Shown here one piece after another: positions 1 through 64,000 of a stretch of DNA of 64,000 nt. The notes beneath the pieces were generated by a model that saw only the letters and a program-made list of their open reading frames with translations, was not told where the DNA came from and searched no databases. The DNA is from Larkinella humicola (GTDB lineage Bacteria > Bacteroidota > Bacteroidia > Cytophagales > Spirosomataceae): assembly GCF_008727875.1 (NCBI RefSeq), contig NZ_VTWS01000004.1:1-64000 (forward strand). Direction: 5' to 3'. A program made the position numbers and the translations under genes. The first letter of the stretch is position 1; every line of letters begins with the position of its first letter.

Positions 1-31
1 AGTCACTTCCGGGAGAGTAGGTTGCCGCCAC
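1..31 (+). rRNA. rrf: 5S ribosomal RNA, 3' end (partial)
   Basis: The first bases read GGGAGAGTAGGTTGCCGCCA, which matches the conserved 3' helix of bacterial 5S rRNA (GAGAGTAGG followed by GCCGCCA). The gene starts before the window. A strong intrinsic terminator follows about ten bases later, as expected for the end of an rRNA operon. The exact 3' end is estimated. Confidence 0.8.
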
Positions 32-42
32 CACAGATTACA

Positions 43-74
43 AAAGCTCCCCGCATTAGCGGGGAGCTTTTTTT
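43..74 (+). terminator. Intrinsic terminator of the rRNA operon
   Basis: A perfect 10-bp stem (AGCTCCCCGC at 45-54 with GCGGGGAGCT at 59-68) has the loop ATTA and is followed by seven T. It lies directly after the 5S rRNA end. Confidence 0.9.
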
Positions 75-392
75 GTGACCTATATCTACAAAAATATGCG
101 AAAAATCATATTTATTAGTCAAATTGTAACTTAATATTTGTCTTGATTACCCTACCCAATTTTCATAAGTCTTCAGAACCAATCCAATGAAAACCGGGCA
201 TTTACCTTTCGTCTCTGAAAAACCAATAGTTCATCCGGGAAATTAGCCGCTTCGCGCCTTAATTATTGATAAAGATCAGGGAGAATTTGAACTTTGTCAT
301 ACCTGTCTACTACCAGTGCCTATAAGAAACTGAGGAAACTATGAACTTTAAAATAGTTTCCTCAGTTTATGGCTTAAAATAGTCCTATAGCG
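75..392. other. Intergenic region upstream of the TetR gene
   Basis: This AT-rich 318-bp stretch separates the rRNA terminator from the efflux regulator. I see no gene in it. It contains a 16-bp inverted repeat at 327-368, listed separately. No clean TTTG-N19-TAnnTTTG promoter is visible, so the efflux operon promoter is not assigned. Confidence 0.5.
327..368. repeat. 16-bp perfect inverted repeat upstream of tetR
   Basis: AAACTGAGGAAACTAT at 327-342 is the exact reverse complement of 353-368, with a 10-base loop. No T-run follows, so it is not a typical terminator. It ends 24 bp before the TetR start. It could be an operator for autoregulation or another junction dyad of the kind seen elsewhere in the window. 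Confidence 0.75.
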
Positions 393-1025
393 TTGGAGAT
401 CAAAGAGCGAATTCTGTTGAAGGCTGAAGCTTTGTTTTGGAAATTCGGTACCCGTAGTATTACCATGGACGATATCTCCCGGGATATAGGTATCTCCAAA
501 AAAACACTCTATCAGCATTTTACCGATAAGGATGACATTGTGTACCAAGTCATGCACTATCGGCTGGAGAAAAACCGCGAGAATGTAAGTTGCTACATGG
601 CAACGGCTCGTGACCCGATTGAAGAAATCCTGCTGGCATCGGAGATGATGCGGCAACATTTAGCCGAAATGAATCCTGCCTTGTGGATCGATGTGCAGCG
701 CCATTATCCAAGAGCGTGGGAAGTTTGTACGGAATTCAAAGAGAAGTTTTTGCTCGAATCGATTCGGAACAATTTGAAAAGGGGTATTGAGCAGGCGTTG
801 TACAGACCCGAGATCGATGTAGAGATTATGGCCCGGTTACGAATGGAATTAATACGCATGGCATTTGACACCGATGTGTTTCCCAGAGGAGTAACGGCCA
901 TGATAGAAGTTCAAATTCAATTACTGCATCATTTTGTTCGCGGCATACTTACCGAAAAAGGAATCCTTATCTACAACCAATATGTTAAAGAACACCAGAA
1001 TGACCCCGCTTCTACGACTTTGTAA
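393..1025 (+). CDS. TetR/AcrR family transcriptional regulator
   Basis: This 210-residue protein has a classic TetR N-terminal helix-turn-helix at about residues 5-55 (ITMDDISRDIGISKKTLYQHF). The remaining all-helical domain should bind a ligand and form the dimer. The start is TTG: the only in-frame codons between it and the upstream TAA are AGT-CCT-ATA-GCG, and family members begin with M/L-EIKERI. It is the first gene of the efflux operon and overlaps the TolC gene, so it probably represses or co-regulates the pump. Its inducer cannot be read from sequence. The perfect dyad at 327-368 is a candidate operator. Family assignment is secure; the regulatory target is inferred from position. Confidence 0.92.
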   Translation: MEIKERILLKAEALFWKFGTRSITMDDISRDIGISKKTLYQHFTDKDDIVYQVMHYRLEKNRENVSCYMATARDPIEEILLASEMMRQHLAEMNPALWIDVQRHYPRAWEVCTEFKEKFLLESIRNNLKRGIEQALYRPEIDVEIMARLRMELIRMAFDTDVFPRGVTAMIEVQIQLLHHFVRGILTEKGILIYNQYVKEHQNDPASTTL

Positions 1026-2394
1026 ACCCCTCTATAGTTTAGCGTTGACACTCGGTTTTTTCGGCTCGGCGGTAGCGCAGGCACCCCGTGAATTTTCGCT
1101 GAATGATGCGATCAGCTTTGCAACGCAGCAAAATCTGAATGTCAAAAATACGCAATTGGATGCGCTGAGTGCCGAAGCCCGTATTAAAGAAGTCAAAGGA
1201 CTCGCTTTACCACAAGTCAATGTGGGCGGTACGGTTACGTATAATGCCATTATTCAGAAATTTATCTTTCCGGCGGGCGGTTTTGGTGCTTCGGCCGATT
1301 CAACCGGTGGCAGTACTGATAAAAATGCAGTTACAGCCATTCCTTTTGGTGTAAAGCTTCAGGGGAACGTCTCGGCCAACGTAAACCAGTTACTTTTTGA
1401 TGCTTCGTATAAAATTGGGTTGAAAGCCGCTTCGACCTACCGGGAACTGGCCCAAAAGAACATTACGGCTTCGAAAATCAACGTGGCCGAACAGGTCGCT
1501 AAAGCCTACTACGGTGTTCTGGTCAGTGAAGAACGCATGAAGCTGCTGGATTTGAATATTTCCCGGGTCGATACGCTGTTGCGCGAAACCCGGGCGATGA
1601 ATACCCAGGGATTTGTCGAAAAAATTGACGTAGACCGTTTGGAAGTACAGTTGAACAACTTGAAAACGGAACGGCAGAATGTGAAGAACCTGGTCGATCT
1701 GAGCTATTATCTGCTGAAATTTCAGATGGGATTGCCCATTAACGCGCCCATTCAGTTGACAGACCGGATCGAAACCTACAGTCAGAGTGATCTGGATCGG
1801 GCAGCGGTTTTGGATTCGGCTTTTGATTATGGCCAGCGCATCGAATTTTCGACCTTGCAGACGCAGATCAACTTGGCTGATTTAGACTTGCAAAGCATTG
1901 CAAAGCAGTATTATCCACGCCTGACGGCGGCCGCGACCTATGGGCATAACAATGGCCGGAACAGTTTTGGTGATTTCTGGACGACCCAATGGTTCAATTC
2001 GGCGGCTATTTCGGTAAACCTAAATATCCCGGTTTTTGACGGGTTTCAGAAACGCTATGCAGCCCAGCAACGGAAAATAACCGTCGATAAGGCCCGTCAA
2101 AGTGGCGAACTGCTCAAAAATTCGATTGATCTGCAAATTCGGCAGGCAACCGTTATGTTGTCGAACAACCTCCAGACGCTCCAAAACCAGAAACGGAATT
2201 TGGATCTGGCGCAGGAAATCGTACGGGTTACCCGAATTAAATACAAGGAAGGCGTTGGTTCGAACATCGAAGTATTGAATGCTGAAACCTCTTTTCGGGA
2301 ATCACAAACCAATTATTTCGCTTCGCTGCTGGACTACATGATCACGAAAGTCGATCTCGATAAAGCCTTAGGAAAATTGTACACCGGTCAGTAA
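982..2394 (+). CDS. TolC family outer membrane efflux protein
   Basis: This outer membrane channel for the tripartite efflux pump has a signal peptide ending near GSAVAQA. Two long helical repeats typical of OEP/TolC follow, with phrases such as SLNDAISFATQQNLNVKN, VAEQVAKAYYGVLVSEER and IRQATVMLSNNLQTL. The C-terminal repeat ends with a TKVDLDKALGKL motif common in the family. The start at 982 (MLKNTRMTP) overlaps the end of tetR by 44 nt; ATG at 1000 is also possible. The overlap implies co-transcription and coupling. It should act with the lipoprotein adaptor and RND permease encoded just downstream. Confidence 0.93.
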   Translation: MLKNTRMTPLLRLCKPLYSLALTLGFFGSAVAQAPREFSLNDAISFATQQNLNVKNTQLDALSAEARIKEVKGLALPQVNVGGTVTYNAIIQKFIFPAGGFGASADSTGGSTDKNAVTAIPFGVKLQGNVSANVNQLLFDASYKIGLKAASTYRELAQKNITASKINVAEQVAKAYYGVLVSEERMKLLDLNISRVDTLLRETRAMNTQGFVEKIDVDRLEVQLNNLKTERQNVKNLVDLSYYLLKFQMGLPINAPIQLTDRIETYSQSDLDRAAVLDSAFDYGQRIEFSTLQTQINLADLDLQSIAKQYYPRLTAAATYGHNNGRNSFGDFWTTQWFNSAAISVNLNIPVFDGFQKRYAAQQRKITVDKARQSGELLKNSIDLQIRQATVMLSNNLQTLQNQKRNLDLAQEIVRVTRIKYKEGVGSNIEVLNAETSFRESQTNYFASLLDYMITKVDLDKALGKLYTGQ

Positions 2395-2442
2395 TCTCCC
2401 TTCACATTCACACTGTTCAAAGCAGTTTTATTGATAACCCCT

Positions 2443-3573
2443 ATGAAAGCATACTACATCATCGGATTGGCAACCTCCTTACTTCTTTCCTGCTCATCGG
2501 AAAAGAAGTCTGATTTGGCGTCTAAAAAGCAGGAATTGGCTGATCTGAAAACACAGCAGACTGAACTGACCACCAAAATCAAGGCGCTGGAATCGGAAGT
2601 GGCCAAACTGGATCCGACCCAGGCTGAGCAGGTTAAAGTAAAAGAGGTGGTGGTGGCTCCCTTGTCGGCAACCACGTTCAAGCATTTTGTGGAATTGCAA
2701 GGTACGATCGATGCCAAGAATAATGTCCAGGTAACGCCGAAATCGGGCGGGGCCGTTACGGCGGTTTATGTCAAGGAAGGCGATGCGGTGAAAGCAGGAA
2801 CGGTTTTGGCTAAAATCGACGATCAGATTCTGCGCGAATCTGTTGAAGAAGTTCGGAACCAATTGTCGTTAGCCAACACGGTTTTTGAAAAGCAGGCCAG
2901 CCTCTGGAAGCAGCAGATCGGTACGGAAATTCAGTATCTGCAGGCTAAAAACAACAAGGAAGGGCTGGAGAAACGCCTGGCTACATTGAACGTCCAACTG
3001 TCGCAATCGAGTGTGACCTCGCCAATTTCGGGCATCGTAGACCAGGTGAATGTAAAAACCGGTGAAACAGCCATGCCAGGGATGGGCATTGTTCGGGTGG
3101 TGAACCTGTCGCAGTTGAAAGTGGTCGCCAAGGTGGCCGATTCGTATGCTGGTAGCGTTCGGAAAGGGGATGCTGTCGTCGTGCGTTTCCCGGACATTAA
3201 CAAAGAACTCACCACCCGCATCAGCTTCGTTTCGACAACCGTCGATCCATTGTCCCGGACGTTCAGCATCGAAGCCCCGCTGCCATCGGACAACAGCCTG
3301 AAACCGAACATGCTGGCACAGGTGAAGATCAACGATATTTCGAAAGCAAAAACGATCGTCATTGATCAAAACCTCGTTCAGAACACGGAAAATGGCCAAC
3401 TGGTTTACGTGGCGGTTTCGGAAGGGAACAAAAAACTCGCCAAGGCCCGTCCGGTAAAAACCGGATTGAGCTACGGTGGACAAGTTGAAATTATTACCGG
3501 GCTGAATTCCGGCGATCAGCTCATTACGCAAGGCTATCAGGAGTTAGTTGATGGACAACCGATAAATTTCTAA
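2443..3573 (+). CDS. RND efflux periplasmic adaptor lipoprotein
   Basis: This membrane fusion protein of the HlyD/AcrA type has a lipobox LLLSC with Cys17, so it should be lipid-anchored in the periplasm. A short coiled coil (about residues 20-60) precedes the first half of a biotinyl-lipoyl domain (GTIDAKNNVQVTPKSGGAVTAV). The helical hairpin, the second lipoyl half (SPISGIVDQVNVKTGE), the beta-barrel and the membrane-proximal domain follow. ATG at 2443 was preferred over an upstream TTG at 2431 because it gives a clean signal peptide. It sits 48 nt after the TolC gene and should bridge the RND permease and TolC. Substrates are unknown. Confidence 0.93.
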   Translation: MKAYYIIGLATSLLLSCSSEKKSDLASKKQELADLKTQQTELTTKIKALESEVAKLDPTQAEQVKVKEVVVAPLSATTFKHFVELQGTIDAKNNVQVTPKSGGAVTAVYVKEGDAVKAGTVLAKIDDQILRESVEEVRNQLSLANTVFEKQASLWKQQIGTEIQYLQAKNNKEGLEKRLATLNVQLSQSSVTSPISGIVDQVNVKTGETAMPGMGIVRVVNLSQLKVVAKVADSYAGSVRKGDAVVVRFPDINKELTTRISFVSTTVDPLSRTFSIEAPLPSDNSLKPNMLAQVKINDISKAKTIVIDQNLVQNTENGQLVYVAVSEGNKKLAKARPVKTGLSYGGQVEIITGLNSGDQLITQGYQELVDGQPINF

Positions 3574-3578
3574 AAACA

Positions 3579-3617
3579 GATCGGCGCCCGGATTGAACTG
3601 CAATTCAGGCGCCGATC
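3579..3617 (+). repeat. Stable hairpin between adaptor and RND permease genes
   Basis: GATCGGCGCC at 3579-3588 pairs perfectly with GGCGCCGATC at 3608-3617. A small inner stem, TGAA/TTCA, closes the loop. There is no U-run, so full termination is unlikely. It starts 6 nt after the adaptor stop and ends 17 nt before the permease ATG. It may tune expression between the two genes or protect mRNA ends. Confidence 0.75.
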
Positions 3618-3633
3618 CCATCTGACCAAGGCC

Positions 3634-6600
3634 ATGAAATTTGAACAATACAAAACCCTCGGTTTTACCAACTGGTGCGTCGAAAACCGGACGGCTATTT
3701 ACATCTTCACGTTCATCATTACGCTGGGCGGGTTGTTTGTGTACAATAACCTGCCGAAAGAGCAATTCCCGGATATTAAAATACCGCAGATTTACGTCAA
3801 CACCATATACCTGGGAACGGCCCCGGCCGACGTTGAAAACACCATTAACAAACCGATTGAGAAGCAGTTGAAGTCCATTTCGGGCGTTAAAAAGATCAAA
3901 TCGAACGCGTTGCAGGACGTGTCGGTGATTCTGGTCGAATTTAACCCGGATGTTCAGGTGCCGGAAGCGTTGCAACGGGTGCGGGATGCCATCGATAAAG
4001 CGAAGCAGGATTTGCCCCAGAAAATGGATGCGGGGCCAACGGCGCAGGATGTAAACTTCTCGGAGTTTCCGATCATGAACATCAACCTCGCCGGTAACTT
4101 TTCGCTCAAGCGGCTGAAAGAATACGCGGAAGATATGCAGGACGCCATTGAAGCCATGCCGCAGATCAGCCGGGTGGATATTGTGGGCGCACTGGAACGC
4201 GAAATTCAAATCAATGTGGATTTGCCACGCATGCAATCGGCCGGTTTGGCCTTTTTCGACATTCAACAGGCGGTTCAGGGCGAAAACATCAACGTGTCGG
4301 GTGGTGAATTGAATGTGGCAGGTGTACGCCGGACGTTGCGCGTGAAAGGCGAGTTCAGTGAGATGAAGCAGTTGCAGAATCTTCAGATCCGGACGGCGAC
4401 GGGTGCTACGGTTCGTCTGGGCGATGTGGCCGATGTGCAGGATAGCTTTGAAGAGCAGCAGGATTTTGCCCGACTGGATAACAAATCGGTTGTAACATTG
4501 AACGTCATCAAGCGCTCGGGAGCCAACCTGATTGCGGCCGCTGACCAGATTGAAGAAACGATCAAGGAATACAAGGCAAACCGGTTTCCGGCCGGACTCG
4601 ACATTCGGGTGACGGCTGACCAATCGGAACGGACCCGCGCCGATATTCACGATCTGATCAACACCGTTGTGCTGGGCTTCATCTTTGTGGTGCTGGTGTT
4701 GATGTTCTTCATGGGCGTTCGCGACGCTATTTTTGTCGGTTTGTCCGTTCCCTTGTCGGCCTTGGTAGCCTTTGTCTGTATGCCCATCGTCGGGCCGGCA
4801 GTTGGCACCCTGTTTACGCTGAACACCATCGTTTTGTTTGGTTTTCTGCTGGGTCTGGGTCTGGTGGTGGATGATGCCATTGTGGTCATCGAAAACACAC
4901 ACCGGTTATTCAATGAGCACAAAGACTGGGACATCAAGAAGTCGGTGAAAGCGGCTGCGGGCGAGGTGTTCATCCCGGTATTTTCCGGAACGCTGACGAC
5001 CATTGCCCCTTTCTTCCCGCTGTTGTTCTGGCCGGGCATTGTGGGTGAGTTCATGAAGTTCCTGCCTTTAACGCTCATTCTGACCTTATTTGCCTCCTTG
5101 TTTGTCGCCTATGTCATGAACCCGGTTTTTGCCGTCACGTTCATGAAACGGTACGATGAGGATAATCACGAAGACAACCAGGGCTTTGCCACGATTCGTC
5201 GGCCGCTGTTGATTCTGGCGGTTTTGGCCGGTCTGGGCTACGTGATCGACCGGGGTATTGGGAATTTGTTCCTGTTTGTGCTGATTCTGTATGCGTTCAA
5301 TCACTATGTGCTGACGCCCCGCATTATCGTGCCGTTTCAGGAACGCTTGTTGCCAGCCTTAAAGAATGGTTATCGGAAGCTGATTTCGTGGATCTTGACG
5401 GGTTGGCGACCAATCTGGACCATCGTTGCGGTATTTATGCTGTTGGTCGGTACATTTTTTCTGATGGGTGTTTTCCCGCCGAAAGTAATTTTCTTCCCCA
5501 GCGGTGATCCGGATTATGTGTACGTCTACAATGTAATGCCGATCGGGACAGATTCCCGTGTGACGGATTCGGTGACAAAAATCATTGAGAAACGGGTTTT
5601 CAAGGTACTCGATGAGAATAAAGCAACGGATATTGTGAACTCGGTGATTGCCAACGTGGGTAAAAACGCGGGTGATCCTTTTAACCCCGACCGCTCGGCT
5701 ACTCCGCACAAATCGAAAGTGACGATTGCGTTTGTCAAGGGTGAAAACCGGCACGGTCTGTCGACGGAAACGATCTTGAACAAGGTTCGGGCGGCCATGC
5801 AGGGCATTCCGGGCACCGAGATTTCGGTTGAACGCGAAAACAGCGGCCCACCGACGGGTAAACCGATTGCCATCGAAATTGCCGGTGAAGAGTTTGCCAC
5901 CCTGCAAAAACTGGAAAAACAGCTTCGGCAACGGATTACCGCATCCGGCATCAAAGGAATCGACCAGTTGAAGTCAGATTTGATTACGAACAAACCGGAA
6001 ATCGTCATCAACATCGACCGTGATAAAGCCGAGCGTGAAGGCATTTCATCGTCGCAGATTGCGCTGGCGGTTCGGACGGCCTTGTTTGGTACGGAAGTAT
6101 CAAAATTCCGGGATGCGAAGGATGAATACCCGATCATGGTTCGTCTGAAACAGGACGACCGCAGTCAGATCGAACGACTGTTGAGTCTGAACATTGTTTA
6201 CCGCGACATGAATGCGGGGGGGCAGCTTCGTCAGGTTCCGATTCAGTCGGTAGCCAACATTGCCTATTCGACGACCTTTAGCCAGATTAACCGGATCAAT
6301 CAGGAGCGGGTCATTACGCTCAGTTCGGATGTGGTGCCAGGTTACAATGCCAACGAGATCGTTCAGGAAATTCAGGCTTTGGTGAAAGACACGGAGGTGC
6401 CGAACGGCTATACCGTCCGGATGGGGGGCGAACAGGAGGATCAGCAGGAGTCAATGAACTTCCTGGTATCGGCTTTCGGACTGGCCATGTTGTTGATTTA
6501 CCTGATTCTGGCCACGCAGTTCAACTCCGCCGTGAAGCCGCTGATTATTTTCTTCACGATCATTCTCTCGTTGATCGGGGTGTTGCTGGGCTTTATGGTA

Positions 6601-7059
6601 ACGGGCAAAACGTTCTCGGTGGTCATGTCCGGGGTCGGTATCATCGCCCTGGCGGGGATTGTGGTGAAGAACGGTATTCTGCTGATCGAGTTCATCGAAG
6701 AGTTGCGGGGACGCGGGATTCCGCTGCGTCAGGCCATCATCGATGCGGGCGGGATTCGGTTGACGCCGGTATTGCTGACGGCTTCGGCGGCCGTTCTGGG
6801 TCTGATTCCGCTGGCGGTGGGTTTAACCGTCGATTTTGTGGGACTATTCCAAAATCTGGACCCGCACATCATTATTGGCGGAGATAGCGCCGTGTTCTGG
6901 AACATTCTGGCCTGGACCATCATCTACGGCTTGACCTTCTCAACGGTTTTGACGCTGGTCATCGTGCCCTGTATGTACTGGGTGAATGAACGGATCCGGG
7001 ATAAATTCAAGGAAAGAATAGCGAAGAAGGAACGTGAGCCGGAATTGGTAAACGAATAA
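3634..7059 (+). CDS. RND (AcrB/HAE-type) efflux permease
   Basis: This 1141-residue inner-membrane proton-driven pump has the RND two-fold layout: TM1 near residues 16-35, a large periplasmic loop, TM2-6 around 350-500, another loop, and TM8-12 at the C-terminus. TM4 carries the proton-relay Asp pair in GLGLVVDDAIVVIENTHR. The conserved GVRDAIFVGLSVPLSALVAF segment and the second-half GIVVKNGILLIEF are present. Extra hydrophobic segments near 525-560 separate the halves. It is the last gene of the TetR-TolC-adaptor-RND operon and is followed by a terminator. The HAE drug-type motifs suggest a hydrophobe exporter rather than a metal pump. The substrate is not predictable. Confidence 0.95.
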   Translation: MKFEQYKTLGFTNWCVENRTAIYIFTFIITLGGLFVYNNLPKEQFPDIKIPQIYVNTIYLGTAPADVENTINKPIEKQLKSISGVKKIKSNALQDVSVILVEFNPDVQVPEALQRVRDAIDKAKQDLPQKMDAGPTAQDVNFSEFPIMNINLAGNFSLKRLKEYAEDMQDAIEAMPQISRVDIVGALEREIQINVDLPRMQSAGLAFFDIQQAVQGENINVSGGELNVAGVRRTLRVKGEFSEMKQLQNLQIRTATGATVRLGDVADVQDSFEEQQDFARLDNKSVVTLNVIKRSGANLIAAADQIEETIKEYKANRFPAGLDIRVTADQSERTRADIHDLINTVVLGFIFVVLVLMFFMGVRDAIFVGLSVPLSALVAFVCMPIVGPAVGTLFTLNTIVLFGFLLGLGLVVDDAIVVIENTHRLFNEHKDWDIKKSVKAAAGEVFIPVFSGTLTTIAPFFPLLFWPGIVGEFMKFLPLTLILTLFASLFVAYVMNPVFAVTFMKRYDEDNHEDNQGFATIRRPLLILAVLAGLGYVIDRGIGNLFLFVLILYAFNHYVLTPRIIVPFQERLLPALKNGYRKLISWILTGWRPIWTIVAVFMLLVGTFFLMGVFPPKVIFFPSGDPDYVYVYNVMPIGTDSRVTDSVTKIIEKRVFKVLDENKATDIVNSVIANVGKNAGDPFNPDRSATPHKSKVTIAFVKGENRHGLSTETILNKVRAAMQGIPGTEISVERENSGPPTGKPIAIEIAGEEFATLQKLEKQLRQRITASGIKGIDQLKSDLITNKPEIVINIDRDKAEREGISSSQIALAVRTALFGTEVSKFRDAKDEYPIMVRLKQDDRSQIERLLSLNIVYRDMNAGGQLRQVPIQSVANIAYSTTFSQINRINQERVITLSSDVVPGYNANEIVQEIQALVKDTEVPNGYTVRMGGEQEDQQESMNFLVSAFGLAMLLIYLILATQFNSAVKPLIIFFTIILSLIGVLLGFMVTGKTFSVVMSGVGIIALAGIVVKNGILLIEFIEELRGRGIPLRQAIIDAGGIRLTPVLLTASAAVLGLIPLAVGLTVDFVGLFQNLDPHIIIGGDSAVFWNILAWTIIYGLTFSTVLTLVIVPCMYWVNERIRDKFKERIAKKEREPELVNE

Positions 7060-7081
7060 GTAAAGTACTAACTGTAAACCA

Positions 7082-7118
7082 AAAACCCACAGTGTCTGTT
7101 AACGCTGTGGGTTTTCTT
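7082..7118 (+). terminator. Intrinsic terminator of the efflux operon
   Basis: A perfect 11-bp stem, AAAACCCACAG (7082-7092) with CTGTGGGTTTT (7105-7115), is followed by a short pyrimidine run. It lies 22 nt after the permease stop. Confidence 0.8.
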
Positions 7119-7129
7119 TATGCACCATT

Positions 7130-8407
7130 ATGAATCGTATCGTTCTTTTTTTCGTCGTTTCTGCCATCTTATTGCTCATTGACTGGTACGTATTTCAAGC
7201 CATCAAAACCGTCACCCGGTCGGCCACCGAAAACACCCAGCGGATGGTCTCGATGCTTTACTGGGGATTTACGGGCGTCACCATCGTTACCTACCTGACC
7301 ATGCAGTTGTTACCACCCGATGCCGTTGGCCGGGTAGCCCGCGGTTTTATCTGGACGGCCATTCTGATTCCCTATTTTTCGAAAGTTTTTGCCGTTCTGT
7401 TCATTTTCGTGGACGATCTGGGCCGTTTTGTACGCTGGGTGGCTTCACTGTTCTACAGCCCTGACATCCGGGCCGCGGTCAACGACACGTCGCAGCCCAA
7501 CATTCCGGCTACGAACGTCATTCCGCGCTCCGAATTTCTGATGAAAACCGCCCTCATTGCGGGGGCCGTGCCGCTGGTGGCGTTTACCTACGGAATTGTT
7601 TCCGGCGCACACGATTACCGCATCCGGCGCATCCGGCTGTCGCTCAAAAACCTGCCATCGGGTTTTGATGGAATGAAAATTGCCCAGCTTTCGGATATTC
7701 ATTCCGGCAGTTTTTTCAATAAAGTGGCCGTGAAGGGGGGCGTTGACATGCTGCTGCGCGAAAAACCGGATGTTGTCTTTTTTACCGGCGATCTGGTGAA
7801 CAACACGGCGGATGAGGTAGAAAATTACATCGACATCTTCAATAAAGTGAAAGCCCCGATGGGCGTCTATTCGACTTTGGGCAACCACGACTACGGCGAT
7901 TACGTAAACTGGCCGAATGCACAGGCAAAAACCCAAAATCTGAACAACCTGAAAGCGGCTCACAAACTGCTCGGTTGGGATCTGTTGATGGACGAAAACC
8001 GCATTTTAGAACAAAACGGCGACAAAATCGCTTTAGTAGGTATCCAGAACTGGGGTTCGGGGCGTTGGCCCAAATACGGCAATCTGGAGAAGGCCCGCCA
8101 GGGAACGGAAGACGCCCCGGTGAAATTGTTGCTCTCCCACGATCCCAGCCATTGGGATGCCCAGGTACGGCCGCAATTTTCGGATATCGACGTCATGTTT
8201 GCCGGTCATACTCACGGGATGCAGTTTGGAGTTGAAATCGGAAACGTCCGCTGGAGTCCGTCGCAATACGTCTATAAACAATGGGCGGGTTTGTATCAGG
8301 AGGGTGAGCAATATCTCTATGTGAATCGTGGATACGGGTATTTGGGCTATCCGGGCCGGGTCGGAATTTTACCGGAAATCACCATTTTTGAATTGAAAAA
8401 AGCATAA
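7130..8407 (+). CDS. Membrane-anchored metallophosphoesterase (YkuE/YaeI-like)
   Basis: This 425-residue protein has four N-terminal membrane segments (about residues 5-25, 40-60, 75-100, 138-160) followed by a calcineurin-like phosphoesterase domain. All metal-ligand motifs are present: AQLSDIHSGS (DxH), FFTGDLVNN (GDxxN-type), LGNHDYGD (GNHD), LLSHDPSHW and FAGHTHGMQ (GHTHG). YkuE/YaeI relatives act at the membrane surface, and some lipid-related activity has been proposed for them; the substrate here is unknown. It starts directly after the efflux operon terminator and is followed at 9 nt by a dienelactone hydrolase gene, so the two are probably co-transcribed. Confidence 0.9.
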   Translation: MNRIVLFFVVSAILLLIDWYVFQAIKTVTRSATENTQRMVSMLYWGFTGVTIVTYLTMQLLPPDAVGRVARGFIWTAILIPYFSKVFAVLFIFVDDLGRFVRWVASLFYSPDIRAAVNDTSQPNIPATNVIPRSEFLMKTALIAGAVPLVAFTYGIVSGAHDYRIRRIRLSLKNLPSGFDGMKIAQLSDIHSGSFFNKVAVKGGVDMLLREKPDVVFFTGDLVNNTADEVENYIDIFNKVKAPMGVYSTLGNHDYGDYVNWPNAQAKTQNLNNLKAAHKLLGWDLLMDENRILEQNGDKIALVGIQNWGSGRWPKYGNLEKARQGTEDAPVKLLLSHDPSHWDAQVRPQFSDIDVMFAGHTHGMQFGVEIGNVRWSPSQYVYKQWAGLYQEGEQYLYVNRGYGYLGYPGRVGILPEITIFELKKA

Positions 8408-8416
8408 ACCTTCTTG

Positions 8417-9268
8417 ATGATGAAAAAGATTTTTCTACTGGCCTGCGGACTTTTCGGCTCGCTGACCTTGTATGCCCAGGCTCCGTCCTGCTGCGACCAG
8501 CCGGTTGCTCAGGTCTCGAATGACATGGCTTTGCTGGCCAGTAACCAATCGTTTGTGATGCTGCACGAAGAACCACTTCCGTTCACCTACCAGAGTGCGG
8601 CCGGTGAAATGGTGAAATTCAAAACGGCGGATGGCACCGAAGCCAACGGTTTTCTGCTCAAGGCGGCCAATCCCTCCAACAAATGGCTGCTCGTCTATCA
8701 GGAGTGGTGGGGTCTGAATGACTACATCAAGCAGGAAGCCGAAAAACTCTACAATGACCTGAAAGATGTGAACGTGCTGGCGGTTGACATGTACGATGGC
8801 AAAGTCGCCACCACGCGCGAAGAAGCTTCGAAACTGGTGCAGGTGCCGCGCGAACGGCTGGGGGCGATCATGCAGGGTGCGATTTCCTATGTAGGACCAC
8901 AGGCGCAGATTGCCAGTGTCGGCTGGTGTTTCGGTGGAGGCATGTCGCTGCAATCGGCCATTCTGGGCGGGAAGCAAACCGTTGGCTGTGTGATGTATTA
9001 TGGACAACCGGAAAAGAACGTGGAGCGGTTGAAAATGCTGAATACTGACGTGTTGGGCATTTTTGGTGCTAAAGACTCCGGGATTCCGCCCGCAACCGTG
9101 GCCGAGTTTGAGAAAAACATGAAGGAAGCCGGTAAGCAAACGACCATCCAGATGTATGATGCGCCCCACGCTTTTGCCAATCCAAGCAATCCGGGTTTCA
9201 ATAAGGAAGCCACGGCGGATGCGTACCAGATTACCTTGAATTATCTGAAAACCAAGCTAAAAGTCTAG
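8417..9268 (+). CDS. Secreted dienelactone hydrolase family protein
   Basis: This alpha/beta hydrolase of the dienelactone hydrolase family has a signal peptide ending near TLYAQA, so it is probably periplasmic. The nucleophile elbow is GWCFGGG, giving a Cys nucleophile as in classical dienelactone hydrolases. GAKDSGIPP supplies the Asp and APHAFANP the His. ATG at 8417 or 8420 fits equally well. It lies 9 nt after the phosphoesterase gene. Family members cleave lactone or thioester-like bonds, but most secreted Bacteroidota members have no proven substrate. Confidence 0.88.
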   Translation: MMKKIFLLACGLFGSLTLYAQAPSCCDQPVAQVSNDMALLASNQSFVMLHEEPLPFTYQSAAGEMVKFKTADGTEANGFLLKAANPSNKWLLVYQEWWGLNDYIKQEAEKLYNDLKDVNVLAVDMYDGKVATTREEASKLVQVPRERLGAIMQGAISYVGPQAQIASVGWCFGGGMSLQSAILGGKQTVGCVMYYGQPEKNVERLKMLNTDVLGIFGAKDSGIPPATVAEFEKNMKEAGKQTTIQMYDAPHAFANPSNPGFNKEATADAYQITLNYLKTKLKV

Positions 9269-9388
9269 CTGTGGGTTTGAGGGTTGATTCCGAAAAACGA
9301 ACAACTTTTTCGATTTATGCGTTAAACCTATGTGTACCAAACGAGTCTAACAGGCATTGATAAAGTGAACCTGTAGACTGTTATCATC

Positions 9389-9700
9389 ATGAAAACGCGT
9401 AATCTGATTTCAATGCTGGCGATTGTCCTGATCGGTTCCGTCCTGACCAGTTGCGCGCCCTCAGTGGGTGTCGGAGTTAGGACTGATTATGGTTATGGAC
9501 CCAGTTATGGTTATAATCCTTATCGATACGGATACCGTCAACCGCCGATCATTGTAACCCCTCCACCGAGGGTCTATTACAGATCGCAGCCCAGACGGTA
9601 CCGCGAACCGCAGTACCGTAACAGTTATCGAAATAGCTACCGTCGCGGGGCTCCGCAGCACTACGGCTATCGTTCACAACGGAGTCGGGGACCCCGGTAA
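9389..9700 (+). CDS. Small Tyr/Arg/Pro-rich lipoprotein
   Basis: This 103-residue protein has a lipobox, LTSC, with Cys22. The mature part is low complexity: Gly-Tyr repeats (YGYGPSYGYNPYRYGY), a PPIIVTPPPR spacer and an Arg/Tyr/Ser-rich tail. No known domain is visible. Short tyrosine-glycine-rich lipoproteins are common in Cytophagales, and their role is not established. It stands alone on the plus strand with its own terminator. Confidence 0.75.
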   Translation: MKTRNLISMLAIVLIGSVLTSCAPSVGVGVRTDYGYGPSYGYNPYRYGYRQPPIIVTPPPRVYYRSQPRRYREPQYRNSYRNSYRRGAPQHYGYRSQRSRGPR

Positions 9701-9707
9701 GAACTTC

Positions 9708-9736
9708 AAAAACCGTCTCGATAGGGGCGGTTTTTT
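9708..9736 (+). terminator. Intrinsic terminator
   Basis: AAAAACCG (9708-9715) pairs with CGGTTTTT (9728-9735), extended inward by TCTC/GGGG wobble pairs, and ends in a T-run. It lies 8 nt after the small lipoprotein gene. Confidence 0.85.
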
Positions 9737-9863
9737 AGTTTTCAAACCAGATTGATCCGGTAAATGAGTTGAAATCAACGGGGAGGACTAGAAAAACTTG
9801 CTCTTTTTTACGTACTTTTCGTAAGTCTTTGCGTTTAAAGATAGAGAAAGGCCGATAAAACGT

Positions 9864-10073
9864 ATGAAAAAGCTATTGTTGCTGGGTATTACCTTATCTA
9901 TGTTGCTGCCACTGGAAGCGCCGGTTGAAGCAGCCGTTGTAAAGTCGGCGCAGAGCGAACTAAAAAGTGAGTTAGTCTATAAACGGAAGAAAGCACGCGG
10001 TTATAAAAAGAAAAAAGGCTTCATGTGGGGATTATTTCGCAAGAAAAACGCGTGTGGTTGCCCAAAGTTTTAA
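9864..10073 (+). CDS. Small secreted lysine-rich protein
   Basis: This 69-residue protein begins with a signal peptide (MKKLLLLGITLSMLLPL, cleavage likely after VEAA). The short mature part is strongly basic (KRKKARGYKKKKG) and ends in GLFRKKNACGCPKF with a Cys-x-Cys pair. I recognise no family. The charge would suit binding to lipopolysaccharide, peptidoglycan or nucleic acid. That is inference. It is monocistronic and is followed 27 nt later by a terminator. Confidence 0.7.
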   Translation: MKKLLLLGITLSMLLPLEAPVEAAVVKSAQSELKSELVYKRKKARGYKKKKGFMWGLFRKKNACGCPKF

Positions 10074-10100
10074 TTCGTACGGATCGTAAATTGTACTTAT

Positions 10101-10128
10101 AGCCGGGGCAACCCGGCTTTTTGTTTTT
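10101..10128 (+). terminator. Intrinsic terminator
   Basis: AGCCGGG (10101-10107) pairs with CCCGGCT (10112-10118) around the stable GCAA tetraloop. It is followed by a T-rich run. Confidence 0.9.
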
Positions 10129-10176
10129 CAGTAGGTTAATAAATTGTAAAATACTACTATTCAGCTAAAAAATCCG

Positions 10177-10184
10177 TATCTTTG
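10177..10184 (+). promoter_or_regulatory. Candidate typA promoter, -7 box
   Basis: TATCTTTG fits the Bacteroidota consensus TAnnTTTG exactly and lies 96 bp before the typA ATG. No TTTG is present at the usual -33 distance, so only the -7 element is supported. Confidence 0.5.
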
Positions 10185-10280
10185 CACTTTAATTGAAAAG
10201 ACAAAAGAGAATAGAGAAAAGACCGGATCGTTTGCTGGTTTCTTTGCTCGCTTGTCTAAGTGCTATTGTCTCAAAAAAGT

Positions 10281-12095
10281 ATGCAATCCATTCGCAACAT
10301 AGCTATTATAGCGCACGTTGACCACGGTAAGACTACGTTGGTTGACAAAATTATTCATGCTTCCAAGCTCTTCCGGGACAACCAGGAGTTTGGTGACCTG
10401 ATATTAGACAACAACGATCTGGAACGGGAGCGGGGCATCACCATTGTCTCTAAAAACGTTTCAGTCCGGTACAATGATGTTAAAATCAACATCATCGATA
10501 CACCGGGTCACTCCGATTTTGGGGGTGAAGTAGAGCGTGTACTGAAAATGGCCGATGGCGTTTGCCTGCTGGTCGATGCGTTTGAAGGCCCCATGCCCCA
10601 AACGCGTTTCGTATTGGGTAAAGCCCTGCAACTGGGTCTGAAACCGATTCTGGTAATCAACAAAGTCGATAAAGAAAACTGCCGCCCGGAAGAAGTTCAC
10701 GAGCAGGTGTTCGACTTGATGTTCAACCTGGGGGCAACCGAAGACCAGTTGGATTTTCCGACGGTTTACGGATCGTCGAAACAAGGCTGGATGGGCCCGG
10801 ACTGGAAAACACCGACCGATAACATCACCTACCTGCTGGATACCATCGTTGAGCACATCCAACCTGCTCCCGTTACTGAAGGAACCCCGCAAATGCAGAT
10901 TACCTCACTCGATTATTCGGCCTTTGTGGGTCGGATTGCCATCGGTCGGGTGGTTCGCGGAACGCTGAAAGAAGGCGCTAACATGGCGCTGGTGAAAGTG
11001 GGCGATGTCATTAAAAAAGTAAAAATTAAAGAACTGCAGACGTTCGAGGGCCTTGGCAAACAAAAGGTAGCGGAAGTGCAGTGTGGTGATATTTGTGCCG
11101 TAACCGGTCTGGAAGATTTCGAGATTGGCGATACGCTGACCGATCTGGAAAACCCGGAAGCCATCACACGGATTGCCGTCGATGAGCCAACGATGAACAT
11201 GTTGTTTACGATCAACAACTCCCCGTTTTTTGGCAAGGAAGGCAAGTTTGTAACCTCGCGCCACTTGCGGGAGCGGTTATACAAAGAAATTGAGAAAAAC
11301 CTCGCCCTGCGGGTTGAAAATACCGACAGCGAAGACCGGTTCCTGGTTTACGGACGCGGGATTCTTCACTTGTCGGTTTTGATCGAAACCATGCGCCGGG
11401 AAGGCTACGAATTGCAGGTTGGTCAGCCCCGGGTGTTGTTCAAATACGATGATCATGGCAACCGCCTGGAACCCGTCGAAACCCTGGTGGTAGACGTGCC
11501 GGCCGAAACAGCCGGGAAAGTGATCGAATTGGCAACGCAGCGGAAAGGCGAGTTGCTGATTATGGAACCGAAAGGTGACTTACAGCACTTAGAGTTTGAA
11601 ATTCCGTCACGTGGGTTGATCGGGTTGCGTTCCAACGTCCTGACCGCCACGTTCGGTGAGGCCGTTATGACCCACCGTTTCAAGAGCTTTGAACCGTATA
11701 AAGGAGCCATTCCGGAGCGGATCAACGGTTCGCTGATTTCGATGACGAGCGGAGCCGCTACGGCCTATTCGATTGATAAATTGCAGGATCGGGGTGTTTT
11801 CTTTATCGAACCGGGCGACGAAATTTACACCGGTCAGGTAATCGGCGAACACAACCGTCAGAATGATATCGTGGTGAACGTGCAAACGGCGAAGCAATTG
11901 ACCAACATGCGCGCTTCCGGTTCGGATACCAACGTCCGGATTGCTCCGAAAATCATGTTCTCGCTGGAAGAGTCGATGGAATACATCCAGAAAGATGAGT
12001 ATCTGGAAGTGACACCGAAGTCGATGCGGATTCGCAAAATTTTCCTCGATGAAAACGAGCGGAAACGGAACCAGAGCAAATTTGAAATGGCCTAA
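10281..12095 (+). CDS. typA: Translational GTPase TypA/BipA
   Basis: This 604-residue ribosome-associated GTPase is related to EF-G. The G motifs are intact: G1 [10 protein letters not shown]2 region RERGITI, G3 [11 protein letters not shown]4 NKVDK and a G5 SSK-like element. Domains II and III, the EF-G-like domain V and the typical BipA C-terminal domain follow ([20 protein letters not shown]). ATG at 10281 was chosen over the upstream GTG at 10260 because family members begin with M[18 protein letters not shown]. BipA helps ribosome assembly and stress adaptation. The gene is monocistronic between a -7 box and a strong terminator. Confidence 0.97.
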
Positions 12096-12100
12096 AATTG

Positions 12101-12131
12101 AAAGCCCCGGAACACACACCGGGGCTTTTTT
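12101..12131 (+). terminator. Intrinsic terminator of typA
   Basis: AAAGCCCCGG (12101-12110) pairs perfectly with CCGGGGCTTT (12119-12128), followed by more T. It lies 5 nt after the typA stop. Confidence 0.92.
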
Positions 12132-12157
12132 ATTAACCGGCACCGACTTTCTTGATT

Positions 12158-12373
12158 CTACTTCCGCTCGCCCTGCGCAAATGAAAGGTTTCGGTCCGTC
12201 AAGGCGGTTTTCAGGGTTTGCAGTGCATTTTTTCCAATGCCGTGCAGTGCCATAAATTCCGTTTCACTTAGGTCGGCCAGTTGTTCCAGTGTTTTAATTC
12301 CGGCATTCGCCAAAGCGCGTTGGGCCGGTTTTGCCAGTTGATCGAACGGGTGGCTTTCAGCTTTTTCTTTCAT
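12158..12373 (-). CDS. Small helix-hairpin-helix protein resembling RNA polymerase alpha CTD
   Basis: This 71-residue protein consists almost entirely of one alpha-CTD-like fold. RALANAGIKTLEQLADLSETEF, then LHGIGKNALQTLKTAL, matches the pattern of the RNA polymerase alpha C-terminal domain with its helix-hairpin-helix LxGIGKxxL motif. The ATG at 12371-12373 was preferred because the extra upstream residues are unlike the family. A -7 box, TACATTTG, lies 22-30 bp upstream. It has no alpha N-terminal domain. It may bind DNA or a sigma/activator surface. The fold is well supported; function is inferred. Confidence 0.8.
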   Translation of the reverse strand: MKEKAESHPFDQLAKPAQRALANAGIKTLEQLADLSETEFMALHGIGKNALQTLKTALTDRNLSFAQGERK

Positions 12374-12395
12374 ATCGGGGTTTGTTAGTAACCCC

Positions 12396-12403
12396 CAAAT
12401 GTA
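12396..12403 (-). promoter_or_regulatory. Candidate -7 box of the alpha-CTD-like gene
   Basis: On the minus strand this reads TACATTTG, an exact TAnnTTTG match 22 bp upstream of the ATG. A partial match to the TGTCGCA motif found at three other promoters lies about 21 bp further upstream. Confidence 0.5.
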
Positions 12404-12749
12404 CCCTCCCGAAAGTATACGAATGCGGTGCGAATGCGACACATTGCAGGTGATTTGCGTCAAGAACGGGTGGTTAAAGCTGCTTTACGACTTGTTAACC
12501 AATGGCCGATCAGAGGGCTATACACCGAAATGGATACGTTTTTTTATACGCACTCGACGGTTCATCAATTGCGCTCCGATTAGAGCCACGTTTGTTCCGT
12601 TGAACCAAATTTTTTCACGAAACTTTCATCGCCGATCAGCGGATTTAGGGTCGTAGAAACGTAAAGCCGATTGAACCGCAGGCCAGCTTACGCCAGCAAC
12701 GTGCCTATGATAATTAAAGAGAGAGATTTCATACGGAGAAGAGGTATTT
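12404..12749. other. Intergenic region without a convincing gene
   Basis: This stretch lies between the start of the alpha-CTD-like gene and the end of the beta-barrel gene. Open frames here are short, lack recognisable domains and overlap no plausible start. I see no terminator of high quality in it. Confidence 0.5.
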
Positions 12750-13340
12750 TCAGAAACTGAGCCCCAGCCGAAAAGCAATCCGGTTATAAACCCGGCTTTC
12801 GTATTTATAAATTTCATTCCAGCCGAGCGGTTTGTCGGCATTGGCTTCCTGCCGTTTGTAATTGAGCGATAGAGTGAAATTGGTATTCTGCGGTCGCCCG
12901 ATTCGGAAGCCAATACCCGGAGCAATTACCCACCCGCCCCGGGTTTCATAGCCCGTTGGATCTTCGTTCAGCCACGCAAAACCGTAGCCGGTATCCAGGC
13001 TGGTGAACACCCGCAGGTTCTTCTGGCCCGGTTGCGCCAGATCGTAACGCACCCCCGCGCATACCGGCATTAGCAGGGCCGCATTGTACCAATCGACGCC
13101 CACCGTTCCGCCCACCGCCAGTTTAGGCCGGAGCTGAACACCATTAAACGTCTGGGCGGTGATGTTCTGCCTTTTTCTGACGCTTTCAGAGGCCGTATTG
13201 ACGTTGTAACGGACTTGTCCGAACAAGACGCCGAATTCTGTCATGTTCGTAAAAACGGGCTTAAACGGGCTTTTTTGTGCGTAGAGCGGAAGCGCAAACA
13301 GGCACAGCAGCCAAACGGTTTTGCTACCAGTCTTTTTCAT
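12750..13340 (-). CDS. Outer membrane beta-barrel protein
   Basis: This 196-residue protein has a signal peptide (ending PLYAQ). It shows alternating beta-strand patterns and aromatic girdles typical of small outer membrane barrels, for example VGVDWYNAALLMPVCAGVRYDL and NFTLSLNYKRQEAN, and ends in a strand closing with Phe (AFRLGLSF). The start is 11 nt downstream of the LVIVD lipoprotein stop on the same strand, so the pair is an operon. That operon carries the ECF-type promoter shared with the sigma factor genes, so the barrel is probably part of the envelope-stress response. No specific function is visible. Confidence 0.85.
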   Translation of the reverse strand: MKKTGSKTVWLLCLFALPLYAQKSPFKPVFTNMTEFGVLFGQVRYNVNTASESVRKRQNITAQTFNGVQLRPKLAVGGTVGVDWYNAALLMPVCAGVRYDLAQPGQKNLRVFTSLDTGYGFAWLNEDPTGYETRGGWVIAPGIGFRIGRPQNTNFTLSLNYKRQEANADKPLGWNEIYKYESRVYNRIAFRLGLSF

Positions 13341-13351
13341 GGGGGAGTTGG

Positions 13352-14647
13352 TTAGCTGGCCGGATAAGGCCGTTGCACGGGAATTTTGCTCAACAGCTTC
13401 AACTTGCGCGGATTGCTGTAGTCGTATTGGTAAAAACCGTCCCGCCCGATCAGCAGCAGTGATTTCCCGAGCGGGATCACATCGTAGGCCTGAAATCCTT
13501 CCAGGTGCTCCAATTGATCGATTTTCATGGCATCACTTACATTGAACGTTTTCAGACCATAGGCTCCTTCGCAAATGAACAAATTCGGAAAGTCGATGCC
13601 CAAACCGTGCGGGTTTTTCATCGCATAGCTCTTCAGGAGTCGGGGACTATACAAATTGGACACATCCACCACATCGAGCTGATTGGTGAACCCCTGGCAA
13701 GTCGTACCCGAACGAAGCGTTACATAAGCTTTGTCTTCGTGAACTACCACCGGATCGCAAACGCGGGCATGATCGAAGGTCGACATCCGTACCGGTTTTT
13801 CAGGATTGCTGTTATCATAGATGTGCATGCCCGTCTGAGAACCAATAAACAGTTTGTCTTTATACGGAAAAATCGTTTCGATCCCCCATCCCAGCGTTAC
13901 TTTATTGCCTTTCTTCGGATCCGATGGGGTTTTGATATCAAACAATTGCATTTCGGCCTGGCTGACAGTATAGAGGTAGTTATCATACAGCGTAAACCGG
14001 GCCATCGAGCCACCGGTTCCGTTCGTGCTGGGAGCGGGCGAACCGGTCGCACTGTTGAAATTTTGAATACCACCCCGCATATCGGCAGCCCAAAGGCAGT
14101 TGATACAACCGCCGGTATTGACACTGCTTTCGCAATCCGTATTGACAGTTTGCGTGACGTACTCCACTTTCTGATCATTGATGATTTCCTGCTGGGCGTT
14201 CAGACTCCAGTAACCACCATCGAACTGTCCATTTTGAAAAACATCTTTGACTCGGTTAAGCTCGCGGATGTTTTGCGGGTCGCTGATATCGAATGCTACC
14301 AGATCCATGAAACTGTCGGCATACAGAATGTTGTTGCGGATGGCCATGTCGCCGTTGCCCGGTATGCGTAAAAACGCGACGGTTTTCGGAGCCGACGGAT
14401 TGCGGTTGTCGATCACGTGAATGCCTTCCTTGATCTCGTTAATCAGCAAAAAACCGTCTTTGGTGTAAATTTTCCCCGGATTGACCAGCGTCCGGGGTTG
14501 TTCAGCCTGCACACCCTGGCGGATTTGGGCAATGGTGAACGTTCGGGGTGTGAATTGTCGGAAAGTGCGGGTTTCTTTGCATTTGTCGGTGCAGCCGTTC
14601 AGCCCCACCAGCAGAACTCCGAGCAGGAAGTAAAGAGTATGTTTCAT
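13352..14647 (-). CDS. LVIVD-repeat beta-propeller lipoprotein
   Basis: This 431-residue lipoprotein has lipobox GLNGC with Cys19. The mature part contains LVIVD-like repeats, recognisable as hydrophobic-D blades: GIHVIDNRNPSAPKTVAFLRI, DLVAFDISDPQNIREL, QLFDIKTPSDPKKG, HIYDNSNPEKPVRM and LDVVDVSNLYSPRLLKSY. This indicates an all-beta propeller on the envelope. ATG at 14645-14647 gives the lipobox; the longer upstream frame is not a signal sequence. An ECF-type promoter element lies about 31-59 bp upstream. LVIVD proteins are often surface-exposed, but the ligand is unknown. Confidence 0.88.
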   Translation of the reverse strand: MKHTLYFLLGVLLVGLNGCTDKCKETRTFRQFTPRTFTIAQIRQGVQAEQPRTLVNPGKIYTKDGFLLINEIKEGIHVIDNRNPSAPKTVAFLRIPGNGDMAIRNNILYADSFMDLVAFDISDPQNIRELNRVKDVFQNGQFDGGYWSLNAQQEIINDQKVEYVTQTVNTDCESSVNTGGCINCLWAADMRGGIQNFNSATGSPAPSTNGTGGSMARFTLYDNYLYTVSQAEMQLFDIKTPSDPKKGNKVTLGWGIETIFPYKDKLFIGSQTGMHIYDNSNPEKPVRMSTFDHARVCDPVVVHEDKAYVTLRSGTTCQGFTNQLDVVDVSNLYSPRLLKSYAMKNPHGLGIDFPNLFICEGAYGLKTFNVSDAMKIDQLEHLEGFQAYDVIPLGKSLLLIGRDGFYQYDYSNPRKLKLLSKIPVQRPYPAS

Positions 14648-14677
14648 AGCAACAGGTTGTTTAGGGATATGCCCAAC

Positions 14678-14706
14678 TGACCCTATTGACACTGAAAGAG
14701 TTGGAA
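14678..14706 (-). promoter_or_regulatory. ECF-type promoter of the LVIVD-barrel operon
   Basis: The minus strand reads TTCCAACT, 17 bases, then GTCA. The AAC core and GTC resemble ECF -35 and -10 elements. The 17-base spacing is identical to the elements upstream of the sigma factor and serpin genes. It ends 31 bp before the ATG. Confidence 0.65.
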
Positions 14707-14715
14707 TAGAAGCAT

Positions 14716-14750
14716 AAAAAAATTGCCCGGCAGGCAGAGCCGCCGGGCAA
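14716..14750 (-). terminator. Terminator of the serpin-META operon
   Basis: TTGCCCGGC (14723-14731) and GCCGGGCAA (14742-14750) form a perfect 9-bp stem. On the minus strand it is followed by seven U. It lies about 100 nt after the META lipoprotein stop and just upstream of the LVIVD promoter. Confidence 0.85.
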
Positions 14751-14846
14751 TCCGGTTTGCACAATGAATCAGAGGTCAAAGTTTTATTGGAGGAGACCGG
14801 CTGGTGTGGATAAATACCGGCCTCTCTCCGTATTTTTCAGGTTGTA

Positions 14847-15299
14847 TTACTTTTCTTTTTCGTACACCAGTTCGCCGGAAGTTTCTCCTTCAGCAATCAG
14901 TCGCAGCCGGTTACCGGTTACTTCGTATCGTTTTACGGCCTGCAGTTTTTTGAAATAATCGGTTTCAAACTGCATGGCATCCGCCGGACCGGCCATTTTG
15001 GTGGCACCAATGGCACTCATCTGCACGCCACTGGAAGCCGATGAACCCGTCAGCGTGGCAAAGTAGTGGTTGACCGATGAACGCCCCCCCACTTGGTAAG
15101 CCACCCGGTTGGTGATTTCGCTGCTCGCCGAATCGGGGGTCAGCACCAGCGTCACCGCAAATTTGGAAGCCGGTTCAATCAGTTTATAGGTACCGGCAAT
15201 GGCGGTGGTAGACAGAGGTTGAATGGTGGCTTTCGTTTTATCGTTGCAGGAAGCTGCGATGAACAGAATACCGGCAACGAGAAGGGCTATGATTTTCAT
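14847..15299 (-). CDS. META/HslJ-like domain lipoprotein
   Basis: This 150-residue lipoprotein has lipobox IAASC with Cys18. The mature region resembles a META (HslJ) domain: GTYKLIEPASKFAVTLVL at the front, MQFETDYFKKLQAVKRYEVTGNRLRLI with the characteristic sequence before the last strands, and a short charged end. META proteins are envelope proteins associated with stress or protease secretion in other bacteria. The start codon overlaps the serpin stop (ATGA), so the two are translationally coupled. It is therefore part of the ECF-controlled operon. Family confidence is moderate because the domain is short. Confidence 0.75.
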   Translation of the reverse strand: MKIIALLVAGILFIAASCNDKTKATIQPLSTTAIAGTYKLIEPASKFAVTLVLTPDSASSEITNRVAYQVGGRSSVNHYFATLTGSSASSGVQMSAIGATKMAGPADAMQFETDYFKKLQAVKRYEVTGNRLRLIAEGETSGELVYEKEK

Positions 15300-16543
15300 G
15301 GCAGTGTTGTTTCCGGATTGACGATTTTACCCATAAACAAGACTGAACCCGTTCCTTTTTCCGTAATCAGAAAGACAAAAGGACGATCGCAAATGAGAGA
15401 AGGCCCCGCCGAAGTAACTTCAACACCGATGCTGGTTACGGCAGCAGCCTCGGTTCCTTTCTCATCGACGGCTACATACGTATTTTGCTTCACGTAACTC
15501 ACCTGCAAACCCTGGCCGGTGCTGATGCCTGAAAAATTGGCAGCGTTCGAGAAAGCCGACGGCATTCCCATTTTCGACAACGCATCGTTGAGGGTCGCTT
15601 CATACTCCATTGTAAACTTCGGCAACCCAACCGCCACTTTGCTTTCGCGCATGGTCTGTTGCAAGTCGGCCCATTCGGTTGCGCTCAGGGTGTTGATGAT
15701 CGCATCAGCCGAGGAGCTTTCGGTCGGCACCAAAACCGTCATCGAATACGTTCCATCGCCATACGGCAGTTCAAAAGCTCCGTAGGTGGGGCGGAACGCG
15801 TGGCGAAGGCTGGTGGTCATGTTCATCATCTTCACCTGTTTCTGCGAACCGGAAATCAGGGTAAAGGGAGAATCAAAGGTGTTCTTTGTCTCAAACTGGT
15901 ATTTCCAGTCTCCTTTGAAATACAGCGCATTGAGCAAAAACAACACCTGTTCGTCCTTAACTTCCTGAATGACTTTCGTGATTTTGGCGTTCGTATTGTC
16001 GCTGGCCCACTGGTTGATTTTGTTGATAACCGGGGTCGGATTGCTGAAATCTTCGCCCGAAATCCGGGCATTGAACGTTTTTTTCGTGGCGTCGAGGTAC
16101 GACGGTTCAACGGAAAAACCGTTGCGGTACCAAATTGAATTGGCCAGTTTTGTTGTTACTTTCGGATCAGCGGTGGGCAGCCCTTTCAATAAAAACTCAT
16201 AGGTTTGGTTTGCATCAGCCAGCGAAACCCCTTCCAGGTGCATCGCTTTTTTCATTTCATCCGCCGTCTGACCCGCGGCTCCGTTCAGCAATAGGCCGAG
16301 AGCCATGTGCAGACTCAGCGGTGAAACAAAAATATTTTCGTCCTTCTTCTGGTCTTCGTTGACGCGCTTCAGAAAGTCGAAGGAAAAATCATTAGTTTTT
16401 TGAGCAAAGGCACGCGCTTCCGGAGTCGACGTTAAACCGCCGGTTCCCGGATTGTCCGGTGTCGTATCGTTTTGGCAACCGCTTATCGTCAACAGCGAAA
16501 CCGTTGCCATCAACAGGCTGGAAACAAAGGGTATTCTTCTCAT
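15296..16543 (-). CDS. Serpin-family serine protease inhibitor lipoprotein
   Basis: This 415-residue protein has lipobox ISGC with Cys23, and a full serpin fold from about residue 45: NIFVSPLSLHMALGLLLNGAAGQT, the LANSIWYRNGF strand, LLNALYFKGDWKYQF, and a C-terminal CDRPFVFLITEKGTGSVLFMGKI. The reactive-centre hinge is inhibitory in style (EKGTEAAAVTS, small residues at P12-P9). Counting from the hinge places P1-P1' near Val-Thr-Ser, which would suit an elastase- or subtilisin-like target. ATG at 16541-16543 follows a GTG at 16544. An anchored serpin would protect the cell surface or periplasm from proteases. It is preceded by an ECF-type promoter. Confidence 0.93.
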   Translation of the reverse strand: MRRIPFVSSLLMATVSLLTISGCQNDTTPDNPGTGGLTSTPEARAFAQKTNDFSFDFLKRVNEDQKKDENIFVSPLSLHMALGLLLNGAAGQTADEMKKAMHLEGVSLADANQTYEFLLKGLPTADPKVTTKLANSIWYRNGFSVEPSYLDATKKTFNARISGEDFSNPTPVINKINQWASDNTNAKITKVIQEVKDEQVLFLLNALYFKGDWKYQFETKNTFDSPFTLISGSQKQVKMMNMTTSLRHAFRPTYGAFELPYGDGTYSMTVLVPTESSSADAIINTLSATEWADLQQTMRESKVAVGLPKFTMEYEATLNDALSKMGMPSAFSNAANFSGISTGQGLQVSYVKQNTYVAVDEKGTEAAAVTSIGVEVTSAGPSLICDRPFVFLITEKGTGSVLFMGKIVNPETTLP

Positions 16544-16587
16544 CACAATCGGGTTTTGTTAAACCATGTGGAGCGCTCACAATACAA

Positions 16588-16616
16588 AGACCCGATCGGA
16601 AAAGAATTGGTTGGAA
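16588..16616 (-). promoter_or_regulatory. ECF-type promoter of the serpin-META operon
   Basis: The minus strand reads TTCCAACC, 17 bases, then GTCT. It is identical in the -35 octamer and in spacing to the element in front of the sigma factor gene. It ends 44 bp before the serpin ATG. Confidence 0.68.
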
Positions 16617-16667
16617 GGGGGGTGAAAAAAAGAGAAGAAAAATGAGAATTTGTCTGATAACTAACTT

Positions 16668-18362
16668 TTAGAAGTGGTAATTCAGCCCAAATCCAACCCC
16701 AACGGCCTGCGGGCGAACCTGGAGTTGCGCGTCTGATTGCGTACCATTTTGCAGTGATTGCTGGTAGGACCCCGTCAACGAACCGGACCAATGGTGGGTA
16801 GGGTGATAGCTGACGCGTAAACCGGCCGTGCCCGCCAGCGACATGGGGCGGTAGACCTGATCACTGGGATTGACTTCCAGCGCCCCATTGACCGTATTCT
16901 TTAGAAACACATTGGCCATCAAACCGCCCAGCACGGAATAGCTAATCTTATGTTCGGGCAAAATGTGATAGCCGATCTGAACCGGAACCTGCAAATACTG
17001 AAAATCGTTGGAAACAACCTGATCGGAGGGCACCACCACCAGCGAAGACGCATTCGTTAGATTATTTTTGTCGGCGTACGAAGGCAGAAAGTTTGTGTTC
17101 GGAGACGACGCCAATTGCGGAAGCGCCGGGCTACTGTTGCGGATGGCGTTTACGAGTAAATTTTCGGTTTGGTTCGTAAACACGTTGGTCACCGTTGCAT
17201 TGTTCCGCGCCTGTGACCGGCCATTCAGATACTGAACGCCGGCTTCGACCGACCAGTGTTTGCTAAACTGGAGGCCAGAGCTGGCCTGCCACGCCATTGA
17301 AATCTGCGCCTGGTTTTGCAACGGAGAAATTGCCTGCCGACTACTCTGCTGAACCGCATTACTGGCAACATAGGCCTGATTAAAACTGGACTGAACGCTG
17401 GTCATCGGATTAAAGGACATGGGGGTTGCCGTTAGAGCCGCCCAGTACTCGTTTTTCGATCGGCCTTTTTCCTGCGGTTCGATCGTGGTTTCCGGAGCGC
17501 GATACCAGATGATCCGGCTAATCGGAGCCGGGTTCTTCAGGGCTACCAGCTTGCTTTTTATGTACGAAGCTTCGTAGGTCAGTTGCGTATCGGCAACTTT
17601 GCTGCCGGTTTCGTCCGGTAGGGAAGTTTGGATGGGTGTTGCTGTTTTCGTGATCCGTTCTGACGACGCAAATGTACCCGTCGTGAGGTCTGGCGAATTG
17701 GTTTCGGTTCCCCGGCTGGATTTGGAAGGTTGATTCGTCCGGCGGTTTTCAGCGATTCGAATCGCGTCAGCATTCGGCTGATGATCGGCCGAGGGGACGG
17801 TTTTCGGTTTCTGAGCGGCAAGCCCTTCCGGTGAAGCGGTTTTTCGTTTCCCCGTCAAAACGGACTGGTCTTTGATCATTTGATCAATTGTCGTGGCGGT
17901 TTCAGAGTGTTCCAGTTCCGGGACAACCGGCGTGCCGGACGGCGTATTTTTGGTGTTGGCCCGGCGGTTTGCGGCCAGGGTTTCATCGGTTTTGCCAGCG
18001 AATTCGGGCTGGCGGTCCGCGCTGGACGGGGTCGTCGCCGGAGTGGTTACTTTCTCTTGTCTGGCGAGTTGGTCCGCCGTTGCCCTGGGTGATAAACCGC
18101 TTTGACCAGCCACCGGCTGATTCGTATTCGTCATGTCGATGGACTGGATGGCCCACCAGCCAATTAAAAGGGCCATAACGGCCGCAGCCACACCATACAA
18201 CCAGGGTTTTGCCCGGGGCCAGAGTGGAATGATCGGTTCCGTTTCTTCTTCGTCTAACCGACGCGCAATCCTGTCCCAAAGCTCATCGGATGGGCTTTCG
18301 GCAGCATCTTCGAAGATACTTCGCCACTCTTCATTTACTTGTTCTTCTTTTGAGAGACTCAT
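16668..18362 (-). CDS. Dual-membrane anti-sigma factor with outer membrane barrel (Dma-like)
   Basis: This 564-residue protein has an unusual three-part layout. Residues 1-50 are acidic, helical and lack a signal peptide (FEDAAESPSDELWDRIARRLDEEE), like anti-sigma cytoplasmic domains. One membrane segment follows at about 54-72. A long Thr/Ser/Gln/Pro-rich linker (about 75-300) could cross the periplasm. The last 240 residues have porin-like beta-strands (WQASSGLQFSKHWSVEAGVQYL) and end in VGFGLNYHF. This matches the dual membrane-spanning anti-sigma (Dma) design described in Bacteroides thetaiotaomicron. The start overlaps the sigma factor stop (ATGA), supporting coupled synthesis. Binding to the sigma factor is inferred. 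Confidence 0.82.
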   Translation of the reverse strand: MSLSKEEQVNEEWRSIFEDAAESPSDELWDRIARRLDEEETEPIIPLWPRAKPWLYGVAAAVMALLIGWWAIQSIDMTNTNQPVAGQSGLSPRATADQLARQEKVTTPATTPSSADRQPEFAGKTDETLAANRRANTKNTPSGTPVVPELEHSETATTIDQMIKDQSVLTGKRKTASPEGLAAQKPKTVPSADHQPNADAIRIAENRRTNQPSKSSRGTETNSPDLTTGTFASSERITKTATPIQTSLPDETGSKVADTQLTYEASYIKSKLVALKNPAPISRIIWYRAPETTIEPQEKGRSKNEYWAALTATPMSFNPMTSVQSSFNQAYVASNAVQQSSRQAISPLQNQAQISMAWQASSGLQFSKHWSVEAGVQYLNGRSQARNNATVTNVFTNQTENLLVNAIRNSSPALPQLASSPNTNFLPSYADKNNLTNASSLVVVPSDQVVSNDFQYLQVPVQIGYHILPEHKISYSVLGGLMANVFLKNTVNGALEVNPSDQVYRPMSLAGTAGLRVSYHPTHHWSGSLTGSYQQSLQNGTQSDAQLQVRPQAVGVGFGLNYHF

Positions 18363-18904
18363 TTCGGAATTGGACGCTCGTTCTGAATCTTTTGTTGCAG
18401 CAGCATGCGGGCACGCGAAAACTGCGATTTGGATGTACCTTCTGAAATATCGAGTAATTCCGCAATTTCCGGGTGCGTATACCCTTCAATGGCGTACAGA
18501 TTAAATACGGCCTGGCATCCCGGCGGGAGTTCCTGCACCATCTTCAGTAGTTGCTGGTAGTGCAGACCCGATAGGCTGTCTTCCGTCTGCGGTAATGTAT
18601 TGGGCGGCACGTCTTCCAACTCGGCCGGGTTTTGCCAGGGCTTCTGTTTGCGGATGTGCTTCAGTGCCGTATTGATCACAATGCGTTTCAACCATGCTTC
18701 CAGCGGGCACTCAAACCGAAATGTATCAATATGTTGGAACGCTTTCACGAAGGAATCCTGCAGCACGTCTTCGGCGTCGTCACGGTTTTTGGTGTACCGT
18801 TGGCTGACCACAAAGAGCTTCCTGGCGAATAACTCGTAGAGTTTTCGCTGAGCAGTTCGGTCCTTATGTCGACAGCCGTCAACTAACGCTCGTTCATCCA
18901 ACAT
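18359..18904 (-). CDS. ECF RNA polymerase sigma factor
   Basis: This 181-residue sigma-70 family factor has only regions 2 and 4. Region 2 is at about residues 20-90 (KLFVVSQRYTKNRDDAEDVLQDSFVKAF, then WLKRIVINTALKHIRK). Region 4 is at about 120-175 (LPPGCQAVFNLYAIEGYTHPEIAELLDISEGTSKSQFSRARMLL). It lies immediately upstream of, and overlaps, the anti-sigma gene. A TTCCAACC-N17-GTCA element ends 17 bp before its ATG, suggesting autoregulation. The same element occurs before two neighbouring envelope operons, so these are probable targets. The family is certain; the regulon is inferred from promoter matching. Confidence 0.95.
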   Translation of the reverse strand: MLDERALVDGCRHKDRTAQRKLYELFARKLFVVSQRYTKNRDDAEDVLQDSFVKAFQHIDTFRFECPLEAWLKRIVINTALKHIRKQKPWQNPAELEDVPPNTLPQTEDSLSGLHYQQLLKMVQELPPGCQAVFNLYAIEGYTHPEIAELLDISEGTSKSQFSRARMLLQQKIQNERPIPK

Positions 18905-18920
18905 ACTAATGCAACACTAC

Positions 18921-18949
18921 TGACCCCAACGCAAGTCGGACGGTTGGAA
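18921..18949 (-). promoter_or_regulatory. ECF-type autoregulated promoter of the sigma operon
   Basis: The minus strand reads TTCCAACC, 17 bases, then GTCA, ending 17 bp before the sigma ATG. It shares octamer and spacing with the serpin promoter and closely with the LVIVD promoter. Confidence 0.68.
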
Positions 18950-19010
18950 AGGAATTAAAATAAATTTTGGCCTAACCCGCTGGCAACGAGTGAATATAAT
19001 TTTTAGCCTG

Positions 19011-19018
19011 TACTTTTG
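19011..19018 (+). promoter_or_regulatory. Candidate -7 box upstream of the isomerase-like gene
   Basis: TACTTTTG fits TAnnTTTG exactly and ends 23 bp before the ATG at 19042. No -33 TTTG is seen at normal spacing. Confidence 0.45.
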
Positions 19019-19041
19019 AACAAATCTATTCCTGAACATTC

Positions 19042-19920
19042 ATGAACCGACGTACGGCTCTTCGGCAAACCCTGGGTTTCATTGGGTTAAGCACCACGGC
19101 TTCCCTGCCCGTATTGAACGCTAAAAGTAGTTTACAAAACCCAAACAACCAACGCTTTCGAGTTGGGGCCTGCGACTGGTCGATCGGTCAATCCAGTAAA
19201 ATCGAAGCCTTCGACGTGGCCAAAACCATCGGCCTCGATGGCATTCAGGTGAACCTGGGCTCCGAAAAAAACGACATGCACTTGCGCCGGAAAGACCTCC
19301 AGAAAGCGTGGCGCGAAGCCGCCAAACGAACCGGCGTTCAGATCGGTGGTCTGGCTCTGGGCGAACTCAACAACATCCCCTACAAGTCCGATCCGCGGGC
19401 CGAGCAATGGGTGCAGGATAGCGTCGGGGTAGCCAAAGCCCTTGGTGCCAAAAATATCCTGCTCGCGTTCTTTAACAAAGGCGATTTGAAGAACGATCCG
19501 CAGGGGACTCAAGTAGTGATTGAACGGTTGAAAGCCGTGGCGCCCAAAGCCGAAAAAGCAGGCATCGTTCTTGCTATCGAATCGTGGTTGAGCGCCGAAG
19601 AACACATGGCCATTATCGATGCGGTGGCGTCGCCCGCCGTGAAAGTATATTACGATGTATGTAATTCCACGGTTATGGGATATGACATTTTAAAGGAAAT
19701 CCGGTGGCTTGGGAAGCAAAAACAGATCTGTGAATTCCACTTTAAAGAGAATAGTTACCTCCTCGGGCAGGGCAAGGTGAATTACCCGGAGGTTCGGAAG
19801 GCCATCGACGCCATTCAGTACGGCGGTTGGGTTCACATCGAAGGTGCTGTGCCAGAGGGGAAAAACATGTTGGAAAGTTACACTTATAATAATAAGTTTG
19901 TAAGAGAAATTCTGGCGTAG
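19042..19920 (+). CDS. Tat-exported sugar phosphate isomerase/epimerase-like protein
   Basis: This 292-residue xylose isomerase-like TIM barrel starts with a twin-arginine signal (MNRRTALRQTLGFIGL), so it is probably exported folded. Metal-site-like residues occur in the usual strands: LAIESW (Glu), VYYDVCN (Asp), EFHFKE (His) and VHIEGAVP (Glu). This family in Cytophagales and Planctomycetes is frequently found beside large cytochrome/propeller proteins, as here with the gene 112 bp downstream. Reaction and sugar substrate cannot be assigned. The gene ends in an AT-rich segment that is partly repeated as a palindrome in the intergenic space. Confidence 0.87.
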   Translation: MNRRTALRQTLGFIGLSTTASLPVLNAKSSLQNPNNQRFRVGACDWSIGQSSKIEAFDVAKTIGLDGIQVNLGSEKNDMHLRRKDLQKAWREAAKRTGVQIGGLALGELNNIPYKSDPRAEQWVQDSVGVAKALGAKNILLAFFNKGDLKNDPQGTQVVIERLKAVAPKAEKAGIVLAIESWLSAEEHMAIIDAVASPAVKVYYDVCNSTVMGYDILKEIRWLGKQKQICEFHFKENSYLLGQGKVNYPEVRKAIDAIQYGGWVHIEGAVPEGKNMLESYTYNNKFVREILA

Positions 19921-19960
19921 CTGATTGATGTTACTGTTCCACGGTTTTCTGTAATTAGTA

Positions 19961-19974
19961 CTTATTATAATAAG
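19961..19974. repeat. 14-bp perfect AT-rich palindrome
   Basis: CTTATTATAATAAG is its own reverse complement. A near-copy, CTTATAATAATAAG, occurs in the last codons of the upstream gene (from 19883), and both are followed by TTTG. Possible operator or local duplication. Confidence 0.5.
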
Positions 19975-20008
19975 TTTGACTGGTCTTAAATGTTGTTTTT
20001 CAGGTAAT

Positions 20009-20024
20009 TATTCCACGTGGAACA
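20009..20024. promoter_or_regulatory. parS-like palindrome TATTCCACGTGGAACA
   Basis: The 16-mer differs at one position from TGTTCCACGTGGAACA, a sequence of the parS (ParB-binding) type, and holds the 12-bp perfect palindrome TTCCACGTGGAA. It ends 7 bp before the cytochrome gene ATG. A half-site, TGTTCCACGG, lies 74 bp upstream at 19935. It may be a chromosomal parS or a repressor operator. Confidence 0.45.
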
Positions 20025-20031
20025 CTAAAAG

Positions 20032-22965
20032 ATGAAGATTACTATTCCTGCCCCGCCCCGGTTTTTAAGCGCATCGATCCTGTTGGGAACCCTGGTTTTG
20101 GGCCTGCCTCAATGGCAACAAGCTCCTCAGGCCATTAGCCAACTTCCGGAATCCGGCGGGCCTGCCCGCCGGGGAATGATCGTCGGATCCGACTCCAATA
20201 CACTCTATTTACCCGACGATCTGGAAGCCACGGTTTGGGCCGAAGCGCCAATGTTCTACAACCCGACGAACATCGACGTCGACGCCCGGGGTCGGATCTG
20301 GGTAACCGAAGCTGTCAACTACCGGAACTTTAACAACAAACCCGAAACCCGGCTCGACCACCCGAACGGTGAGCGCGTCATGATTCTGGAAGACACCAAT
20401 GGCGATGGAAAGGCCGATCAGTCCAAAGTCTATATCGAAGACAAGGACCTCGTGTCGCCCCTCGGTATTGCGGTTATTGGCAACAAAACCATCGTCTCCG
20501 CTGCGCCGAATCTCATCATCTATACCGACGAAAACGGCGATGATAAGCCCGACAAAAAAGAGGTTTTTCTGACCGGTTTTGGCGGTCTTGATCACGACCA
20601 TTCGCTGCATGCCCTGGTGGCCGGGCCGGATGGGAAATGGTATTTCAATACCGGAAATGCCGGGCCGCATACCGTCACCGACAAAGCGGGCTGGACGCTC
20701 CGGTCGGGAAGTCTCTATACCGGCGGAACTCCGTATAACAAACTCAACAAAGGCAACCAGGTCAGCGACGACGGCCGGGTCTGGGTAGGCGGTTTAGCCC
20801 TGCGCATTAACCCCGACGGAACCGGGCTGAAAGTGATGGGCCATAATTTTCGGAACAACTACGAAACCGCCCTCGATTCTTACGGTAACATGTGGCAGAA
20901 CGACAACGACGATCAGGTGGTCGCGTGTCGGACGAGCTGGCTCATGGAAGGTGGCAACATGGGGTATTTCAGCCAGGACGGCACCCGGTATTGGCAGGGC
21001 GATCAGCGGCCGGGTCAGGACATTCCAACCGCCCACTGGCACCAGGAAGATCCCGGCGTCATTCCGGCGGGCGACATCAGCGGGGCCGGGTCGCCAACGG
21101 GCATGGTTTTTTACGAAGGCGACCAACTTGGCGCCAACTACCGGGGCATGCTGCTGAGTGCCGAAGCGGGTCGGAACGTTATTTTTAGCTACAAACCCGA
21201 ACCCCAGGGCGCAGGCTACCGGATGCCCCGGACCGACTTCATCAGCACCTTTCCGAAAGTAGACGAAAACTACAAATGGAACGACATCACCGACGACATT
21301 CGCAAGTGGTTTCGCCCGAGCGATGTGACGGTTGGAACCGACGGGGCCTTGTACATCGCCGACTGGTTCGATCCGGTGGTGGGGGGACACCAGATGAAAG
21401 ACAAGAAAGGCTACGGACGGATTTACCGCATTACGCCCAAAGGCAAAAACCTGAAAGTGCCGGTGATCAATACCGACAAAACGAGAGGTCAGATTCTGGC
21501 ATTGACCAACCCCGCCACCAACATCCGCTTGCTGGGTTTTGAGAAATTGAAAGCACAGGGCGAAAAAGTCGTAAAACCGGTTTCCAAACTGTTGACCGAT
21601 CCAAACCCGTATCACCGCGCCCGGGCCATCTGGATGCTATCGCAACTGGGTCCGAAAGGACAGCGGAAGGTTGAGGAGTTGTTGAAATCGGATCAAATAG
21701 ATTTGCGAATAACCGCGTTCCGGGCGTTGAAGCAAACTCAACCCGATGTCGTGGCACTGGCCCGCAAGATGGTCGATGATCCATCGCCGGCGGTGCGTCG
21801 GGAGGTGGCCATTGCTTTGCGCGATGTGCCGTTTGAGCAGTGCAAAGACTTGCTGGTTAAACTGGCGAATGGCTACGATGGCACCGACCGGTTTTATCTG
21901 GAAGCCGTTGGCATGGCTGCCGACAAAAAAGAAGAAGCCTTGTATGCCGCGTTGAAACCGACCATTCTGGCGAATCCCGTTCAGTGGGATCAGAAAACCG
22001 CCAACCTGATTTGGCGGCTTCATCCGGCCAGTACAGCGGAGTTGATGAAACAACGGGCCATGGCGCCAACCTTGACGGCTGATGCCCGTAAACAGGCTAT
22101 TGTGGCCCTAGGATTCATGAAAGATCCGGTAGCCGCCCGGGCCATGATCGATTTGTCAAAACAGTCGGACAAAATCGTTGCGCAGCAGGGCGAGTACTGG
22201 GCCAATTTCCGCCGGTCGAACGACTGGGCAACGTTGCTGAACTGGGATGAGGTGATGCCACCGAAATTGTCGGAACCGGAACAGAAAGCCCTGGCCATGC
22301 GGCAAAAACTGATGGAAGAGTACACCAGTGCCGAAGATAAAGTGAAACTGGCCAAAGAAATGGCGGCTAGTCCGGAAGGCGGGAAACTGCTGGTGGGCCT
22401 GGCCGCCGAGAAGAAATTACCCGAAAATCTGAAACCGGCAATCAGCGAAGTGATTTTTACCAATACCGATCAAAGTGTGCGGACGATGGCGGGCGACTAC
22501 TTTACGCGCCCCGGCGGTTCGGCAACATTTTCGCAGAAAAAGATCGAATCGTTGTCCGGTAATGAAACCGCCGGACTAACGGTTTTCAAAGCGAACTGCG
22601 CGACCTGTCACCGGCATGGTCAGCAGGGGAAGGACATTGGCCCGGAGCTAACGAAAATTCACCAGAAGTTCGATCGCACGGGGTTACTGGATGCGATCCT
22701 GAATCCCAGTGCGGGTCTGGCATTTGGCTACGAACCGTGGTTGATTACCACCAAAAACGGCCAGACTTACTACGGTTTTCTGATCAGCGATGGACAAGAG
22801 GCTCTGGTGATAAAAGATGCCGCCGGGCAGAAGCATACGCTGCCAACGGCCCAGGTTGCTTCCCGCAAGCAGTACAGCACAAGCCTGATGCCGGACCCGG
22901 CTTCACTGGGACTTTCGGAACAGCAACTCGCGGATTTGGTGGCGTATTTGTTGAAAGGAAATTAA
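20032..22965 (+). CDS. PVC-type heme-binding CxxCH protein with propeller and HEAT repeats
   Basis: This 977-residue secreted protein has a signal peptide in the first 35 residues. A glucose/sorbosone dehydrogenase-like beta-propeller (about 60-470) contains TNIDVDARGRIWVTEAVNYR and GALYIADWFDPVVGGH. HEAT-like repeats (about 490-800) include DPNPYHRARAIWMLSQLGPKG and DPSPAVRREVAIAL. The C-terminal monoheme cytochrome c is C856-A-T-C859-H860. The GYEPWLITTKNGQTYYGFLI segment after the heme is typical of PVC-type heme-binding proteins. It probably oxidises an extracytoplasmic sugar or alcohol and passes electrons to a c-type chain. Substrate unknown. It follows an isomerase-like gene that may act on the same compound. 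Confidence 0.9.
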   Translation: MKITIPAPPRFLSASILLGTLVLGLPQWQQAPQAISQLPESGGPARRGMIVGSDSNTLYLPDDLEATVWAEAPMFYNPTNIDVDARGRIWVTEAVNYRNFNNKPETRLDHPNGERVMILEDTNGDGKADQSKVYIEDKDLVSPLGIAVIGNKTIVSAAPNLIIYTDENGDDKPDKKEVFLTGFGGLDHDHSLHALVAGPDGKWYFNTGNAGPHTVTDKAGWTLRSGSLYTGGTPYNKLNKGNQVSDDGRVWVGGLALRINPDGTGLKVMGHNFRNNYETALDSYGNMWQNDNDDQVVACRTSWLMEGGNMGYFSQDGTRYWQGDQRPGQDIPTAHWHQEDPGVIPAGDISGAGSPTGMVFYEGDQLGANYRGMLLSAEAGRNVIFSYKPEPQGAGYRMPRTDFISTFPKVDENYKWNDITDDIRKWFRPSDVTVGTDGALYIADWFDPVVGGHQMKDKKGYGRIYRITPKGKNLKVPVINTDKTRGQILALTNPATNIRLLGFEKLKAQGEKVVKPVSKLLTDPNPYHRARAIWMLSQLGPKGQRKVEELLKSDQIDLRITAFRALKQTQPDVVALARKMVDDPSPAVRREVAIALRDVPFEQCKDLLVKLANGYDGTDRFYLEAVGMAADKKEEALYAALKPTILANPVQWDQKTANLIWRLHPASTAELMKQRAMAPTLTADARKQAIVALGFMKDPVAARAMIDLSKQSDKIVAQQGEYWANFRRSNDWATLLNWDEVMPPKLSEPEQKALAMRQKLMEEYTSAEDKVKLAKEMAASPEGGKLLVGLAAEKKLPENLKPAISEVIFTNTDQSVRTMAGDYFTRPGGSATFSQKKIESLSGNETAGLTVFKANCATCHRHGQQGKDIGPELTKIHQKFDRTGLLDAILNPSAGLAFGYEPWLITTKNGQTYYGFLISDGQEALVIKDAAGQKHTLPTAQVASRKQYSTSLMPDPASLGLSEQQLADLVAYLLKGN

Positions 22966-22974
22966 CCGTCTTGT

Positions 22975-23062
22975 ACCGGGATTAAACTGACTAAAGGAGT
23001 AACGACGATGGCTGGCGCATTCAACGAATCATCGTTACTCCTTTAATCAGTTTAATCCCGGT
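22975..23062. repeat. Long inverted repeat between convergent genes
   Basis: The left arm starting ACCGGGATTAAACTGA (22975) matches the reverse complement of the right arm (23031-23062) over about 31 bp with one mismatch and a small bulge. It fills the gap between the cytochrome stop and the mpl stop, ending right at the latter. A bidirectional terminator role is plausible. Confidence 0.88.
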
Positions 23063-24421
23063 TTAAAACAGGGTCTTCAGGTCCAAACCGCCGAACGTTC
23101 CGGAACTCATGAACAGGTAAACCGTAGGCTGGTCATTCGAGAGACTTTTCAGATACGTCTCCAATTCGGCCGAATCCGTAAAGACCTGCAAATCGGGGCG
23201 ATCGAAAGCGGTTGCAATCTCGGCTGCGTCGATCGGGTCAAGGTGTTTGATTTCCAGTGTGTGCGGGCTGTAAAAAATAACGGCTACATTAGCTTTATCC
23301 AGTTTATCCCGGTATTGCTTCAGGAAGGTTTTGTTCAAACTGCTAAAAGTGTGCAGCTCGACACAGGCCACCAGCCGACGGTTGGGAAACTGGGCTTTCA
23401 CAGCCGCAGTAGTGGCTTCCACTTTGGAGGGCGCATGGGCGAAATCCCGGAAGACAAGGGTTGAGCCATCGTCTTTCACTTTCTCCAGCCGCTTGCTGGC
23501 TCCTTTGAACGTCTGAATGGCCGCATAGAATAGTTCCTCCGTAATCGCCAGGTGATCACAAATCGCCAGCGCACCACTGATGTTCTTCATATTATGCTCA
23601 CCAAAAACCAAAACCGGGATGTCGCCATGTTGTTTGGAGACCAATACGGTTTTGCCGTTTTCGATCCGGTACGGATGCACATCATACGGCTGACGGGTCA
23701 CATCCTCCCGTTCTTTCAGCGCAATGACATCCAGCATATCGTCCGTATCATCAAAAACGATGGTGCCGGATTTGGACATGGCATCGGCCAGGAGTTCAAA
23801 CTGGTGAACATACTGGTCATACGTTGGATAGAGATTGACATGGTCCCAGGCAATCCCGCTGATAAGGACCATATGCGGGTGGTAATGCAAAAACTTCGGA
23901 CGCGGGTCAATTGGGGAGGTGCCGTATTCATCCCCTTCAATCACTATAACAGGCGCATCGGTGGTCAGTTTGACCATCGTCTCGAATCCTTCGATTTGCG
24001 CTCCCACCAAATAGTCAAAATTTCGCTTATGGTAGTGCAGCACGTGCAGAATCATGGCCGTAATCGTGGTTTTGCCGTGGCTGCCCGCAATAACGACACG
24101 CTGTTTGTTCTGGCTTTGCTGGTACACGAATTCCGGGTACGAATAAACCGGCAGCTTCAGTTCCTGCGCTTTTTGCAATTCCGGGTTGTCGGCCCGGGCG
24201 TGCATGCCCAGAATGACGGCATCCAGTCCAGTGTGAATGGCGTCGGGATTCCAGCCGATATGTGCGGGCAGCAAACCGTGTTGGTTAAGCCGGGCGTGGG
24301 AGGGTTCGTGAATTTCATCGTCGGAACCGGTGATGTGGTGTCCCTGTTGCTGCAGCGCAATGGCCAGATTGTGCATAACGCTGCCGCCGATGGAAATAAA
24401 ATGAATAGTCAATGGCTTCAT
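23063..24421 (-). CDS. mpl: UDP-N-acetylmuramate:L-Ala-gamma-D-Glu-meso-DAP ligase
   Basis: This 452-residue Mur ligase of the recycling type attaches recovered tripeptide to UDP-MurNAc in the cytoplasm. The N-terminal Rossmann-like part is IHFISIGGSVMHNLAIALQQQGHHITGSDDEI. The ATP loop is VIAGSHGKTTITAM. The central-domain motifs VIEGDEYGTSPID and LISGIAWDHVNLYPT are diagnostic for Mpl rather than MurC. The C-terminal domain contains FRDFAHAPSKVEATTAAV and VACVELHTFSSLN. It is transcribed away from speA and convergent with the cytochrome gene. No recycling partners such as ampG are in the window. Confidence 0.96.
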   Translation of the reverse strand: MKPLTIHFISIGGSVMHNLAIALQQQGHHITGSDDEIHEPSHARLNQHGLLPAHIGWNPDAIHTGLDAVILGMHARADNPELQKAQELKLPVYSYPEFVYQQSQNKQRVVIAGSHGKTTITAMILHVLHYHKRNFDYLVGAQIEGFETMVKLTTDAPVIVIEGDEYGTSPIDPRPKFLHYHPHMVLISGIAWDHVNLYPTYDQYVHQFELLADAMSKSGTIVFDDTDDMLDVIALKEREDVTRQPYDVHPYRIENGKTVLVSKQHGDIPVLVFGEHNMKNISGALAICDHLAITEELFYAAIQTFKGASKRLEKVKDDGSTLVFRDFAHAPSKVEATTAAVKAQFPNRRLVACVELHTFSSLNKTFLKQYRDKLDKANVAVIFYSPHTLEIKHLDPIDAAEIATAFDRPDLQVFTDSAELETYLKSLSNDQPTVYLFMSSGTFGGLDLKTLF

Positions 24422-24753
24422 TCTGTCGAATATGTGGCGCTAAAAATACAAGTTCTTTTCATTTGAAACTGAAAAGTTGACCAGATGGCTGGAAAACCGG
24501 TCGTTCTTTTTGGGGAACGTTTGCACTAGCGCCGTAAAAATTAACAACAACTTCCGAATCAAAACCCCCATTTTTTCGTTTTTAGTACTGCGAGTAGACA
24601 TTCACGCAGCAGCTTGACAATCAGGCGCGCAGTCTGTGTTACATTTTGTTTTTGTAAACCGGTTCCTGCCCCATTGCAAAGCTGCTCTTTTTATGCCATT
24701 TTCGCAGTCTTTTTTCGAAACCAACAAAACTCTTTTATGCTTCTGCCGAAAGG
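24422..24753. other. Divergent intergenic region between mpl and speA
   Basis: This 332-bp region should hold the promoters of mpl and speA. TTGACA (24614-24619) followed after 17 bp by TGTTAC looks like a sigma-70 pattern of other phyla and is not convincing for Bacteroidota. The last part contains a seven-codon frame, MLLPKG plus stop (24737-24757), whose stop overlaps the speA start. No RNA gene is apparent. Confidence 0.4.
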
Positions 24754-26244
24754 ATGAAAAGCTACAACGACCTGATCGAACAGACCTTTGAATTCCCGAC
24801 CCTGGAATTCAAAGTTGAGAACAATCATCTGCTGTTCAACAACGTTCCTTTGATGGAAATTATCAAGCAGTATGGAACACCGCTTAAACTGACCTACTTA
24901 CCCAAAATTACCGAGCACATTGAACACGCCCGCATGTTGTTCAAGAATGCAATGAAGCGGTATAATTACAAGGGAACGTATACATACTGTTACTGCACGA
25001 AGTCGTCGCATTTTCGTTTTGTGCTCGAAGAAGCTTTAAAAAATAAGATCCATTTAGAAACCTCATCGGCTTTCGATATCCCGATTATCCGGGAATTGCA
25101 CAAAGACGGAAAGGTGGACAAGAATACGTTTATTATCTGCAACGGATACAAAAGGCCGCTGTATACGCAGTACATCAGCGAACTGTTGAACGACGGGTAT
25201 AACGTGGTTCCAGTGCTCGATAATCTGAAGGAAATTGAAGCCTACGAGGAGGGCGTAACGGCTGAGACGGTCAATCTGGGTATTCGGATTGCCACCGACG
25301 AAGAGCCGAACTTTGCTTTTTATACCTCCCGGCTTGGCATTCGCTACAGCGACATCAATGAACTTTACCGCTCGAAGATTCAGAACAGCGGGAAGTTCAA
25401 GCTGAAGATGCTCCACTTTTTCATCAATACCGGGATTAAGGACAGCGCCTATTACTGGAGCGAACTCAGCCGGTTTATGTACAAATACTGCGAACTGAGC
25501 AAAATCTGTCCCGATCTCGACTCCATCGACATTGGTGGTGGCATGCCGATTCAGACGTCGTTCCAGTTTACATACGACTACCAGGCGATGGTCGATCAGA
25601 TCGTGGAAAGCATCCAGTGGATCTGCAATAAGAGCAACGTTCCCGTGCCGCACATCTTCACGGAGTTCGGTAGTTATACGGTAGGAGAGAGTGGCGCCGT
25701 TATATACAAAGTAATCGATCAGAAATTGCAGAATGATAAGGAGTTGTGGTATATGATCGACGGTTCGTTCATTACGCAATTGCCGGATTCGTGGGGCTTG
25801 GGTCAGAAATACATCATGCTGTCGGTCAATAACTGGGATAACCCCTACCAGAAAGTCAATCTGGGCGGTTTGACCTGCGACTCACACGATTTCTACAACA
25901 CGGAAGCCCACAGTGCCGATTTGTACCTGCCCATTTTTGAACGGGACACGGAAGACCAGTACATTGGCTTTTTCCACACGGGCGCGTATCAGGAGTCGCT
26001 GGGTGGTTACGGCGGTATTCAGCACTGCCTCATCCCGGCTCCGCAACATGTAATCGTGGACCGGGATAGTGAAGGGAATCTGACCACGCGGCTTTTTGCG
26101 CCCGAACAGGATAGCGAAGTGATGCTGAAAATTCTGGGGTATAAACAAACCGCAACGCCGGTGACGCTCGACATTAAAGCGGCTAAAGCCGCTGAAAATG
26201 AAGAGGAACAAGCCGTTGAAGAATTAGAAAAACAGGAAAATTAA
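24754..26244 (+). CDS. speA: Biosynthetic arginine decarboxylase (Bacteroidota type)
   Basis: This 496-residue PLP enzyme of fold type III converts arginine to agmatine, the first step of polyamine synthesis. The PLP lysine lies in YCYCTKSSHF. The glycine-rich phosphate loop is DIGGGMP, and the C-terminal catalytic Cys-Asp motif is LTCDSHDFYN. A barrel domain is followed by a beta domain ending near KILGYKQ. An unusual acidic 40-residue tail (KAAENEEEQAVEELEKQEN) follows. The ATG is preceded by GAAAGG, one of the few purine-rich ribosome sites here. It matches the short decarboxylases of Cytophaga-type bacteria rather than the longer E. coli SpeA. Confidence 0.93.
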   Translation: MKSYNDLIEQTFEFPTLEFKVENNHLLFNNVPLMEIIKQYGTPLKLTYLPKITEHIEHARMLFKNAMKRYNYKGTYTYCYCTKSSHFRFVLEEALKNKIHLETSSAFDIPIIRELHKDGKVDKNTFIICNGYKRPLYTQYISELLNDGYNVVPVLDNLKEIEAYEEGVTAETVNLGIRIATDEEPNFAFYTSRLGIRYSDINELYRSKIQNSGKFKLKMLHFFINTGIKDSAYYWSELSRFMYKYCELSKICPDLDSIDIGGGMPIQTSFQFTYDYQAMVDQIVESIQWICNKSNVPVPHIFTEFGSYTVGESGAVIYKVIDQKLQNDKELWYMIDGSFITQLPDSWGLGQKYIMLSVNNWDNPYQKVNLGGLTCDSHDFYNTEAHSADLYLPIFERDTEDQYIGFFHTGAYQESLGGYGGIQHCLIPAPQHVIVDRDSEGNLTTRLFAPEQDSEVMLKILGYKQTATPVTLDIKAAKAAENEEEQAVEELEKQEN

Positions 26245-26262
26245 AATAGCACAGTTTTTGCC

Positions 26263-26296
26263 CTGTCCACAAAAGCCACCTGGTTTTTGTGGACAG
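26263..26296. repeat. 12-bp hairpin after speA
   Basis: CTGTCCACAAAA (26263-26274) pairs perfectly with TTTTGTGGACAG (26285-26296). The stem lies between speA and the tiny lipoprotein gene. It has no U-run on either side, so it may be an mRNA-stabilising stem or a weak terminator. Confidence 0.65.
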
Positions 26297-26311
26297 AAAA
26301 TGTAACCAGCA

Positions 26312-26443
26312 ATGAAAAAGATCAGCATCATTCTGGGTCTGATGGCCCTTGTATCGCTCGGTTCCTGTGCACGCAGAGCGTGTCCGGCTTATGACAGCCA
26401 CTTGCAGCAGAAACAACCGGTTTCGACCGAACAACTCGCTTAA
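26312..26443 (+). CDS. Tiny lipoprotein (43 residues)
   Basis: ATG at 26312 opens a 43-codon frame with a clear lipoprotein signal: MKKISIILGLMALVSLGSC, Cys19. The mature part is only 25 residues, beginning CARRACPAYDSHLQQK. Very short lipoproteins with a C-x4-CPAY pattern are recurrent in Bacteroidota, so I consider this a real gene despite its size. It ends directly against the stop of the minus-strand phosphatase gene. It follows speA and may be co-transcribed with it through the intervening hairpin. Function unknown. Confidence 0.7.
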   Translation: MKKISIILGLMALVSLGSCARRACPAYDSHLQQKQPVSTEQLA

Positions 26444-26965
26444 TCAGCAGGCAGCGTTCACCACCATTTTTGACGCTTCCAGCAGATTGGGAGCCTGTTG
26501 ATCGCCAACGGGACGCTCCGGTATTTCGTGTGTAATGTGCAGGGTACGGACGCCCACCCGCTGGCCGGCCTGTATATCACGGGGTGCGTCGCCGATCATC
26601 CACGATTGGCTGACGTCGATGTTGTATTTGGCGATGGCTTTTTCCAGCATCAGCGAATCGGGTTTCCGCAGCAGCGACTGCGAATCGAAATCGGGATGGT
26701 GCGGGCAGTAATAAATGTCGTCGATCAGGTTGCCACACTGATCCTGAAGGTATTGGTGACAACGCATGACGTCGTTCCGTGAGTAGAGACCACGGGCAAT
26801 ACCGGCCTGATTGGTCACGACAATCAGTAAATAACCGGCGTTTTTCAGGAGACGCAGTCCTTCAACGACTCCTGTCGGAATAATAAAATCTTCAACCCGG
26901 TAAACGTAATCAGTCCGGTCTTCATTCAAAACGCCATCCCGGTCTAGAAAAATGCATTTGCTCAT
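26444..26965 (-). CDS. HAD-family phosphatase, GmhB-like
   Basis: This 173-residue HAD-superfamily enzyme is closest to D-glycero-D-manno-heptose 1,7-bisphosphate 7-phosphatase and to histidinol-phosphatase HisB-N. The nucleophile motif is FLDRDGVLNED at residues 6-16. Motif II VVTNQAGIARG, a lysine in LLRKPDS and motif IV MIGDAPRDIQAG are present. The zinc loop of GmhB is only half kept: CPHHPD remains, but the second Cys-x-Cys pair is absent, replaced around SQSLLRKP. It could make heptose for the LPS core or act on a related sugar phosphate. The symbol is withheld because of this change. Confidence 0.85.
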   Translation of the reverse strand: MSKCIFLDRDGVLNEDRTDYVYRVEDFIIPTGVVEGLRLLKNAGYLLIVVTNQAGIARGLYSRNDVMRCHQYLQDQCGNLIDDIYYCPHHPDFDSQSLLRKPDSLMLEKAIAKYNIDVSQSWMIGDAPRDIQAGQRVGVRTLHITHEIPERPVGDQQAPNLLEASKMVVNAAC

Positions 26966-27144
26966 GTGTGTGGAATTGTGTGTTCCGATGGTAGTCCTAT
27001 CAATATCACCAATAATACGGTATAAATAGTATTTTTAGCGAAATAACTAGAAATAAAAGAGTATTTTTTTCTTTTTAGTAACAAAAAGAAAAAAAAGCCG
27101 TGTTTACTAAAAGCGGCTATATACGTTACAACGGGAGAGAAGTG

Positions 27145-28224
27145 ATGAACGACATGATGAAACGGTGCTTTTTGATTTTGTGGCTACTCTGTGTGGGTGG
27201 GCTCACTTCGCAAGCGCAGAAGATTGTCCAGCGGGATAGCAATCCACCGCAACGAGATGTTGAAGGGGGCGGGATGGTAACGAAAGTGGAGTACACCAAT
27301 CATAAAATGATTGTATATTTTGAGTCAGAAAACCGGCAACGAAACCGGCAACAGTTCGTACAAAGCTCTCAAACGGTTTATGGTCCCGGACATCCCAACG
27401 CCTGGCGGTTATACGACAAAAAGGGGAATAAGGAATACGCGTTATTGTATATTAAGAACATAAAAGCAACCCTGGATGACGGGCAAATCCGCGAGGTAGC
27501 GCTTTTAGATGAACCTCAAGCGGCCCAATTTGATTTCGCGGATAAAATTTCCTGTGAAGCGCATTTTGAGCGACCGGGCAAGAATGTCAGCTCAGTTGAT
27601 TTGATCGAGGAAGATGTCCGGTTTTACAGAAGCAGGACGAGGTCACAGCAGCCGTATAACGTATATGATCTCCGGGTCATGGTTTACAAAGACGACATGC
27701 GAAACTCCAAGCCACCCGTTCAGAAATCGCCGGTGAAGCCGAAGCCCAAACCAATGACCCCGACCGCTCAAAAACCGGCTCCAAAAGATTCGGTCGTGGC
27801 ACAGACGCCACCCAAAAAAGAAACGCCCAAGCCGGTACCTGCCGAAAAAGTGGAAAATTTTGGCTCGAAGGTTGAAGCGGGCCGGACGTATCGGTTGAAT
27901 AACCTGCTGTTCAAGCAGTCGGCGTATGAAATTGAACCGGAATCGTATCCTGAATTGGATTCCCTGCTGTCCATCATGGCGCGAAACCCCACGATGGAAA
28001 TCGAACTGGCAGGCCATACCGACAACGTTGGCGATCCGAAGCTAAACGTGGCCTTGTCGCAGAAACGCGTCGATGCCGTCAAAAGCTATCTCACCAACAA
28101 AGGCATTGCGCCGTCGCGGATTCAAACCCAGGCGTTTGGGGGCAGCCAACCCATTGCCGATAATTCACGTGAGGAAACCAAGCGGCTGAACCGGCGGGTG
28201 GAGGTGAAGATTTTGAAGGAATAA
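27145..28224 (+). CDS. OmpA-family peptidoglycan-binding protein
   Basis: This protein of about 359 residues has a signal peptide ending GGLTSQAQ. An N-terminal region of unknown beta structure (about 25-205) precedes a Lys/Pro-rich linker (KSPVKPKPKPMTPTAQKPAPKD). The C-terminal OmpA domain (about 245-359) contains the peptidoglycan contacts in ELAGHTDNVGDPKLNVALSQKRVDAV and the NRRVEVKIL ending. ATG at 27145 was chosen over a GTG at 27100 because GGGAGAG lies just upstream and the signal peptide is then normal. It should tether the outer membrane to the cell wall. It is convergent with valS across a 43-bp perfect inverted repeat. Confidence 0.88.
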   Translation: MNDMMKRCFLILWLLCVGGLTSQAQKIVQRDSNPPQRDVEGGGMVTKVEYTNHKMIVYFESENRQRNRQQFVQSSQTVYGPGHPNAWRLYDKKGNKEYALLYIKNIKATLDDGQIREVALLDEPQAAQFDFADKISCEAHFERPGKNVSSVDLIEEDVRFYRSRTRSQQPYNVYDLRVMVYKDDMRNSKPPVQKSPVKPKPKPMTPTAQKPAPKDSVVAQTPPKKETPKPVPAEKVENFGSKVEAGRTYRLNNLLFKQSAYEIEPESYPELDSLLSIMARNPTMEIELAGHTDNVGDPKLNVALSQKRVDAVKSYLTNKGIAPSRIQTQAFGGSQPIADNSREETKRLNRRVEVKILKE

Positions 28225-28226
28225 AA

Positions 28227-28329
28227 AGAATTTCAAATGGAAAATGGTGAACGCTAAATGGAAAAGTTAACGAGTGCTTAGCCTCCTAACTTTTCCATTT
28301 AGCGTTCACCATTTTCCATTTGAAATTCT
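28227..28329. repeat. Perfect 43-bp inverted repeat between convergent genes
   Basis: Positions 28227-28269 are the exact reverse complement of 28287-28329, with a 17-base loop. Each arm holds the internal word AAATGGAAAA twice. It starts 3 nt after the OmpA gene stop and ends one base before the valS stop, so it exactly fills the junction. It can act as a terminator for both strands. Confidence 0.93.
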
Positions 28330-28330
28330 C

Positions 28331-31006
28331 TTACAGTGCCGCCAGATTTTCCTCCAGCGTTTTGATTTTCGCTTCGGCATCGGCCAGTTTCTGCCGCTCG
28401 CGGTCGATGACGTCCGGTTTGGCATTGGCGACAAATTTCTCGTTCGAGAGCTTTTTCAAAACCGACTCCAGAAATCCTTTGGTATAGGCCAGTTCCTTTT
28501 CAATGTTCGCCCGTTCCTGCTCCACGTCGATTTCCCCCGCGATGTTGACAAAAAACTCGACGCTTCGGATCATGAACGAAAGGCCGTCGGCTTTTTCAGT
28601 CACGTAACGGATATCGGAAACCACCGCCAGCTTTCGGATCAAACCTTCCAAAGGCGTAAACCGGTTTTTATCGTCCGTTTTGATGGCTACGGGTAACTCG
28701 GTTTTGGGATTGATCTGCTTGCTGTTGCGCACGTTCCGAACGGTGGAAATGATCTCAAACAACATGTCAAAATCGGCCAGCAGCGATTTATCGACGGTTC
28801 CGGGGGTTGGATACGCCGATACGCAAATGCTTTCGCCGGGCTGCCGTTCGCTGATTTCCTGCCAGATTTCTTCCGTAATGAACGGCATGAACGGATGTGC
28901 CAGCTTCATCAGCCGTTCGAAAAAGTCGATGGTCGCGTCGTAAGTAACCTTGTCGATGGGCCGAACCTGATCCTGCTGCTCATACCCCGGTTTGATCATT
29001 TCGAGGTATTGCGAGCAGAAATCATCCCAGATCAGCTTGTAAACCGTGTGCAAGGCATCCGACATGCGGTATTTGCTAAAATGGTCTTCCAGGTCGATCA
29101 GTGTCTGGTTCAGTTTCGATTCAAACCACAAAACCGCTAAGGGCGGCTCAACAGCGTTCGTATCGTCGCTCACTTTCCATCCCTTGACCAACCGAAACGC
29201 ATTCCAGATTTTGTTGCAGAAATTCCGGCCCTGCTCCACCAGTTTCTCGTCATACAGCAAATCGTTGCCCGCCGGTGAGCTGAACAACATGCCCGTCCGA
29301 ACGCCGTCGGCCCCAAATTGATCGATCAAATCCAGCGGATCGGGCGAGTTGCCAAGCGATTTCGACATTTTTCGGCCCTGCTTATCCCGCACAATGCCCG
29401 TCAGATAGACATTTTTGAACGGTTCACGGCCCTGGTATTCGTACCCGGCGATAATCATGCGGGCCACCCAGAAAAACAGAATTTCGGGGGCGGTTACCAG
29501 ATCGTTGGTGGGGTAATAATAATCGAGGTCACCCGGTGCGGCTTTCGGGTCGTTTGAGTCGTAGGAAGGCTTGAAAACCGCCATGGGCCAGAGCCACGAC
29601 GAAAACCAGGTGTCCAGTACATCCTCATCCTGGGTCAGATCCGTCTCACTCAACGCAAACAACTGGTATTTTTCGCGGGCAATTCGCAGGGCTTCCTGTT
29701 TGGTTTTCGCCACGATAATCCGCCCGTCTTTCATGTAAAAAGCCGGGATCTGGTGGCCCCACCACAACTGGCGGCTGATGCACCAGTCGTGAACGTTCTC
29801 CATCCAGGAACGGTACATGTTCTTGAACTTGGCCGGATGCAGTTGAATCGTGTCGTTCAGGACATTTTCCAGTGCCGGTTTCGACAAGTCGCCCATTTTC
29901 AGGAACCACTGCAACGACAGTTTCGGCTCGATCACGGCATTGGTGCGCTCCGAAAAACCGACATTTGATTTGTAATCCTCTGCAACAACCAGGTGGCCGG
30001 TTTCTTCCAGTTGCTTGATGATTGCTTTCCGGGCAGCAAACCGATCTACACCGACGAAAATCTGCGCCTTTTCGTTCAACGTACCGTCGTCGTTCAGAAT
30101 GTCGATAACGGGCAGGTTGTGTTTTACGCCCAGGGCGTAGTCATTCGGATCGTGGGCGGGGGTTACTTTCAGACAGCCCGTACCAAAATCCATCGTTACA
30201 TACTCATCCGTGATGATGGGAATGGCGCGGTTAATCAACGGAATCAGGACTTTTTTGCCGTGCAGATGGGCATAGCGCTCGTCGTCCGGATGGACCGCAA
30301 TCGCCACATCGGCCATGATGGTTTCCGGCCGAACGGTTGCAATCGTCACATAGTCTTTTTCCAGCGTCGACCCGGCATCGTCTGAATGGCCACCCTGAAT
30401 TTCATACCGGATGTAGCACAGTTTCTGCTGCACTTCTTTGGTAATCACTTCCTCATCCGAAACCGCCGTCCGACCCTGCGGGTCCCAGTTCACCATCCGG
30501 ATGCCGCGGTAAATCTGGCCTTTGTTGTATAAATCGACGAACGTTTCGATCACGGCATCGTAGAGCGCCGGTTCCATCGTAAACCGCGTCCGGTCCCAGT
30601 CGCAGGAAGCACCGAGCTTGCGGAGTTGCGACAGGATGATACCACCGTATTTATAGGTCCATTCCCAGGCGTATTCCAGAAACTTTTCCCGGCCAATCGA
30701 CAACTTGTCAATCCCGCGTTCCTTCAGCATGGCCACGACTTTCGCTTCGGTCGCAATCGATGCATGGTCCGTACCGGCAACCCAGCAGGCATTTTTGCCT
30801 TCCATCCGGGCTTTCCGTACCAGCACATCCTGAATGGTATTGTTCAGCATGTGTCCCATGTGCAGCACACCCGTTACGTTCGGGGGCGGAATAACGATGG
30901 TATACGGTTCGCGGTCGTCGGGCGTGGAATGAAAAAAGCGGTTTTCCAGCCAATACTGATACCACTTGGCCTCGATGTCTGTGGGATTATACGTCTTCGA
31001 AATCAT
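28331..31006 (-). CDS. valS: Valyl-tRNA synthetase
   Basis: This 891-residue class I aminoacyl-tRNA synthetase charges tRNA-Val. The start ISKTYNPTDIEAKWYQYW is typical for ValRS. The HIGH motif is PNVTGVLHMGHML, and the KMSKS motif lies in RDKQGRKMSKSLGNSPDPLD. The CP1 editing domain is between them, with the TVRPETIMADVAIAVHP motif. The anticodon-binding domain and the C-terminal coiled coil (ERANIEKELAYTKGFLES) are present. ATG at 31004-31006 gives the usual N-terminus. A 21-bp dyad lies just upstream. No T-box is expected or seen. Confidence 0.97.
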   Translation of the reverse strand: MISKTYNPTDIEAKWYQYWLENRFFHSTPDDREPYTIVIPPPNVTGVLHMGHMLNNTIQDVLVRKARMEGKNACWVAGTDHASIATEAKVVAMLKERGIDKLSIGREKFLEYAWEWTYKYGGIILSQLRKLGASCDWDRTRFTMEPALYDAVIETFVDLYNKGQIYRGIRMVNWDPQGRTAVSDEEVITKEVQQKLCYIRYEIQGGHSDDAGSTLEKDYVTIATVRPETIMADVAIAVHPDDERYAHLHGKKVLIPLINRAIPIITDEYVTMDFGTGCLKVTPAHDPNDYALGVKHNLPVIDILNDDGTLNEKAQIFVGVDRFAARKAIIKQLEETGHLVVAEDYKSNVGFSERTNAVIEPKLSLQWFLKMGDLSKPALENVLNDTIQLHPAKFKNMYRSWMENVHDWCISRQLWWGHQIPAFYMKDGRIIVAKTKQEALRIAREKYQLFALSETDLTQDEDVLDTWFSSWLWPMAVFKPSYDSNDPKAAPGDLDYYYPTNDLVTAPEILFFWVARMIIAGYEYQGREPFKNVYLTGIVRDKQGRKMSKSLGNSPDPLDLIDQFGADGVRTGMLFSSPAGNDLLYDEKLVEQGRNFCNKIWNAFRLVKGWKVSDDTNAVEPPLAVLWFESKLNQTLIDLEDHFSKYRMSDALHTVYKLIWDDFCSQYLEMIKPGYEQQDQVRPIDKVTYDATIDFFERLMKLAHPFMPFITEEIWQEISERQPGESICVSAYPTPGTVDKSLLADFDMLFEIISTVRNVRNSKQINPKTELPVAIKTDDKNRFTPLEGLIRKLAVVSDIRYVTEKADGLSFMIRSVEFFVNIAGEIDVEQERANIEKELAYTKGFLESVLKKLSNEKFVANAKPDVIDRERQKLADAEAKIKTLEENLAAL

Positions 31007-31027
31007 GTCAATGAGATGTGAGAGGCT

Positions 31028-31079
31028 AGACAAGAGAGTAAAGACTTAACGCTTTGGATAACTCTTTACTCTCTTGTCT
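31028..31079. repeat. 21-bp inverted repeat of the AGACAAGAGAG type
   Basis: AGACAAGAGAGTAAAGACTTA (31028-31048) pairs with 31059-31079 with one mismatch. It lies in the divergent region between valS and the DUF72 gene. The word AGACAAGAGA also occurs in the dyad at 32866-32949. Confidence 0.85.
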
Positions 31080-31186
31080 CAGCTCTCTTGTCTTTTTCTC
31101 CACAAAATTAGTCAATTCAGAACGGGCGCGAAAACGAAATACCGAGTTTGCTAGTTTTACGTTCAAACGACCATCTCTTTACGCGC

Positions 31187-32113
31187 ATGGACTTTGGAAA
31201 ACTGCCCTCCGTCGATCAGGTCGACTTCACGCTGCCGCCCGATTCGCCGTTCAACCAGACGGTTTGGGAAAAGGTCGAGCCAACGGCGGTTCCGGAAGTG
31301 TACATCGGCGGACCGATCTGGGCCAATAAAAACTACGTGGGCCGGATTTACCCCTCGCAAACCAAAGAGAAAGATTTCCTGTACCATTATACCCGGCAGT
31401 TTAATACCATCGAACTGAACAGTACCCATTACCACAGTCCGACGCCGGGTATGATCGAGAAGTGGAAAACCGAAGCCGCCGGTTCGCCGATTCGGCCCCG
31501 GTTTGTGTATTGCCCGAAATTTCCGCAGGCCATCAGCCACGATCGCGCCCTGGTGGCGGCTGAATCGCTCACCGAAGCGTTTGTCAATGCGGTTTTGAGT
31601 CTGGAAGAGTTTCTGGGAACGACGTTTCTGCAGCTGCCGCCCACGTTCGGGCCGGACAAATGGCCGGTTTTGGAAACCTACCTGAAAAACCTGCCCGACG
31701 ATCTGGAAGTGGCCGTCGAGTTCCGGCATCCCGACTGGTTTGCCAAGCCCGAAATCTGGCAGCGGACCCTCGAACGGCTGCACATGCTCCACCGCGATCT
31801 GGTAATCACGGATGTAGCCGGTCGGCGCGATGCCATGCACATGAGCCTGACCAGCCCGCGGCTGGTGCTGCGGTTTGTCGCCAACGAAGGCCATCCCACT
31901 GATTATGAACGCGCCGATGCCTGGGTGGAGCGATTGAAAACCTGGTTCCAAAACGGCTTGCAGACCGCCTACCTTTTCATTCACGGCGGGGGCGACAACG
32001 ACACCGCGCCCGAATTGATTCGCTACTGGATTCGGAAACTCAATGCGGTTTGCGGCTTGAATTTACAGGAGCCAACCATCCGGCCGGAGGTTGTGCAGGG
32101 AAGTTTGTTTTGA
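31187..32113 (+). CDS. DUF72 family protein
   Basis: This 308-residue TIM-barrel-like protein of the DUF72 (YecE) family shows the family marks YIGGPIWANKNYVGRIYP, FNTIELNSTHYHSP, the FVYCPKFPQAISHDRAL strand, VEFRHPDWF and AYLFIHGGG near the end. ATG at 31187 was selected because upstream residues do not fit the family. It is cytosolic. DUF72 proteins are broadly conserved, but their reaction is not established. The promoter of the downstream his operon is embedded in its last codons: the -33 TTTG overlaps the stop. Confidence 0.9.
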   Translation: MDFGKLPSVDQVDFTLPPDSPFNQTVWEKVEPTAVPEVYIGGPIWANKNYVGRIYPSQTKEKDFLYHYTRQFNTIELNSTHYHSPTPGMIEKWKTEAAGSPIRPRFVYCPKFPQAISHDRALVAAESLTEAFVNAVLSLEEFLGTTFLQLPPTFGPDKWPVLETYLKNLPDDLEVAVEFRHPDWFAKPEIWQRTLERLHMLHRDLVITDVAGRRDAMHMSLTSPRLVLRFVANEGHPTDYERADAWVERLKTWFQNGLQTAYLFIHGGGDNDTAPELIRYWIRKLNAVCGLNLQEPTIRPEVVQGSLF

Positions 32114-32139
32114 ATTTAGAATCAGCCGGTTTACATTTG
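32109..32139 (+). promoter_or_regulatory. his operon promoter (TTTG-N19-TACATTTG)
   Basis: The -33 TTTG at 32109-32112 and the -7 box TACATTTG at 32132-32139 are separated by 19 bp, a full match to the Bacteroidota primary sigma consensus. The predicted start of transcription falls at about 32143-32147, on or beside the leader peptide ATG. Confidence 0.78.
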
Positions 32140-32143
32140 TCCC

Positions 32144-32191
32144 ATGAATCCCACAAAAACCGTTCGCAATCCTCATCATTCTGTCTGGTAG
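32144..32191 (+). CDS. hisL: Candidate his operon leader peptide
   Basis: This 15-codon frame, MNPTKTVRNPHHSVW plus TAG, contains two adjacent His codons at 32174-32179. It begins at the predicted transcription start, so it may be translated with little or no 5' UTR. The frame and its His codons overlap the first arm of an alternative RNA structure that controls a terminator before hisH. Short size and histidine content are as expected for an attenuation leader peptide. Translation has not been shown. Confidence 0.65.
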   Translation: MNPTKTVRNPHHSVW

Positions 32192-32279
32192 CACGGCAGA
32201 ACGGATGCGTTTTTGGGGTTGAACAAGAAACAACGAATTCCCGATACCAAACCCGGTTCTGCCACGAGCCGGGTTTTTT
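32174..32279 (+). promoter_or_regulatory. Histidine transcription attenuator
   Basis: Three exclusive pairings are visible. Arm 1 TTCTGTC (32179-32185), extended by CATC in the His codons, pairs with arm 2 GGCAGAA (32195-32201), extended by GATG. Arm 2 GGCAGAAC (32195-32202) pairs with arm 3 GTTCTGCC (32256-32263). Arm 3 starts in the 5' side and loop of the terminator 32249-32279. A ribosome stalled at the His codons would cover arm 1, free arm 2 to bind arm 3, and prevent termination. This is the classical attenuation design, read directly from sequence. Confidence 0.75.
32249..32279 (+). terminator. Attenuator terminator before hisH
   Basis: AAACCCGG (32249-32256) pairs with CCGGGTTT (32269-32276), followed by T to 32279. 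It ends only 3 nt before the hisH ATG, so termination here would shut off the whole operon. Confidence 0.88.
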
Positions 32280-32282
32280 GTT

Positions 32283-32882
32283 ATGAAAACCGTCATTATC
32301 AAATACAACGCCGGCAACGTGCAGTCGGTCATGTACGCCCTGGAGCGCATCGGCGCCAGTTACCTGCTGACCGACGACGAAGCCGAAATCCGCTCGGCCG
32401 ACAAGGTGATCTTTCCCGGCGTGGGCGAAGCCAGCACGGCCATGGCGTATCTGCGGCAGCGGGGGCTGGACAAAGTCATTCCGTCGCTGAAACAGCCGGT
32501 TTTGGGGACCTGCGTGGGCATGCAATTGCTCTGCCGGTATTCCGAAGAGGGAAATACAACCTGTATGGGCGTTTTCGATGTCGATGTCCGGCGGTTTCCG
32601 GCTACACCCGGTTTCAAAGTGCCGCACACGGGCTGGAACAACCTGACCACGATGCAGGGGCCGCTAACCGAAGGATTGACGGAAAACCCGTATGTTTATT
32701 TCGTCCACAGCTATTGCGCCGACGTTTGCCCGGAAACCATCGCAGTTTGCGACTATGTCCGTCCGTTCAGCGCGATGTTGCACCGGGATAATTTTTATGC
32801 CGCCCAGTTTCACGCCGAAATCAGCGGAAACGTTGGTCAGCGAATTTTGGAGAATTTTTTGGATGTAGACAAGAGAACTTAG
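32283..32882 (+). CDS. hisH: Imidazole glycerol phosphate synthase, glutaminase subunit HisH
   Basis: This 199-residue class I glutamine amidotransferase feeds ammonia to HisF in histidine synthesis. The nucleophile Cys is in VLGTCVGMQLL. The His-Glu of the triad lies in AAQFHAEISG, where the usual Pro between them is Ala. The oxyanion strand FPGVGEAS is present. The C-terminal VDKRT plus stop is encoded by the left arm of an inverted repeat (32866-32949), so the repeat appears to have supplied the end of the gene. It is first in the hisH-A-F-IE operon, behind an attenuator. Confidence 0.96.
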   Translation: MKTVIIKYNAGNVQSVMYALERIGASYLLTDDEAEIRSADKVIFPGVGEASTAMAYLRQRGLDKVIPSLKQPVLGTCVGMQLLCRYSEEGNTTCMGVFDVDVRRFPATPGFKVPHTGWNNLTTMQGPLTEGLTENPYVYFVHSYCADVCPETIAVCDYVRPFSAMLHRDNFYAAQFHAEISGNVGQRILENFLDVDKRT

Positions 32883-32949
32883 ACAAGAGAATAGAGACTT
32901 TATTCTCATCATTTTTGTCTATCCTCTCTTGCCTCAACTCTCTTGTCTA
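32866..32949. repeat. 33-bp imperfect inverted repeat spanning the hisH end
   Basis: TAGACAAGAGA-containing arms at 32866-32898 and 32917-32949 match at 26 of 33 positions. The left arm covers the last codons and stop of hisH. The right arm ends 2 nt before the hisA ATG. It shares the AGACAAGAGA word with the dyad at 31028-31079. Confidence 0.82.
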
Positions 32950-32951
32950 TT

Positions 32952-33671
32952 ATGTACATTATACCCGCCATCGACCTCATTGAAGGCAAAGCCGTCCGGC
33001 TGACGCAGGGCGATTACAACCAGAAAAAAGAGTACAACGCCCGGCCACTCGAAGTGGCGCAGCAGTTTGAAGACGCCGGTTTGACCCGTTTGCACTTGGT
33101 CGATCTCGACGGTGCGAAGGAAAAACGCGTCGTCAACTGGAAAGTGCTGGAATTGATTGCCGCCAAAACCCGGCTGCACATCGACTTTGGCGGTGGGGTG
33201 CAATCGGACGAGGACTTGCGGATGGTTTTTGAATGTGGTGCCAAACAGGTGACGGGTGGAAGCATTGCCGTCAAAAAACCGGACGTTTTTGAAAAATGGC
33301 TGTCGCAGTTTGGCCCGGAAACGATTATTCTGGGCGCGGACGCGAAGAATGAGAAAATTGCCGTCAGCGGTTGGGAAGAGGATACGCAGGTCTGGGTGTA
33401 TGACTTTGTGGAAACGTATGTGGAAAAAGGCGTCAGATACATCATCAGCACCGACGTGGCCAAAGACGGTTTGCTGGAAGGGCCTTCATTCGACCTGTAC
33501 CGAAACTTGCAGGACCGCTTTCCCGATTTGAACATCATTGCCAGCGGGGGTGTCAGTGGCATGCAGGATCTGGAAGTCCTGGCCGATATGAAGTTGTTCG
33601 GCGTCATCGTTGGCAAAGCGATCTACGAAGGCCGGGTTACGTTAAAGGAGTTATCGATGTTTTTAAAATGA
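32952..33671 (+). CDS. hisA: ProFAR isomerase HisA
   Basis: This 239-residue (beta/alpha)8 enzyme catalyses the Amadori isomerisation of ProFAR to PRFAR in histidine synthesis. The first-strand Asp is in YIIPAIDLIEGKAVRL. The second catalytic Asp region is YIISTDVAKDGLLEGPS. The phosphate-binding motifs are IDFGGGVQS and IIASGGVSG. ATG at 32952 was preferred over a TTG at 32943 because HisA starts with M-x-IIPAIDL. It lies between two inverted repeats in the his operon. Confidence 0.97.
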   Translation: MYIIPAIDLIEGKAVRLTQGDYNQKKEYNARPLEVAQQFEDAGLTRLHLVDLDGAKEKRVVNWKVLELIAAKTRLHIDFGGGVQSDEDLRMVFECGAKQVTGGSIAVKKPDVFEKWLSQFGPETIILGADAKNEKIAVSGWEEDTQVWVYDFVETYVEKGVRYIISTDVAKDGLLEGPSFDLYRNLQDRFPDLNIIASGGVSGMQDLEVLADMKLFGVIVGKAIYEGRVTLKELSMFLK

Positions 33672-33771
33672 GTCGTTTCGCGGAGTTGAGCGGAGAGGAG
33701 CAGAGTTAAGCAGAGAAATTTATAACTCTGCTTAACTCTGTTCTTCTCCGCTCAACTCCGCGAAATAACTC
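33670..33771. repeat. 46-bp inverted repeat between hisA and hisF
   Basis: Arms 33670-33715 and 33726-33771 match at 42 of 46 positions. Three of the four differences are G-U tolerant in the sense RNA. The left arm overlaps the hisA stop; the right arm ends 8 nt before hisF. It contains CAGAGTTAAGCAGAG, also found in the dyad at 39107-39201. Confidence 0.9.
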
Positions 33772-33779
33772 CCTCAAGT

Positions 33780-34541
33780 ATGCTCACAAAACGCATCATT
33801 CCCTGCCTCGACATCAAAGACGGGCGGACGGTGAAAGGAACCAATTTCGTCAACCTGCGCGACGCAGGAGACCCGGTGGAACTGGGCGCGATTTACGCCC
33901 GCGAAGGTGCCGACGAACTGGTTTTCCTGGATATTACGGCCACGGTCGATGAACGTAAAACCCTGATCGAACTGGTTCGGAAAGTAGCCCACACCGTCAA
34001 CATTCCGTTTACGGTCGGGGGCGGTATTTCATCCATTGCCGACGTTTCGGCCCTGCTTAACGCTGGAGCCGACAAAATTTCGATTAATTCGTCGGCGGTT
34101 CGGAATCCGGATCTGGTTGATGAACTGGCGCAGGAGTTTGGGAGTCAGTGTATTGTGGTGGCCATCGATACGCGGTTTGTCGACGGTGAGCACATCGTTC
34201 ACACGCACGGTGGTCGTCGGCCGACCGAACTGCGAACCCTGGCCTGGGCGAAGGAAATCGAAAACCGGGGTGCGGGCGAAATTCTGCTGACGTCGATGGA
34301 CACCGACGGAACCAAAGCCGGTTTTGCCATTGAGCTGACGGCGCAAATTTCGGGCGCGGCCAATATTCCCGTCATTGCGTCGGGTGGAGCCGGATCGATG
34401 GCGCATTTTGTAGATGTGTTCACGACCGGGAAAGCCGATGCTGGCTTGGCGGCCAGTATTTTCCACTTCAAAGAAATTGAAATACCGGCTCTGAAACGGT
34501 TTTTGAGCCAGCAGGGAATTCCGATGCGAACGACAGCTTAA
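33780..34541 (+). CDS. hisF: Imidazole glycerol phosphate synthase, cyclase subunit HisF
   Basis: This 253-residue (beta/alpha)8 cyclase works with HisH to make imidazole glycerol phosphate and AICAR from PRFAR. The catalytic Asps lie in [16 protein letters not shown] and [11 protein letters not shown]. The phosphate loops are FTVGGGISS and VIASGGAGS. Length and start are normal for the family. It follows the 46-bp dyad and precedes hisIE by 19 nt. Confidence 0.97.
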
Positions 34542-34560
34542 GGTTAGAATTACGAAAATT

Positions 34561-35160
34561 ATGAACATTGACTTTTCAAAAAATACCGACGGCCTGATTC
34601 CGGCCGTCATTCAGGACGCCGAAACCGGGAAAGTGCTGATGCTGGGCTACATGAACGCGGAAGCCTACGAAAAAACCATACGCGAAAATATCGTGACGTT
34701 TTTTAGCCGCAGCAAGCAACGCCTGTGGACCAAGGGCGAAACATCCACTAACTTCCTGCAAGTTAAAGAGATGCTGGTCGATTGCGACGGTGATACGCTG
34801 CTCATCAAAGTGCATCCCGCCGGACCCACCTGCCATACCGGTGCCGACACGTGTTTTGACGAAGTGAATCAGGGGAAAGGATTGTTTCTCAATTATTTAC
34901 AGCGAATTATCCGGGATCGGAAGCAAAATCCGACGGAAAAATCATATACCTCGTCGCTCTTCAAGAAAGGCGTCAACAAAATTGCCCAGAAAGTGGGTGA
35001 GGAGGCCGTTGAACTGGTGATCGAAGCCAAAGATGACAATGCCGACCTGTTTAAAGGCGAAGCCGCCGACCTGCTCTATCACTATTTAATCCTGCTGGAA
35101 CAGAAAAATATTGATCTGGACGAGGTAATTGCGGTATTGCAGCAGCGACATACCAAATAA
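34561..35160 (+). CDS. hisIE: Bifunctional PR-AMP cyclohydrolase / PR-ATP pyrophosphohydrolase
   Basis: This 199-residue fusion covers steps 2 and 3 of histidine synthesis. The N-terminal HisI domain (about 1-105) has VLMLGYMN, FFSRSKQRLWTKGETS, and the metal-binding DCDGDTLL with GPTCHTGADTCF. The C-terminal HisE domain (about 110-199) has the all-helical pyrophosphohydrolase pattern VGEEAVELVIEAKD and EAADLLYHYLILL. It is the last his gene here; hisG, D, C and B are not in the window. Confidence 0.96.
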   Translation: MNIDFSKNTDGLIPAVIQDAETGKVLMLGYMNAEAYEKTIRENIVTFFSRSKQRLWTKGETSTNFLQVKEMLVDCDGDTLLIKVHPAGPTCHTGADTCFDEVNQGKGLFLNYLQRIIRDRKQNPTEKSYTSSLFKKGVNKIAQKVGEEAVELVIEAKDDNADLFKGEAADLLYHYLILLEQKNIDLDEVIAVLQQRHTK

Positions 35161-35174
35161 TTTGGCAAACAATG

Positions 35175-35252
35175 GTTTAAAGTTTCCGGTTTGAAGATTG
35201 GAGTTGCTTATTTTTTCATACAACTTTAGACGTCAAACTTTAATCTTTAAAC
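35175..35252. repeat. Decayed 32-bp inverted repeat
   Basis: Arms 35175-35206 and 35221-35252 match at 23 of 32 positions, with the word GTTTAAAG at the outer ends. It fills the gap between hisIE and the next gene and looks like an older member of the junction dyads. Confidence 0.55.
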
Positions 35253-35257
35253 GCACT

Positions 35258-35593
35258 ATGGGTCTTATCATACGTATTCTGATCAGCGCCGTCGCTGTTA
35301 TTGTGGCCAGTTATATCATTCCGGGGGTCGGTGTCGACGGTTTCGGCACGGCTTTGCTTGTCGCCATTGTACTGGGTTTGCTCAATGCCTTTTTGAAGCC
35401 CATTCTGGTTTTTCTGACCATTCCCATTACGATCATCACGCTGGGGCTGTTTTATCTGGTCATTAACGTGTTGATGGTATACCTGACAGATTATCTGGTG
35501 GGCGGTTTTCAGGTCAGTGGATTCATCGCTGCGTTGTTGTTCAGTATTCTGGTATCCGTCGTAACCTGGCTGATCGATTCGATTGTCAGCTAA
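35258..35593 (+). CDS. Phage holin family IV-like small membrane protein
   Basis: This 111-residue protein consists almost entirely of four membrane segments (about 3-22, 27-50, 53-78, 84-108). The pattern GLLNAFLKPILVFLTIPITIITLGLFYLVINVLMV is characteristic of the DUF360/phage holin 4 superfamily. Despite the name, this family is usually chromosomal and not linked to prophages, and no phage genes are nearby. It is cytoplasmic-membrane located, function unknown. A strong terminator follows. Confidence 0.85.
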   Translation: MGLIIRILISAVAVIVASYIIPGVGVDGFGTALLVAIVLGLLNAFLKPILVFLTIPITIITLGLFYLVINVLMVYLTDYLVGGFQVSGFIAALLFSILVSVVTWLIDSIVS

Positions 35594-35611
35594 TCCATCC
35601 TTTCTGTGCTG

Positions 35612-35642
35612 AAAAAGTCAGGCCTTCCGGTCTGACTTTTTT
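35612..35642 (+). terminator. Intrinsic terminator
   Basis: AAAAAGTCAG with CTGACTTTTT, extended inward to a TTCC tetraloop by GCC/GGT pairs including one wobble, ends in a T-run. It lies 18 nt after the holin-like gene. Confidence 0.9.
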
Positions 35643-35701
35643 GTTGCGAGACCGACAACTCATAACTTTTCTGAACCAGACCAGTTGTTAGGATGAATCA
35701 T

Positions 35702-35709
35702 TAGATTTG
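35702..35709 (+). promoter_or_regulatory. Candidate -7 box
   Basis: TAGATTTG fits TAnnTTTG and ends 7 bp before the ATG at 35717, which would make a very short or absent 5' UTR. No -33 TTTG is seen at the usual distance. Confidence 0.45.
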
Positions 35710-35716
35710 CAGCCCC

Positions 35717-36496
35717 ATGAAAAAACTATTCTCAATACTCCTTGTCATACAGGTTATTAGTATCCATCAGACCCGGGCGCAGTGCGATCCGGCCACGCCC
35801 CAGCAAAATGCCGCCTACGAAAAGGTGGTGAAAGAATTGCAGAACCAATTCCGGAAAAATCCACCGGCGGGCAACTGGCAGGTATTCGACGAACGGCATT
35901 CGCTCGGCAAACTGGAGTTGAGTGATGAATACGGCAAGATTTTCCGCATCTGCGGAGATCGCTACGATCTGTCGTTCCAGCAGGCATCGGCTGCCAGCCA
36001 GCAAAAAGCCCGTGCGGATAGTGCCAAAGCCATCGGCGATACCATCACGCAACAGCAGCGGTCTTTTGTGATGAGCACGGATTCCGTTTACAAGGAAGCT
36101 GATCCGAACCGGACGACCGATCTGGCGCAATCGACGGTGGATATCAACGTTGAAATGAATGCCGGAAATTACCGGGTCGAAGAACCCATCAGCAACCGGT
36201 TTGCGGCTTCCTACAAAACCATTCCGGTCGACGGTGCCCCGTTGGCCCTCCAGATCATCCTGAAACCCAACGATGCCGGTATTGCTGCCCGGCCCGAAAC
36301 CGTCGTGTTGCTTGGCAACTGGAAAAATAACCTTCAGAAAAACCCGCGCGGAGACAAGCTCTACCATTACTCCTATAAAAAAGGCGGTACGCTGATCGAA
36401 AACATGATCGTGACGATCAAAGCGCCCCTTGATGTGGCCAGCGAAATTGTGAAGAAAATCGACTGGCGGGCGCTCAGCAACACCCTGACCAAATAG
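35717..36496 (+). CDS. Secreted protein of unknown function
   Basis: This 259-residue protein has a signal peptide ending HQTRAQ. The first half is helical, with many Gln and Ala (QNAAYEKVVKELQNQF, QQASAASQQKARADSAKAIG). The second half looks like beta structure (YRVEEPISNRFAASYKTIPV, LALQIILKPNDAGIA, ETVVLLGNWKN) and ends in a helix, ASEIVKKIDWRAL. I do not recognise a family. It stands between a terminator and the LOG gene on the same strand; its own stop is 51 nt from the LOG start. Confidence 0.75.
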   Translation: MKKLFSILLVIQVISIHQTRAQCDPATPQQNAAYEKVVKELQNQFRKNPPAGNWQVFDERHSLGKLELSDEYGKIFRICGDRYDLSFQQASAASQQKARADSAKAIGDTITQQQRSFVMSTDSVYKEADPNRTTDLAQSTVDINVEMNAGNYRVEEPISNRFAASYKTIPVDGAPLALQIILKPNDAGIAARPETVVLLGNWKNNLQKNPRGDKLYHYSYKKGGTLIENMIVTIKAPLDVASEIVKKIDWRALSNTLTK

Positions 36497-36535
36497 TTGT
36501 CCGAAAAAGTACCGCGAAATCCCGTTTCACAATCG

Positions 36536-36543
36536 TATTTTTG
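36536..36543 (+). promoter_or_regulatory. Candidate -7 box of the LOG gene
   Basis: TATTTTTG fits TAnnTTTG and ends 4 bp before the ATG at 36548, implying a nearly leaderless transcript. No -33 match at usual spacing. Confidence 0.42.
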
Positions 36544-36547
36544 TGGA

Positions 36548-37102
36548 ATGAAAAGCATCGTCGTCTACTGTGGTTCGAACCCCGGATCGAATCCTGTCTA
36601 TAAAGAAGTCGCCCGGGAATTGGGCGAGAAATTTGCGGAACGCGAAATCCGGCTCATCTACGGTGGCGGCAACATGGGCCTGATGGGCGCAGTTGCCGAT
36701 GCCGTGATGACGAACGGCGGGCAGGTAACGGGCGTTATTCCCAACTTTCTGGCCGCTTTGGAAGTCGCTCACGAGACGCTCACCGAATTACACTTCGTTG
36801 AAACGATGCACGAGCGGAAGTTCAAAATGGTGCAATTTGCCAAAGGGGTGATCGCGCTGCCCGGCGGGTATGGCACATTTGACGAACTCTTCGAAATTCT
36901 GGCCTGGCGCCAGCTCCGGCTTTACGAAGGCCCCGTTGGCGTTCTGAATGTCAACGGGTTTTATGATCTGCTCCTGCAGCAAATGGACCGGATGGTGAGT
37001 GATGGTTTCCTGAAAGCCGAAAACCGGGAATTACTTATCGTATCGGAGTCGATCGATGAGTTGTTGGCAAAGATTGAAGAATTCTGGGAACAGGCGATTT
37101 AA
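36548..37102 (+). CDS. LOG-family protein (cytokinin riboside phosphate hydrolase-like)
   Basis: This 184-residue Rossmann-like protein has the LOG signature: IVVYCGSNPGSNPVY at the start, LIYGGGNMGLMGAVADA, the arginine in MHERKFKM, and the catalytic GVIALPGGYGTFDELFEIL (PGGxGTxxE). Such enzymes release ribose 5-phosphate from nucleotide monophosphates. ATG at 36548 gives the usual N-terminus. Its TAA overlaps the stop codon of a minus-strand membrane gene in the palindrome TTTAAA. Confidence 0.93.
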   Translation: MKSIVVYCGSNPGSNPVYKEVARELGEKFAEREIRLIYGGGNMGLMGAVADAVMTNGGQVTGVIPNFLAALEVAHETLTELHFVETMHERKFKMVQFAKGVIALPGGYGTFDELFEILAWRQLRLYEGPVGVLNVNGFYDLLLQQMDRMVSDGFLKAENRELLIVSESIDELLAKIEEFWEQAI

Positions 37103-37323
37103 ATGTCGTAATCGGTCGGCTCGGAGAATTGAACCAGCAGGAAAAAGGTGAAAGCTGCGATGAGTAACCAGCCTATTACCAGCCCCTTAATCAGGTAAAT
37201 AAAGCCAAATACCAGGCCTGTTACGCACAACACCACGTTGATCAGTAACCGCACTAGTTCACGCGGGGAGGATACGGCATGGAATGGCGTATGTTTCTTT
37301 TTTCTTCTTTTAAAGGGATCCAT
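37099..37323 (-). CDS. Small two-helix membrane protein
   Basis: This 74-residue protein has a basic N-terminus (MDPFKRRKKKHTPF) and two hydrophobic segments (about 25-43 and 46-66), ending in an acidic tail SEPTDYDI. The positive-inside rule puts both ends in the cytoplasm. No known domain. Its stop overlaps the LOG gene stop on the other strand. Such small Lys-rich-start membrane proteins are widespread in Cytophagales. Confidence 0.7.
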   Translation of the reverse strand: MDPFKRRKKKHTPFHAVSSPRELVRLLINVVLCVTGLVFGFIYLIKGLVIGWLLIAAFTFFLLVQFSEPTDYDI

Positions 37324-37521
37324 CTCGGTAAATATAACTAAGAATATAAAGGTGGAAAAAATAGTTAATATAAACTGGATTTAGAAGCTCATTTTTATAA
37401 ATAATCCTAGCAAAAAGTAGGCCGATAAATGAATGTGGCATCTGATTTGACTTAGACATGCGGTAAACTAATCCAGATTCGTTCTTCGTTCTACTTATAC
37501 TTCACTTCTACACCGTAATCA

Positions 37522-39099
37522 ATGAAATTTCGGGAACTCACGCTGGTGGGGCTTTTGGGTATTACCATACCGATGGCTGTTGCGCAGCAAAATCCAGCCG
37601 CAAAGGCGGAAAGCCTGGGGAATCAGGTCAATTCAGAATACAATGAGGTCAATCCGGTCATTTCTCCCGATGGTCGGACGTTGTTTTTTGCCCGAATCAG
37701 TCATCCTCAGAATACGCACGGCAACAAAGGCAGCCAGGACATCTGGTATTCTGAACTGGGGCCGGGCAATACGTGGGGACCGGCCAAACGGATGGCTCCG
37801 CCCCTCAACAAGGATGAGTATAATTGCGCATATAGCATCACGCCCGACGGAAACACGATGCTGATCAAAGGGGCATATACGAACGGCACGTATGAAACGC
37901 GCGGTTTTTCGACCAGTAAACGAACCGCCACGGGCTGGTCGGCTCCGCAAAAGCTGAACATCCCCGGCTACGAAAAGATCAGCAAAGGTCAATACGATTG
38001 CGGCTATCTTTCGGCCGATGGCAAAGTGCTGGTGATGGCGTTTAGTGAAAAGAAAAACAGCAAGGAAGATGATGTTTACGTCAGTTTGCGGCAGAAAGAC
38101 GGTTCGTGGAGTAAACCAATGAACCTCGGTCCCGAAATCAATACAGACGGCACCGAAACCACGCCGTTTCTGGCGGCCGACGGGGCTACCTTGTATTTCT
38201 CCAGCGACCGGCCCGGCGGTTCGGGCAGCAACGATATCTATGTTGCCAAGCGCGTCGACAAAACCTGGAAACATTGGTCGAAACCGGTCAATCTGGGTCC
38301 GGCCATCAATACTGACGGGTATGATGCTTATTATTCGGTGGCGGCTTCGGGCGAATATGCCTACATGACGAGTTTCAAAAACACGCTGGGCAAAGGCGAT
38401 ATTGTTCGGATCAAACTCATCGATACTGCCAATCCGAACGACAAAACCGCCCCACCTGCGACCAGCCCCGATCCGGTGGCATTGGTGAGCGGAAAAATAA
38501 TTGACCAGAAAACCGGTAAACCCATTGAAGCCCGCGTGATTTACCAGACGCTGCCCGACGGACTCGAAGCGGGGGAAGCGACATCTGACCCGGTTACGGG
38601 CGAGTATAAAATCGTGCTGCCCTACGGCAAACAGTACAGCATGAGGGCTGTTGCGCCCAATTTTATTTCCGAAGGCGGCAACATCGACCTGAGAGAAACG
38701 AAAGGCTTTCAGGAAATAAAAGGCAAAGAACTGACCCTGATTCCGATTGAAGTGGGTCGCGCCGTGCGGCTCAACAACATTTTCTTCGACGTCGGCAAAG
38801 CCGTGCTGCGTGACGAATCGTTCCCGGAACTGGATCGGATGGTAGCCACCTTCAACGAAAACCCGAAGATGATCATCGAAGTCGGTGGGCATACCGACAA
38901 CACGGGTTCCAACGAAATCAACCTGAAACTCTCCCAGGATCGCGCCGATGCCGTTCGTGAATATTTCATCGGCAAAGGCATTGAACCCGATCGCGTCGCC
39001 AGCAAAGGCTACGGCGAAGCCAAACCCGTGGCCAGCAACGACACCGACGAGGGACGGCAAACCAACCGGCGCGTGGAGTTTGTGATCAAGAAGAAATAA
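37522..39099 (+). CDS. PorE-like OmpA-family protein with WD40-like propeller
   Basis: This 525-residue protein has a signal peptide ending MAVAQ. PD40/WD40-like propeller repeats (about 40-290) include NPVISPDGRTLFFA, AYSITPDGNTMLI, CGYLSADGKVLVMA and TPFLAADGATLYFSSDRPGGSGSNDIYVA. A carboxypeptidase-regulatory-like domain (about 315-400: SGKIIDQKTGKPIEARVIY) precedes an OmpA domain (about 410-525: IEVGGHTDNTGSNEINLKLSQDRADAV). This order is that of PorE of the type 9 secretion system, but the N-terminal TPR region is absent. It probably sits in the periplasm bound to peptidoglycan. Confidence 0.88.
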   Translation: MKFRELTLVGLLGITIPMAVAQQNPAAKAESLGNQVNSEYNEVNPVISPDGRTLFFARISHPQNTHGNKGSQDIWYSELGPGNTWGPAKRMAPPLNKDEYNCAYSITPDGNTMLIKGAYTNGTYETRGFSTSKRTATGWSAPQKLNIPGYEKISKGQYDCGYLSADGKVLVMAFSEKKNSKEDDVYVSLRQKDGSWSKPMNLGPEINTDGTETTPFLAADGATLYFSSDRPGGSGSNDIYVAKRVDKTWKHWSKPVNLGPAINTDGYDAYYSVAASGEYAYMTSFKNTLGKGDIVRIKLIDTANPNDKTAPPATSPDPVALVSGKIIDQKTGKPIEARVIYQTLPDGLEAGEATSDPVTGEYKIVLPYGKQYSMRAVAPNFISEGGNIDLRETKGFQEIKGKELTLIPIEVGRAVRLNNIFFDVGKAVLRDESFPELDRMVATFNENPKMIIEVGGHTDNTGSNEINLKLSQDRADAVREYFIGKGIEPDRVASKGYGEAKPVASNDTDEGRQTNRRVEFVIKKK

Positions 39100-39106
39100 G
39101 AGGCTG

Positions 39107-39201
39107 TTTCGCAGAGTTGAGCAGAGGAAATCAGAGTTAAGCAGAGTTTTATTAAAAATTTCTCTGCTTAACTCTGATTTCCTCTGCTCAACTCTGCGAA
39201 A
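39107..39201. repeat. Perfect 40-bp inverted repeat between convergent genes
   Basis: 39107-39146 is the exact reverse complement of 39162-39201, with a 15-base AT-rich loop. The words GAGTTGAGCAGAG and CAGAGTTAAGCAGAG are shared with the hisA-hisF dyad at 33670-33771. It separates the PorE-like gene from the first DinB gene. Confidence 0.93.
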
Positions 39202-39211
39202 TAACTTTTCG

Positions 39212-39817
39212 TTACAACTTACCCGGATATCCCGGATGCGCTTTCACCTTCCGGATTTGCCGCAGATGGCGGTCGACGTGGCCCCACTGGTAGATGTAAA
39301 CCTGGTGCATGTTGCGGGGTGAATTACCGGCTGCCGTGAATTCGAAATGAGCCCGCATGTCGGTTTTGGTTGTATCGGCATATGCAATCGCCTGATCGCG
39401 AAGCCGTTTGAAAAAGGTCAGGTTGTCTTTTCCTCGAATAAAACCCGTAGGTTTGGCGATGTCCGGCGCTTTGTGCGGGGTGTCCTCCATAATGAAATTA
39501 GTGTAATAGCGGTCGGGTCGGCTGGTCTGGTTCAGTTCGGGCTGCGGTTTGCTGCGGGCTCCGATGCTGATTTCCCGCGCCCAGATAATTTCCCAGAGTG
39601 CCAGGTGTTCCACCACTTCGGCAATCGACCAGCGTTCGGGAGTTTCGTGAAAATGCCATTGGGCGTCGGTCAGGTTTTCCGTTTCCCGAATCAGCTCATC
39701 GCGGGTTCGTTTCAGGTTTTCGACTGTATACTTCTGGTCGGCTGCGGTCCAGAGTCGGGATTGCGCCTGGGCTGAAACCGTTGCCAGGAAAAAGAGGAAT
39801 GAGATCATTTGTTTCAT
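39212..39817 (-). CDS. Secreted DinB-superfamily protein (first copy)
   Basis: This 201-residue protein has a signal peptide (MKQMISFLFFLATVSAQAQ) followed by a DinB four-helix bundle. The presumed metal ligands are the His in VVEHLALWE and the His pair in GHVDRHLRQI. ERWSIAEVVEHL is the typical DinB entry motif. DinB-like proteins include metal-dependent thiol transferases; export to the periplasm is less usual. ATG at 39815-39817 gives the signal peptide. Its promoter has an 18-bp motif shared with the second secreted DinB gene and the gene at 59316. Confidence 0.87.
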   Translation of the reverse strand: MKQMISFLFFLATVSAQAQSRLWTAADQKYTVENLKRTRDELIRETENLTDAQWHFHETPERWSIAEVVEHLALWEIIWAREISIGARSKPQPELNQTSRPDRYYTNFIMEDTPHKAPDIAKPTGFIRGKDNLTFFKRLRDQAIAYADTTKTDMRAHFEFTAAGNSPRNMHQVYIYQWGHVDRHLRQIRKVKAHPGYPGKL

Positions 39818-39846
39818 GGTGTGAAGGTATGTTTTGGTTGACGGAG

Positions 39847-39892
39847 CAAAACTACGGTGCGTTGAAACGGCGATATTGTAAAATTGCGACAT
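39847..39892 (-). promoter_or_regulatory. Promoter with shared activator motif (DinB 1)
   Basis: On the minus strand ATGTCGCAATTTTACAAT (39892-39875) is followed after exactly 20 bp by the -7 box TAGTTTTG (39854-39847). The ATG is 29 bp further on. The motif takes the place of the -33 element. Confidence 0.65.
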
Positions 39893-40036
39893 TGTTCCGC
39901 AGAAGAATAACCGGCATTGGAAAGCATTCTCCGGCCTAACCGTTCAGTCAAAACCTCCTGATTGATTGGTGGATACGATTTTAAAAGCCGTATACTTACC
40001 AGCCTTTACCAATCGAATCCTTAACCAAAAAGAGAC

Positions 40037-40753
40037 ATGGGACTTGCAGCACAATTCGAATCCATTGTTGAGCGGCAGCTTAATGTACATGCCGCCTGGG
40101 TGCCGGTTACAACACCGTATAAGCTCGGTGATTATGGCCTGATTTCCGACGGGGTATTTCAGAAATTAGGCAATATTCAGGATGATTTTGATGTCACTTT
40201 CACGGAGGGAACCGGGCCGGAAGCCACCCTGAGTTTTGTGTCGGATAACACCACCGTGGTTGATGCCAGCACGGGTGCCGCCATCAACCTGAATCCGCAG
40301 GGCGAGCTTCAAGCGAATGTTACCTACAAATTTCACCAGGACAAATCCTTTCTGGTCAAAGCGCCCGTCATCACGGTCTCGGTGATCGAAAACGTGAATC
40401 AGGTTGCAAAGCAGCTCAAAAAAGCCGACGACTGGCGGAACAAGTTCAAAGTTGTGTTCCAGGTGTTCGTTGCGCAAAATCCCCTCATTCTGTCGACCGT
40501 CGAAGGCGGAACGGAAGTGACGATTGGCGCGGAAGGGAGTGCGCTAAAAACGTTCAATGTCGGAAGCGCATCGGCCGGGTTTAGTATGAAAACAACGAAA
40601 GAACTGGGCCTGAACATCAGCGGTAAAACCGGCGTTATTGCACTCGGACTATTCAAGCTGAACTTCTTTAGCGGCAATACCGAATTCATGGGTGTCGGCG
40701 ACGAAGGAAAGGTGGAGAACCTGAATGGGGCCGCTTTGACCGACGATCTCTGA
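40037..40753 (+). CDS. Cytosolic protein of unknown function
   Basis: This 238-residue protein has no signal peptide or lipobox. The start MGLAAQFESIVERQLNVHAAW is helical, followed by YKLGDYGLISDGVFQKLGNI. Long stretches of alternating small and hydrophobic residues then suggest beta strands (TYKFHQDKSFLVKAPVITVSVIE, AGFSMKTTKELGLNISGKTGVIALGLFKLNFF). A helix sits in the middle (NQVAKQLKKADDWRNKFKVVFQV). The pattern could fit a pore-former-like or lipocalin-like fold, but I recognise no family. It precedes the signalling cluster, separated by a long nested dyad. Confidence 0.72.
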   Translation: MGLAAQFESIVERQLNVHAAWVPVTTPYKLGDYGLISDGVFQKLGNIQDDFDVTFTEGTGPEATLSFVSDNTTVVDASTGAAINLNPQGELQANVTYKFHQDKSFLVKAPVITVSVIENVNQVAKQLKKADDWRNKFKVVFQVFVAQNPLILSTVEGGTEVTIGAEGSALKTFNVGSASAGFSMKTTKELGLNISGKTGVIALGLFKLNFFSGNTEFMGVGDEGKVENLNGAALTDDL

Positions 40754-40755
40754 CC

Positions 40756-40858
40756 GACGGGTGAACCGAACGTATAATCTGGCGGTGGGCAGTGAATAAA
40801 AAATCGAAATACCGATTTATTTATCCACTGCCCACCGCCAGATTTGGATGCACCCGTC
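40756..40858. repeat. Nested inverted repeat
   Basis: An inner arm AATCTGGCGGTGGGCAGTG (40776-40794) and its extension pair with 40813-40844 over about 31 bp, with one mismatch and a bulge. An outer 8-bp stem GACGGGTG (40756-40763) with CACCCGTC (40851-40858) encloses it. It lies between two plus-strand genes. Confidence 0.87.
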
Positions 40859-40943
40859 TTGACGCCCTATCTTCACGTTCCCATTTAGGGGGAAACGGAA
40901 ACACGCGAACGGCCTTTTTGTAGCCTGAAAACCTGCATGGTGT

Positions 40944-42515
40944 ATGATTTTGATTGTTGATGACAGGCCGGAAAATATTTTACCTTTAAAGAAAATTCTT
41001 GAGCTGCACAGCTTTTCGGTCGATTCGGCCGAATCGGGTGAGGAAGCCCTGAAAAAAGTATTGAAGACCAACTATGCCGTTATCATTCTGGACGTTCAAA
41101 TGCCCGGAATGGATGGATTTGAAGTGGCCAACGCCATTGCCGGCTTCAGCAAAGCGAGAGATACCTCCATCATCTTTCTTTCGGCGGTCAATACCGAGAA
41201 AAAATTCATTACCAAAGGCTATACCTCTGGTGGTGTCGATTATTTAACCAAACCGGTTGATCCGGACATTCTGGTTTTAAAAGTAAAAACCCTGCATCGG
41301 CTGTATAAACAACAGCAGGAGTTAAAAGAAACCCACACGTCTTTACAGAAGGAAATCGAGGTCCGAAAGCAGGCGCAGGAAGAAATTGCCGGGCGTATGC
41401 AGGAGTTGCAATCTGTTCTGGCTTCGCTGCCTCAAATGGCGTTTACGATTGCACCGGATGGCCGGATTGAATACGTCAACGAGCACTGGTTTCAGTATTC
41501 CGTCGATTCAACGACGTTTCCGCAAACCCACGCCGACGATGACGTTTGTCCGGAGTGGGAAAACTATCTTAAAAATGGAATTGAATTTACGCGTGAAATC
41601 CGCCTGAAAGAGTTGACAACGGGTGATTATCGTTACCATTTGTTGCGCATCTTGCCCATCAAAAAACAGGGCGTACCGGTGCGCTGGGTCGGCACGTTTA
41701 CGGATATTCACCCGCAGAAACTGGCCGCGGATCTGCTCGAACAAAAAGTAGAAGCGCGAACGAAAGAACTGCTGATTAAAAATCTGGAACTGGAAAGAAG
41801 CAACCACGAATTGCAGCAGTTTACGTGGGTGGTTTCGCATGATTTAAAAGAACCGCTCCGGAAAATACAGATTCTGAACGATCTGATTAAAGAAAAATAT
41901 TTAACCGGAAATGTTGAAGCAACGTCCTACCTGGACCGCTCCATTAATTCGTCGGCGCGGATGTCTACGTTGATCAATGATTTGCTGGCCTATTCCCAAT
42001 TATCGACGCCTGCCCTGTTTCAACCGACGGATCTGAACAGTTTACTGCAAGAAATCCTGGCCGATTTTGAGGACGTCATCAGCCGGAGCAAGGCCGTGAT
42101 TACGGTCGATCCGCTGCCGGTACTGGATACCATTCCGGGGCGGATCCGTCAGGTTTTTCAAAATCTGATCAGCAATGCGCTGAAGTTCTCCAAAAAAGAA
42201 ACCGCACCGGTTATTCACATTCGGGCGGAATTAATCGAAGAAAAAGAAGTTGACAGTAAACCGTCATCCGCTGGTCGTTTTTGCCGCATCGTGGTGAGTG
42301 ACAATGGAATAGGCTTTGATGAAAAGTTTATGGATCGCATTTTTGTGATCTTTCAGCGTTTAACCGACCGGGCCAGCTACGAGGGAACCGGTATTGGCCT
42401 GGCCATTGCCAAGAAAAATATGGATAAACACAATGGACTCATTACGGCCCGAAGCCGGGTTAATGAAGGGAGCCAGTTTATTCTGATTCTGCCCGTCCAT
42501 CAGGTCAACGAATAA
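40944..42515 (+). CDS. Response regulator-PAS-histidine kinase fusion
   Basis: This 523-residue soluble protein has an N-terminal receiver (1-120; phospho-acceptor Asp50 in VIILDVQMPGMDG, Lys in YLTKPV). A coiled coil (about 125-155) precedes a PAS domain (about 155-265; FTIAPDGRIEYVNEHWFQYS). A HisKA domain with His299 (WVVSHDLKEPLRK) and an HATPase domain (N box LISNALKFSKK, DNGIGFDE, GTGIGLAIAK) follow. Having no membrane segment, it must sense cytosolic signals or receive phosphate from a partner. It is the first gene of a same-strand signalling cluster, 40 nt ahead of the large hybrid kinase. Confidence 0.93.
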   Translation: MILIVDDRPENILPLKKILELHSFSVDSAESGEEALKKVLKTNYAVIILDVQMPGMDGFEVANAIAGFSKARDTSIIFLSAVNTEKKFITKGYTSGGVDYLTKPVDPDILVLKVKTLHRLYKQQQELKETHTSLQKEIEVRKQAQEEIAGRMQELQSVLASLPQMAFTIAPDGRIEYVNEHWFQYSVDSTTFPQTHADDDVCPEWENYLKNGIEFTREIRLKELTTGDYRYHLLRILPIKKQGVPVRWVGTFTDIHPQKLAADLLEQKVEARTKELLIKNLELERSNHELQQFTWVVSHDLKEPLRKIQILNDLIKEKYLTGNVEATSYLDRSINSSARMSTLINDLLAYSQLSTPALFQPTDLNSLLQEILADFEDVISRSKAVITVDPLPVLDTIPGRIRQVFQNLISNALKFSKKETAPVIHIRAELIEEKEVDSKPSSAGRFCRIVVSDNGIGFDEKFMDRIFVIFQRLTDRASYEGTGIGLAIAKKNMDKHNGLITARSRVNEGSQFILILPVHQVNE

Positions 42516-42555
42516 AAATATTCGCCAACGATAAGCGATTTTCAAGAGCATTCCT

Positions 42556-45500
42556 ATGCCGCAAACCCTATCCAACTCCGTCATCCGGCAATTAAAAATT
42601 GTCTTTTCTATCTCCATATTCTTGCTGTTGATCAGTCTGGTGGCTTCATTTTACAGCACCCAGAAGTTGATCAGCAATTCCAAATTAGTCAACCATACCA
42701 ACCAGATCCTGATCGAGTCGGAGAACATTATTTCGTATGTGAAAGATGCAGAAACCGGCCAGCGGGGCTATTTGCTAACCCGTGACCCTACGTTTTTAAT
42801 GCCTTATGACGGGGCATACGGAAAGGTGGAAGCAAGTCATAAAACCGTGACGGATTTAACCTTCGACAACCCGGCGCAACAAAGAAATCTGGCGGAGGTG
42901 AAAGCCTTATACGATGCCAAATTTGCCCAGATGCGTCGGATTATCGAGATGACCCGCCGGGTTAGAGGATTCGCCAGTGACACCGTTGCGCGTCATACAG
43001 AAATGGTTCGGGGGAAAAAGATCATGGACGATCTTCGCGCTTTGGTCACCCGAATAAAAAGGGATGAAAACAGCCTGCTCAACGAGCGCCTGGAGCAGCA
43101 GCAAATTTACATTACCTATACGCCCTACTTATTGGTCGTGGCGGCTTTGGTCTCCATCCTGATCACGGCCAGTGCGTATATCCGCATAAAAAAAGATCTG
43201 GATACCCGCATTGCCCAACAGATAAAAGCTGAAGAAAAATACCGGGAAACCGCCGAGCGGATTTCCGTCATGGAAGACGTTACCTCCGACATTGCCGAGG
43301 GGAATTATGCGGCCCGGAGTCAGGAGAACCAGGACGATGAACTGGGCCAAATTGCCAAAGCACTCAATACGATGGCCGAGTCGCTGGAGACGACGTTCAC
43401 GGATTTAAAAAATAGAAACTGGCTGCAAGCCGGAACGGTTCAGTTAAATGAAGCCATTCGGGGCGAGCGCGATCTGGAAAAACTGGCCAATAACCTGATT
43501 GCCACGCTGACCGGTTATATCAACGCGCCGATTGGAACGGTTTATATTCTTGATGATGATTCCAGCTTCAAACTGGCCGGAACGTTTGCGGCAACGCAGG
43601 CACCGGCTAGCGTCAGCATTGGCGAAGGGCTGATCGGCGAGGTGATTAAAAGCCAAAAACCGGTGATTATTCACGACCTGCCTCCGCAGTACATCAGCGT
43701 CAATTCATCGCTGGGAAACACGCCCCCCGTCGCTCTGGTCATCGTTCCGCTGGTGTATGCCTACCGCTGTATTGGCGTGATCGAGATCGGGCTGTTGAAA
43801 AAACCGGATCCGTTGGAAGTCGAGTTTTTGGAAGCCAATCTGGAAACCATCGCCATTGGGGTCAATGCCGCGCTGGATTACGCGAAATTGCAAAACTTCC
43901 TGGAAGAAACGCAGGCTCAGTCGGAGGAATTGCAGGCCCAGCACAATGAGCTGGAAAACGTCAACGCGGAGCTGGAAGCGCAATCGCTGAAGCTCCAGGC
44001 GTCGGAAGAGGAGTTGCGGGTGCAGCAGGAAGAATTGCAGCAAACCAACGCCGAACTCGAAGAACGCAGTTTCCTGCTGGAAGAAAAGAACGAAGAAATC
44101 CAGCGAAAAGCCGAAGAACTGGAGCTAACGACGCGGTATAAGTCGGAGTTTCTGGCCAATATGTCGCACGAACTCCGGACGCCCCTCAACTCGATCCTGC
44201 TTCTGAGCCGGTTACTGGCCGAGAACAACGAGGAAAATCTGTCGGACGACCAGATCGACTACGCCAAAGTGATTCAGTCGTCCGGCAACGGCTTACTGGG
44301 GCTGATTGACGAAATTCTGGATCTTTCCAAAATCGAGGCTGGTCAGATGAAGCTCGAATACCTGGATGTTTCGCTGCCCGAAATAACCGATGAGCTTCAG
44401 GCGCTGTTTGCTCCGCTGGCGAAAGAAAAAGGCCTGGACTTTACCATTACCGTCGAGAAAACGGTGCCTTCGGTCATTGAAACCGATAAAATGCGGCTGG
44501 GGCAGATTCTGAAAAACCTGATTTCCAATGCGCTCAAGTTTACCTCGAAAGGCGGTGTTACACTGACAGTAAAACGATTGACGCCGACGGATTCGACGCT
44601 CAGTTTTGTGGTGAAAGACACCGGGATTGGGATTCCTCCCGAAAAACAGCAGCTAATTTTTGAAGCCTTTCAGCAAGCCGATGGCTCCACCAAGCGAAAG
44701 TACGGCGGAACCGGTTTGGGCCTGTCCATCAGCCGCGAACTGGCGAAACTGCTGGGGGGCGAAATTGTACTTTCCAGTAAAGTGAATGAGGGAAGCGAGT
44801 TCACCGTGAACATTCCGGTATCAGCTAAACCGTCGGATGCGATTTCAGGAAGTCCGGCCCCGTATGTAACCCGCAGCCCGGAGCCGACACCCGTCAAAGA
44901 GGTCGAACCGGCGAATAAATACCTCAGCACCACCATTCCGGAAAGCATCCCCGACGACCGCAACGCTATTACGGAGCGGGATAAAACCATTCTGATTGTG
45001 GAAGACGACACGAACTTTGCCAAATCGCTGCTCGATTATTCCCGCCGGAAAGGGTATAAAGGCATCGTGGCCGTTCGGGGAGATGAAGGCCTGAAACTGG
45101 CGGGCATCTACAAACCGCTCGGTATTTTGCTGGACATTCAGTTGCCCATCATGAGCGGCTGGCAGGTGATGGATGCGCTGAAAGCCGATCCGCAAACCCG
45201 GCACATTCCGGTGCACATCATGTCGTCGCACAAATTGAAAAACGAAAGTTTGCTGAAAGGAGCCGTCGATTTTGTGGATAAACCGGTGGCGTATGAGCAA
45301 ATGCACGAAGTATTTAAAAAGATTGAATACGTATTGAACCGGACGAGCAAAAAAGTCCTGATCATTGAAGATAACCCCCGGCACGCCAAAGCATTATCGT
45401 ATTTTCTGGAGACTTTTAACATTCATTCGGAATTGCGAAGCAACGTGTCGGAAGGCGTCACTGCCCTGCAGCAGGATGAAATTGACTGCGTGATTCTGGA

Positions 45501-46158
45501 TATGGGCATTCCGGATGTAAAAGCGTATGAAATGCTGGAAGAAGCCAAGAAAAATCCGGGTCTGGAAAGCCTGCCGATCATCATCTTTACCGGCAAAAGC
45601 CTGTCATTGGCCGAGGAACTGAAAATCAAAAAATATGCTGACTCCATTATTATAAAAACCGCCCATTCGTACCAGCGGATGCTGGATGAGGTGTCGCTTT
45701 TTCTGCATCTGGTGGAAGACACGAAAAAAACTGATGCGACCGGCGATTATAAAAAACTGGGGGCTTTGAGTCAGGTATTGGCCAACAAAACCGTATTGAT
45801 AGCCGACGACGACGTGCGGAATATTTTCTCCCTTTCGAAGGCGCTGGAGAACTATAAAATGAACGTCATCACGGCGCTGGACGGGAAAGAAGCGTTTCAG
45901 AAATTGCAGGAAAATCCGGCGATCGATGTCGTTTTGCTGGATATGATGATGCCCCAAATGGATGGGTATGAAACCGCTAAAAAAATCCGGGAAAACTACC
46001 AGTGGAAGAACCTGCCGGTTATCGCCGTGACGGCCAAAGCCATGACCGGCGACCGCGAAAAGTGCATTCAGGCGGGCGCATCCGATTACATTACCAAGCC
46101 GGTGGACATCGATCAACTGATGTCTTTGTTACGGGTCTGGCTCTATGAACGTTCCTGA
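42556..46158 (+). CDS. CHASE3-HAMP-GAF hybrid histidine kinase with three receivers
   Basis: This 1200-residue protein has TM1 near residues 12-32, then a CHASE3 periplasmic domain (ENIISYVKDAETGQRGYLLTRDPTFL). TM2 (about 183-203), HAMP (about 205-280) and GAF (about 290-440) follow. A strongly regular coiled coil of EELQxQxxELE repeats spans about 445-525. His538 in FLANMSHELRTPLNS is the kinase site, with N box, DTGIGIPPE and GGTGLGLSIS following. Three receivers follow, with Asp860, Asp982 and Asp1129. The multi-receiver layout allows several phospho-outputs. The linked CheR and CheB suggest the coiled coil may be methylated. Confidence 0.94.
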   Translation: MPQTLSNSVIRQLKIVFSISIFLLLISLVASFYSTQKLISNSKLVNHTNQILIESENIISYVKDAETGQRGYLLTRDPTFLMPYDGAYGKVEASHKTVTDLTFDNPAQQRNLAEVKALYDAKFAQMRRIIEMTRRVRGFASDTVARHTEMVRGKKIMDDLRALVTRIKRDENSLLNERLEQQQIYITYTPYLLVVAALVSILITASAYIRIKKDLDTRIAQQIKAEEKYRETAERISVMEDVTSDIAEGNYAARSQENQDDELGQIAKALNTMAESLETTFTDLKNRNWLQAGTVQLNEAIRGERDLEKLANNLIATLTGYINAPIGTVYILDDDSSFKLAGTFAATQAPASVSIGEGLIGEVIKSQKPVIIHDLPPQYISVNSSLGNTPPVALVIVPLVYAYRCIGVIEIGLLKKPDPLEVEFLEANLETIAIGVNAALDYAKLQNFLEETQAQSEELQAQHNELENVNAELEAQSLKLQASEEELRVQQEELQQTNAELEERSFLLEEKNEEIQRKAEELELTTRYKSEFLANMSHELRTPLNSILLLSRLLAENNEENLSDDQIDYAKVIQSSGNGLLGLIDEILDLSKIEAGQMKLEYLDVSLPEITDELQALFAPLAKEKGLDFTITVEKTVPSVIETDKMRLGQILKNLISNALKFTSKGGVTLTVKRLTPTDSTLSFVVKDTGIGIPPEKQQLIFEAFQQADGSTKRKYGGTGLGLSISRELAKLLGGEIVLSSKVNEGSEFTVNIPVSAKPSDAISGSPAPYVTRSPEPTPVKEVEPANKYLSTTIPESIPDDRNAITERDKTILIVEDDTNFAKSLLDYSRRKGYKGIVAVRGDEGLKLAGIYKPLGILLDIQLPIMSGWQVMDALKADPQTRHIPVHIMSSHKLKNESLLKGAVDFVDKPVAYEQMHEVFKKIEYVLNRTSKKVLIIEDNPRHAKALSYFLETFNIHSELRSNVSEGVTALQQDEIDCVILDMGIPDVKAYEMLEEAKKNPGLESLPIIIFTGKSLSLAEELKIKKYADSIIIKTAHSYQRMLDEVSLFLHLVEDTKKTDATGDYKKLGALSQVLANKTVLIADDDVRNIFSLSKALENYKMNVITALDGKEAFQKLQENPAIDVVLLDMMMPQMDGYETAKKIRENYQWKNLPVIAVTAKAMTGDREKCIQAGASDYITKPVDIDQLMSLLRVWLYERS

Positions 46159-46203
46159 AACGGGCTTTTCGCGGGGTGAATAGAATTCAATAAAAAGGAG
46201 ATC

Positions 46204-46569
46204 ATGGGTAAAAAAAGGGTATTGATTATTGACGACGATTCACGGAATATTTTTGCCCTGAGCGCCACCTTACGGGCGAAAGCCTTCGATTGCATTTCGT
46301 GTACGAATGCACCGGATGCCCTCGACCTTCTGAAAACCGATGAAGAGGTTGACGTGATTCTGATCGATATGATGATGCCGGAAATGGACGGTTACGAAGC
46401 CATTCCGCGCATCAAAAACATCGAAAAGAGAGCCAAAACCCCCATTTTTGCGGTGACGGCGCAGGCCATGGTCGGCGACCGGGAAAAATGCCTGCGGGCC
46501 GGCGCGACGGAGTATATTTCGAAACCAGTGGATGTCGATCGGCTGTTGCAACTGCTGTCACGTGTTTAA
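46204..46569 (+). CDS. Stand-alone response regulator receiver
   Basis: This 121-residue single receiver domain has the acid pair IIDDDSRN, phospho-acceptor Asp in VILIDMMMPEMDGYEA, Thr/Ala switch in FAVTAQAM and Lys in YISKPVD. No output domain. It is very similar to the third receiver of the preceding kinase (both contain MVGDREKC/MTGDREKC), indicating duplication. It has one of the clearest ribosome sites in the window, AAGGAG, 6 nt before ATG. It probably acts as a phosphate shuttle or sink in the cluster. Confidence 0.95.
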   Translation: MGKKRVLIIDDDSRNIFALSATLRAKAFDCISCTNAPDALDLLKTDEEVDVILIDMMMPEMDGYEAIPRIKNIEKRAKTPIFAVTAQAMVGDREKCLRAGATEYISKPVDVDRLLQLLSRV

Positions 46570-46579
46570 TCACTGGAGG

Positions 46580-47389
46580 ATGATCGAAGAGGCTGACATT
46601 GATTTGGTGTTGAATGACCTGTTTGAAGTATACGGCTATGACTTCACCAACTACGCGCGGGCATCGTTGAAACGCCGGATAAGCCGGTTATTTCTGCTGG
46701 ATAAGTTCCCCAGTTTTGCCGAGTTTCGATACCGCCTGAAGTCCGATCCGGGATACCTGAAACGGGTGATCGAAGGGTTGACGGTAACGGTTACCGAAAT
46801 GTTCCGGGACCCGCTGTTTTATAAAGCATTGCGAACGGAAATCGTACCGACCCTGGCGGCCAAACCGTTCATTCGGATCTGGCACGCGGGCTGTTCGACC
46901 GGGGAAGAAGTGTTTTCGATGGCGATTGTGTTGAAAGAAGCCAATTTGCTCCACAAATCCTTGCTGTATGCGACGGATTTAAACCCGCAGGTTCTTGAAA
47001 AAGCGCGCCGAGGGGTTTTTCCGTTGGTTCAAATGAAACAGTACTCAGAAAATTACATCGAATCGGGCGGGAAAAATGATTTTTCGGCGTATTATACGGC
47101 GCAATACGGGCAGGTTAAGTTTGAGGAATCATTAGCCGAAAAAATGATCTTTTCGACGCACAATTTAGTTTCCGACCGGTCTTTCAATGAGTTCGATCTT
47201 ATTCTGTGTCGTAATGTGTTGATCTATTTCGACAAACCGTTGCAGGAACGAACGTTAAACCTGTTCGACGAAAGCATCGGAACGCTGGGTTATCTGGCGT
47301 TAGGCTCGAAAGAAACGTTGAATTTCTCATCCATTAAAGCAAAATACCGGCAGTTGAATAAAGAAAAAATATGGCGGAAAATAGGCTGA
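46580..47389 (+). CDS. CheR-type protein-glutamate methyltransferase
   Basis: This 269-residue SAM-dependent methyltransferase has the CheR N-terminal helical domain (about 1-75; DFTNYARASLKRRISRL). The catalytic domain carries HAGCSTGEEVFSMAIVL (SAM site), LLYATDLNPQVLEKAR and DLILCRNVLIYFD. CheR usually methylates glutamates in chemoreceptors, but no chemoreceptor, CheA or CheW is in this window. GGAGG directly abuts the ATG, leaving no spacing. It overlaps the CheB gene by 19 nt. The likely local substrate is the coiled coil of the hybrid kinase; this is inferred. Confidence 0.93.
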   Translation: MIEEADIDLVLNDLFEVYGYDFTNYARASLKRRISRLFLLDKFPSFAEFRYRLKSDPGYLKRVIEGLTVTVTEMFRDPLFYKALRTEIVPTLAAKPFIRIWHAGCSTGEEVFSMAIVLKEANLLHKSLLYATDLNPQVLEKARRGVFPLVQMKQYSENYIESGGKNDFSAYYTAQYGQVKFEESLAEKMIFSTHNLVSDRSFNEFDLILCRNVLIYFDKPLQERTLNLFDESIGTLGYLALGSKETLNFSSIKAKYRQLNKEKIWRKIG

Positions 47390-47961
47390 CCACCTCTTTT
47401 AAAGCCGTCGTTATCGGCGGTTCGGCCGGGAGTATCGAAGTCTTGTTAAAATTACTTCCGGCCTTAGCTTCACCCTTGCCAGTGGCCCTTATGATCGTCC
47501 TGCATCGCAAAAATTCGACGGATTCGTCGCTGGCCGATCTGTTGTCTTCCAAAACGATGATTCCGCTTCACGAAGTCGAAGACAAAGATCCGGTACTTCC
47601 CGGGGCTATCTACCTGGCTCCGGCAGATTATCATCTTTTGATTGAAAAAGACGAAGTGTTTTCGCTGGATGATTCCGAGAAGGTAAACTACAGCCGTCCC
47701 TCGCTGGATGTGACGTTTGAATCGGCCGCCGATGTCTACGGTTCTTCGCTGGTTGGCATTCTTCTGTCAGGCGCCAATGCCGACGGCACCGCCGGATTGA
47801 ATCTCATTAAAGCGAGGGGAGGAGTGCTTATTGCTCAGAAACCGGCAACCGCTCAGGCCGCTTTTATGCCCCAGCACGCCATTCTGCATGCTCCCATCGA
47901 CCGGGTGTTGGATGTCGATGAAATGGCGGTTTTCATCAATTCGCTCAACCGGCCCAACTAA
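47371..47961 (+). CDS. CheB-type protein-glutamate methylesterase (no receiver domain)
   Basis: This 196-residue methylesterase is only the catalytic domain of CheB. The triad is Ser18 in VIGGSAGSIE, His45 in IVLHRKNS and Asp138 in SGANADGTAGL. The receiver that normally gates CheB is missing, so control may come from the stand-alone receiver gene two places upstream. It overlaps the CheR gene and is the last gene of the cluster. The pair could reversibly methylate the neighbouring kinase. Confidence 0.93.
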   Translation: MAENRLTTSFKAVVIGGSAGSIEVLLKLLPALASPLPVALMIVLHRKNSTDSSLADLLSSKTMIPLHEVEDKDPVLPGAIYLAPADYHLLIEKDEVFSLDDSEKVNYSRPSLDVTFESAADVYGSSLVGILLSGANADGTAGLNLIKARGGVLIAQKPATAQAAFMPQHAILHAPIDRVLDVDEMAVFINSLNRPN

Positions 47962-47974
47962 GCGAAAACCGGTT

Positions 47975-48751
47975 TTATTGTTCTTCCACGTTACCCGCTC
48001 CCAATTCCTGAAACAACGTTTGCCAATACTGTGTCACGGCCGGATTGTTTTCTTTCACCGACGCATTCGGTGCAAACGGCAGAATCATCGACACCTCCGG
48101 ACTGCCAATCGTGTAACGTTTCAATTGTTCGGCATCGGCTTTGGCCCAGCTATCTGCCTGCGCATTGTCTTTGGGGGGGGTTTTGTGAAAATCCCGGCGA
48201 CCGGCACTGTATACGCTCTCGACCATGTCGCTGAGGTAATACACTTTGACGGTGGCACCGCTCTCGTTGGCTTTGGCAATTACGGGCAAGCTGGCCCAGA
48301 TATCGGTTTCCTTGTTCGACGACGACGCGTTCGGTGCGGCCAGTTGCTGCAAAACGCGCTGACGGATGGCGGCTTTTTCACGGCCCAGCGACAAATCGAA
48401 ACTGGTTTGGGCGGCTTCGCGGTCGGTGGCGTTGGCACTGCTGATGTCTTCCATTTCGGAGCGGGCGGTCACCGACAAGGCGCGGGCTTTCGACGTGTTT
48501 TCGTGGATGAAATAGACGTCGAGTTTATCGCCCTTGTTGCGGATGTTTTGCTCGATGATCTCGTTGACTGCGCCCTGGTATTTCTGGGAAACAAAGGCTT
48601 TGTTGGCATTGACGCTGACGGATTTGTCGAGGAAAATCAGCGTGTAAAGCGGTTCAGCTTTCGCCGTGGTGGGGTCCGCTTCCTTGCTGTTGTCGGACGA
48701 GCAGGCTGCGAGTGTGAGGAGCAACACGCAGCTAAAAAGAAAATTTTTCAT
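47975..48751 (-). CDS. VWA-like lipoprotein
   Basis: This 258-residue lipoprotein has lipobox LAAC with Cys17. The mature N-terminus YTLIFLDKSVSVN carries a DxSxS metal-adhesion motif of the von Willebrand A type, and the alternating hydrophobic strands (KLDVYFIHENT, ATVKVYYLSDMV) support a VWA/Rossmann-like fold. Eight consecutive C on the coding strand (48173-48180) encode Pro-Pro. The gene is convergent with cheB (13 nt apart). Function unknown. Confidence 0.75.
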   Translation of the reverse strand: MKNFLFSCVLLLTLAACSSDNSKEADPTTAKAEPLYTLIFLDKSVSVNANKAFVSQKYQGAVNEIIEQNIRNKGDKLDVYFIHENTSKARALSVTARSEMEDISSANATDREAAQTSFDLSLGREKAAIRQRVLQQLAAPNASSSNKETDIWASLPVIAKANESGATVKVYYLSDMVESVYSAGRRDFHKTPPKDNAQADSWAKADAEQLKRYTIGSPEVSMILPFAPNASVKENNPAVTQYWQTLFQELGAGNVEEQ

Positions 48752-49017
48752 AAGAGCTTAACAGTCATCCGATTTTCGGGGCCAAATCGTCGGGCCGGTG
48801 AAAGATCGGAAAATGGTTTTTTGTAAAACGTCGCCTACGGTGAGTTGTTTGCCTTTGGGGTACCTGATCCGTAATAATTTGTACTTTATCTTTCAATAGT
48901 TATCTGAATCACAGCTTTTTCCGGTTGACGATGAAAACCGTGTTTCCGAAAATCAAATGTACCAACAAACTCTGTATCTTGCTTACTCTGCTGATTCATC
49001 AACCCCCTCCTTACGGT

Positions 49018-50649
49018 ATGAACCGCGTTTTTACCCGACTGTTCACGTTCGTCGTCGTCCTCATTTCCCTTTCCCGCCTACAGGCTCAGGTCACCAATGC
49101 ACCCGCCCGCAACGAAGGCGATGGCCCCCACAAACGGCTCATTATCCGGGGCGTTACGCTCATCAACAGCACCGGAGCCCCCCCGGTGGGGCCGGTCGAC
49201 ATTGTGGTGGAGAAAAACCGCATCACCCAGATCCGGCAGGTCGGCTTTCCCGGCGTTCCGATCGACGCGGCCCGACGTCCGCAGGCCGGTGCGGGCGACA
49301 AAGAACTGAATTGCGAAGGCATGTATTTGATGCCCGGGTTTGTCGATATGCACGGCCACATTGGCGGCAAGGCGCAGGGAACGCCCTCCGAATACGTTTT
49401 CAAGCTGTGGCTCGGCCATGGCATCACCACCATTCGCGATCCGTCGGCGGGCAACGGCCTCGACTGGGTGCTCGACCATCGGGGAAAAAGCGAGCGCAAC
49501 GAAATTACGGCCCCGCGCATCAAAGCCTATACGTCGTTTGGAATGGGAGCCAAAGAAACCATTTCGACGCCGGAACAGGCCCGCGCCTGGGTGCGCGAGA
49601 ACGCTAAAAAAGGAGCCGATGGCATCAAGTTTTTTGGGGCTGAACCGGAAGTATTCAAGGCGGCTTTGGAAGAAAACAAAAAACTGGGACTGCGCTCGGC
49701 CTGCCACCACGCCCAACTGGAAGTGGCCCGGATGAACGCGCTGGCGACGGCCAAAGCCGGTCTGACGTCGATGGAACACTGGTATGGGTTGCCCGAAGCG
49801 CTGTTTGAAGACAAAACCATTCAGACCTATCCCGCTGATTACAATTACAACAACGAGCAAAACCGCTTCGAAGAAGCTGGCAAGCTCTGGCAACAAGCTG
49901 CCAAACCGGGAACGGAAAAGTGGAACAAGGTGATGGACGAACTGATTGCGCTCGATTTCACCATCGACCCGACGTTCAACATCTACGAAGCCAACCGCGA
50001 ACTGATGCTGGCCCGCCGGGCCGAGTGGCACGACGAGTATACGCTCCCGGCCCTCTGGCGGTTTTACGGCCCCAGCCGGATTTCGCACGGTTCCTACTGG
50101 CACAACTGGGGAACGGAGCAGGAAGTAACCTGGAAACGCAACTACCAGCTCTGGATGGCGTTTATTAACGAATACAAAAACCGCGGTGGCCGCGTCACGG
50201 CGGGGTCCGATTCCGGGTTCATTTACCAACTCTACGGTTTTGCCTACATCCGCGAACTGGAACTGCTGCGCGAAGCCGGTTTTCACCCACTCGAAGTCAT
50301 CCGGGCAGCCACGCTGAAAGGTGCCGAAGCACTCGGGATGGCCGATCAGATTGGTTCCGTGGAAGTCGGGAAGCTGGCTGATTTCGTGATTACCGAAGAA
50401 AACCCGCTGGCCAATCTGAAGGTTCTCTACGGCACCGGCGCGATTCACCTGAATGATAAAAATGAAGTGACGCGGGTCGGCGGGGTAAAATACACCGTGA
50501 AAGACGGAATTGTCTACGACGCCAAGCAACTGCTGGCCGACGTGAAGAAGATCGTGGCCGACGCCAAACTGAAAGAAAACTTCGAAATCACGCAGCCCGG
50601 TGTGGCTCCGAAAGCCGGGAAACTGTCGGGAGCAAAACCGCAGGAGTGA
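49018..50649 (+). CDS. Secreted amidohydrolase
   Basis: This 543-residue metal-dependent hydrolase of the amidohydrolase superfamily has a signal peptide ending SRLQAQ. The metal-binding motifs are GFVDMHGHIGG (HxH), a possible Lys in GIKFFGAE, His in SACHHAQLE and TSMEHWYG, and Asp in TAGSDSGF. A short beta-sandwich surrounds the barrel, with GSVEVGKLADFVITEENPLANL near the end typical of imidazolonepropionase-like enzymes. ATG at 49018 gives a normal signal peptide; an upstream ATG at 48931 would add a second hydrophobic stretch. The substrate may be a cyclic amide, peptide or xenobiotic. Confidence 0.88.
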   Translation: MNRVFTRLFTFVVVLISLSRLQAQVTNAPARNEGDGPHKRLIIRGVTLINSTGAPPVGPVDIVVEKNRITQIRQVGFPGVPIDAARRPQAGAGDKELNCEGMYLMPGFVDMHGHIGGKAQGTPSEYVFKLWLGHGITTIRDPSAGNGLDWVLDHRGKSERNEITAPRIKAYTSFGMGAKETISTPEQARAWVRENAKKGADGIKFFGAEPEVFKAALEENKKLGLRSACHHAQLEVARMNALATAKAGLTSMEHWYGLPEALFEDKTIQTYPADYNYNNEQNRFEEAGKLWQQAAKPGTEKWNKVMDELIALDFTIDPTFNIYEANRELMLARRAEWHDEYTLPALWRFYGPSRISHGSYWHNWGTEQEVTWKRNYQLWMAFINEYKNRGGRVTAGSDSGFIYQLYGFAYIRELELLREAGFHPLEVIRAATLKGAEALGMADQIGSVEVGKLADFVITEENPLANLKVLYGTGAIHLNDKNEVTRVGGVKYTVKDGIVYDAKQLLADVKKIVADAKLKENFEITQPGVAPKAGKLSGAKPQE

Positions 50650-50686
50650 GTCGGCGACCTGGTTGAGGGTACACTATTCCATACCT

Positions 50687-50728
50687 ATTAAATAAGGGCT
50701 TTCTGGATCCAGAAAGCCCTTATTTAAT
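50687..50728. terminator. Perfect 42-bp palindrome, bidirectional terminator
   Basis: Two 21-base arms, starting ATTAAATAAGGGCTTTCTG, are exact reverse complements with no spacer. It lies between the convergent amidohydrolase and second DinB genes, and its right arm contains the DinB stop codon. A/T-rich outer parts give U-runs on both strands. Confidence 0.9.
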
Positions 50729-51367
50729 TACATCCGGTTTCGGGAAACGGGGATCGGTCAGAATCTGCTTCAACTGGTTCGTGTGTCGAACGGTGTGTGC
50801 AATCATCATGAGGGCGTTCTGGTGTAAGTCCCGAATTTCCCGTTTTCCGCTGCCGCTTTTCCGGAAAACATAGAAGGATCGCATATCGACCGTTGCATTT
50901 TTGGTGAAAAACTCGACGGACTGATCGCGGGCCGTATTGAAGATGCGGACGCAGGTTTCCTTCGAGGTATAGCGTTGCAGTGGCAGGTTCGTACCCCGGG
51001 CTTCGCTTTTGTTTGGTGACGTGGCGTAATCCCGTATTCGCTGATCGGCACCCGCCGTAGAGTCGCGGTACGAAACAGGCATGGTAGGTTGTGCAAGTGC
51101 CCACCAGAATTCCCGAACATACCCTTCTTCAATGAGTCCGAGGTGCTCGACAATATCGTTGGCCGACCAGCTTTTTTCATCTAACCGATAAAAAAACTGC
51201 TTTTCGGTGAGTGGTTTAACGGTATTGAGCAGTTCCTGACGACTTTGCTCAAGCATTGTCATGATTTCATTTTTGTCGGTTTCCGACCAGCGTTCGCCGG
51301 GTTTTTGGGCCAGAACATTTTCTGACCAAAGCAGGAACATCACGACAAGGGTAAAGACGGTTTTCAT
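50720..51367 (-). CDS. Secreted DinB-superfamily protein (second copy)
   Basis: This 215-residue exported protein has a signal peptide ending ENVLAQ. It resembles the DinB protein encoded at 39212 in layout: a SWSANDIVEHLGLIEEG motif with the first His and a HTVRHTNQLKQIL helix with the further His residues. The middle is longer and rich in Arg and Ser. ATG at 51365-51367 was chosen. It shares the 18-bp promoter motif with the other secreted DinB gene, so the two are probably co-regulated. Metal-dependent thiol chemistry is possible but unproven. Confidence 0.85.
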   Translation of the reverse strand: MKTVFTLVVMFLLWSENVLAQKPGERWSETDKNEIMTMLEQSRQELLNTVKPLTEKQFFYRLDEKSWSANDIVEHLGLIEEGYVREFWWALAQPTMPVSYRDSTAGADQRIRDYATSPNKSEARGTNLPLQRYTSKETCVRIFNTARDQSVEFFTKNATVDMRSFYVFRKSGSGKREIRDLHQNALMMIAHTVRHTNQLKQILTDPRFPKPDVIK

Positions 51368-51407
51368 GAAAGAGGACAATTTTAGGATAAAAATGGGATT
51401 GATGCCA

Positions 51408-51453
51408 CAAAAATGCCCTTTCCCGGTCGTCTCTCATTGTATAAATGCGACAT
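51408..51453 (-). promoter_or_regulatory. Promoter with shared activator motif (DinB 2)
   Basis: On the minus strand ATGTCGCATTTATACAAT (51453-51436) is followed after exactly 20 bp by CATTTTTG (51415-51408), a one-mismatch -7 box. The ATG is 40 bp further on. Confidence 0.62.
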
Positions 51454-51504
51454 ATTCTCTCGGAGCAGCGCAGTTTGTTTTCATACAGCCAAATGGCTAC
51501 GATT

Positions 51505-52251
51505 TCAGGTTCTGAAAAACCGGTAATACGTCTTTGAAACTTTCACAGCGTAAAACCACCAATTCAGCGGGGAACCGGCCCAGTCGAGGTGTCGGAGTTC
51601 AAATTGGTAAAACTTTCCTTGCACCCGGCTTCCCGGAACCTGAATGGTCAGATAGCTACTGGTATCCTCGTCAAAGTTACTGGGTAACGAAACATCCCGG
51701 GTTCTTGAGTTGGCGGTCGCCGGATGGCCCCATTCCCTATCAATCAATTCAAAACGTCCGCCCTGTGTATTCGATGGATCGATACTATACAGAAATAGCC
51801 TGAATGTGATCGTATAGTGATGAACCCGGCTATCGTCCGAGAAAAGGTACAGCAGTTGTATCCCTGGAAACTCTGGCGGAGGCCCGGCCAGATTTCCCAT
51901 CATTCCGGAATGAAAAACGGCGATTCCACTGTCGAAATGTTCAGACACGCCAGCATCGACATAGGTAGCATGAGAAAGGGTCAGGTGTTTACCGGGTCCG
52001 TGCTGGGGTGAGGCCACGCTAAATGTTTCGAGTTCGGCGGAAGCAAGAGGATCAAATAAATCCGGCAACTGGGTTTTCATCTCGGCGGCCAGTGCTGAAT
52101 CGTATCGCGCCAGCCGCTGGAGGAAAGCAAAATGGGTTAGATCAAATCGCTGTTTTCTAAATCCGGTCAGACGGATTTCTTTCAGCCGTTCGGCCAACGC
52201 CTGCCATTCTTGTTCCTGCTGGCCAATGTTCTTGTCTGTTTTCGGTTCCAT
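51505..52251 (-). CDS. Cytosolic protein of unknown function
   Basis: This 248-residue protein lacks a signal sequence. An N-terminal helix (QEQEWQALAERLKEIRL) is followed by mixed structure and a C-terminal all-beta region with many aromatic residues (IQLLYLFSDDSRVHHYTITFRLFLYSI, QVPGSRVQGKFYQFELRHLDW, LNWWFYAVKVSKTYYRFF). The last part could be a carbohydrate-binding or galactose-binding-like sandwich. No family recognised. It shares strand with, and lies 132 nt downstream of, another orphan gene. Confidence 0.68.
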   Translation of the reverse strand: MEPKTDKNIGQQEQEWQALAERLKEIRLTGFRKQRFDLTHFAFLQRLARYDSALAAEMKTQLPDLFDPLASAELETFSVASPQHGPGKHLTLSHATYVDAGVSEHFDSGIAVFHSGMMGNLAGPPPEFPGIQLLYLFSDDSRVHHYTITFRLFLYSIDPSNTQGGRFELIDREWGHPATANSRTRDVSLPSNFDEDTSSYLTIQVPGSRVQGKFYQFELRHLDWAGSPLNWWFYAVKVSKTYYRFFRT

Positions 52252-52383
52252 ACGCTAGTCACGTAGAAAATAAGGATGAATAAATATGCACACTGACATA
52301 GATCCGATGCGTAAGTATTGAATTGAAAGTAACCGGATTAATTATGGGCTGTATTGGGAGATAAATGGATTCCACCAAAGCCA

Positions 52384-53184
52384 TTATTGTGCGGGGTTGG
52401 TGGTTGGTGTGGCATTCGGGCACCCAATAAGCAGTTCGATAGGTCGCGTTAATAGGGTATCGGCAGCAAAGGGATTCGGACCGATCAGGACCAGTTCAAT
52501 ATCCAGACGGTTATCGAGGGGTATGATCTGCGTAGCACCGGTACCAGCGGCCAGAACACCCTGAGCAACCGGTAAACCGTTCACATTAAGGATCTTAAAA
52601 TCCAGCTTCAAATCCGCTGAGGCAAATCTTATCCCTTCCAGGGTGGTATTTTTGCAAATGACTGCGCCCGTCCTCTTTTCATCCAGAACATCGGAGAGGC
52701 TGATGGTTACAGGGTTTGTTCGGTTTGAAGCGATCGATTGACTTCTAAAAACGGGTCGAAAGGTGATGATTCCGCCAGTTGGACCCAAAAGCGTAACGGT
52801 GCGTTCCTCTTTAACTTCCCCCGCAAGCCCTCCGCCGGTGACCGCTACGGTGAATACATAGTCACCGGGCCCGTTAAAAATAGGGTTATCACCTGCTAAG
52901 GATTGACTGAACGAGAGAGAGCGGCCAATAATCTGTTCGGAATTATCGGGCCTTTTTACGGATAAGATTACATTGAATGCCCGACCACCAGTCGTATCAA
53001 TCTCATATTGAATCGTTACGCTACAGAAAGCGGTGGGGCAGATGAATTGCCGGTCTATTACAAATTTCTTGATCCGTTCACGGGGAAATACATGGACGCG
53101 AACTTCCGTGGGATCATTCAGCATAACGTAGCCAGCAACAGCGACTACTACGATTCCAACGGCTACCAATAAAACAATTCCCAT
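52384..53184 (-). CDS. Membrane-anchored beta-rich protein of unknown function
   Basis: This 266-residue protein has one N-terminal membrane helix (MGIVLLVAVGIVVVAVAGYVML) and an external region of beta-sandwich character (CSVTIQYEIDTTGGRAFNVILSV, DYVFTVAVTGGGLAGEVKEERTVTLL, DIELVLIGPNPF). Four cysteines could form two disulfides. The middle looks like an immunoglobulin-like domain. No family recognised. Possibly co-transcribed with the next gene downstream. Confidence 0.65.
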   Translation of the reverse strand: MGIVLLVAVGIVVVAVAGYVMLNDPTEVRVHVFPRERIKKFVIDRQFICPTAFCSVTIQYEIDTTGGRAFNVILSVKRPDNSEQIIGRSLSFSQSLAGDNPIFNGPGDYVFTVAVTGGGLAGEVKEERTVTLLGPTGGIITFRPVFRSQSIASNRTNPVTISLSDVLDEKRTGAVICKNTTLEGIRFASADLKLDFKILNVNGLPVAQGVLAAGTGATQIIPLDNRLDIELVLIGPNPFAADTLLTRPIELLIGCPNATPTTNPAQ

Positions 53185-53323
53185 GATTTAGATTGATGTT
53201 GTGAGTTAATGAGAAAGATCATACGGTTATAGTCGTAAAACCCACACGGTGTGGAAACAGTCGGACCGGATTATTTCATTGCAGGGGTGCGCACGGGAGA
53301 GAAGCCAGCAATTCCCCCGATCT

Positions 53324-53812
53324 TCAGAAAGTCACTTTCCCCCCTTCTTCTTTCCAGGTTCCTTCGCCGGTGGCGCTCAAAAGGGGGCCGGTGTTGGGGC
53401 CGCTGCCTTTGATTTTGGCAAACCGCCCGGTTCCGCCCGTAAAGGTGGTGGTGCCGGTGATGCTGCTCGATCCGACCTGCGTGGTCATGGTAGCATAAAT
53501 CTTGTCGCCATTGGTGGCCGTGTGGGTAACTTTATGCGTCGCGGCTCCGGTGGTCACGCCAAAATCGAATTCATCCACGAATGTCACTGTGCCGGCAAAC
53601 GAAAATGATCCGGTGCCTTCGATAACGACCTTCGCGACCGGTTTGCCATCGCTTCCCTGAGCAATCTGCTGGCTTTTGGTTTTGAAACTGAATTGGGCCG
53701 TATAAGCCGCATTTTCCTGTTCGAATTCGGAAACCGTTTCTTCTTCTTTTTTACAGCCTGCCAGCAGCGCGAAGATCAGGAGCAACAGGACGGAAGTAGA
53801 TGCTTTTTTCAT
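53324..53812 (-). CDS. Beta-barrel-like lipoprotein
   Basis: This 162-residue lipoprotein has lipobox LLAGC with Cys20, followed by KKEEETV. The mature part is beta-rich with phrases seen in allene-oxide-cyclase/lipocalin-like barrels: GTGSFSFAGTVTFVDEFDFG, THTATNGDKIYATMTT, TGTTTFTGGTGRFAKIKGSG and GEGTWKEEGGKVTF. ATG at 53810-53812 was chosen because the longer frame has no signal sequence. Function unknown; perhaps small-molecule binding. Confidence 0.75.
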   Translation of the reverse strand: MKKASTSVLLLLIFALLAGCKKEEETVSEFEQENAAYTAQFSFKTKSQQIAQGSDGKPVAKVVIEGTGSFSFAGTVTFVDEFDFGVTTGAATHKVTHTATNGDKIYATMTTQVGSSSITGTTTFTGGTGRFAKIKGSGPNTGPLLSATGEGTWKEEGGKVTF

Positions 53813-54002
53813 CGTCAATGGTGATTGCGTAGAGATCGGGTGAGGAGTAAATTTCCGGGATTTCATTTTCTGCTGCCATCCCCAATTGTGGGGATGTCGC
53901 AGAAATAGCGAAAGACGTTGCTTCATTGCCTCCTGTGTACAGCAGCACAATCTTTCATCGTAGAATCTTTTTCATGCGTGAAAACCGGGTTAAAAAAACC
54001 AA

Positions 54003-54851
54003 CTAAAAACCGTATTTAGCGAGCCACTTTCCTTTTATAGCGTCTTTGGCCTGCACATATTCCTGATCCACGCCGTCGGCCGCCAGATCGAGTGGCGTAC
54101 GCAGGGGGCGTTTTCCTTTTTCCATGTTGACTAAAGCCAGAGCCGCATCGGCAATGACCTGTGGATTCGCCTGGGTTCTAGCCATCGCATCTTCCAGCGC
54201 CTTCCCGGCAACCGTCATAAACTGACTGACGGCTTCTCCGTAGGCATCGGCGATGTCGGGCCGGTCAAAATAGGAGGACTTGGTAAACAGGTCGGTCGGG
54301 TAAGCGCCGGGCTCGATCAGCACGTTTTCAATGCCCTGGCTTAGTAATTCGGCGTAGGAGCCTTCGGTGAGGGCTTCGAGTGCAAATTTTGACGCACAAT
54401 AGGGGACCACAAACGGGAAAGAAACCAGACCATAACCGCTGGAAATGTTGATAATCAGTCCGTTCTGAGCCTTTCGCATGGCGGGCAGAATCGCCTGATA
54501 CAATCGCAGGACGCCGTAATAATTAACATCCATAATCCGGTGGACCTGCGGCACCGAAAACGCTTCCTGAATACCAATACCGTAGATACCCGCATTGTTG
54601 ATCAGCACATCGATCCGGCCATGGATTGCCAAAACCTGCTGTACGACAGTCTCCACATCGGTGTCGCTTGTGACATCCAGTTCCAGTACTTCTGTACCGG
54701 GCAACGTGGCCAATTCCTGCGCGACCAAAACGTTTTTTCCCTGTATATCCCGCATCGTAGCGATGACGGTATGACCGGCGGCTGAGAATGTATGAACCAT
54801 CAGTTTGCCGAAACCGGTGCTGGTGCCGGTGATAAAAATTACGTTTGCCAT
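54003..54851 (-). CDS. SDR-family oxidoreductase
   Basis: This 282-residue classical short-chain dehydrogenase has the cofactor motif TGTSTGFGK at residues 8-16, NNAG in VLINNAGIYGIG, and catalytic Ser-Tyr-Lys in NISSGYGLVSFPFVVPYCASKFALEAL. An Arg in TMRD after the second strand suggests NADP preference. The substrate is unknown. It lies 36 nt downstream of an EthD-domain gene in the same direction, so both probably act on the same compound or stress. Confidence 0.92.
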   Translation of the reverse strand: MANVIFITGTSTGFGKLMVHTFSAAGHTVIATMRDIQGKNVLVAQELATLPGTEVLELDVTSDTDVETVVQQVLAIHGRIDVLINNAGIYGIGIQEAFSVPQVHRIMDVNYYGVLRLYQAILPAMRKAQNGLIINISSGYGLVSFPFVVPYCASKFALEALTEGSYAELLSQGIENVLIEPGAYPTDLFTKSSYFDRPDIADAYGEAVSQFMTVAGKALEDAMARTQANPQVIADAALALVNMEKGKRPLRTPLDLAADGVDQEYVQAKDAIKGKWLAKYGF

Positions 54852-54887
54852 GGTCTGGTCTAGATTGTTAGGATGAAAAATTGACGG

Positions 54888-55199
54888 TTAGAGGGATTGA
54901 TTGATTTGCATGATCGGTTGCGCATCGGTAAAGTTGGGTAGATCGGCCAGCAAGGCGGGGGCGTGAGCGATCAGGGCGGTTTGTAGATCCGCCAGCGTGG
55001 CAAAATGGAGCCGGGCAATGACCGTGTAGGTCGGTGGTGTATCCGGGGCCATTCCAGCCAGGCCTTGTTCCAGATCGATGCCCACCAGGCCGTCTGGTGT
55101 AAGGTGCTCACGCACCAAAGGCGTATGCTGGTTCAGGTAATAGTCCAGATCGAATCGCGTGTCGGCGGTTTGGGGGTAAAGGAGTGTTGCCGTAATCAT
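54888..55199 (-). CDS. EthD-domain protein
   Basis: This 103-residue protein has the EthD/dimeric alpha-beta barrel pattern: ITATLLYPQTADTRFDLDYYLNQHTPLVRE, ending in YTVIARLHFATLADLQTAL. The His in the first helix region (NQHTPLV) is conserved in the family. EthD proteins often accompany oxidoreductases in degradation of ethers or aromatics. It is upstream of and probably in an operon with the SDR gene. Confidence 0.85.
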   Translation of the reverse strand: MITATLLYPQTADTRFDLDYYLNQHTPLVREHLTPDGLVGIDLEQGLAGMAPDTPPTYTVIARLHFATLADLQTALIAHAPALLADLPNFTDAQPIMQINQSL

Positions 55200-55558
55200 G
55201 AATTTAGACGGTTAGATTCTTGATTGAAAAAGGTGGGAATGTTGGATTGGAAATGGGTAGGGGTTTTATAGTTTATTATGCTTTGTGTGAATAGCGTTTA
55301 CGGGACTCGTGGTATTCTGGCAATGGCTTGATCCGGTGTCAGACGATGAACAACAGGCTCAGCATGGCAATCAATACAGCGAAGACTGACACCAATAACA
55401 TGATTTTCCAGCCCCAGCTGTTGATTCGTGGTTTCATAATGGCCTGATCGTTAGGATCAAAGGTCTGCCAAAGTGTGACGTTATACCATACCGCAATCGC
55501 GGCATATTCACCTACCACAGGTGTGGTATTTTGGGGAGGAATTAGAAGAAGGGGCTTA
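55200..55558. other. Intergenic region with one possible microprotein gene
   Basis: This 359-bp stretch lies between the EthD start and the propeller kinase stop. Apart from a possible 32-codon membrane peptide gene (55339-55437, minus) I see no gene, terminator or clear promoter. Confidence 0.4.
55339..55437 (-). CDS. Possible single-helix membrane microprotein (32 residues)
   Basis: A short frame starts MKPRINSWGWKIM and continues as one hydrophobic helix to the stop. The basic start and hydrophobic rest fit a membrane peptide. It lies downstream of the propeller kinase gene on the same strand. There is no family or ribosome site to support it, so it could be chance. Confidence 0.35.
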   Translation of the reverse strand: MKPRINSWGWKIMLLVSVFAVLIAMLSLLFIV

Positions 55559-58500
55559 TTAGACCGGAATTTCGATATGGGTTTGCGTACCCTGACCCGA
55601 TTCTGACATAACCTCATACCGTCCGCCAAGGAGTTGAGCGCGGTGCCGCAGGTTCTGGAGGCCATTGCTTCGGCTGGTGGCCTGTGCCACATCAAACCCA
55701 ATGCCGTTATCTTCGTAAGTTAGCTGAATGCCGTCCGGAGTTCGGGATAGCGTGAGGGAAACGTGACTGGCCTGAGCATGTTTCAGCGCATTCTGGAGCA
55801 GTTCCTGCACCATCCGATACAGGTGGATTTCGAGCGAGTGTTCAAGCTTTTCAGTAAAACCGGTTGCCTGAAATGCCACTTCCAGTTTACCCGTGGCGTT
55901 GACGCGCCGGGCTAGTTCGTGAAGCGCATTCACAAGCCCGATACTGGCTAAGGTGCGCGGGCTGAGGTCGTGAATCAGTCGACGGAGGTCGTCAAGGGAG
56001 TCATTAATCAGGTTTTCAGAACGTTGTTTGAGTTCGATAACCGGAACTTTGCTGTCTCCCAGCATATTCAGGTATAATTTGAGTAATGACAGATTCGCCC
56101 CCAATCCATCGTGCAGATCCTCCGCGAAACGTTTTCGTTCGGTTTCCTGGGTGCGGGTCATCACGGCCAGTTCGGCTTTCTGGCGTTGCTGGAGAATGTG
56201 AAGTCGGTAGAGATAAAGCCCCAGCAATCCACCGAGCAATAGCAGTAACATACCGGCCCGAAACCAGAGGGTCTGATACCATTCCGGTTCGACAACGATG
56301 GTCAACGGATGGACAAGTTCAGTCCAGGTTTGGCCGTCCAGACTCGCTTTCACCTGAAACTCGTAGGAGCCGGGGGTGGGATATGTGTAGGTTGCGGTTC
56401 GTTGGTTGCTTACGTAATTCCACGTATCATCAAAACCTTTGAGCCGGTAAGCATATTGTACCTGGGTCGGGTTTCGATAAAAGAGCGACGCAAAGTCCAG
56501 GGTCAACATGGCCTGGCTGTACGGAACGCGGACTTGGTTCGTAAACATCAACTGATGGTTGAGAATACCGTCGGCTGATGGGATTACGGATTGGTTGAAT
56601 AGCTTCAGGTCGGTCAGGTAAACCGGGGCGTGATTTATAGTCTGGGTAAGTTTTTTGGGGTCAAGCACAACGATGTGCCCGTTTGTGCCCCAGAAAAGCT
56701 CCCCTTTTGCATTTTTAGCTTTACCAAAAAACAGAAAGGTATTGGAAGGCAAGCCATCCTTGGTTTTATAGGTCACAAATCGACGGGTTTGTGGATCGAG
56801 CCGGGCTAGCCCATTCAGCGTACTAAGCCAGATCATTCCCTGGTTATCTTCCAGCACGGTCAGCACGGAGTTACTGGGTAAGCCATCACTTTCCGTAAAA
56901 ATCTGGATTTTCTTTGTTTTAGGATTCAATACGTTGATACCTCCGCCAAAGGTTGCGATCCAGATGTTACCGTTACGGTCTTCCATCAGATCGCTGGCAA
57001 CGGAATAGCTCAGGGCAGTCGTGCCAATTGTATCTTTCGTCTTATCCTGATTCGGCCTAAAATGCTCAAATTCCGGTTTTTGCCAGGTTCCTCCCGTCAA
57101 ATGCGATAGACCGCTATCCCATTTACTAATCCAGATGGTACCATCGCGCGCTTGTATGATCCGGCTTACGGCAATACCGCCGATGACATCTTTCCCGTAA
57201 TGGTGCCATTGACCCGATGGTTCACGCATGCTAACGCCCTGAAAATACATGCCAAACCATTGGTTGTGGGCTTTATCTTCGAGGGTTGTCATAACGAAAA
57301 AGCCAGGTTTATAAACGGGTTTTTGGGGCGATTCGATCAGCCGCTCCAGAACCTGGGGTTTCTGGTTTGGCTGGTACGGACCAACCTTCTGAGCCGTAAG
57401 TGCGGTTATCCAGATGTTCCCATCCTTGTTCGGAATAATCTGCGTGGTGCGTGTGGTAGGAATTTTATCGGGCAAATACCGTTGCGTCCGGCGGTCGTAT
57501 TGCCACACAAAATTCTGCCCGCCAACCCAGAGTATCCCATTGGTATCTTCGTACAGCGGTAAGCCATCATTGCCTTGCGAGTCGGCAAACGGGATTTGTT
57601 GAAAAGGCGAAGGGATTAAATCGGTAAAATAAAGCCCTTTTTCAGTACCAATCCAGAGCAAATGAGACTGATCTTCGAATACGTGTTGAATAACGTTGCT
57701 GTGCAGATTATTAGGACGTTCATCACTTACAAAGTGATCGGTTCTATTCGTTTGGGAATCCCACCGAAACAGACCATGTTTTTGCGTACCAATCCATAAG
57801 CTTCCATCAAAGGCGGCACAAATTGAGGTAATTGCTTTATTTCTCAGCGCATCGGGTATGGGTTGGGGTTTCCCCCGCCATTGTTGCAGCCCTTTATCCG
57901 TACCAAACCAGACACGCCCCTGTTTATCAGGAACAATGGTGTTGATGCTATGGCTAAAACGTAGTGAATCCAGCAAAACCAATCGTGGCTTTTCAACCCG
58001 GATATGTAGCAATTTCCCATCCTGGCTCGCTGCCCAGACAGTGTGGTCAGCATCTTCCCAAAATGAGCTAACCCGTTCGCTGGCTAATACATCATGTTGG
58101 GCTGAACCGGGAAGAAAATGGCAGATACTATTGGCACCACCGATCAGTATGGAACCATCGTGCAGCGTTAGGGCCGTACTGTAGGCGGGGTTAAGGTCCC
58201 TGACCAATCGGATGCGGCTGATGGCCCCCGTCCGTTTATTCAGCCGGTTTACAACATTCCCGTTACCCCAGGTTCCAATCCAAAGCTCCTGACCAGTTTC
58301 GACCAGCGCCGACACAAGGTTGTGATTGAGGGTGTTCTCTTTCTGAGGATGGTTTCGATGCGTAACCATATTCTGCCCATCGTAGCGAAACAGGCCATTC
58401 ATCGTTCCTACCCACAGAAAACCCTGCCGATCCTGATGAATAAGGCTAACCGAAGTTTCCGCATTCAGGTCACCGACTGTCAGGTGTGTAAACCTGTTTG

Positions 58501-58561
58501 GTTGTGCCTGGGCAAACGTCGCCAGTATAAACAGCACGAAACAAAGATGCCGGACTCGCAT
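55559..58561 (-). CDS. Two-component propeller sensor histidine kinase (NarL-type)
   Basis: This 1000-residue sensor has a signal peptide ending FAQAQ. Two seven-bladed propellers made of short repeats (GFLWVGTMNGLFRYDG, RVWFGTDKGLQQW, LLWIGTEKGLYFTDL, IWIATFGGGINVLNP, MIWLSTLNGLARLDP) span about 25-640. A Y_Y_Y domain (about 690-760) and one membrane helix (about 765-790) follow. A HisKA_3 domain with His817 in RFAEDLHDGLGANLS and a C-terminal HATPase (DNGIGFD, GLQNLRHRAQ) end the protein. The propeller should sense a periplasmic ligand. It is 13 nt behind its LuxR-type partner. Confidence 0.95.
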   Translation of the reverse strand: MRVRHLCFVLFILATFAQAQPNRFTHLTVGDLNAETSVSLIHQDRQGFLWVGTMNGLFRYDGQNMVTHRNHPQKENTLNHNLVSALVETGQELWIGTWGNGNVVNRLNKRTGAISRIRLVRDLNPAYSTALTLHDGSILIGGANSICHFLPGSAQHDVLASERVSSFWEDADHTVWAASQDGKLLHIRVEKPRLVLLDSLRFSHSINTIVPDKQGRVWFGTDKGLQQWRGKPQPIPDALRNKAITSICAAFDGSLWIGTQKHGLFRWDSQTNRTDHFVSDERPNNLHSNVIQHVFEDQSHLLWIGTEKGLYFTDLIPSPFQQIPFADSQGNDGLPLYEDTNGILWVGGQNFVWQYDRRTQRYLPDKIPTTRTTQIIPNKDGNIWITALTAQKVGPYQPNQKPQVLERLIESPQKPVYKPGFFVMTTLEDKAHNQWFGMYFQGVSMREPSGQWHHYGKDVIGGIAVSRIIQARDGTIWISKWDSGLSHLTGGTWQKPEFEHFRPNQDKTKDTIGTTALSYSVASDLMEDRNGNIWIATFGGGINVLNPKTKKIQIFTESDGLPSNSVLTVLEDNQGMIWLSTLNGLARLDPQTRRFVTYKTKDGLPSNTFLFFGKAKNAKGELFWGTNGHIVVLDPKKLTQTINHAPVYLTDLKLFNQSVIPSADGILNHQLMFTNQVRVPYSQAMLTLDFASLFYRNPTQVQYAYRLKGFDDTWNYVSNQRTATYTYPTPGSYEFQVKASLDGQTWTELVHPLTIVVEPEWYQTLWFRAGMLLLLLGGLLGLYLYRLHILQQRQKAELAVMTRTQETERKRFAEDLHDGLGANLSLLKLYLNMLGDSKVPVIELKQRSENLINDSLDDLRRLIHDLSPRTLASIGLVNALHELARRVNATGKLEVAFQATGFTEKLEHSLEIHLYRMVQELLQNALKHAQASHVSLTLSRTPDGIQLTYEDNGIGFDVAQATSRSNGLQNLRHRAQLLGGRYEVMSESGQGTQTHIEIPV

Positions 58562-58574
58562 ACCGTCAGAGAAG

Positions 58575-59195
58575 TTATTTTTTTAGCATCAATGTGGTGA
58601 GTTCCGTGATGTGGTGAATGGCAAGTTTGGCGTAAATATTTTTCCGGTGCGTTTCCACCGTTCGTGGACTGACAAATAGCTGCTCTGCAATGTCGGTATT
58701 ACTGTACCCTTCGATTAACAACTGAACAATTTCGTTTTCGCGGGGAGTGAGGGAATGGATGAGTTCCGGTGTAGCAGGCAGAGGAGCCACGCGGGTCAAT
58801 ACGGTCGTTAAGTCAGGACTCAGAAAAACCAGGCCCTGGCTCACCCGGTCGAGGGCCTGAAGCAGCTCGTCGCGGCCGGCACTTTTGAGACAGAAACCGT
58901 TGACCCCGGCATCGAACATGGCCCGAACCGAAGCATAATCGGTCTGCATTGACACGGTCAGGATTGGCAAATCCGGAAATTTCGGGCGTATTTGCCGGGT
59001 CACCTCAATACCTGACATTCCCGGCATCTGAACATCCAGCAGCAAAATATCAACCGGATGCGCGGCAAGAAACGGCAACACATCCTTCCCATTGCAGACG
59101 ATACCGACAATCTGATACGCTTCGGAATAGGTGAGCATAAACTGTAGTCCCTCGGCAAACAGCCGATGGTCGTCGGCAATGAGGATGTGTTTCAT
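58575..59195 (-). CDS. LuxR/NarL-type response regulator
   Basis: This 206-residue regulator has a receiver domain (1-120; ADDHRLF acid pair, phospho-acceptor Asp54 in ILLLDVQMPGMSG, Lys in GFCLKSAG). A GerE/LuxR helix-turn-helix spans about 142-202 (LTPRENEIVQLLIEGYSNTDIAEQLFVSPRTVETHRKNI). It should be phosphorylated by the kinase encoded 13 nt downstream. Target genes are not known. Confidence 0.96.
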   Translation of the reverse strand: MKHILIADDHRLFAEGLQFMLTYSEAYQIVGIVCNGKDVLPFLAAHPVDILLLDVQMPGMSGIEVTRQIRPKFPDLPILTVSMQTDYASVRAMFDAGVNGFCLKSAGRDELLQALDRVSQGLVFLSPDLTTVLTRVAPLPATPELIHSLTPRENEIVQLLIEGYSNTDIAEQLFVSPRTVETHRKNIYAKLAIHHITELTTLMLKK

Positions 59196-59315
59196 AGTCA
59201 GGATAGGAAGGAATAACTATACAGCCTAAGGCATTGATAGGCAGGTTATAATGTCTATCAAATACAGTAAAAAACTTTACTTTTACAAGTTGACCTTCAC
59301 TAAAGTGGGGATGCT

Positions 59316-60098
59316 TTACTTCGCTCGGGCGAATACTTCCCGCAGCGTGCCTTTCCAGCCTTCCTGCTGGTAGGTATCGCCTTGTTTCGTAACCTTAAAT
59401 TCGTTCTTCACGCCCTTCTGACTCACATCCCAGGAGAAAAATTCATTGGTTTCGGTCAAAACCTTCCCATCGTACTGATACGTTCCGGCACCTGCTCCAT
59501 TAAACTGGCCGGTTTTGGGATTATAATACACATACACGACCAGCGGATAACTGAAGATTTTCACCACCTGAATGCCTTTATACGGCCCTTCACCCAGCCG
59601 GGTTTTGCCCCAGGTTCCTTCCTGCATGAGCCAAACGCCTTCCAGTCCGTTGTTTTTCAGGGGTTCTTTGGGGGTTATTCGCTCGTCAACTTCACTGACT
59701 TCGTAGTTTTTATATTTCTCAGAGTTTAGAAAACCGGTTTGTTTAAATGCCTTTGAATCAACCTGATAATCCATGGCCAGTACGCTGCCCACGGCCGTCG
59801 AATCCCAGGAGTAGTAGGCGATTTTCTCCAGATATTTGCCGTCTTTCAACTCATACGTACCTCCGCCGACGCCATCGAAGGCCTTTCGTCCGCGCCGGTT
59901 GTCGTCATACCAGCCCGCAAACCAGTAACCATCTTTAAAAACTTTGATCACCGTGACCGAATCACGGGTGCGCCACTCGGTCATCGTACCGAATTTGTAG
60001 CGCGTCTGGCGGTAAGCGCCATTGAGTTTGCGAACCGGCTCGTCGGCTATTAAAGCACTCAGAACACCCAGGGAAAACAGAAATACCAGCTTTTTCAT
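59316..60098 (-). CDS. Secreted protein with two tandem homologous domains
   Basis: This 260-residue protein has a signal peptide (MKKLVFLFSLGVLSALIA). Two repeats of about 110 residues follow: LNGAYRQTRYKFGTMTEW...VIKVFKDGYWFAGWY...GVGGGTYELKDGKYLEKIAYYSWDS and LEGVWLMQEGTWGKTRL...VVKIFSYPLVVYVYY...GAGAGTYQYDGKVLTETNEFFSWDV. Both have the same order of strands, so the gene arose by internal duplication. The domain resembles lipocalin-like DUF4488 proteins of Bacteroidota. ATG at 60096-60098; a second possible start is at 60104. It shares the 18-bp promoter motif with the two secreted DinB genes. Confidence 0.78.
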   Translation of the reverse strand: MKKLVFLFSLGVLSALIADEPVRKLNGAYRQTRYKFGTMTEWRTRDSVTVIKVFKDGYWFAGWYDDNRRGRKAFDGVGGGTYELKDGKYLEKIAYYSWDSTAVGSVLAMDYQVDSKAFKQTGFLNSEKYKNYEVSEVDERITPKEPLKNNGLEGVWLMQEGTWGKTRLGEGPYKGIQVVKIFSYPLVVYVYYNPKTGQFNGAGAGTYQYDGKVLTETNEFFSWDVSQKGVKNEFKVTKQGDTYQQEGWKGTLREVFARAK

Positions 60099-60125
60099 CG
60101 TCATACAGAAGTTGATGGAACGATT

Positions 60126-60171
60126 CAAAAGTAGCAGTCTGCCCGGTGCCGGTATTGTACAAGTGCGACAT
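60126..60171 (-). promoter_or_regulatory. Promoter with shared activator motif (tandem-domain gene)
   Basis: On the minus strand ATGTCGCACTTGTACAAT (60171-60154) is followed after exactly 20 bp by the -7 box TACTTTTG (60133-60126). The ATG lies 27 bp further on. Confidence 0.66.
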
Positions 60172-60204
60172 TCGGCGGGTTGTGAAGCAGGAATGAGCAA
60201 CCGG

Positions 60205-60951
60205 TTAATCCAGCCCCGGTCGCCGGAAATGCCGGGCTTCCGGGAAGGCGGTTTCCATTTGCTGCCGGATGCGATCCAGCAGAATCAGCATGTCCAGCAC
60301 ATCATCGGTTTTTTCGGGATAATTTTCCAGCAGGGTATGCCAGGCTTTCAGCGAATAATCGATGCTGACCAGCACCAGTTTCGCTTTTCCGTTGAAATAG
60401 GCCCTCAGAACCGCATCCGGCGTCATCCCGTTGTTGATCTGCAAAGCCGAGACCACTTTGACCGGAATCAGCGTCCGGTACCATTTGAGGGTTTCCCAGG
60501 CGTCTTTCAGCGTTTTCAGCAACGCCGTTGCTTCGGCCTCCGTCCGTAAGCCCAGATTCGTTTCAAAGGCTTGTTGGTGACCGGCCTGTTCGAGCAGATC
60601 TTTTTCCTGTTTCAGCCATTTGGCCGTCTGGCGCAGGTACTCGTCACACAAGACCGTCAGCGGATTCCGAACCGATCCTTCCGTTTGGAATGTAACGGCT
60701 TTCGTTTCCTGTTCAACGGCCCGATGTTCAGGCAAAAGCCGCTGCTGACGGGCCTTGTCAACGTAGGATTTGGTTAGTTCCAGCGTTTCCATGAGCCGTT
60801 TCACCAGCGTTTCCGCGTCCATGTTCGGCTGCTTCAGTCCGTCGGGATATTGTAACGCAAAGTTTTGACACCGTTTCGTAAACGGGCAACGTTCACACCA
60901 CGAATCGCAATAGTTGTAAATGCCCGGTATTAGCGCCACTTCCTCTTCCAT
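60205..60951 (-). CDS. Cys-cluster protein of unknown function
   Basis: This 248-residue cytosolic protein has an N-terminal four-cysteine cluster YCDSWCERCPFTKRC (Cys15, 19, 22, 28), suggesting a zinc or iron-sulfur site. The rest is helical, with LLKTLKDAWETLKWYRTLIPVKVVSAL and AYFNGKAKLVLVSIDYSLKAWHTLL. The Cys pattern together with this helical body recurs in Bacteroidota, but I know no assigned function. It is on the same strand as, and just upstream of, the tandem-domain gene, though that gene has its own promoter. Confidence 0.72.
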   Translation of the reverse strand: MEEEVALIPGIYNYCDSWCERCPFTKRCQNFALQYPDGLKQPNMDAETLVKRLMETLELTKSYVDKARQQRLLPEHRAVEQETKAVTFQTEGSVRNPLTVLCDEYLRQTAKWLKQEKDLLEQAGHQQAFETNLGLRTEAEATALLKTLKDAWETLKWYRTLIPVKVVSALQINNGMTPDAVLRAYFNGKAKLVLVSIDYSLKAWHTLLENYPEKTDDVLDMLILLDRIRQQMETAFPEARHFRRPGLD

Positions 60952-61255
60952 CCTTAATAAATCGTTACGGTGGGTTTATAAACTTATAAAGATTGCTATA
61001 ATAGGCCATTAAGATAGATTTGTTTGTGAATATAGTTTTCGGACCGTAAAAAGCAAATAGTTTTCTTAAAATAAAGATGATTCTTCCGTTTATTGGCTTT
61101 TGTATAGCTAATTGTTTTGATTCAAAATGTGTCTCGAATGTCATTAAAATAGCATTTTGGCTACTACTGGTTTTTATTCAACGAATTCATACCCACCCCT
61201 ATTCCAGCGTTATCGCCCGGATGCGCTATTTTTGGCAATTCTACGTCCTCTTTCT
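60952..61255. other. Divergent intergenic region
   Basis: This 304-bp AT-rich region lies between the Cys-cluster gene and the beta-lactamase-like gene. It holds TATTTTTG (61227-61234), a -7 box match 21 bp before the plus-strand ATG. Otherwise I see no gene or terminator. Confidence 0.4.
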
Positions 61256-62683
61256 ATGAAATACGGCATCTTTTTTCTCTTTTTGGTTACCTGGTCGGCG
61301 GTGGCGCAAACGCCCGAAACCGCCCCCCTCGACTCGCTCACGGAGCGTTCCAAACGGTATTTGAATGCTCAGCAACCCGACTCGCTGTATGCCCTGATGG
61401 GAGAAGCGTTTCACGTCCAGATTTCGGCCACCCAGTTTACCCAGATTTCGCAGGGATTGAAAGCGCAGTTGGGCCGGTGGCAATCTGCGGAGCGAAGAAG
61501 TGTGAAAGACGGCGTTGCGCGGTACAAAGCGGTTTTCGACAACGGCCTGATCGACTTCTACATCAGCCGGGATAACGCCGGTAAAATTTATACCTTCCTT
61601 TTCAAGCCCTACGAAGCCGATGTCGCCGACAAAACCGCGCCGGTTTTAACCAGCAATCCGTTGCGGACGGTTTTTGATAAACAGGTCGATGCGGTGGCCC
61701 AGTCGTATATCAAAAAGCAGAATACCGTCGGCCTGAGCCTTGGCATTCTGCGAAACGACAGCCTGTTTACCTACGGCTATGGCGAAACCGCCAAAGGCAA
61801 CGGTCGTATTCCGGATGCCAACACGCTTTTTGAAATTGGCTCGATCAGCAAAACCTTCACAGCGACGCTTCTGGCTGATGCCGTTCAGCGCGGACTGGTC
61901 AAGTTGGATGATCCCTTGAGCAAATACCTGCCCGATTCGATTCCGGCTTTGCAGAAAGATGGGGTTCCGGTGACGCTCAAAACCTTGTCTAACCACACCT
62001 CCGGTTTGCCCCGGTTGCCGACCAACCTCTTTTCGACGGCTACGGATGTGACCAATCCCTACAAACACTACGACCGGAAATTGCTGTATACGTATCTCAA
62101 AACCGCTGCCTTATTGCGTCAGCCGGGCAAAGAATACGACTATTCCAATCTGGCCGTCGGGCTGCTGGGCACGATTCTGGAAACGGTGAACAAGAAATCG
62201 TACGAAGCGTTGATTCAGGAGCGGATTGCCAAACCGCTGGGCATGGTGCATACCGTGATTACGCTGAGCGAGGCCGATAAAATAGTATTCGCGCAGGGTT
62301 ATGATGGGAAAGGAAACCCGGCTTCATCCTGGGAGTTTCAGGCACTGGTGGGCGCAGGCGGCATTCGCTCGTCGGTCAACGACTTGTTTCAATTCGTAAA
62401 AGCGGAGTTGGGAGAAGGACCCAAAAAGATCGCGGAAGCGATGAAAAAAACGCAGGAAACGACCTTTGTAAACGGAACCACGACCCTCGGTTTGGGCTGG
62501 CACCGGCGAACCGAAACGCCCCGCCCCTGGTTCTGGCACCAGGGCGGAACGGGTGGTTTTGTGACGTACGTCGCCTTCAATCCGTCGCGCCAAACCGCCG
62601 TTATCCTGTTGACCAACAGCCAGACACCCATCGAAGAACTAACCGCCGGATTTCTCAACCTTGCTGAACAAAACACCAAATGA
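61256..62683 (+). CDS. Class C beta-lactamase-like serine hydrolase
   Basis: This 475-residue protein has a signal peptide ending SAVAQ. An N-terminal DUF3887-like domain (about 25-130) precedes a beta-lactamase/PBP-like domain with all three motifs: S196-x-x-K199 in EIGSISKTFTA, Y296-S-N in EYDYSNLAVG, and H428-x-G in FWHQGGTGGF. The HxG form, rather than KTG, is typical of esterase and AmpH-type relatives, so it need not give drug resistance. The stop overlaps the next gene (ATGA). Confidence 0.9.
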   Translation: MKYGIFFLFLVTWSAVAQTPETAPLDSLTERSKRYLNAQQPDSLYALMGEAFHVQISATQFTQISQGLKAQLGRWQSAERRSVKDGVARYKAVFDNGLIDFYISRDNAGKIYTFLFKPYEADVADKTAPVLTSNPLRTVFDKQVDAVAQSYIKKQNTVGLSLGILRNDSLFTYGYGETAKGNGRIPDANTLFEIGSISKTFTATLLADAVQRGLVKLDDPLSKYLPDSIPALQKDGVPVTLKTLSNHTSGLPRLPTNLFSTATDVTNPYKHYDRKLLYTYLKTAALLRQPGKEYDYSNLAVGLLGTILETVNKKSYEALIQERIAKPLGMVHTVITLSEADKIVFAQGYDGKGNPASSWEFQALVGAGGIRSSVNDLFQFVKAELGEGPKKIAEAMKKTQETTFVNGTTTLGLGWHRRTETPRPWFWHQGGTGGFVTYVAFNPSRQTAVILLTNSQTPIEELTAGFLNLAEQNTK

Positions 62684-63510
62684 GCGTCGAAACCATTAGT
62701 ATCTTAGGCTGTGGCTGGCTGGGCTTTCCACTGGCCGAGTCGTTTCTGAATGAGGGCTACATCGTGAAAGGCAGTACGACGTCCAAAGATAAACTGCCGG
62801 GTTTCTGGAAAGTGGGGATCAAACCCTACGAATTACATTTCAATCCAGAACCGGCGGGCGACGATCTGGCTGATTTTCTGGATACAGACGTTTTGATTAT
62901 CAACATTCCACCCAAAGCTGGCAAACTGGGCGATGGGTTTCATCCGCAGCAGATTCAGGCGGTGGTCAATGCCTTGCGCCAGTCGGGAGCGAAACTACCG
63001 TATGCAATCTATGTAAGTTCGACCTCCGTTTACCCGGATCTGAACCGTGACGTGGTTGAGGACGATGTTGTAACGCCCGATCAGGCCGCGGCTCCGGCTT
63101 TCGTCGAAGCCGAGCAACTCATTCTAGGATTGGGCAACTCAACGGTTTTGCGATTTGGCGGGTTGCTGGGTTACAACCGCATTCCGGGGCGTTATGTGGC
63201 CGGGAAAAAAGACCTGACAACAGGTTCGGTTCCTGTCAATTACATTCACCGAGACGATGGCATTGGCGTGATCCGGGCGTTGATTAACCATCCGCAGCCG
63301 GGCCAAACCTTCAGCGTGGTATCCCCCGAACACCCGACGCGCGAAGCGGTATACCGGAAGAACTGCGACGATTTTGGCTACGAAACCCCGACCTTTGCAG
63401 AACCGTCGGAACCAGAACCGTTTAAAATCATCAGCCCGGAAAAGTTGATCAAGACAATAGGGTATTCTTTTCAATATCCTGATCCGCTGGCGTTTTATTA
63501 CGCCCCTTAA
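62680..63510 (+). CDS. NAD(P)-dependent SDR/epimerase-like protein (YeeZ type)
   Basis: This 276-residue Rossmann protein starts MSVETISILGCGWLGFPLA, with the GxGxxG-like GCGWLG. The signature IYVSSTSVYPDLNRDVVED has SSTSVY, and LRFGGLLGYNRIPGRYVAGKK is typical of YeeZ-type relatives of extended SDR enzymes. It overlaps the upstream hydrolase gene by 4 nt (ATGA), so they are translationally coupled. Substrate unknown. Confidence 0.88.
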   Translation: MSVETISILGCGWLGFPLAESFLNEGYIVKGSTTSKDKLPGFWKVGIKPYELHFNPEPAGDDLADFLDTDVLIINIPPKAGKLGDGFHPQQIQAVVNALRQSGAKLPYAIYVSSTSVYPDLNRDVVEDDVVTPDQAAAPAFVEAEQLILGLGNSTVLRFGGLLGYNRIPGRYVAGKKDLTTGSVPVNYIHRDDGIGVIRALINHPQPGQTFSVVSPEHPTREAVYRKNCDDFGYETPTFAEPSEPEPFKIISPEKLIKTIGYSFQYPDPLAFYYAP

Positions 63511-63527
63511 GTAAACATAAGTTTGCT

Positions 63528-63612
63528 TTCTGCCCCTAAATCCCCTAAAGGGGACTTGGACACCGCTTAACCAAGATGCTAAAAGTCCCCTTTAGGGGAT
63601 TCAGGGGCAGAA
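63528..63612. repeat. 30-bp inverted repeat between convergent genes
   Basis: 63528-63557 and 63583-63612 are reverse complements with one mismatch. Each arm itself holds CCCCTAAAGGGG, so smaller hairpins are possible. The TCCCCTAAAGGGGACTT type of word recurs in many Bacteroidota genomes. It fills the gap to the receptor gene and may end transcripts from both sides. Confidence 0.9.
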
Positions 63613-63615
63613 TAC

Positions 63616-64000
63616 CTAAAACTTCCATTTCAGCCGCACCGACGCATTCCGGCCCGGATCATCGGCGTAATACCGAAACCGGTTCAGGTAATCGCGGTAC
63701 ACGGTATTGAACAGATTCGTCACGGTGAAGCCCACATCAATCTGATGATGGGCCGATACCGGGAGCGCAAAACCGGCGGTCAGGTTCCAGAGCGAATAGG
63801 CGGGGGGCGGAGGCAGAAAATCGCTGTTAGCCGGAACGCGGTTTTGCCGCGCGACCCACAGATTTCCGACGCCCACAAAAACCTCCTGCAATTTGTTCCA
63901 CTTGCCTACATCATACCGAAGACCGTTTTCCCAACGGTTAGGCGGTGTCATCACAACCGGTTGATCGAGCACCAAATCCTGCACATACAGCAACGACAAC
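63616..64000 (-). CDS. TonB-dependent receptor, C-terminal part (cut by window end)
   Basis: The last 120 or so residues of an outer membrane beta-barrel are visible: GLRYDVGKWNKLQEVFVGVGN, PAYSLWNLTAGFALPV, QIDVGFTVTNLFNTVYRDYLNRF and the terminal strand ASVRLKWKF with C-terminal Phe. NLFNTVYRDYL is the standard TonB-dependent receptor near-end motif. The gene continues beyond the window on the minus strand. The pattern is of iron/vitamin receptor type rather than SusC, but the ligand is not known. Confidence 0.9.
   Translation of the reverse strand, partial: LSLLYVQDLVLDQPVVMTPPNRWENGLRYDVGKWNKLQEVFVGVGNLWVARQNRVPANSDFLPPPPAYSLWNLTAGFALPVSAHHQIDVGFTVTNLFNTVYRDYLNRFRYYADDPGRNASVRLKWKF

Follow-up and report, generated by a model that had tools for sequence, protein, structure and literature searches.

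The window analyzed here, a 64-kb stretch of the Larkinella humicola genome (7.86 Mb), carries on its minus strand a sigma factor operon, a serpin-META operon and an LVIVD-barrel operon, each behind the same predicted promoter element. Its features are as follows, with the scores of the elements taken from the held-out matrix described below.

18921..18949, minus strand: predicted promoter element of the sigma operon, TTCCAACC-N17-GTCA, exact match, 25.9 bits
18359..18904, minus strand: ECF sigma factor of 181 aa, Pfam Sigma70_r2 and Sigma70_r4_2
16668..18362, minus strand: predicted anti-sigma partner of 564 residues, whose start overlaps the sigma stop by 4 nt (18359-18362)
16588..16616, minus strand: predicted promoter element of the serpin-META operon, exact match, 34.4 bits, the highest in the window
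15296..16546, minus strand: serpin lipoprotein, lipobox ISGC, Pfam Serpin 360.3 bits
14847..15299, minus strand: META-domain lipoprotein of the serpin operon (4-nt overlap), Pfam META 44.6 bits
14678..14706, minus strand: predicted promoter element of the LVIVD-barrel operon, exact match, 28.5 bits
13352..14647, minus strand: LVIVD lipoprotein (LNGC), predicted beta-propeller, Pfam LVIVD 34.6 bits
12750..13340, minus strand: small barrel-like secreted protein, distal in the LVIVD operon, signal peptide seen by eye

Among the 25 NCBIfam matches listed for the sigma factor, only the superfamily model sigma70-ECF passed, Sig70_bacteroi1 reaching 93.9 against a cut-off of 126.4. Matches at E ≤ 1e-20 were found in 36 of 39 genomes, its own included; not all of these are orthologs, and those at greater distance may be paralogs. 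The neighbor that overlaps the sigma gene had been missed in an earlier reading of the same DNA from its letters alone (below, the sequence-only reading).

That reading had described three minus-strand copies of TTCCAACY-N17-GTCW, with no further copy in the window. Indeed, exact matches lie at 14678-14706, 16588-16616 and 18921-18949, and there is no fourth exact copy in the 64 kb. The distances, given earlier as 17-44 bp before the ATG, were correct to within one base: between the end of the motif and the start codon we counted 16 nt for the sigma gene (ATG), 30 nt for the LVIVD gene and, for the serpin gene, 41 nt (GTG) or 44 nt (the ATG behind this GTG). When up to two mismatches were allowed, the window held 19 matches against a shuffle mean of 17.3, which is no excess; since such matches are as frequent in the window as in shuffles, box matching alone is insufficient for a claim. 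The claim rests instead on the spacing and the gene context of the sites across the genome, given below, and on a 43-base matrix trained on 70 sigma promoters, all from outside Larkinella. Training sites needed at least 8/10 agreement, and because this pre-selected the box columns, only the non-box columns are independent. In the window, the three sites took ranks 1 to 3 with 34.4 (serpin), 28.5 (LVIVD) and 25.9 bits (sigma). The fourth-best score was 9.7 bits, and the top scores in eight Markov-3 random windows ranged from 6.7 to 12.3 bits. This confirms that the three sites are real and far above chance.

Conservation in the 124 sites collected extends to columns that had not been selected. 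C follows AAC in 68% of them and, as raw frequencies, the TTT at positions 9-11 has 77, 82 and 70% T, position 23 (two bases 5' of GTC) has 89% G, and a tract lying 9-12 bases 5' of the -35 box has 62-85% T. The full element reads TTTT-N8-TTCCAACC-n-TTT-N11-GnGTC(T/A), its short form being TTCCAACC-n-TTT-N11-GnGTC(T/A). In the window, a T-rich tract stands immediately 5' of the sigma-operon element, within 18950-18961.

Genome-wide, TTCCAAC-N18-GTCW occurs 27 times, compared to 3-13 times for any one of the remaining spacings between 14 and 22. The preference was also seen when C or T was required after AAC (14 matches at spacing 18 versus 1-6 at other spacings) and with the ending GGGTC (10 versus 0-2). 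Ten of the 14 exact sites of the C/T form, which are the yield of the genome-wide search proposed in the sequence-only reading, lie 16-99 nt before a gene, mostly at 16-47 nt; the genes are those of the sigma factor, the serpin and the LVIVD protein and seven for predicted lipoproteins, secreted or outer-membrane proteins. Many random matches in coding DNA had been named beforehand as evidence against the element. The exact form turned out to be rare, and four of its sites (L019, L020, L023 and L029) were rejected as promoters because they lie inside coding frames or have no target. A match like that of L029 is found again, inside a coding frame, in several genomes of the genus. AAC and GTC cores are typical of ECF promoters, and the fixed spacing of an AAC-type -35 box to a GTC-type -10 box, together with the location before genes, points to an ECF-type promoter. 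That the three operons would share one, as proposed earlier, is supported by the held-out matrix and by conservation.

Controls were drawn from matches with the wrong spacing. A first automatic flag for promoter position separated poorly, marking 6/14 sites of the C/T form, 2/13 of the A/G form and 7/47 controls. A coding score below -0.1, a cut-off picked post hoc, was found for 8/14, 2/13 and 0/47, respectively, and was replaced by the held-out matrix, with which none of the 47 controls reached 12 bits (maximum, 3.0). CCAAC-N18-GGGTC, which is off by two from N16, gave 15 matches versus 56 for the reversed pattern and served as a chance set. A candidate internal promoter of the anti-sigma gene (CTGCAAC-N18-GTCC, just 5' of the start in seven same-genus loci) was discarded as coding sequence that falls outside the window's top 12 matrix scores.

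To follow the element in other genomes, we used the best 80 of at least 583 sigma loci. A site scoring at least 8/10 was found upstream of the related sigma gene in 65 of the 80 loci, compared to 30 of 1,462 random pieces of the same loci; in the other 15 loci a good site upstream of this gene was missing. This is in good agreement with autoregulation of the sigma gene, as the sequence-only reading had predicted. Counted gene by gene, after removal of seven loci present twice, a site preceded 78/93 sigma genes, 32/40 LVIVD genes (one at spacing 17) and 15/26 serpin genes, and, among operon-internal genes, 2/16 META and 0/34 distal barrel genes. Outside Larkinella, the held-out matrix reached at least 12 bits before 24/32 LVIVD, 10/18 serpin, 0/8 META and 0/26 barrel genes and in 2/416 random pieces, and none of the eight META genes reached even 8 bits. 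By these per-gene counts, promoter-bearing and operon-internal genes are well separated, as the operon model of the sequence-only reading predicts. All such site counts are of events that are not independent, because same-genus loci are closely related.

The gene order sigma, anti-sigma, serpin, META, LVIVD, barrel is kept in many loci of the genus and family, with serpin or META absent from some; LVIVD is present in more loci than the serpin, and the small barrel-like gene follows it in many. Serpin sites were present in Larkinella, Telluribacter, five Dyadobacter loci and one further genome, and 11 of the 26 serpin genes had no good site, among them those of all four named Spirosoma loci that carry a serpin and of three Dyadobacter loci. 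Common control of the serpin-META and LVIVD-barrel operons, as claimed earlier, is supported by conservation; control of the serpin is patchy. Furthermore, the form ending in GGGTCW occurs 75 times in 15 related genomes (seven of the same genus), compared to 4 times for the reversed pattern, and 13 of the 15 genomes have at least one such site. The plain pattern was also run on another 19 genomes, most of them more distant, where it gave 79 matches versus 36 for the reversed one, only about twofold. Thirty of the 79 were viewed; some precede secreted proteins, and since many fall within coding frames, we build no claim on them.

Our list of candidates in the Larkinella genome holds 44 sites, 27 with spacing 18 and 17 with a looser -35 box and GGGTC; it was compiled from pattern matches rather than by running the matrix over the complete genome. 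At least 12 bits were reached by 23 of the 44 and at least 17 bits, a line drawn after the data were seen, by 19. By our reading, one of these 19 sites precedes the sigma gene and 12 precede lipoprotein genes, including those of the serpin, the LVIVD protein, a WD40-like propeller protein and an FKBP isomerase. Four stand before genes for further proteins that are secreted or of the outer membrane, one of which has a type IX sorting domain; one (L387, 18.1 bits) lies 151 nt upstream of the gene for an O-antigen-ligase-like membrane protein, and one (L384) has no target. A clear secreted target is accordingly missing at 2 of the 19 (L384 and L387), and a convincing one was not found at the sites between 12 and 17 bits (L029, L361, L366 and L382). 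The gene of a 126-aa lipoprotein (L018) has an exact match, yet one of only 6.1 bits. In this classification, L380 was called a lipoprotein by eye, and L022 was counted as secreted though the script says lipoprotein.

Because a uniform lipoprotein rule favors lipoprotein-like starts, it was also run on the controls; it selected 35/67 of the relatives' sites, 9/27 of the own sites with spacing 18, 2/47 of the wrong-spacing sites and 0/15 of the off-by-two sites. The 67 relatives' sites are those inspected out of 75, the remaining eight lying within the sigma-serpin-LVIVD locus, and 51 of the 67 reached at least 12 bits. By eye, several lipoprotein families recur 3' of the site in several species. 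The regulon had been called local; instead, its sites recur genome-wide, mostly before lipoproteins. Its members in the window had been given as a protease inhibitor, two lipoproteins and a barrel. The serpin is itself a predicted lipoprotein, which makes three lipoproteins and a barrel-like protein in the two target operons.

The AlphaFold model of the sigma factor's partner (mean pLDDT 66.5, from a 38-sequence alignment) shows helices at residues 5-18 and 26-41, a transmembrane helix at 53-78, a low-confidence linker at 79-303 (about 225 residues, mostly disordered) and strands from 305 to 563. Eight long strands, counted from the strand list, form the barrel and are largely above pLDDT 80; the N-terminal blocks have a pLDDT of 59-75, falling to 46 at residues 41-50. 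Foldseek matched the partner to OmpA with a TMt of 0.72, and residues 11-104 gave a weak NCBIfam anti-sigma match (29.4 bits, against a cut-off of 100). A partner open reading frame lies behind the sigma gene in 79 of the 80 loci, and at L333 the contig ends soon after the sigma gene. The N termini of the 79 partners are alike by eye, with a hydrophobic segment within the first 200 residues as judged by a hydropathy scan rather than a transmembrane predictor; the segment is weak (below 1.6) in seven partners, and one (L286) has a second. Four of the 79 are only 200-219 aa long, in which the barrel would not fit, and two (L339 and L350) are cut by contig ends. The partner gene thus lies directly behind an ECF sigma gene, and its product combines a predicted cytoplasmic helical domain and single inner-membrane helix with, in the model of the window protein, a long periplasmic segment and a C-terminal outer-membrane beta-barrel. 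This predicted architecture is that of Reo and Dma, whose cognate sigma factors are assigned to group ECF21, and an anti-sigma role can be predicted from it.

From the shared element, its spacing and conservation, the candidate targets and the protein architecture, all obtained by computation, we infer that this sigma factor reads the element upon envelope stress, to the benefit of the cell. We consider it quite probable that the locus encodes a sigma factor under the control of a Reo/Dma-type anti-sigma factor, with release at the outer membrane and a lipoprotein regulon defined by the shared promoter. The overlapping neighbor would reach from the cytoplasm to the outer membrane and hold the sigma factor inactive. 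The sigma factor would be set free when the outer-membrane barrel is disturbed or the long linker in the periplasm is cut, and together with RNA polymerase it would start transcription at promoters of the short form given above. Its own promoter would provide positive feedback; the sigma factor would also drive the operon of the LVIVD propeller and the barrel, that of the serpin and META and, at other places in the genome, about a dozen genes for lipoproteins or for secreted or outer-membrane proteins. In effect, the outer membrane and the surface would be re-armed, with lipoproteins, small barrels, a protease inhibitor and an isomerase of the FKBP type. Envelope defense, the function named in the sequence-only reading, is suggested by this gene content and by the known relatives, and as a whole that interpretation is partly supported.

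Alternatively, the element could be a generic ECF promoter, common to several ECF sigma factors and without a single dedicated regulator. The genome has 76 Sigma70_r4_2 matches, 72 of them above the cut-off, several ECF paralogs have other partners with one hydrophobic segment, and for Flavobacterium, ECF regulons that overlap have been discussed (PMC9723704). However, among the best 30 of the 76 ECF matches, this sigma gene alone has a site of at least 12 bits before it, the next-best sites scoring 10.6 and 10.2 bits, and the element tracks this sigma gene across genera, making a generic promoter unlikely. The two boxes might also be the binding site of a repressor or activator, an idea to which the unusual length of the element, which includes a T tract and, 3' of the -35 box, a TTT, lends some appeal. 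The ECF-typical cores, the sharp spacing peak, the position mostly 16-47 nt before starts and the occurrence ahead of an ECF sigma gene at 65 of 80 loci make this very improbable. Finally, a loose pattern falling by chance in three places of one window would fit the lack of a two-mismatch excess, but is practically dismissed by the spacing, conservation and held-out matrix tests.

The preferred reading, a sigma factor held by a two-membrane anti-sigma factor, has relatives. In E. coli, sigma-E and RseA form an autoregulated envelope ECF system with a membrane anti-sigma factor, whose regulon comprises lipoproteins, folding factors and BamB; RseA spans the inner membrane only. The Reo/Dma architecture is known from Bacteroides and Phocaeicola, with roles in toxin defense, outer-membrane stress and vesiculation (PMC9308784, PMC13114119, PMC13088901). 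The sigma gene itself rose 33-fold after toxin exposure (PMC9308784), and in B. thetaiotaomicron loss of Dma2 raised the das2 sigma gene and the adjacent bt_1555-1557 (PMC13088901). Both effects fit the autoregulated, neighbor-including layout of the Larkinella locus. EcfO-Reo is similar in that the gene behind the ECF sigma gene encodes an anti-sigma factor that passes through both membranes, the sigma gene is strongly induced with its regulon, and surface lipoproteins are among the targets. Additionally, EcfO-Reo lengthens the O antigen, and in Larkinella an O-antigen-ligase-like gene lies behind the 18.1-bit site (PMC9308784, PMC13114119 for EcfO-Reo). Unlike in EcfO-Reo, the Larkinella candidates are the serpin, META, LVIVD propeller, small barrels, FKBP isomerase and unnamed lipoproteins, and the host belongs to the Cytophagales instead of the gut Bacteroidales. 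NigD lipoproteins are a hallmark target of EcfO-Reo in Bacteroidales. NigD_N (PF12667) was found in 0 of 118 genomes, Larkinella included, whereas the control Bacteroides ihuae was positive, which rules out NigD as a target here. Das/Dma of Bacteroides thetaiotaomicron, likened by layout and architecture, shares autoregulation and control of neighbor genes, and the accessible text mentions no serpin and no LVIVD neighbor (PMC13088901).

The class of regulator is therefore already known, and systems of this kind with lipoprotein targets have been published (PMC9308784, PMC13114119, PMC13088901), contrary to the earlier claim of an unreported regulon. What look new are the promoter code, its wide conservation and the regulon of serpin, propeller and lipoproteins. 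The accessible text on EcfO-Reo gives no promoter element (PMC9308784, PMC13114119), and we found no paper with the promoter code or with a serpin in an ECF regulon in a search of mostly open-access literature. Two-membrane anti-sigma factors are known from few gut species, and the literature searched held no promoter code for them. A code kept across many Cytophagales genera makes the regulon readable from sequence and names testable targets (serpin, propeller, FKBP isomerase and small lipoproteins), in environmental hosts suited to studying the input of the barrel and the passage of the signal across the periplasm.

Among the predicted products, the small barrel-like protein has a sub-threshold Pfam porin match only. 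The model of the LVIVD lipoprotein is a confident propeller (mean pLDDT 84.9), and its top Foldseek matches include, in the 50 listed, BamB lipoproteins at a TMt of at most 0.60 among many other propellers. The likeness to BamB of the sigma-E regulon is at fold level only, and since propellers match widely, a role in assembly is only a lead.

The serpin combines the Serpin domain with a reactive loop hinge of the inhibitory type (EKGTEAAAVTS), which suggests an inhibitory serpin. In 29 loop sequences, three of them duplicates, the hinge follows E-x-G-T-(E/T)-AAAVT, and the positions deduced to be P1-P1', by alignment with alpha-1-antitrypsin, are T-S in 28 and V-S in one (L283). Because of the inhibitory hinge and the near-constant Thr-Ser at the deduced cleavage point, the serpin likely has a real protease target. 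One could imagine that it acts as the off-switch of the circuit, trapping a serine protease that cuts the linker and frees the sigma factor and so closing a negative feedback loop. We give this idea little credence; if true, it would represent suicide-inhibitor feedback in a bacterial envelope-stress pathway.

Four further features were noted:
G000:C6:29899 (L017), promoter site of a lipoprotein similar to that of L028
G000:C17:331699 (L028), promoter site of a lipoprotein similar to that of L017
G000:C20:137602 (L387), 18.1-bit site 151 nt upstream of an O-antigen-ligase-like gene
window 12158-12463, minus strand, small ORF with matches of helix-hairpin-helix type and of RNA polymerase alpha-CTD-like type

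Because the L017 and L028 lipoproteins are similar and their promoter spacers almost identical, sequence comparison suggests that this pair arose by a duplication in which the site was retained. At L387, the candidate target is an O-antigen-ligase-like gene; in P. vulgatus, the related regulon makes the O-antigen longer (PMC9308784). The small ORF lies downstream of the LVIVD operon.

When the ORFs behind the sigma genes were read, the anti-sigma partners at L304, L309, L323 and L324 (two Flectobacillus, one Arcicella MAG and one Cytophagales MAG) were found to be just 200-219 aa long, ending approximately where the barrel would be expected to start. Comparable short partners were also seen in G009 and G013. 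All of these would represent either split genes or a barrel-less version. For five further ECF genes of the Larkinella genome (L046, L050, L059, L060 and L063), the partner protein carries a hydrophobic stretch at about residues 42-53; these partners are perhaps additional two-membrane anti-sigma factors with other promoters.

Finally, L291, on a contig labelled Flavobacterium sp. SUN052, encodes a sigma factor with 65% identity, and its neighbours are of the same kind as at the other sigma loci. This combination fits Spirosomaceae better than the label does and would point to a mislabelled assembly, contamination or transfer.
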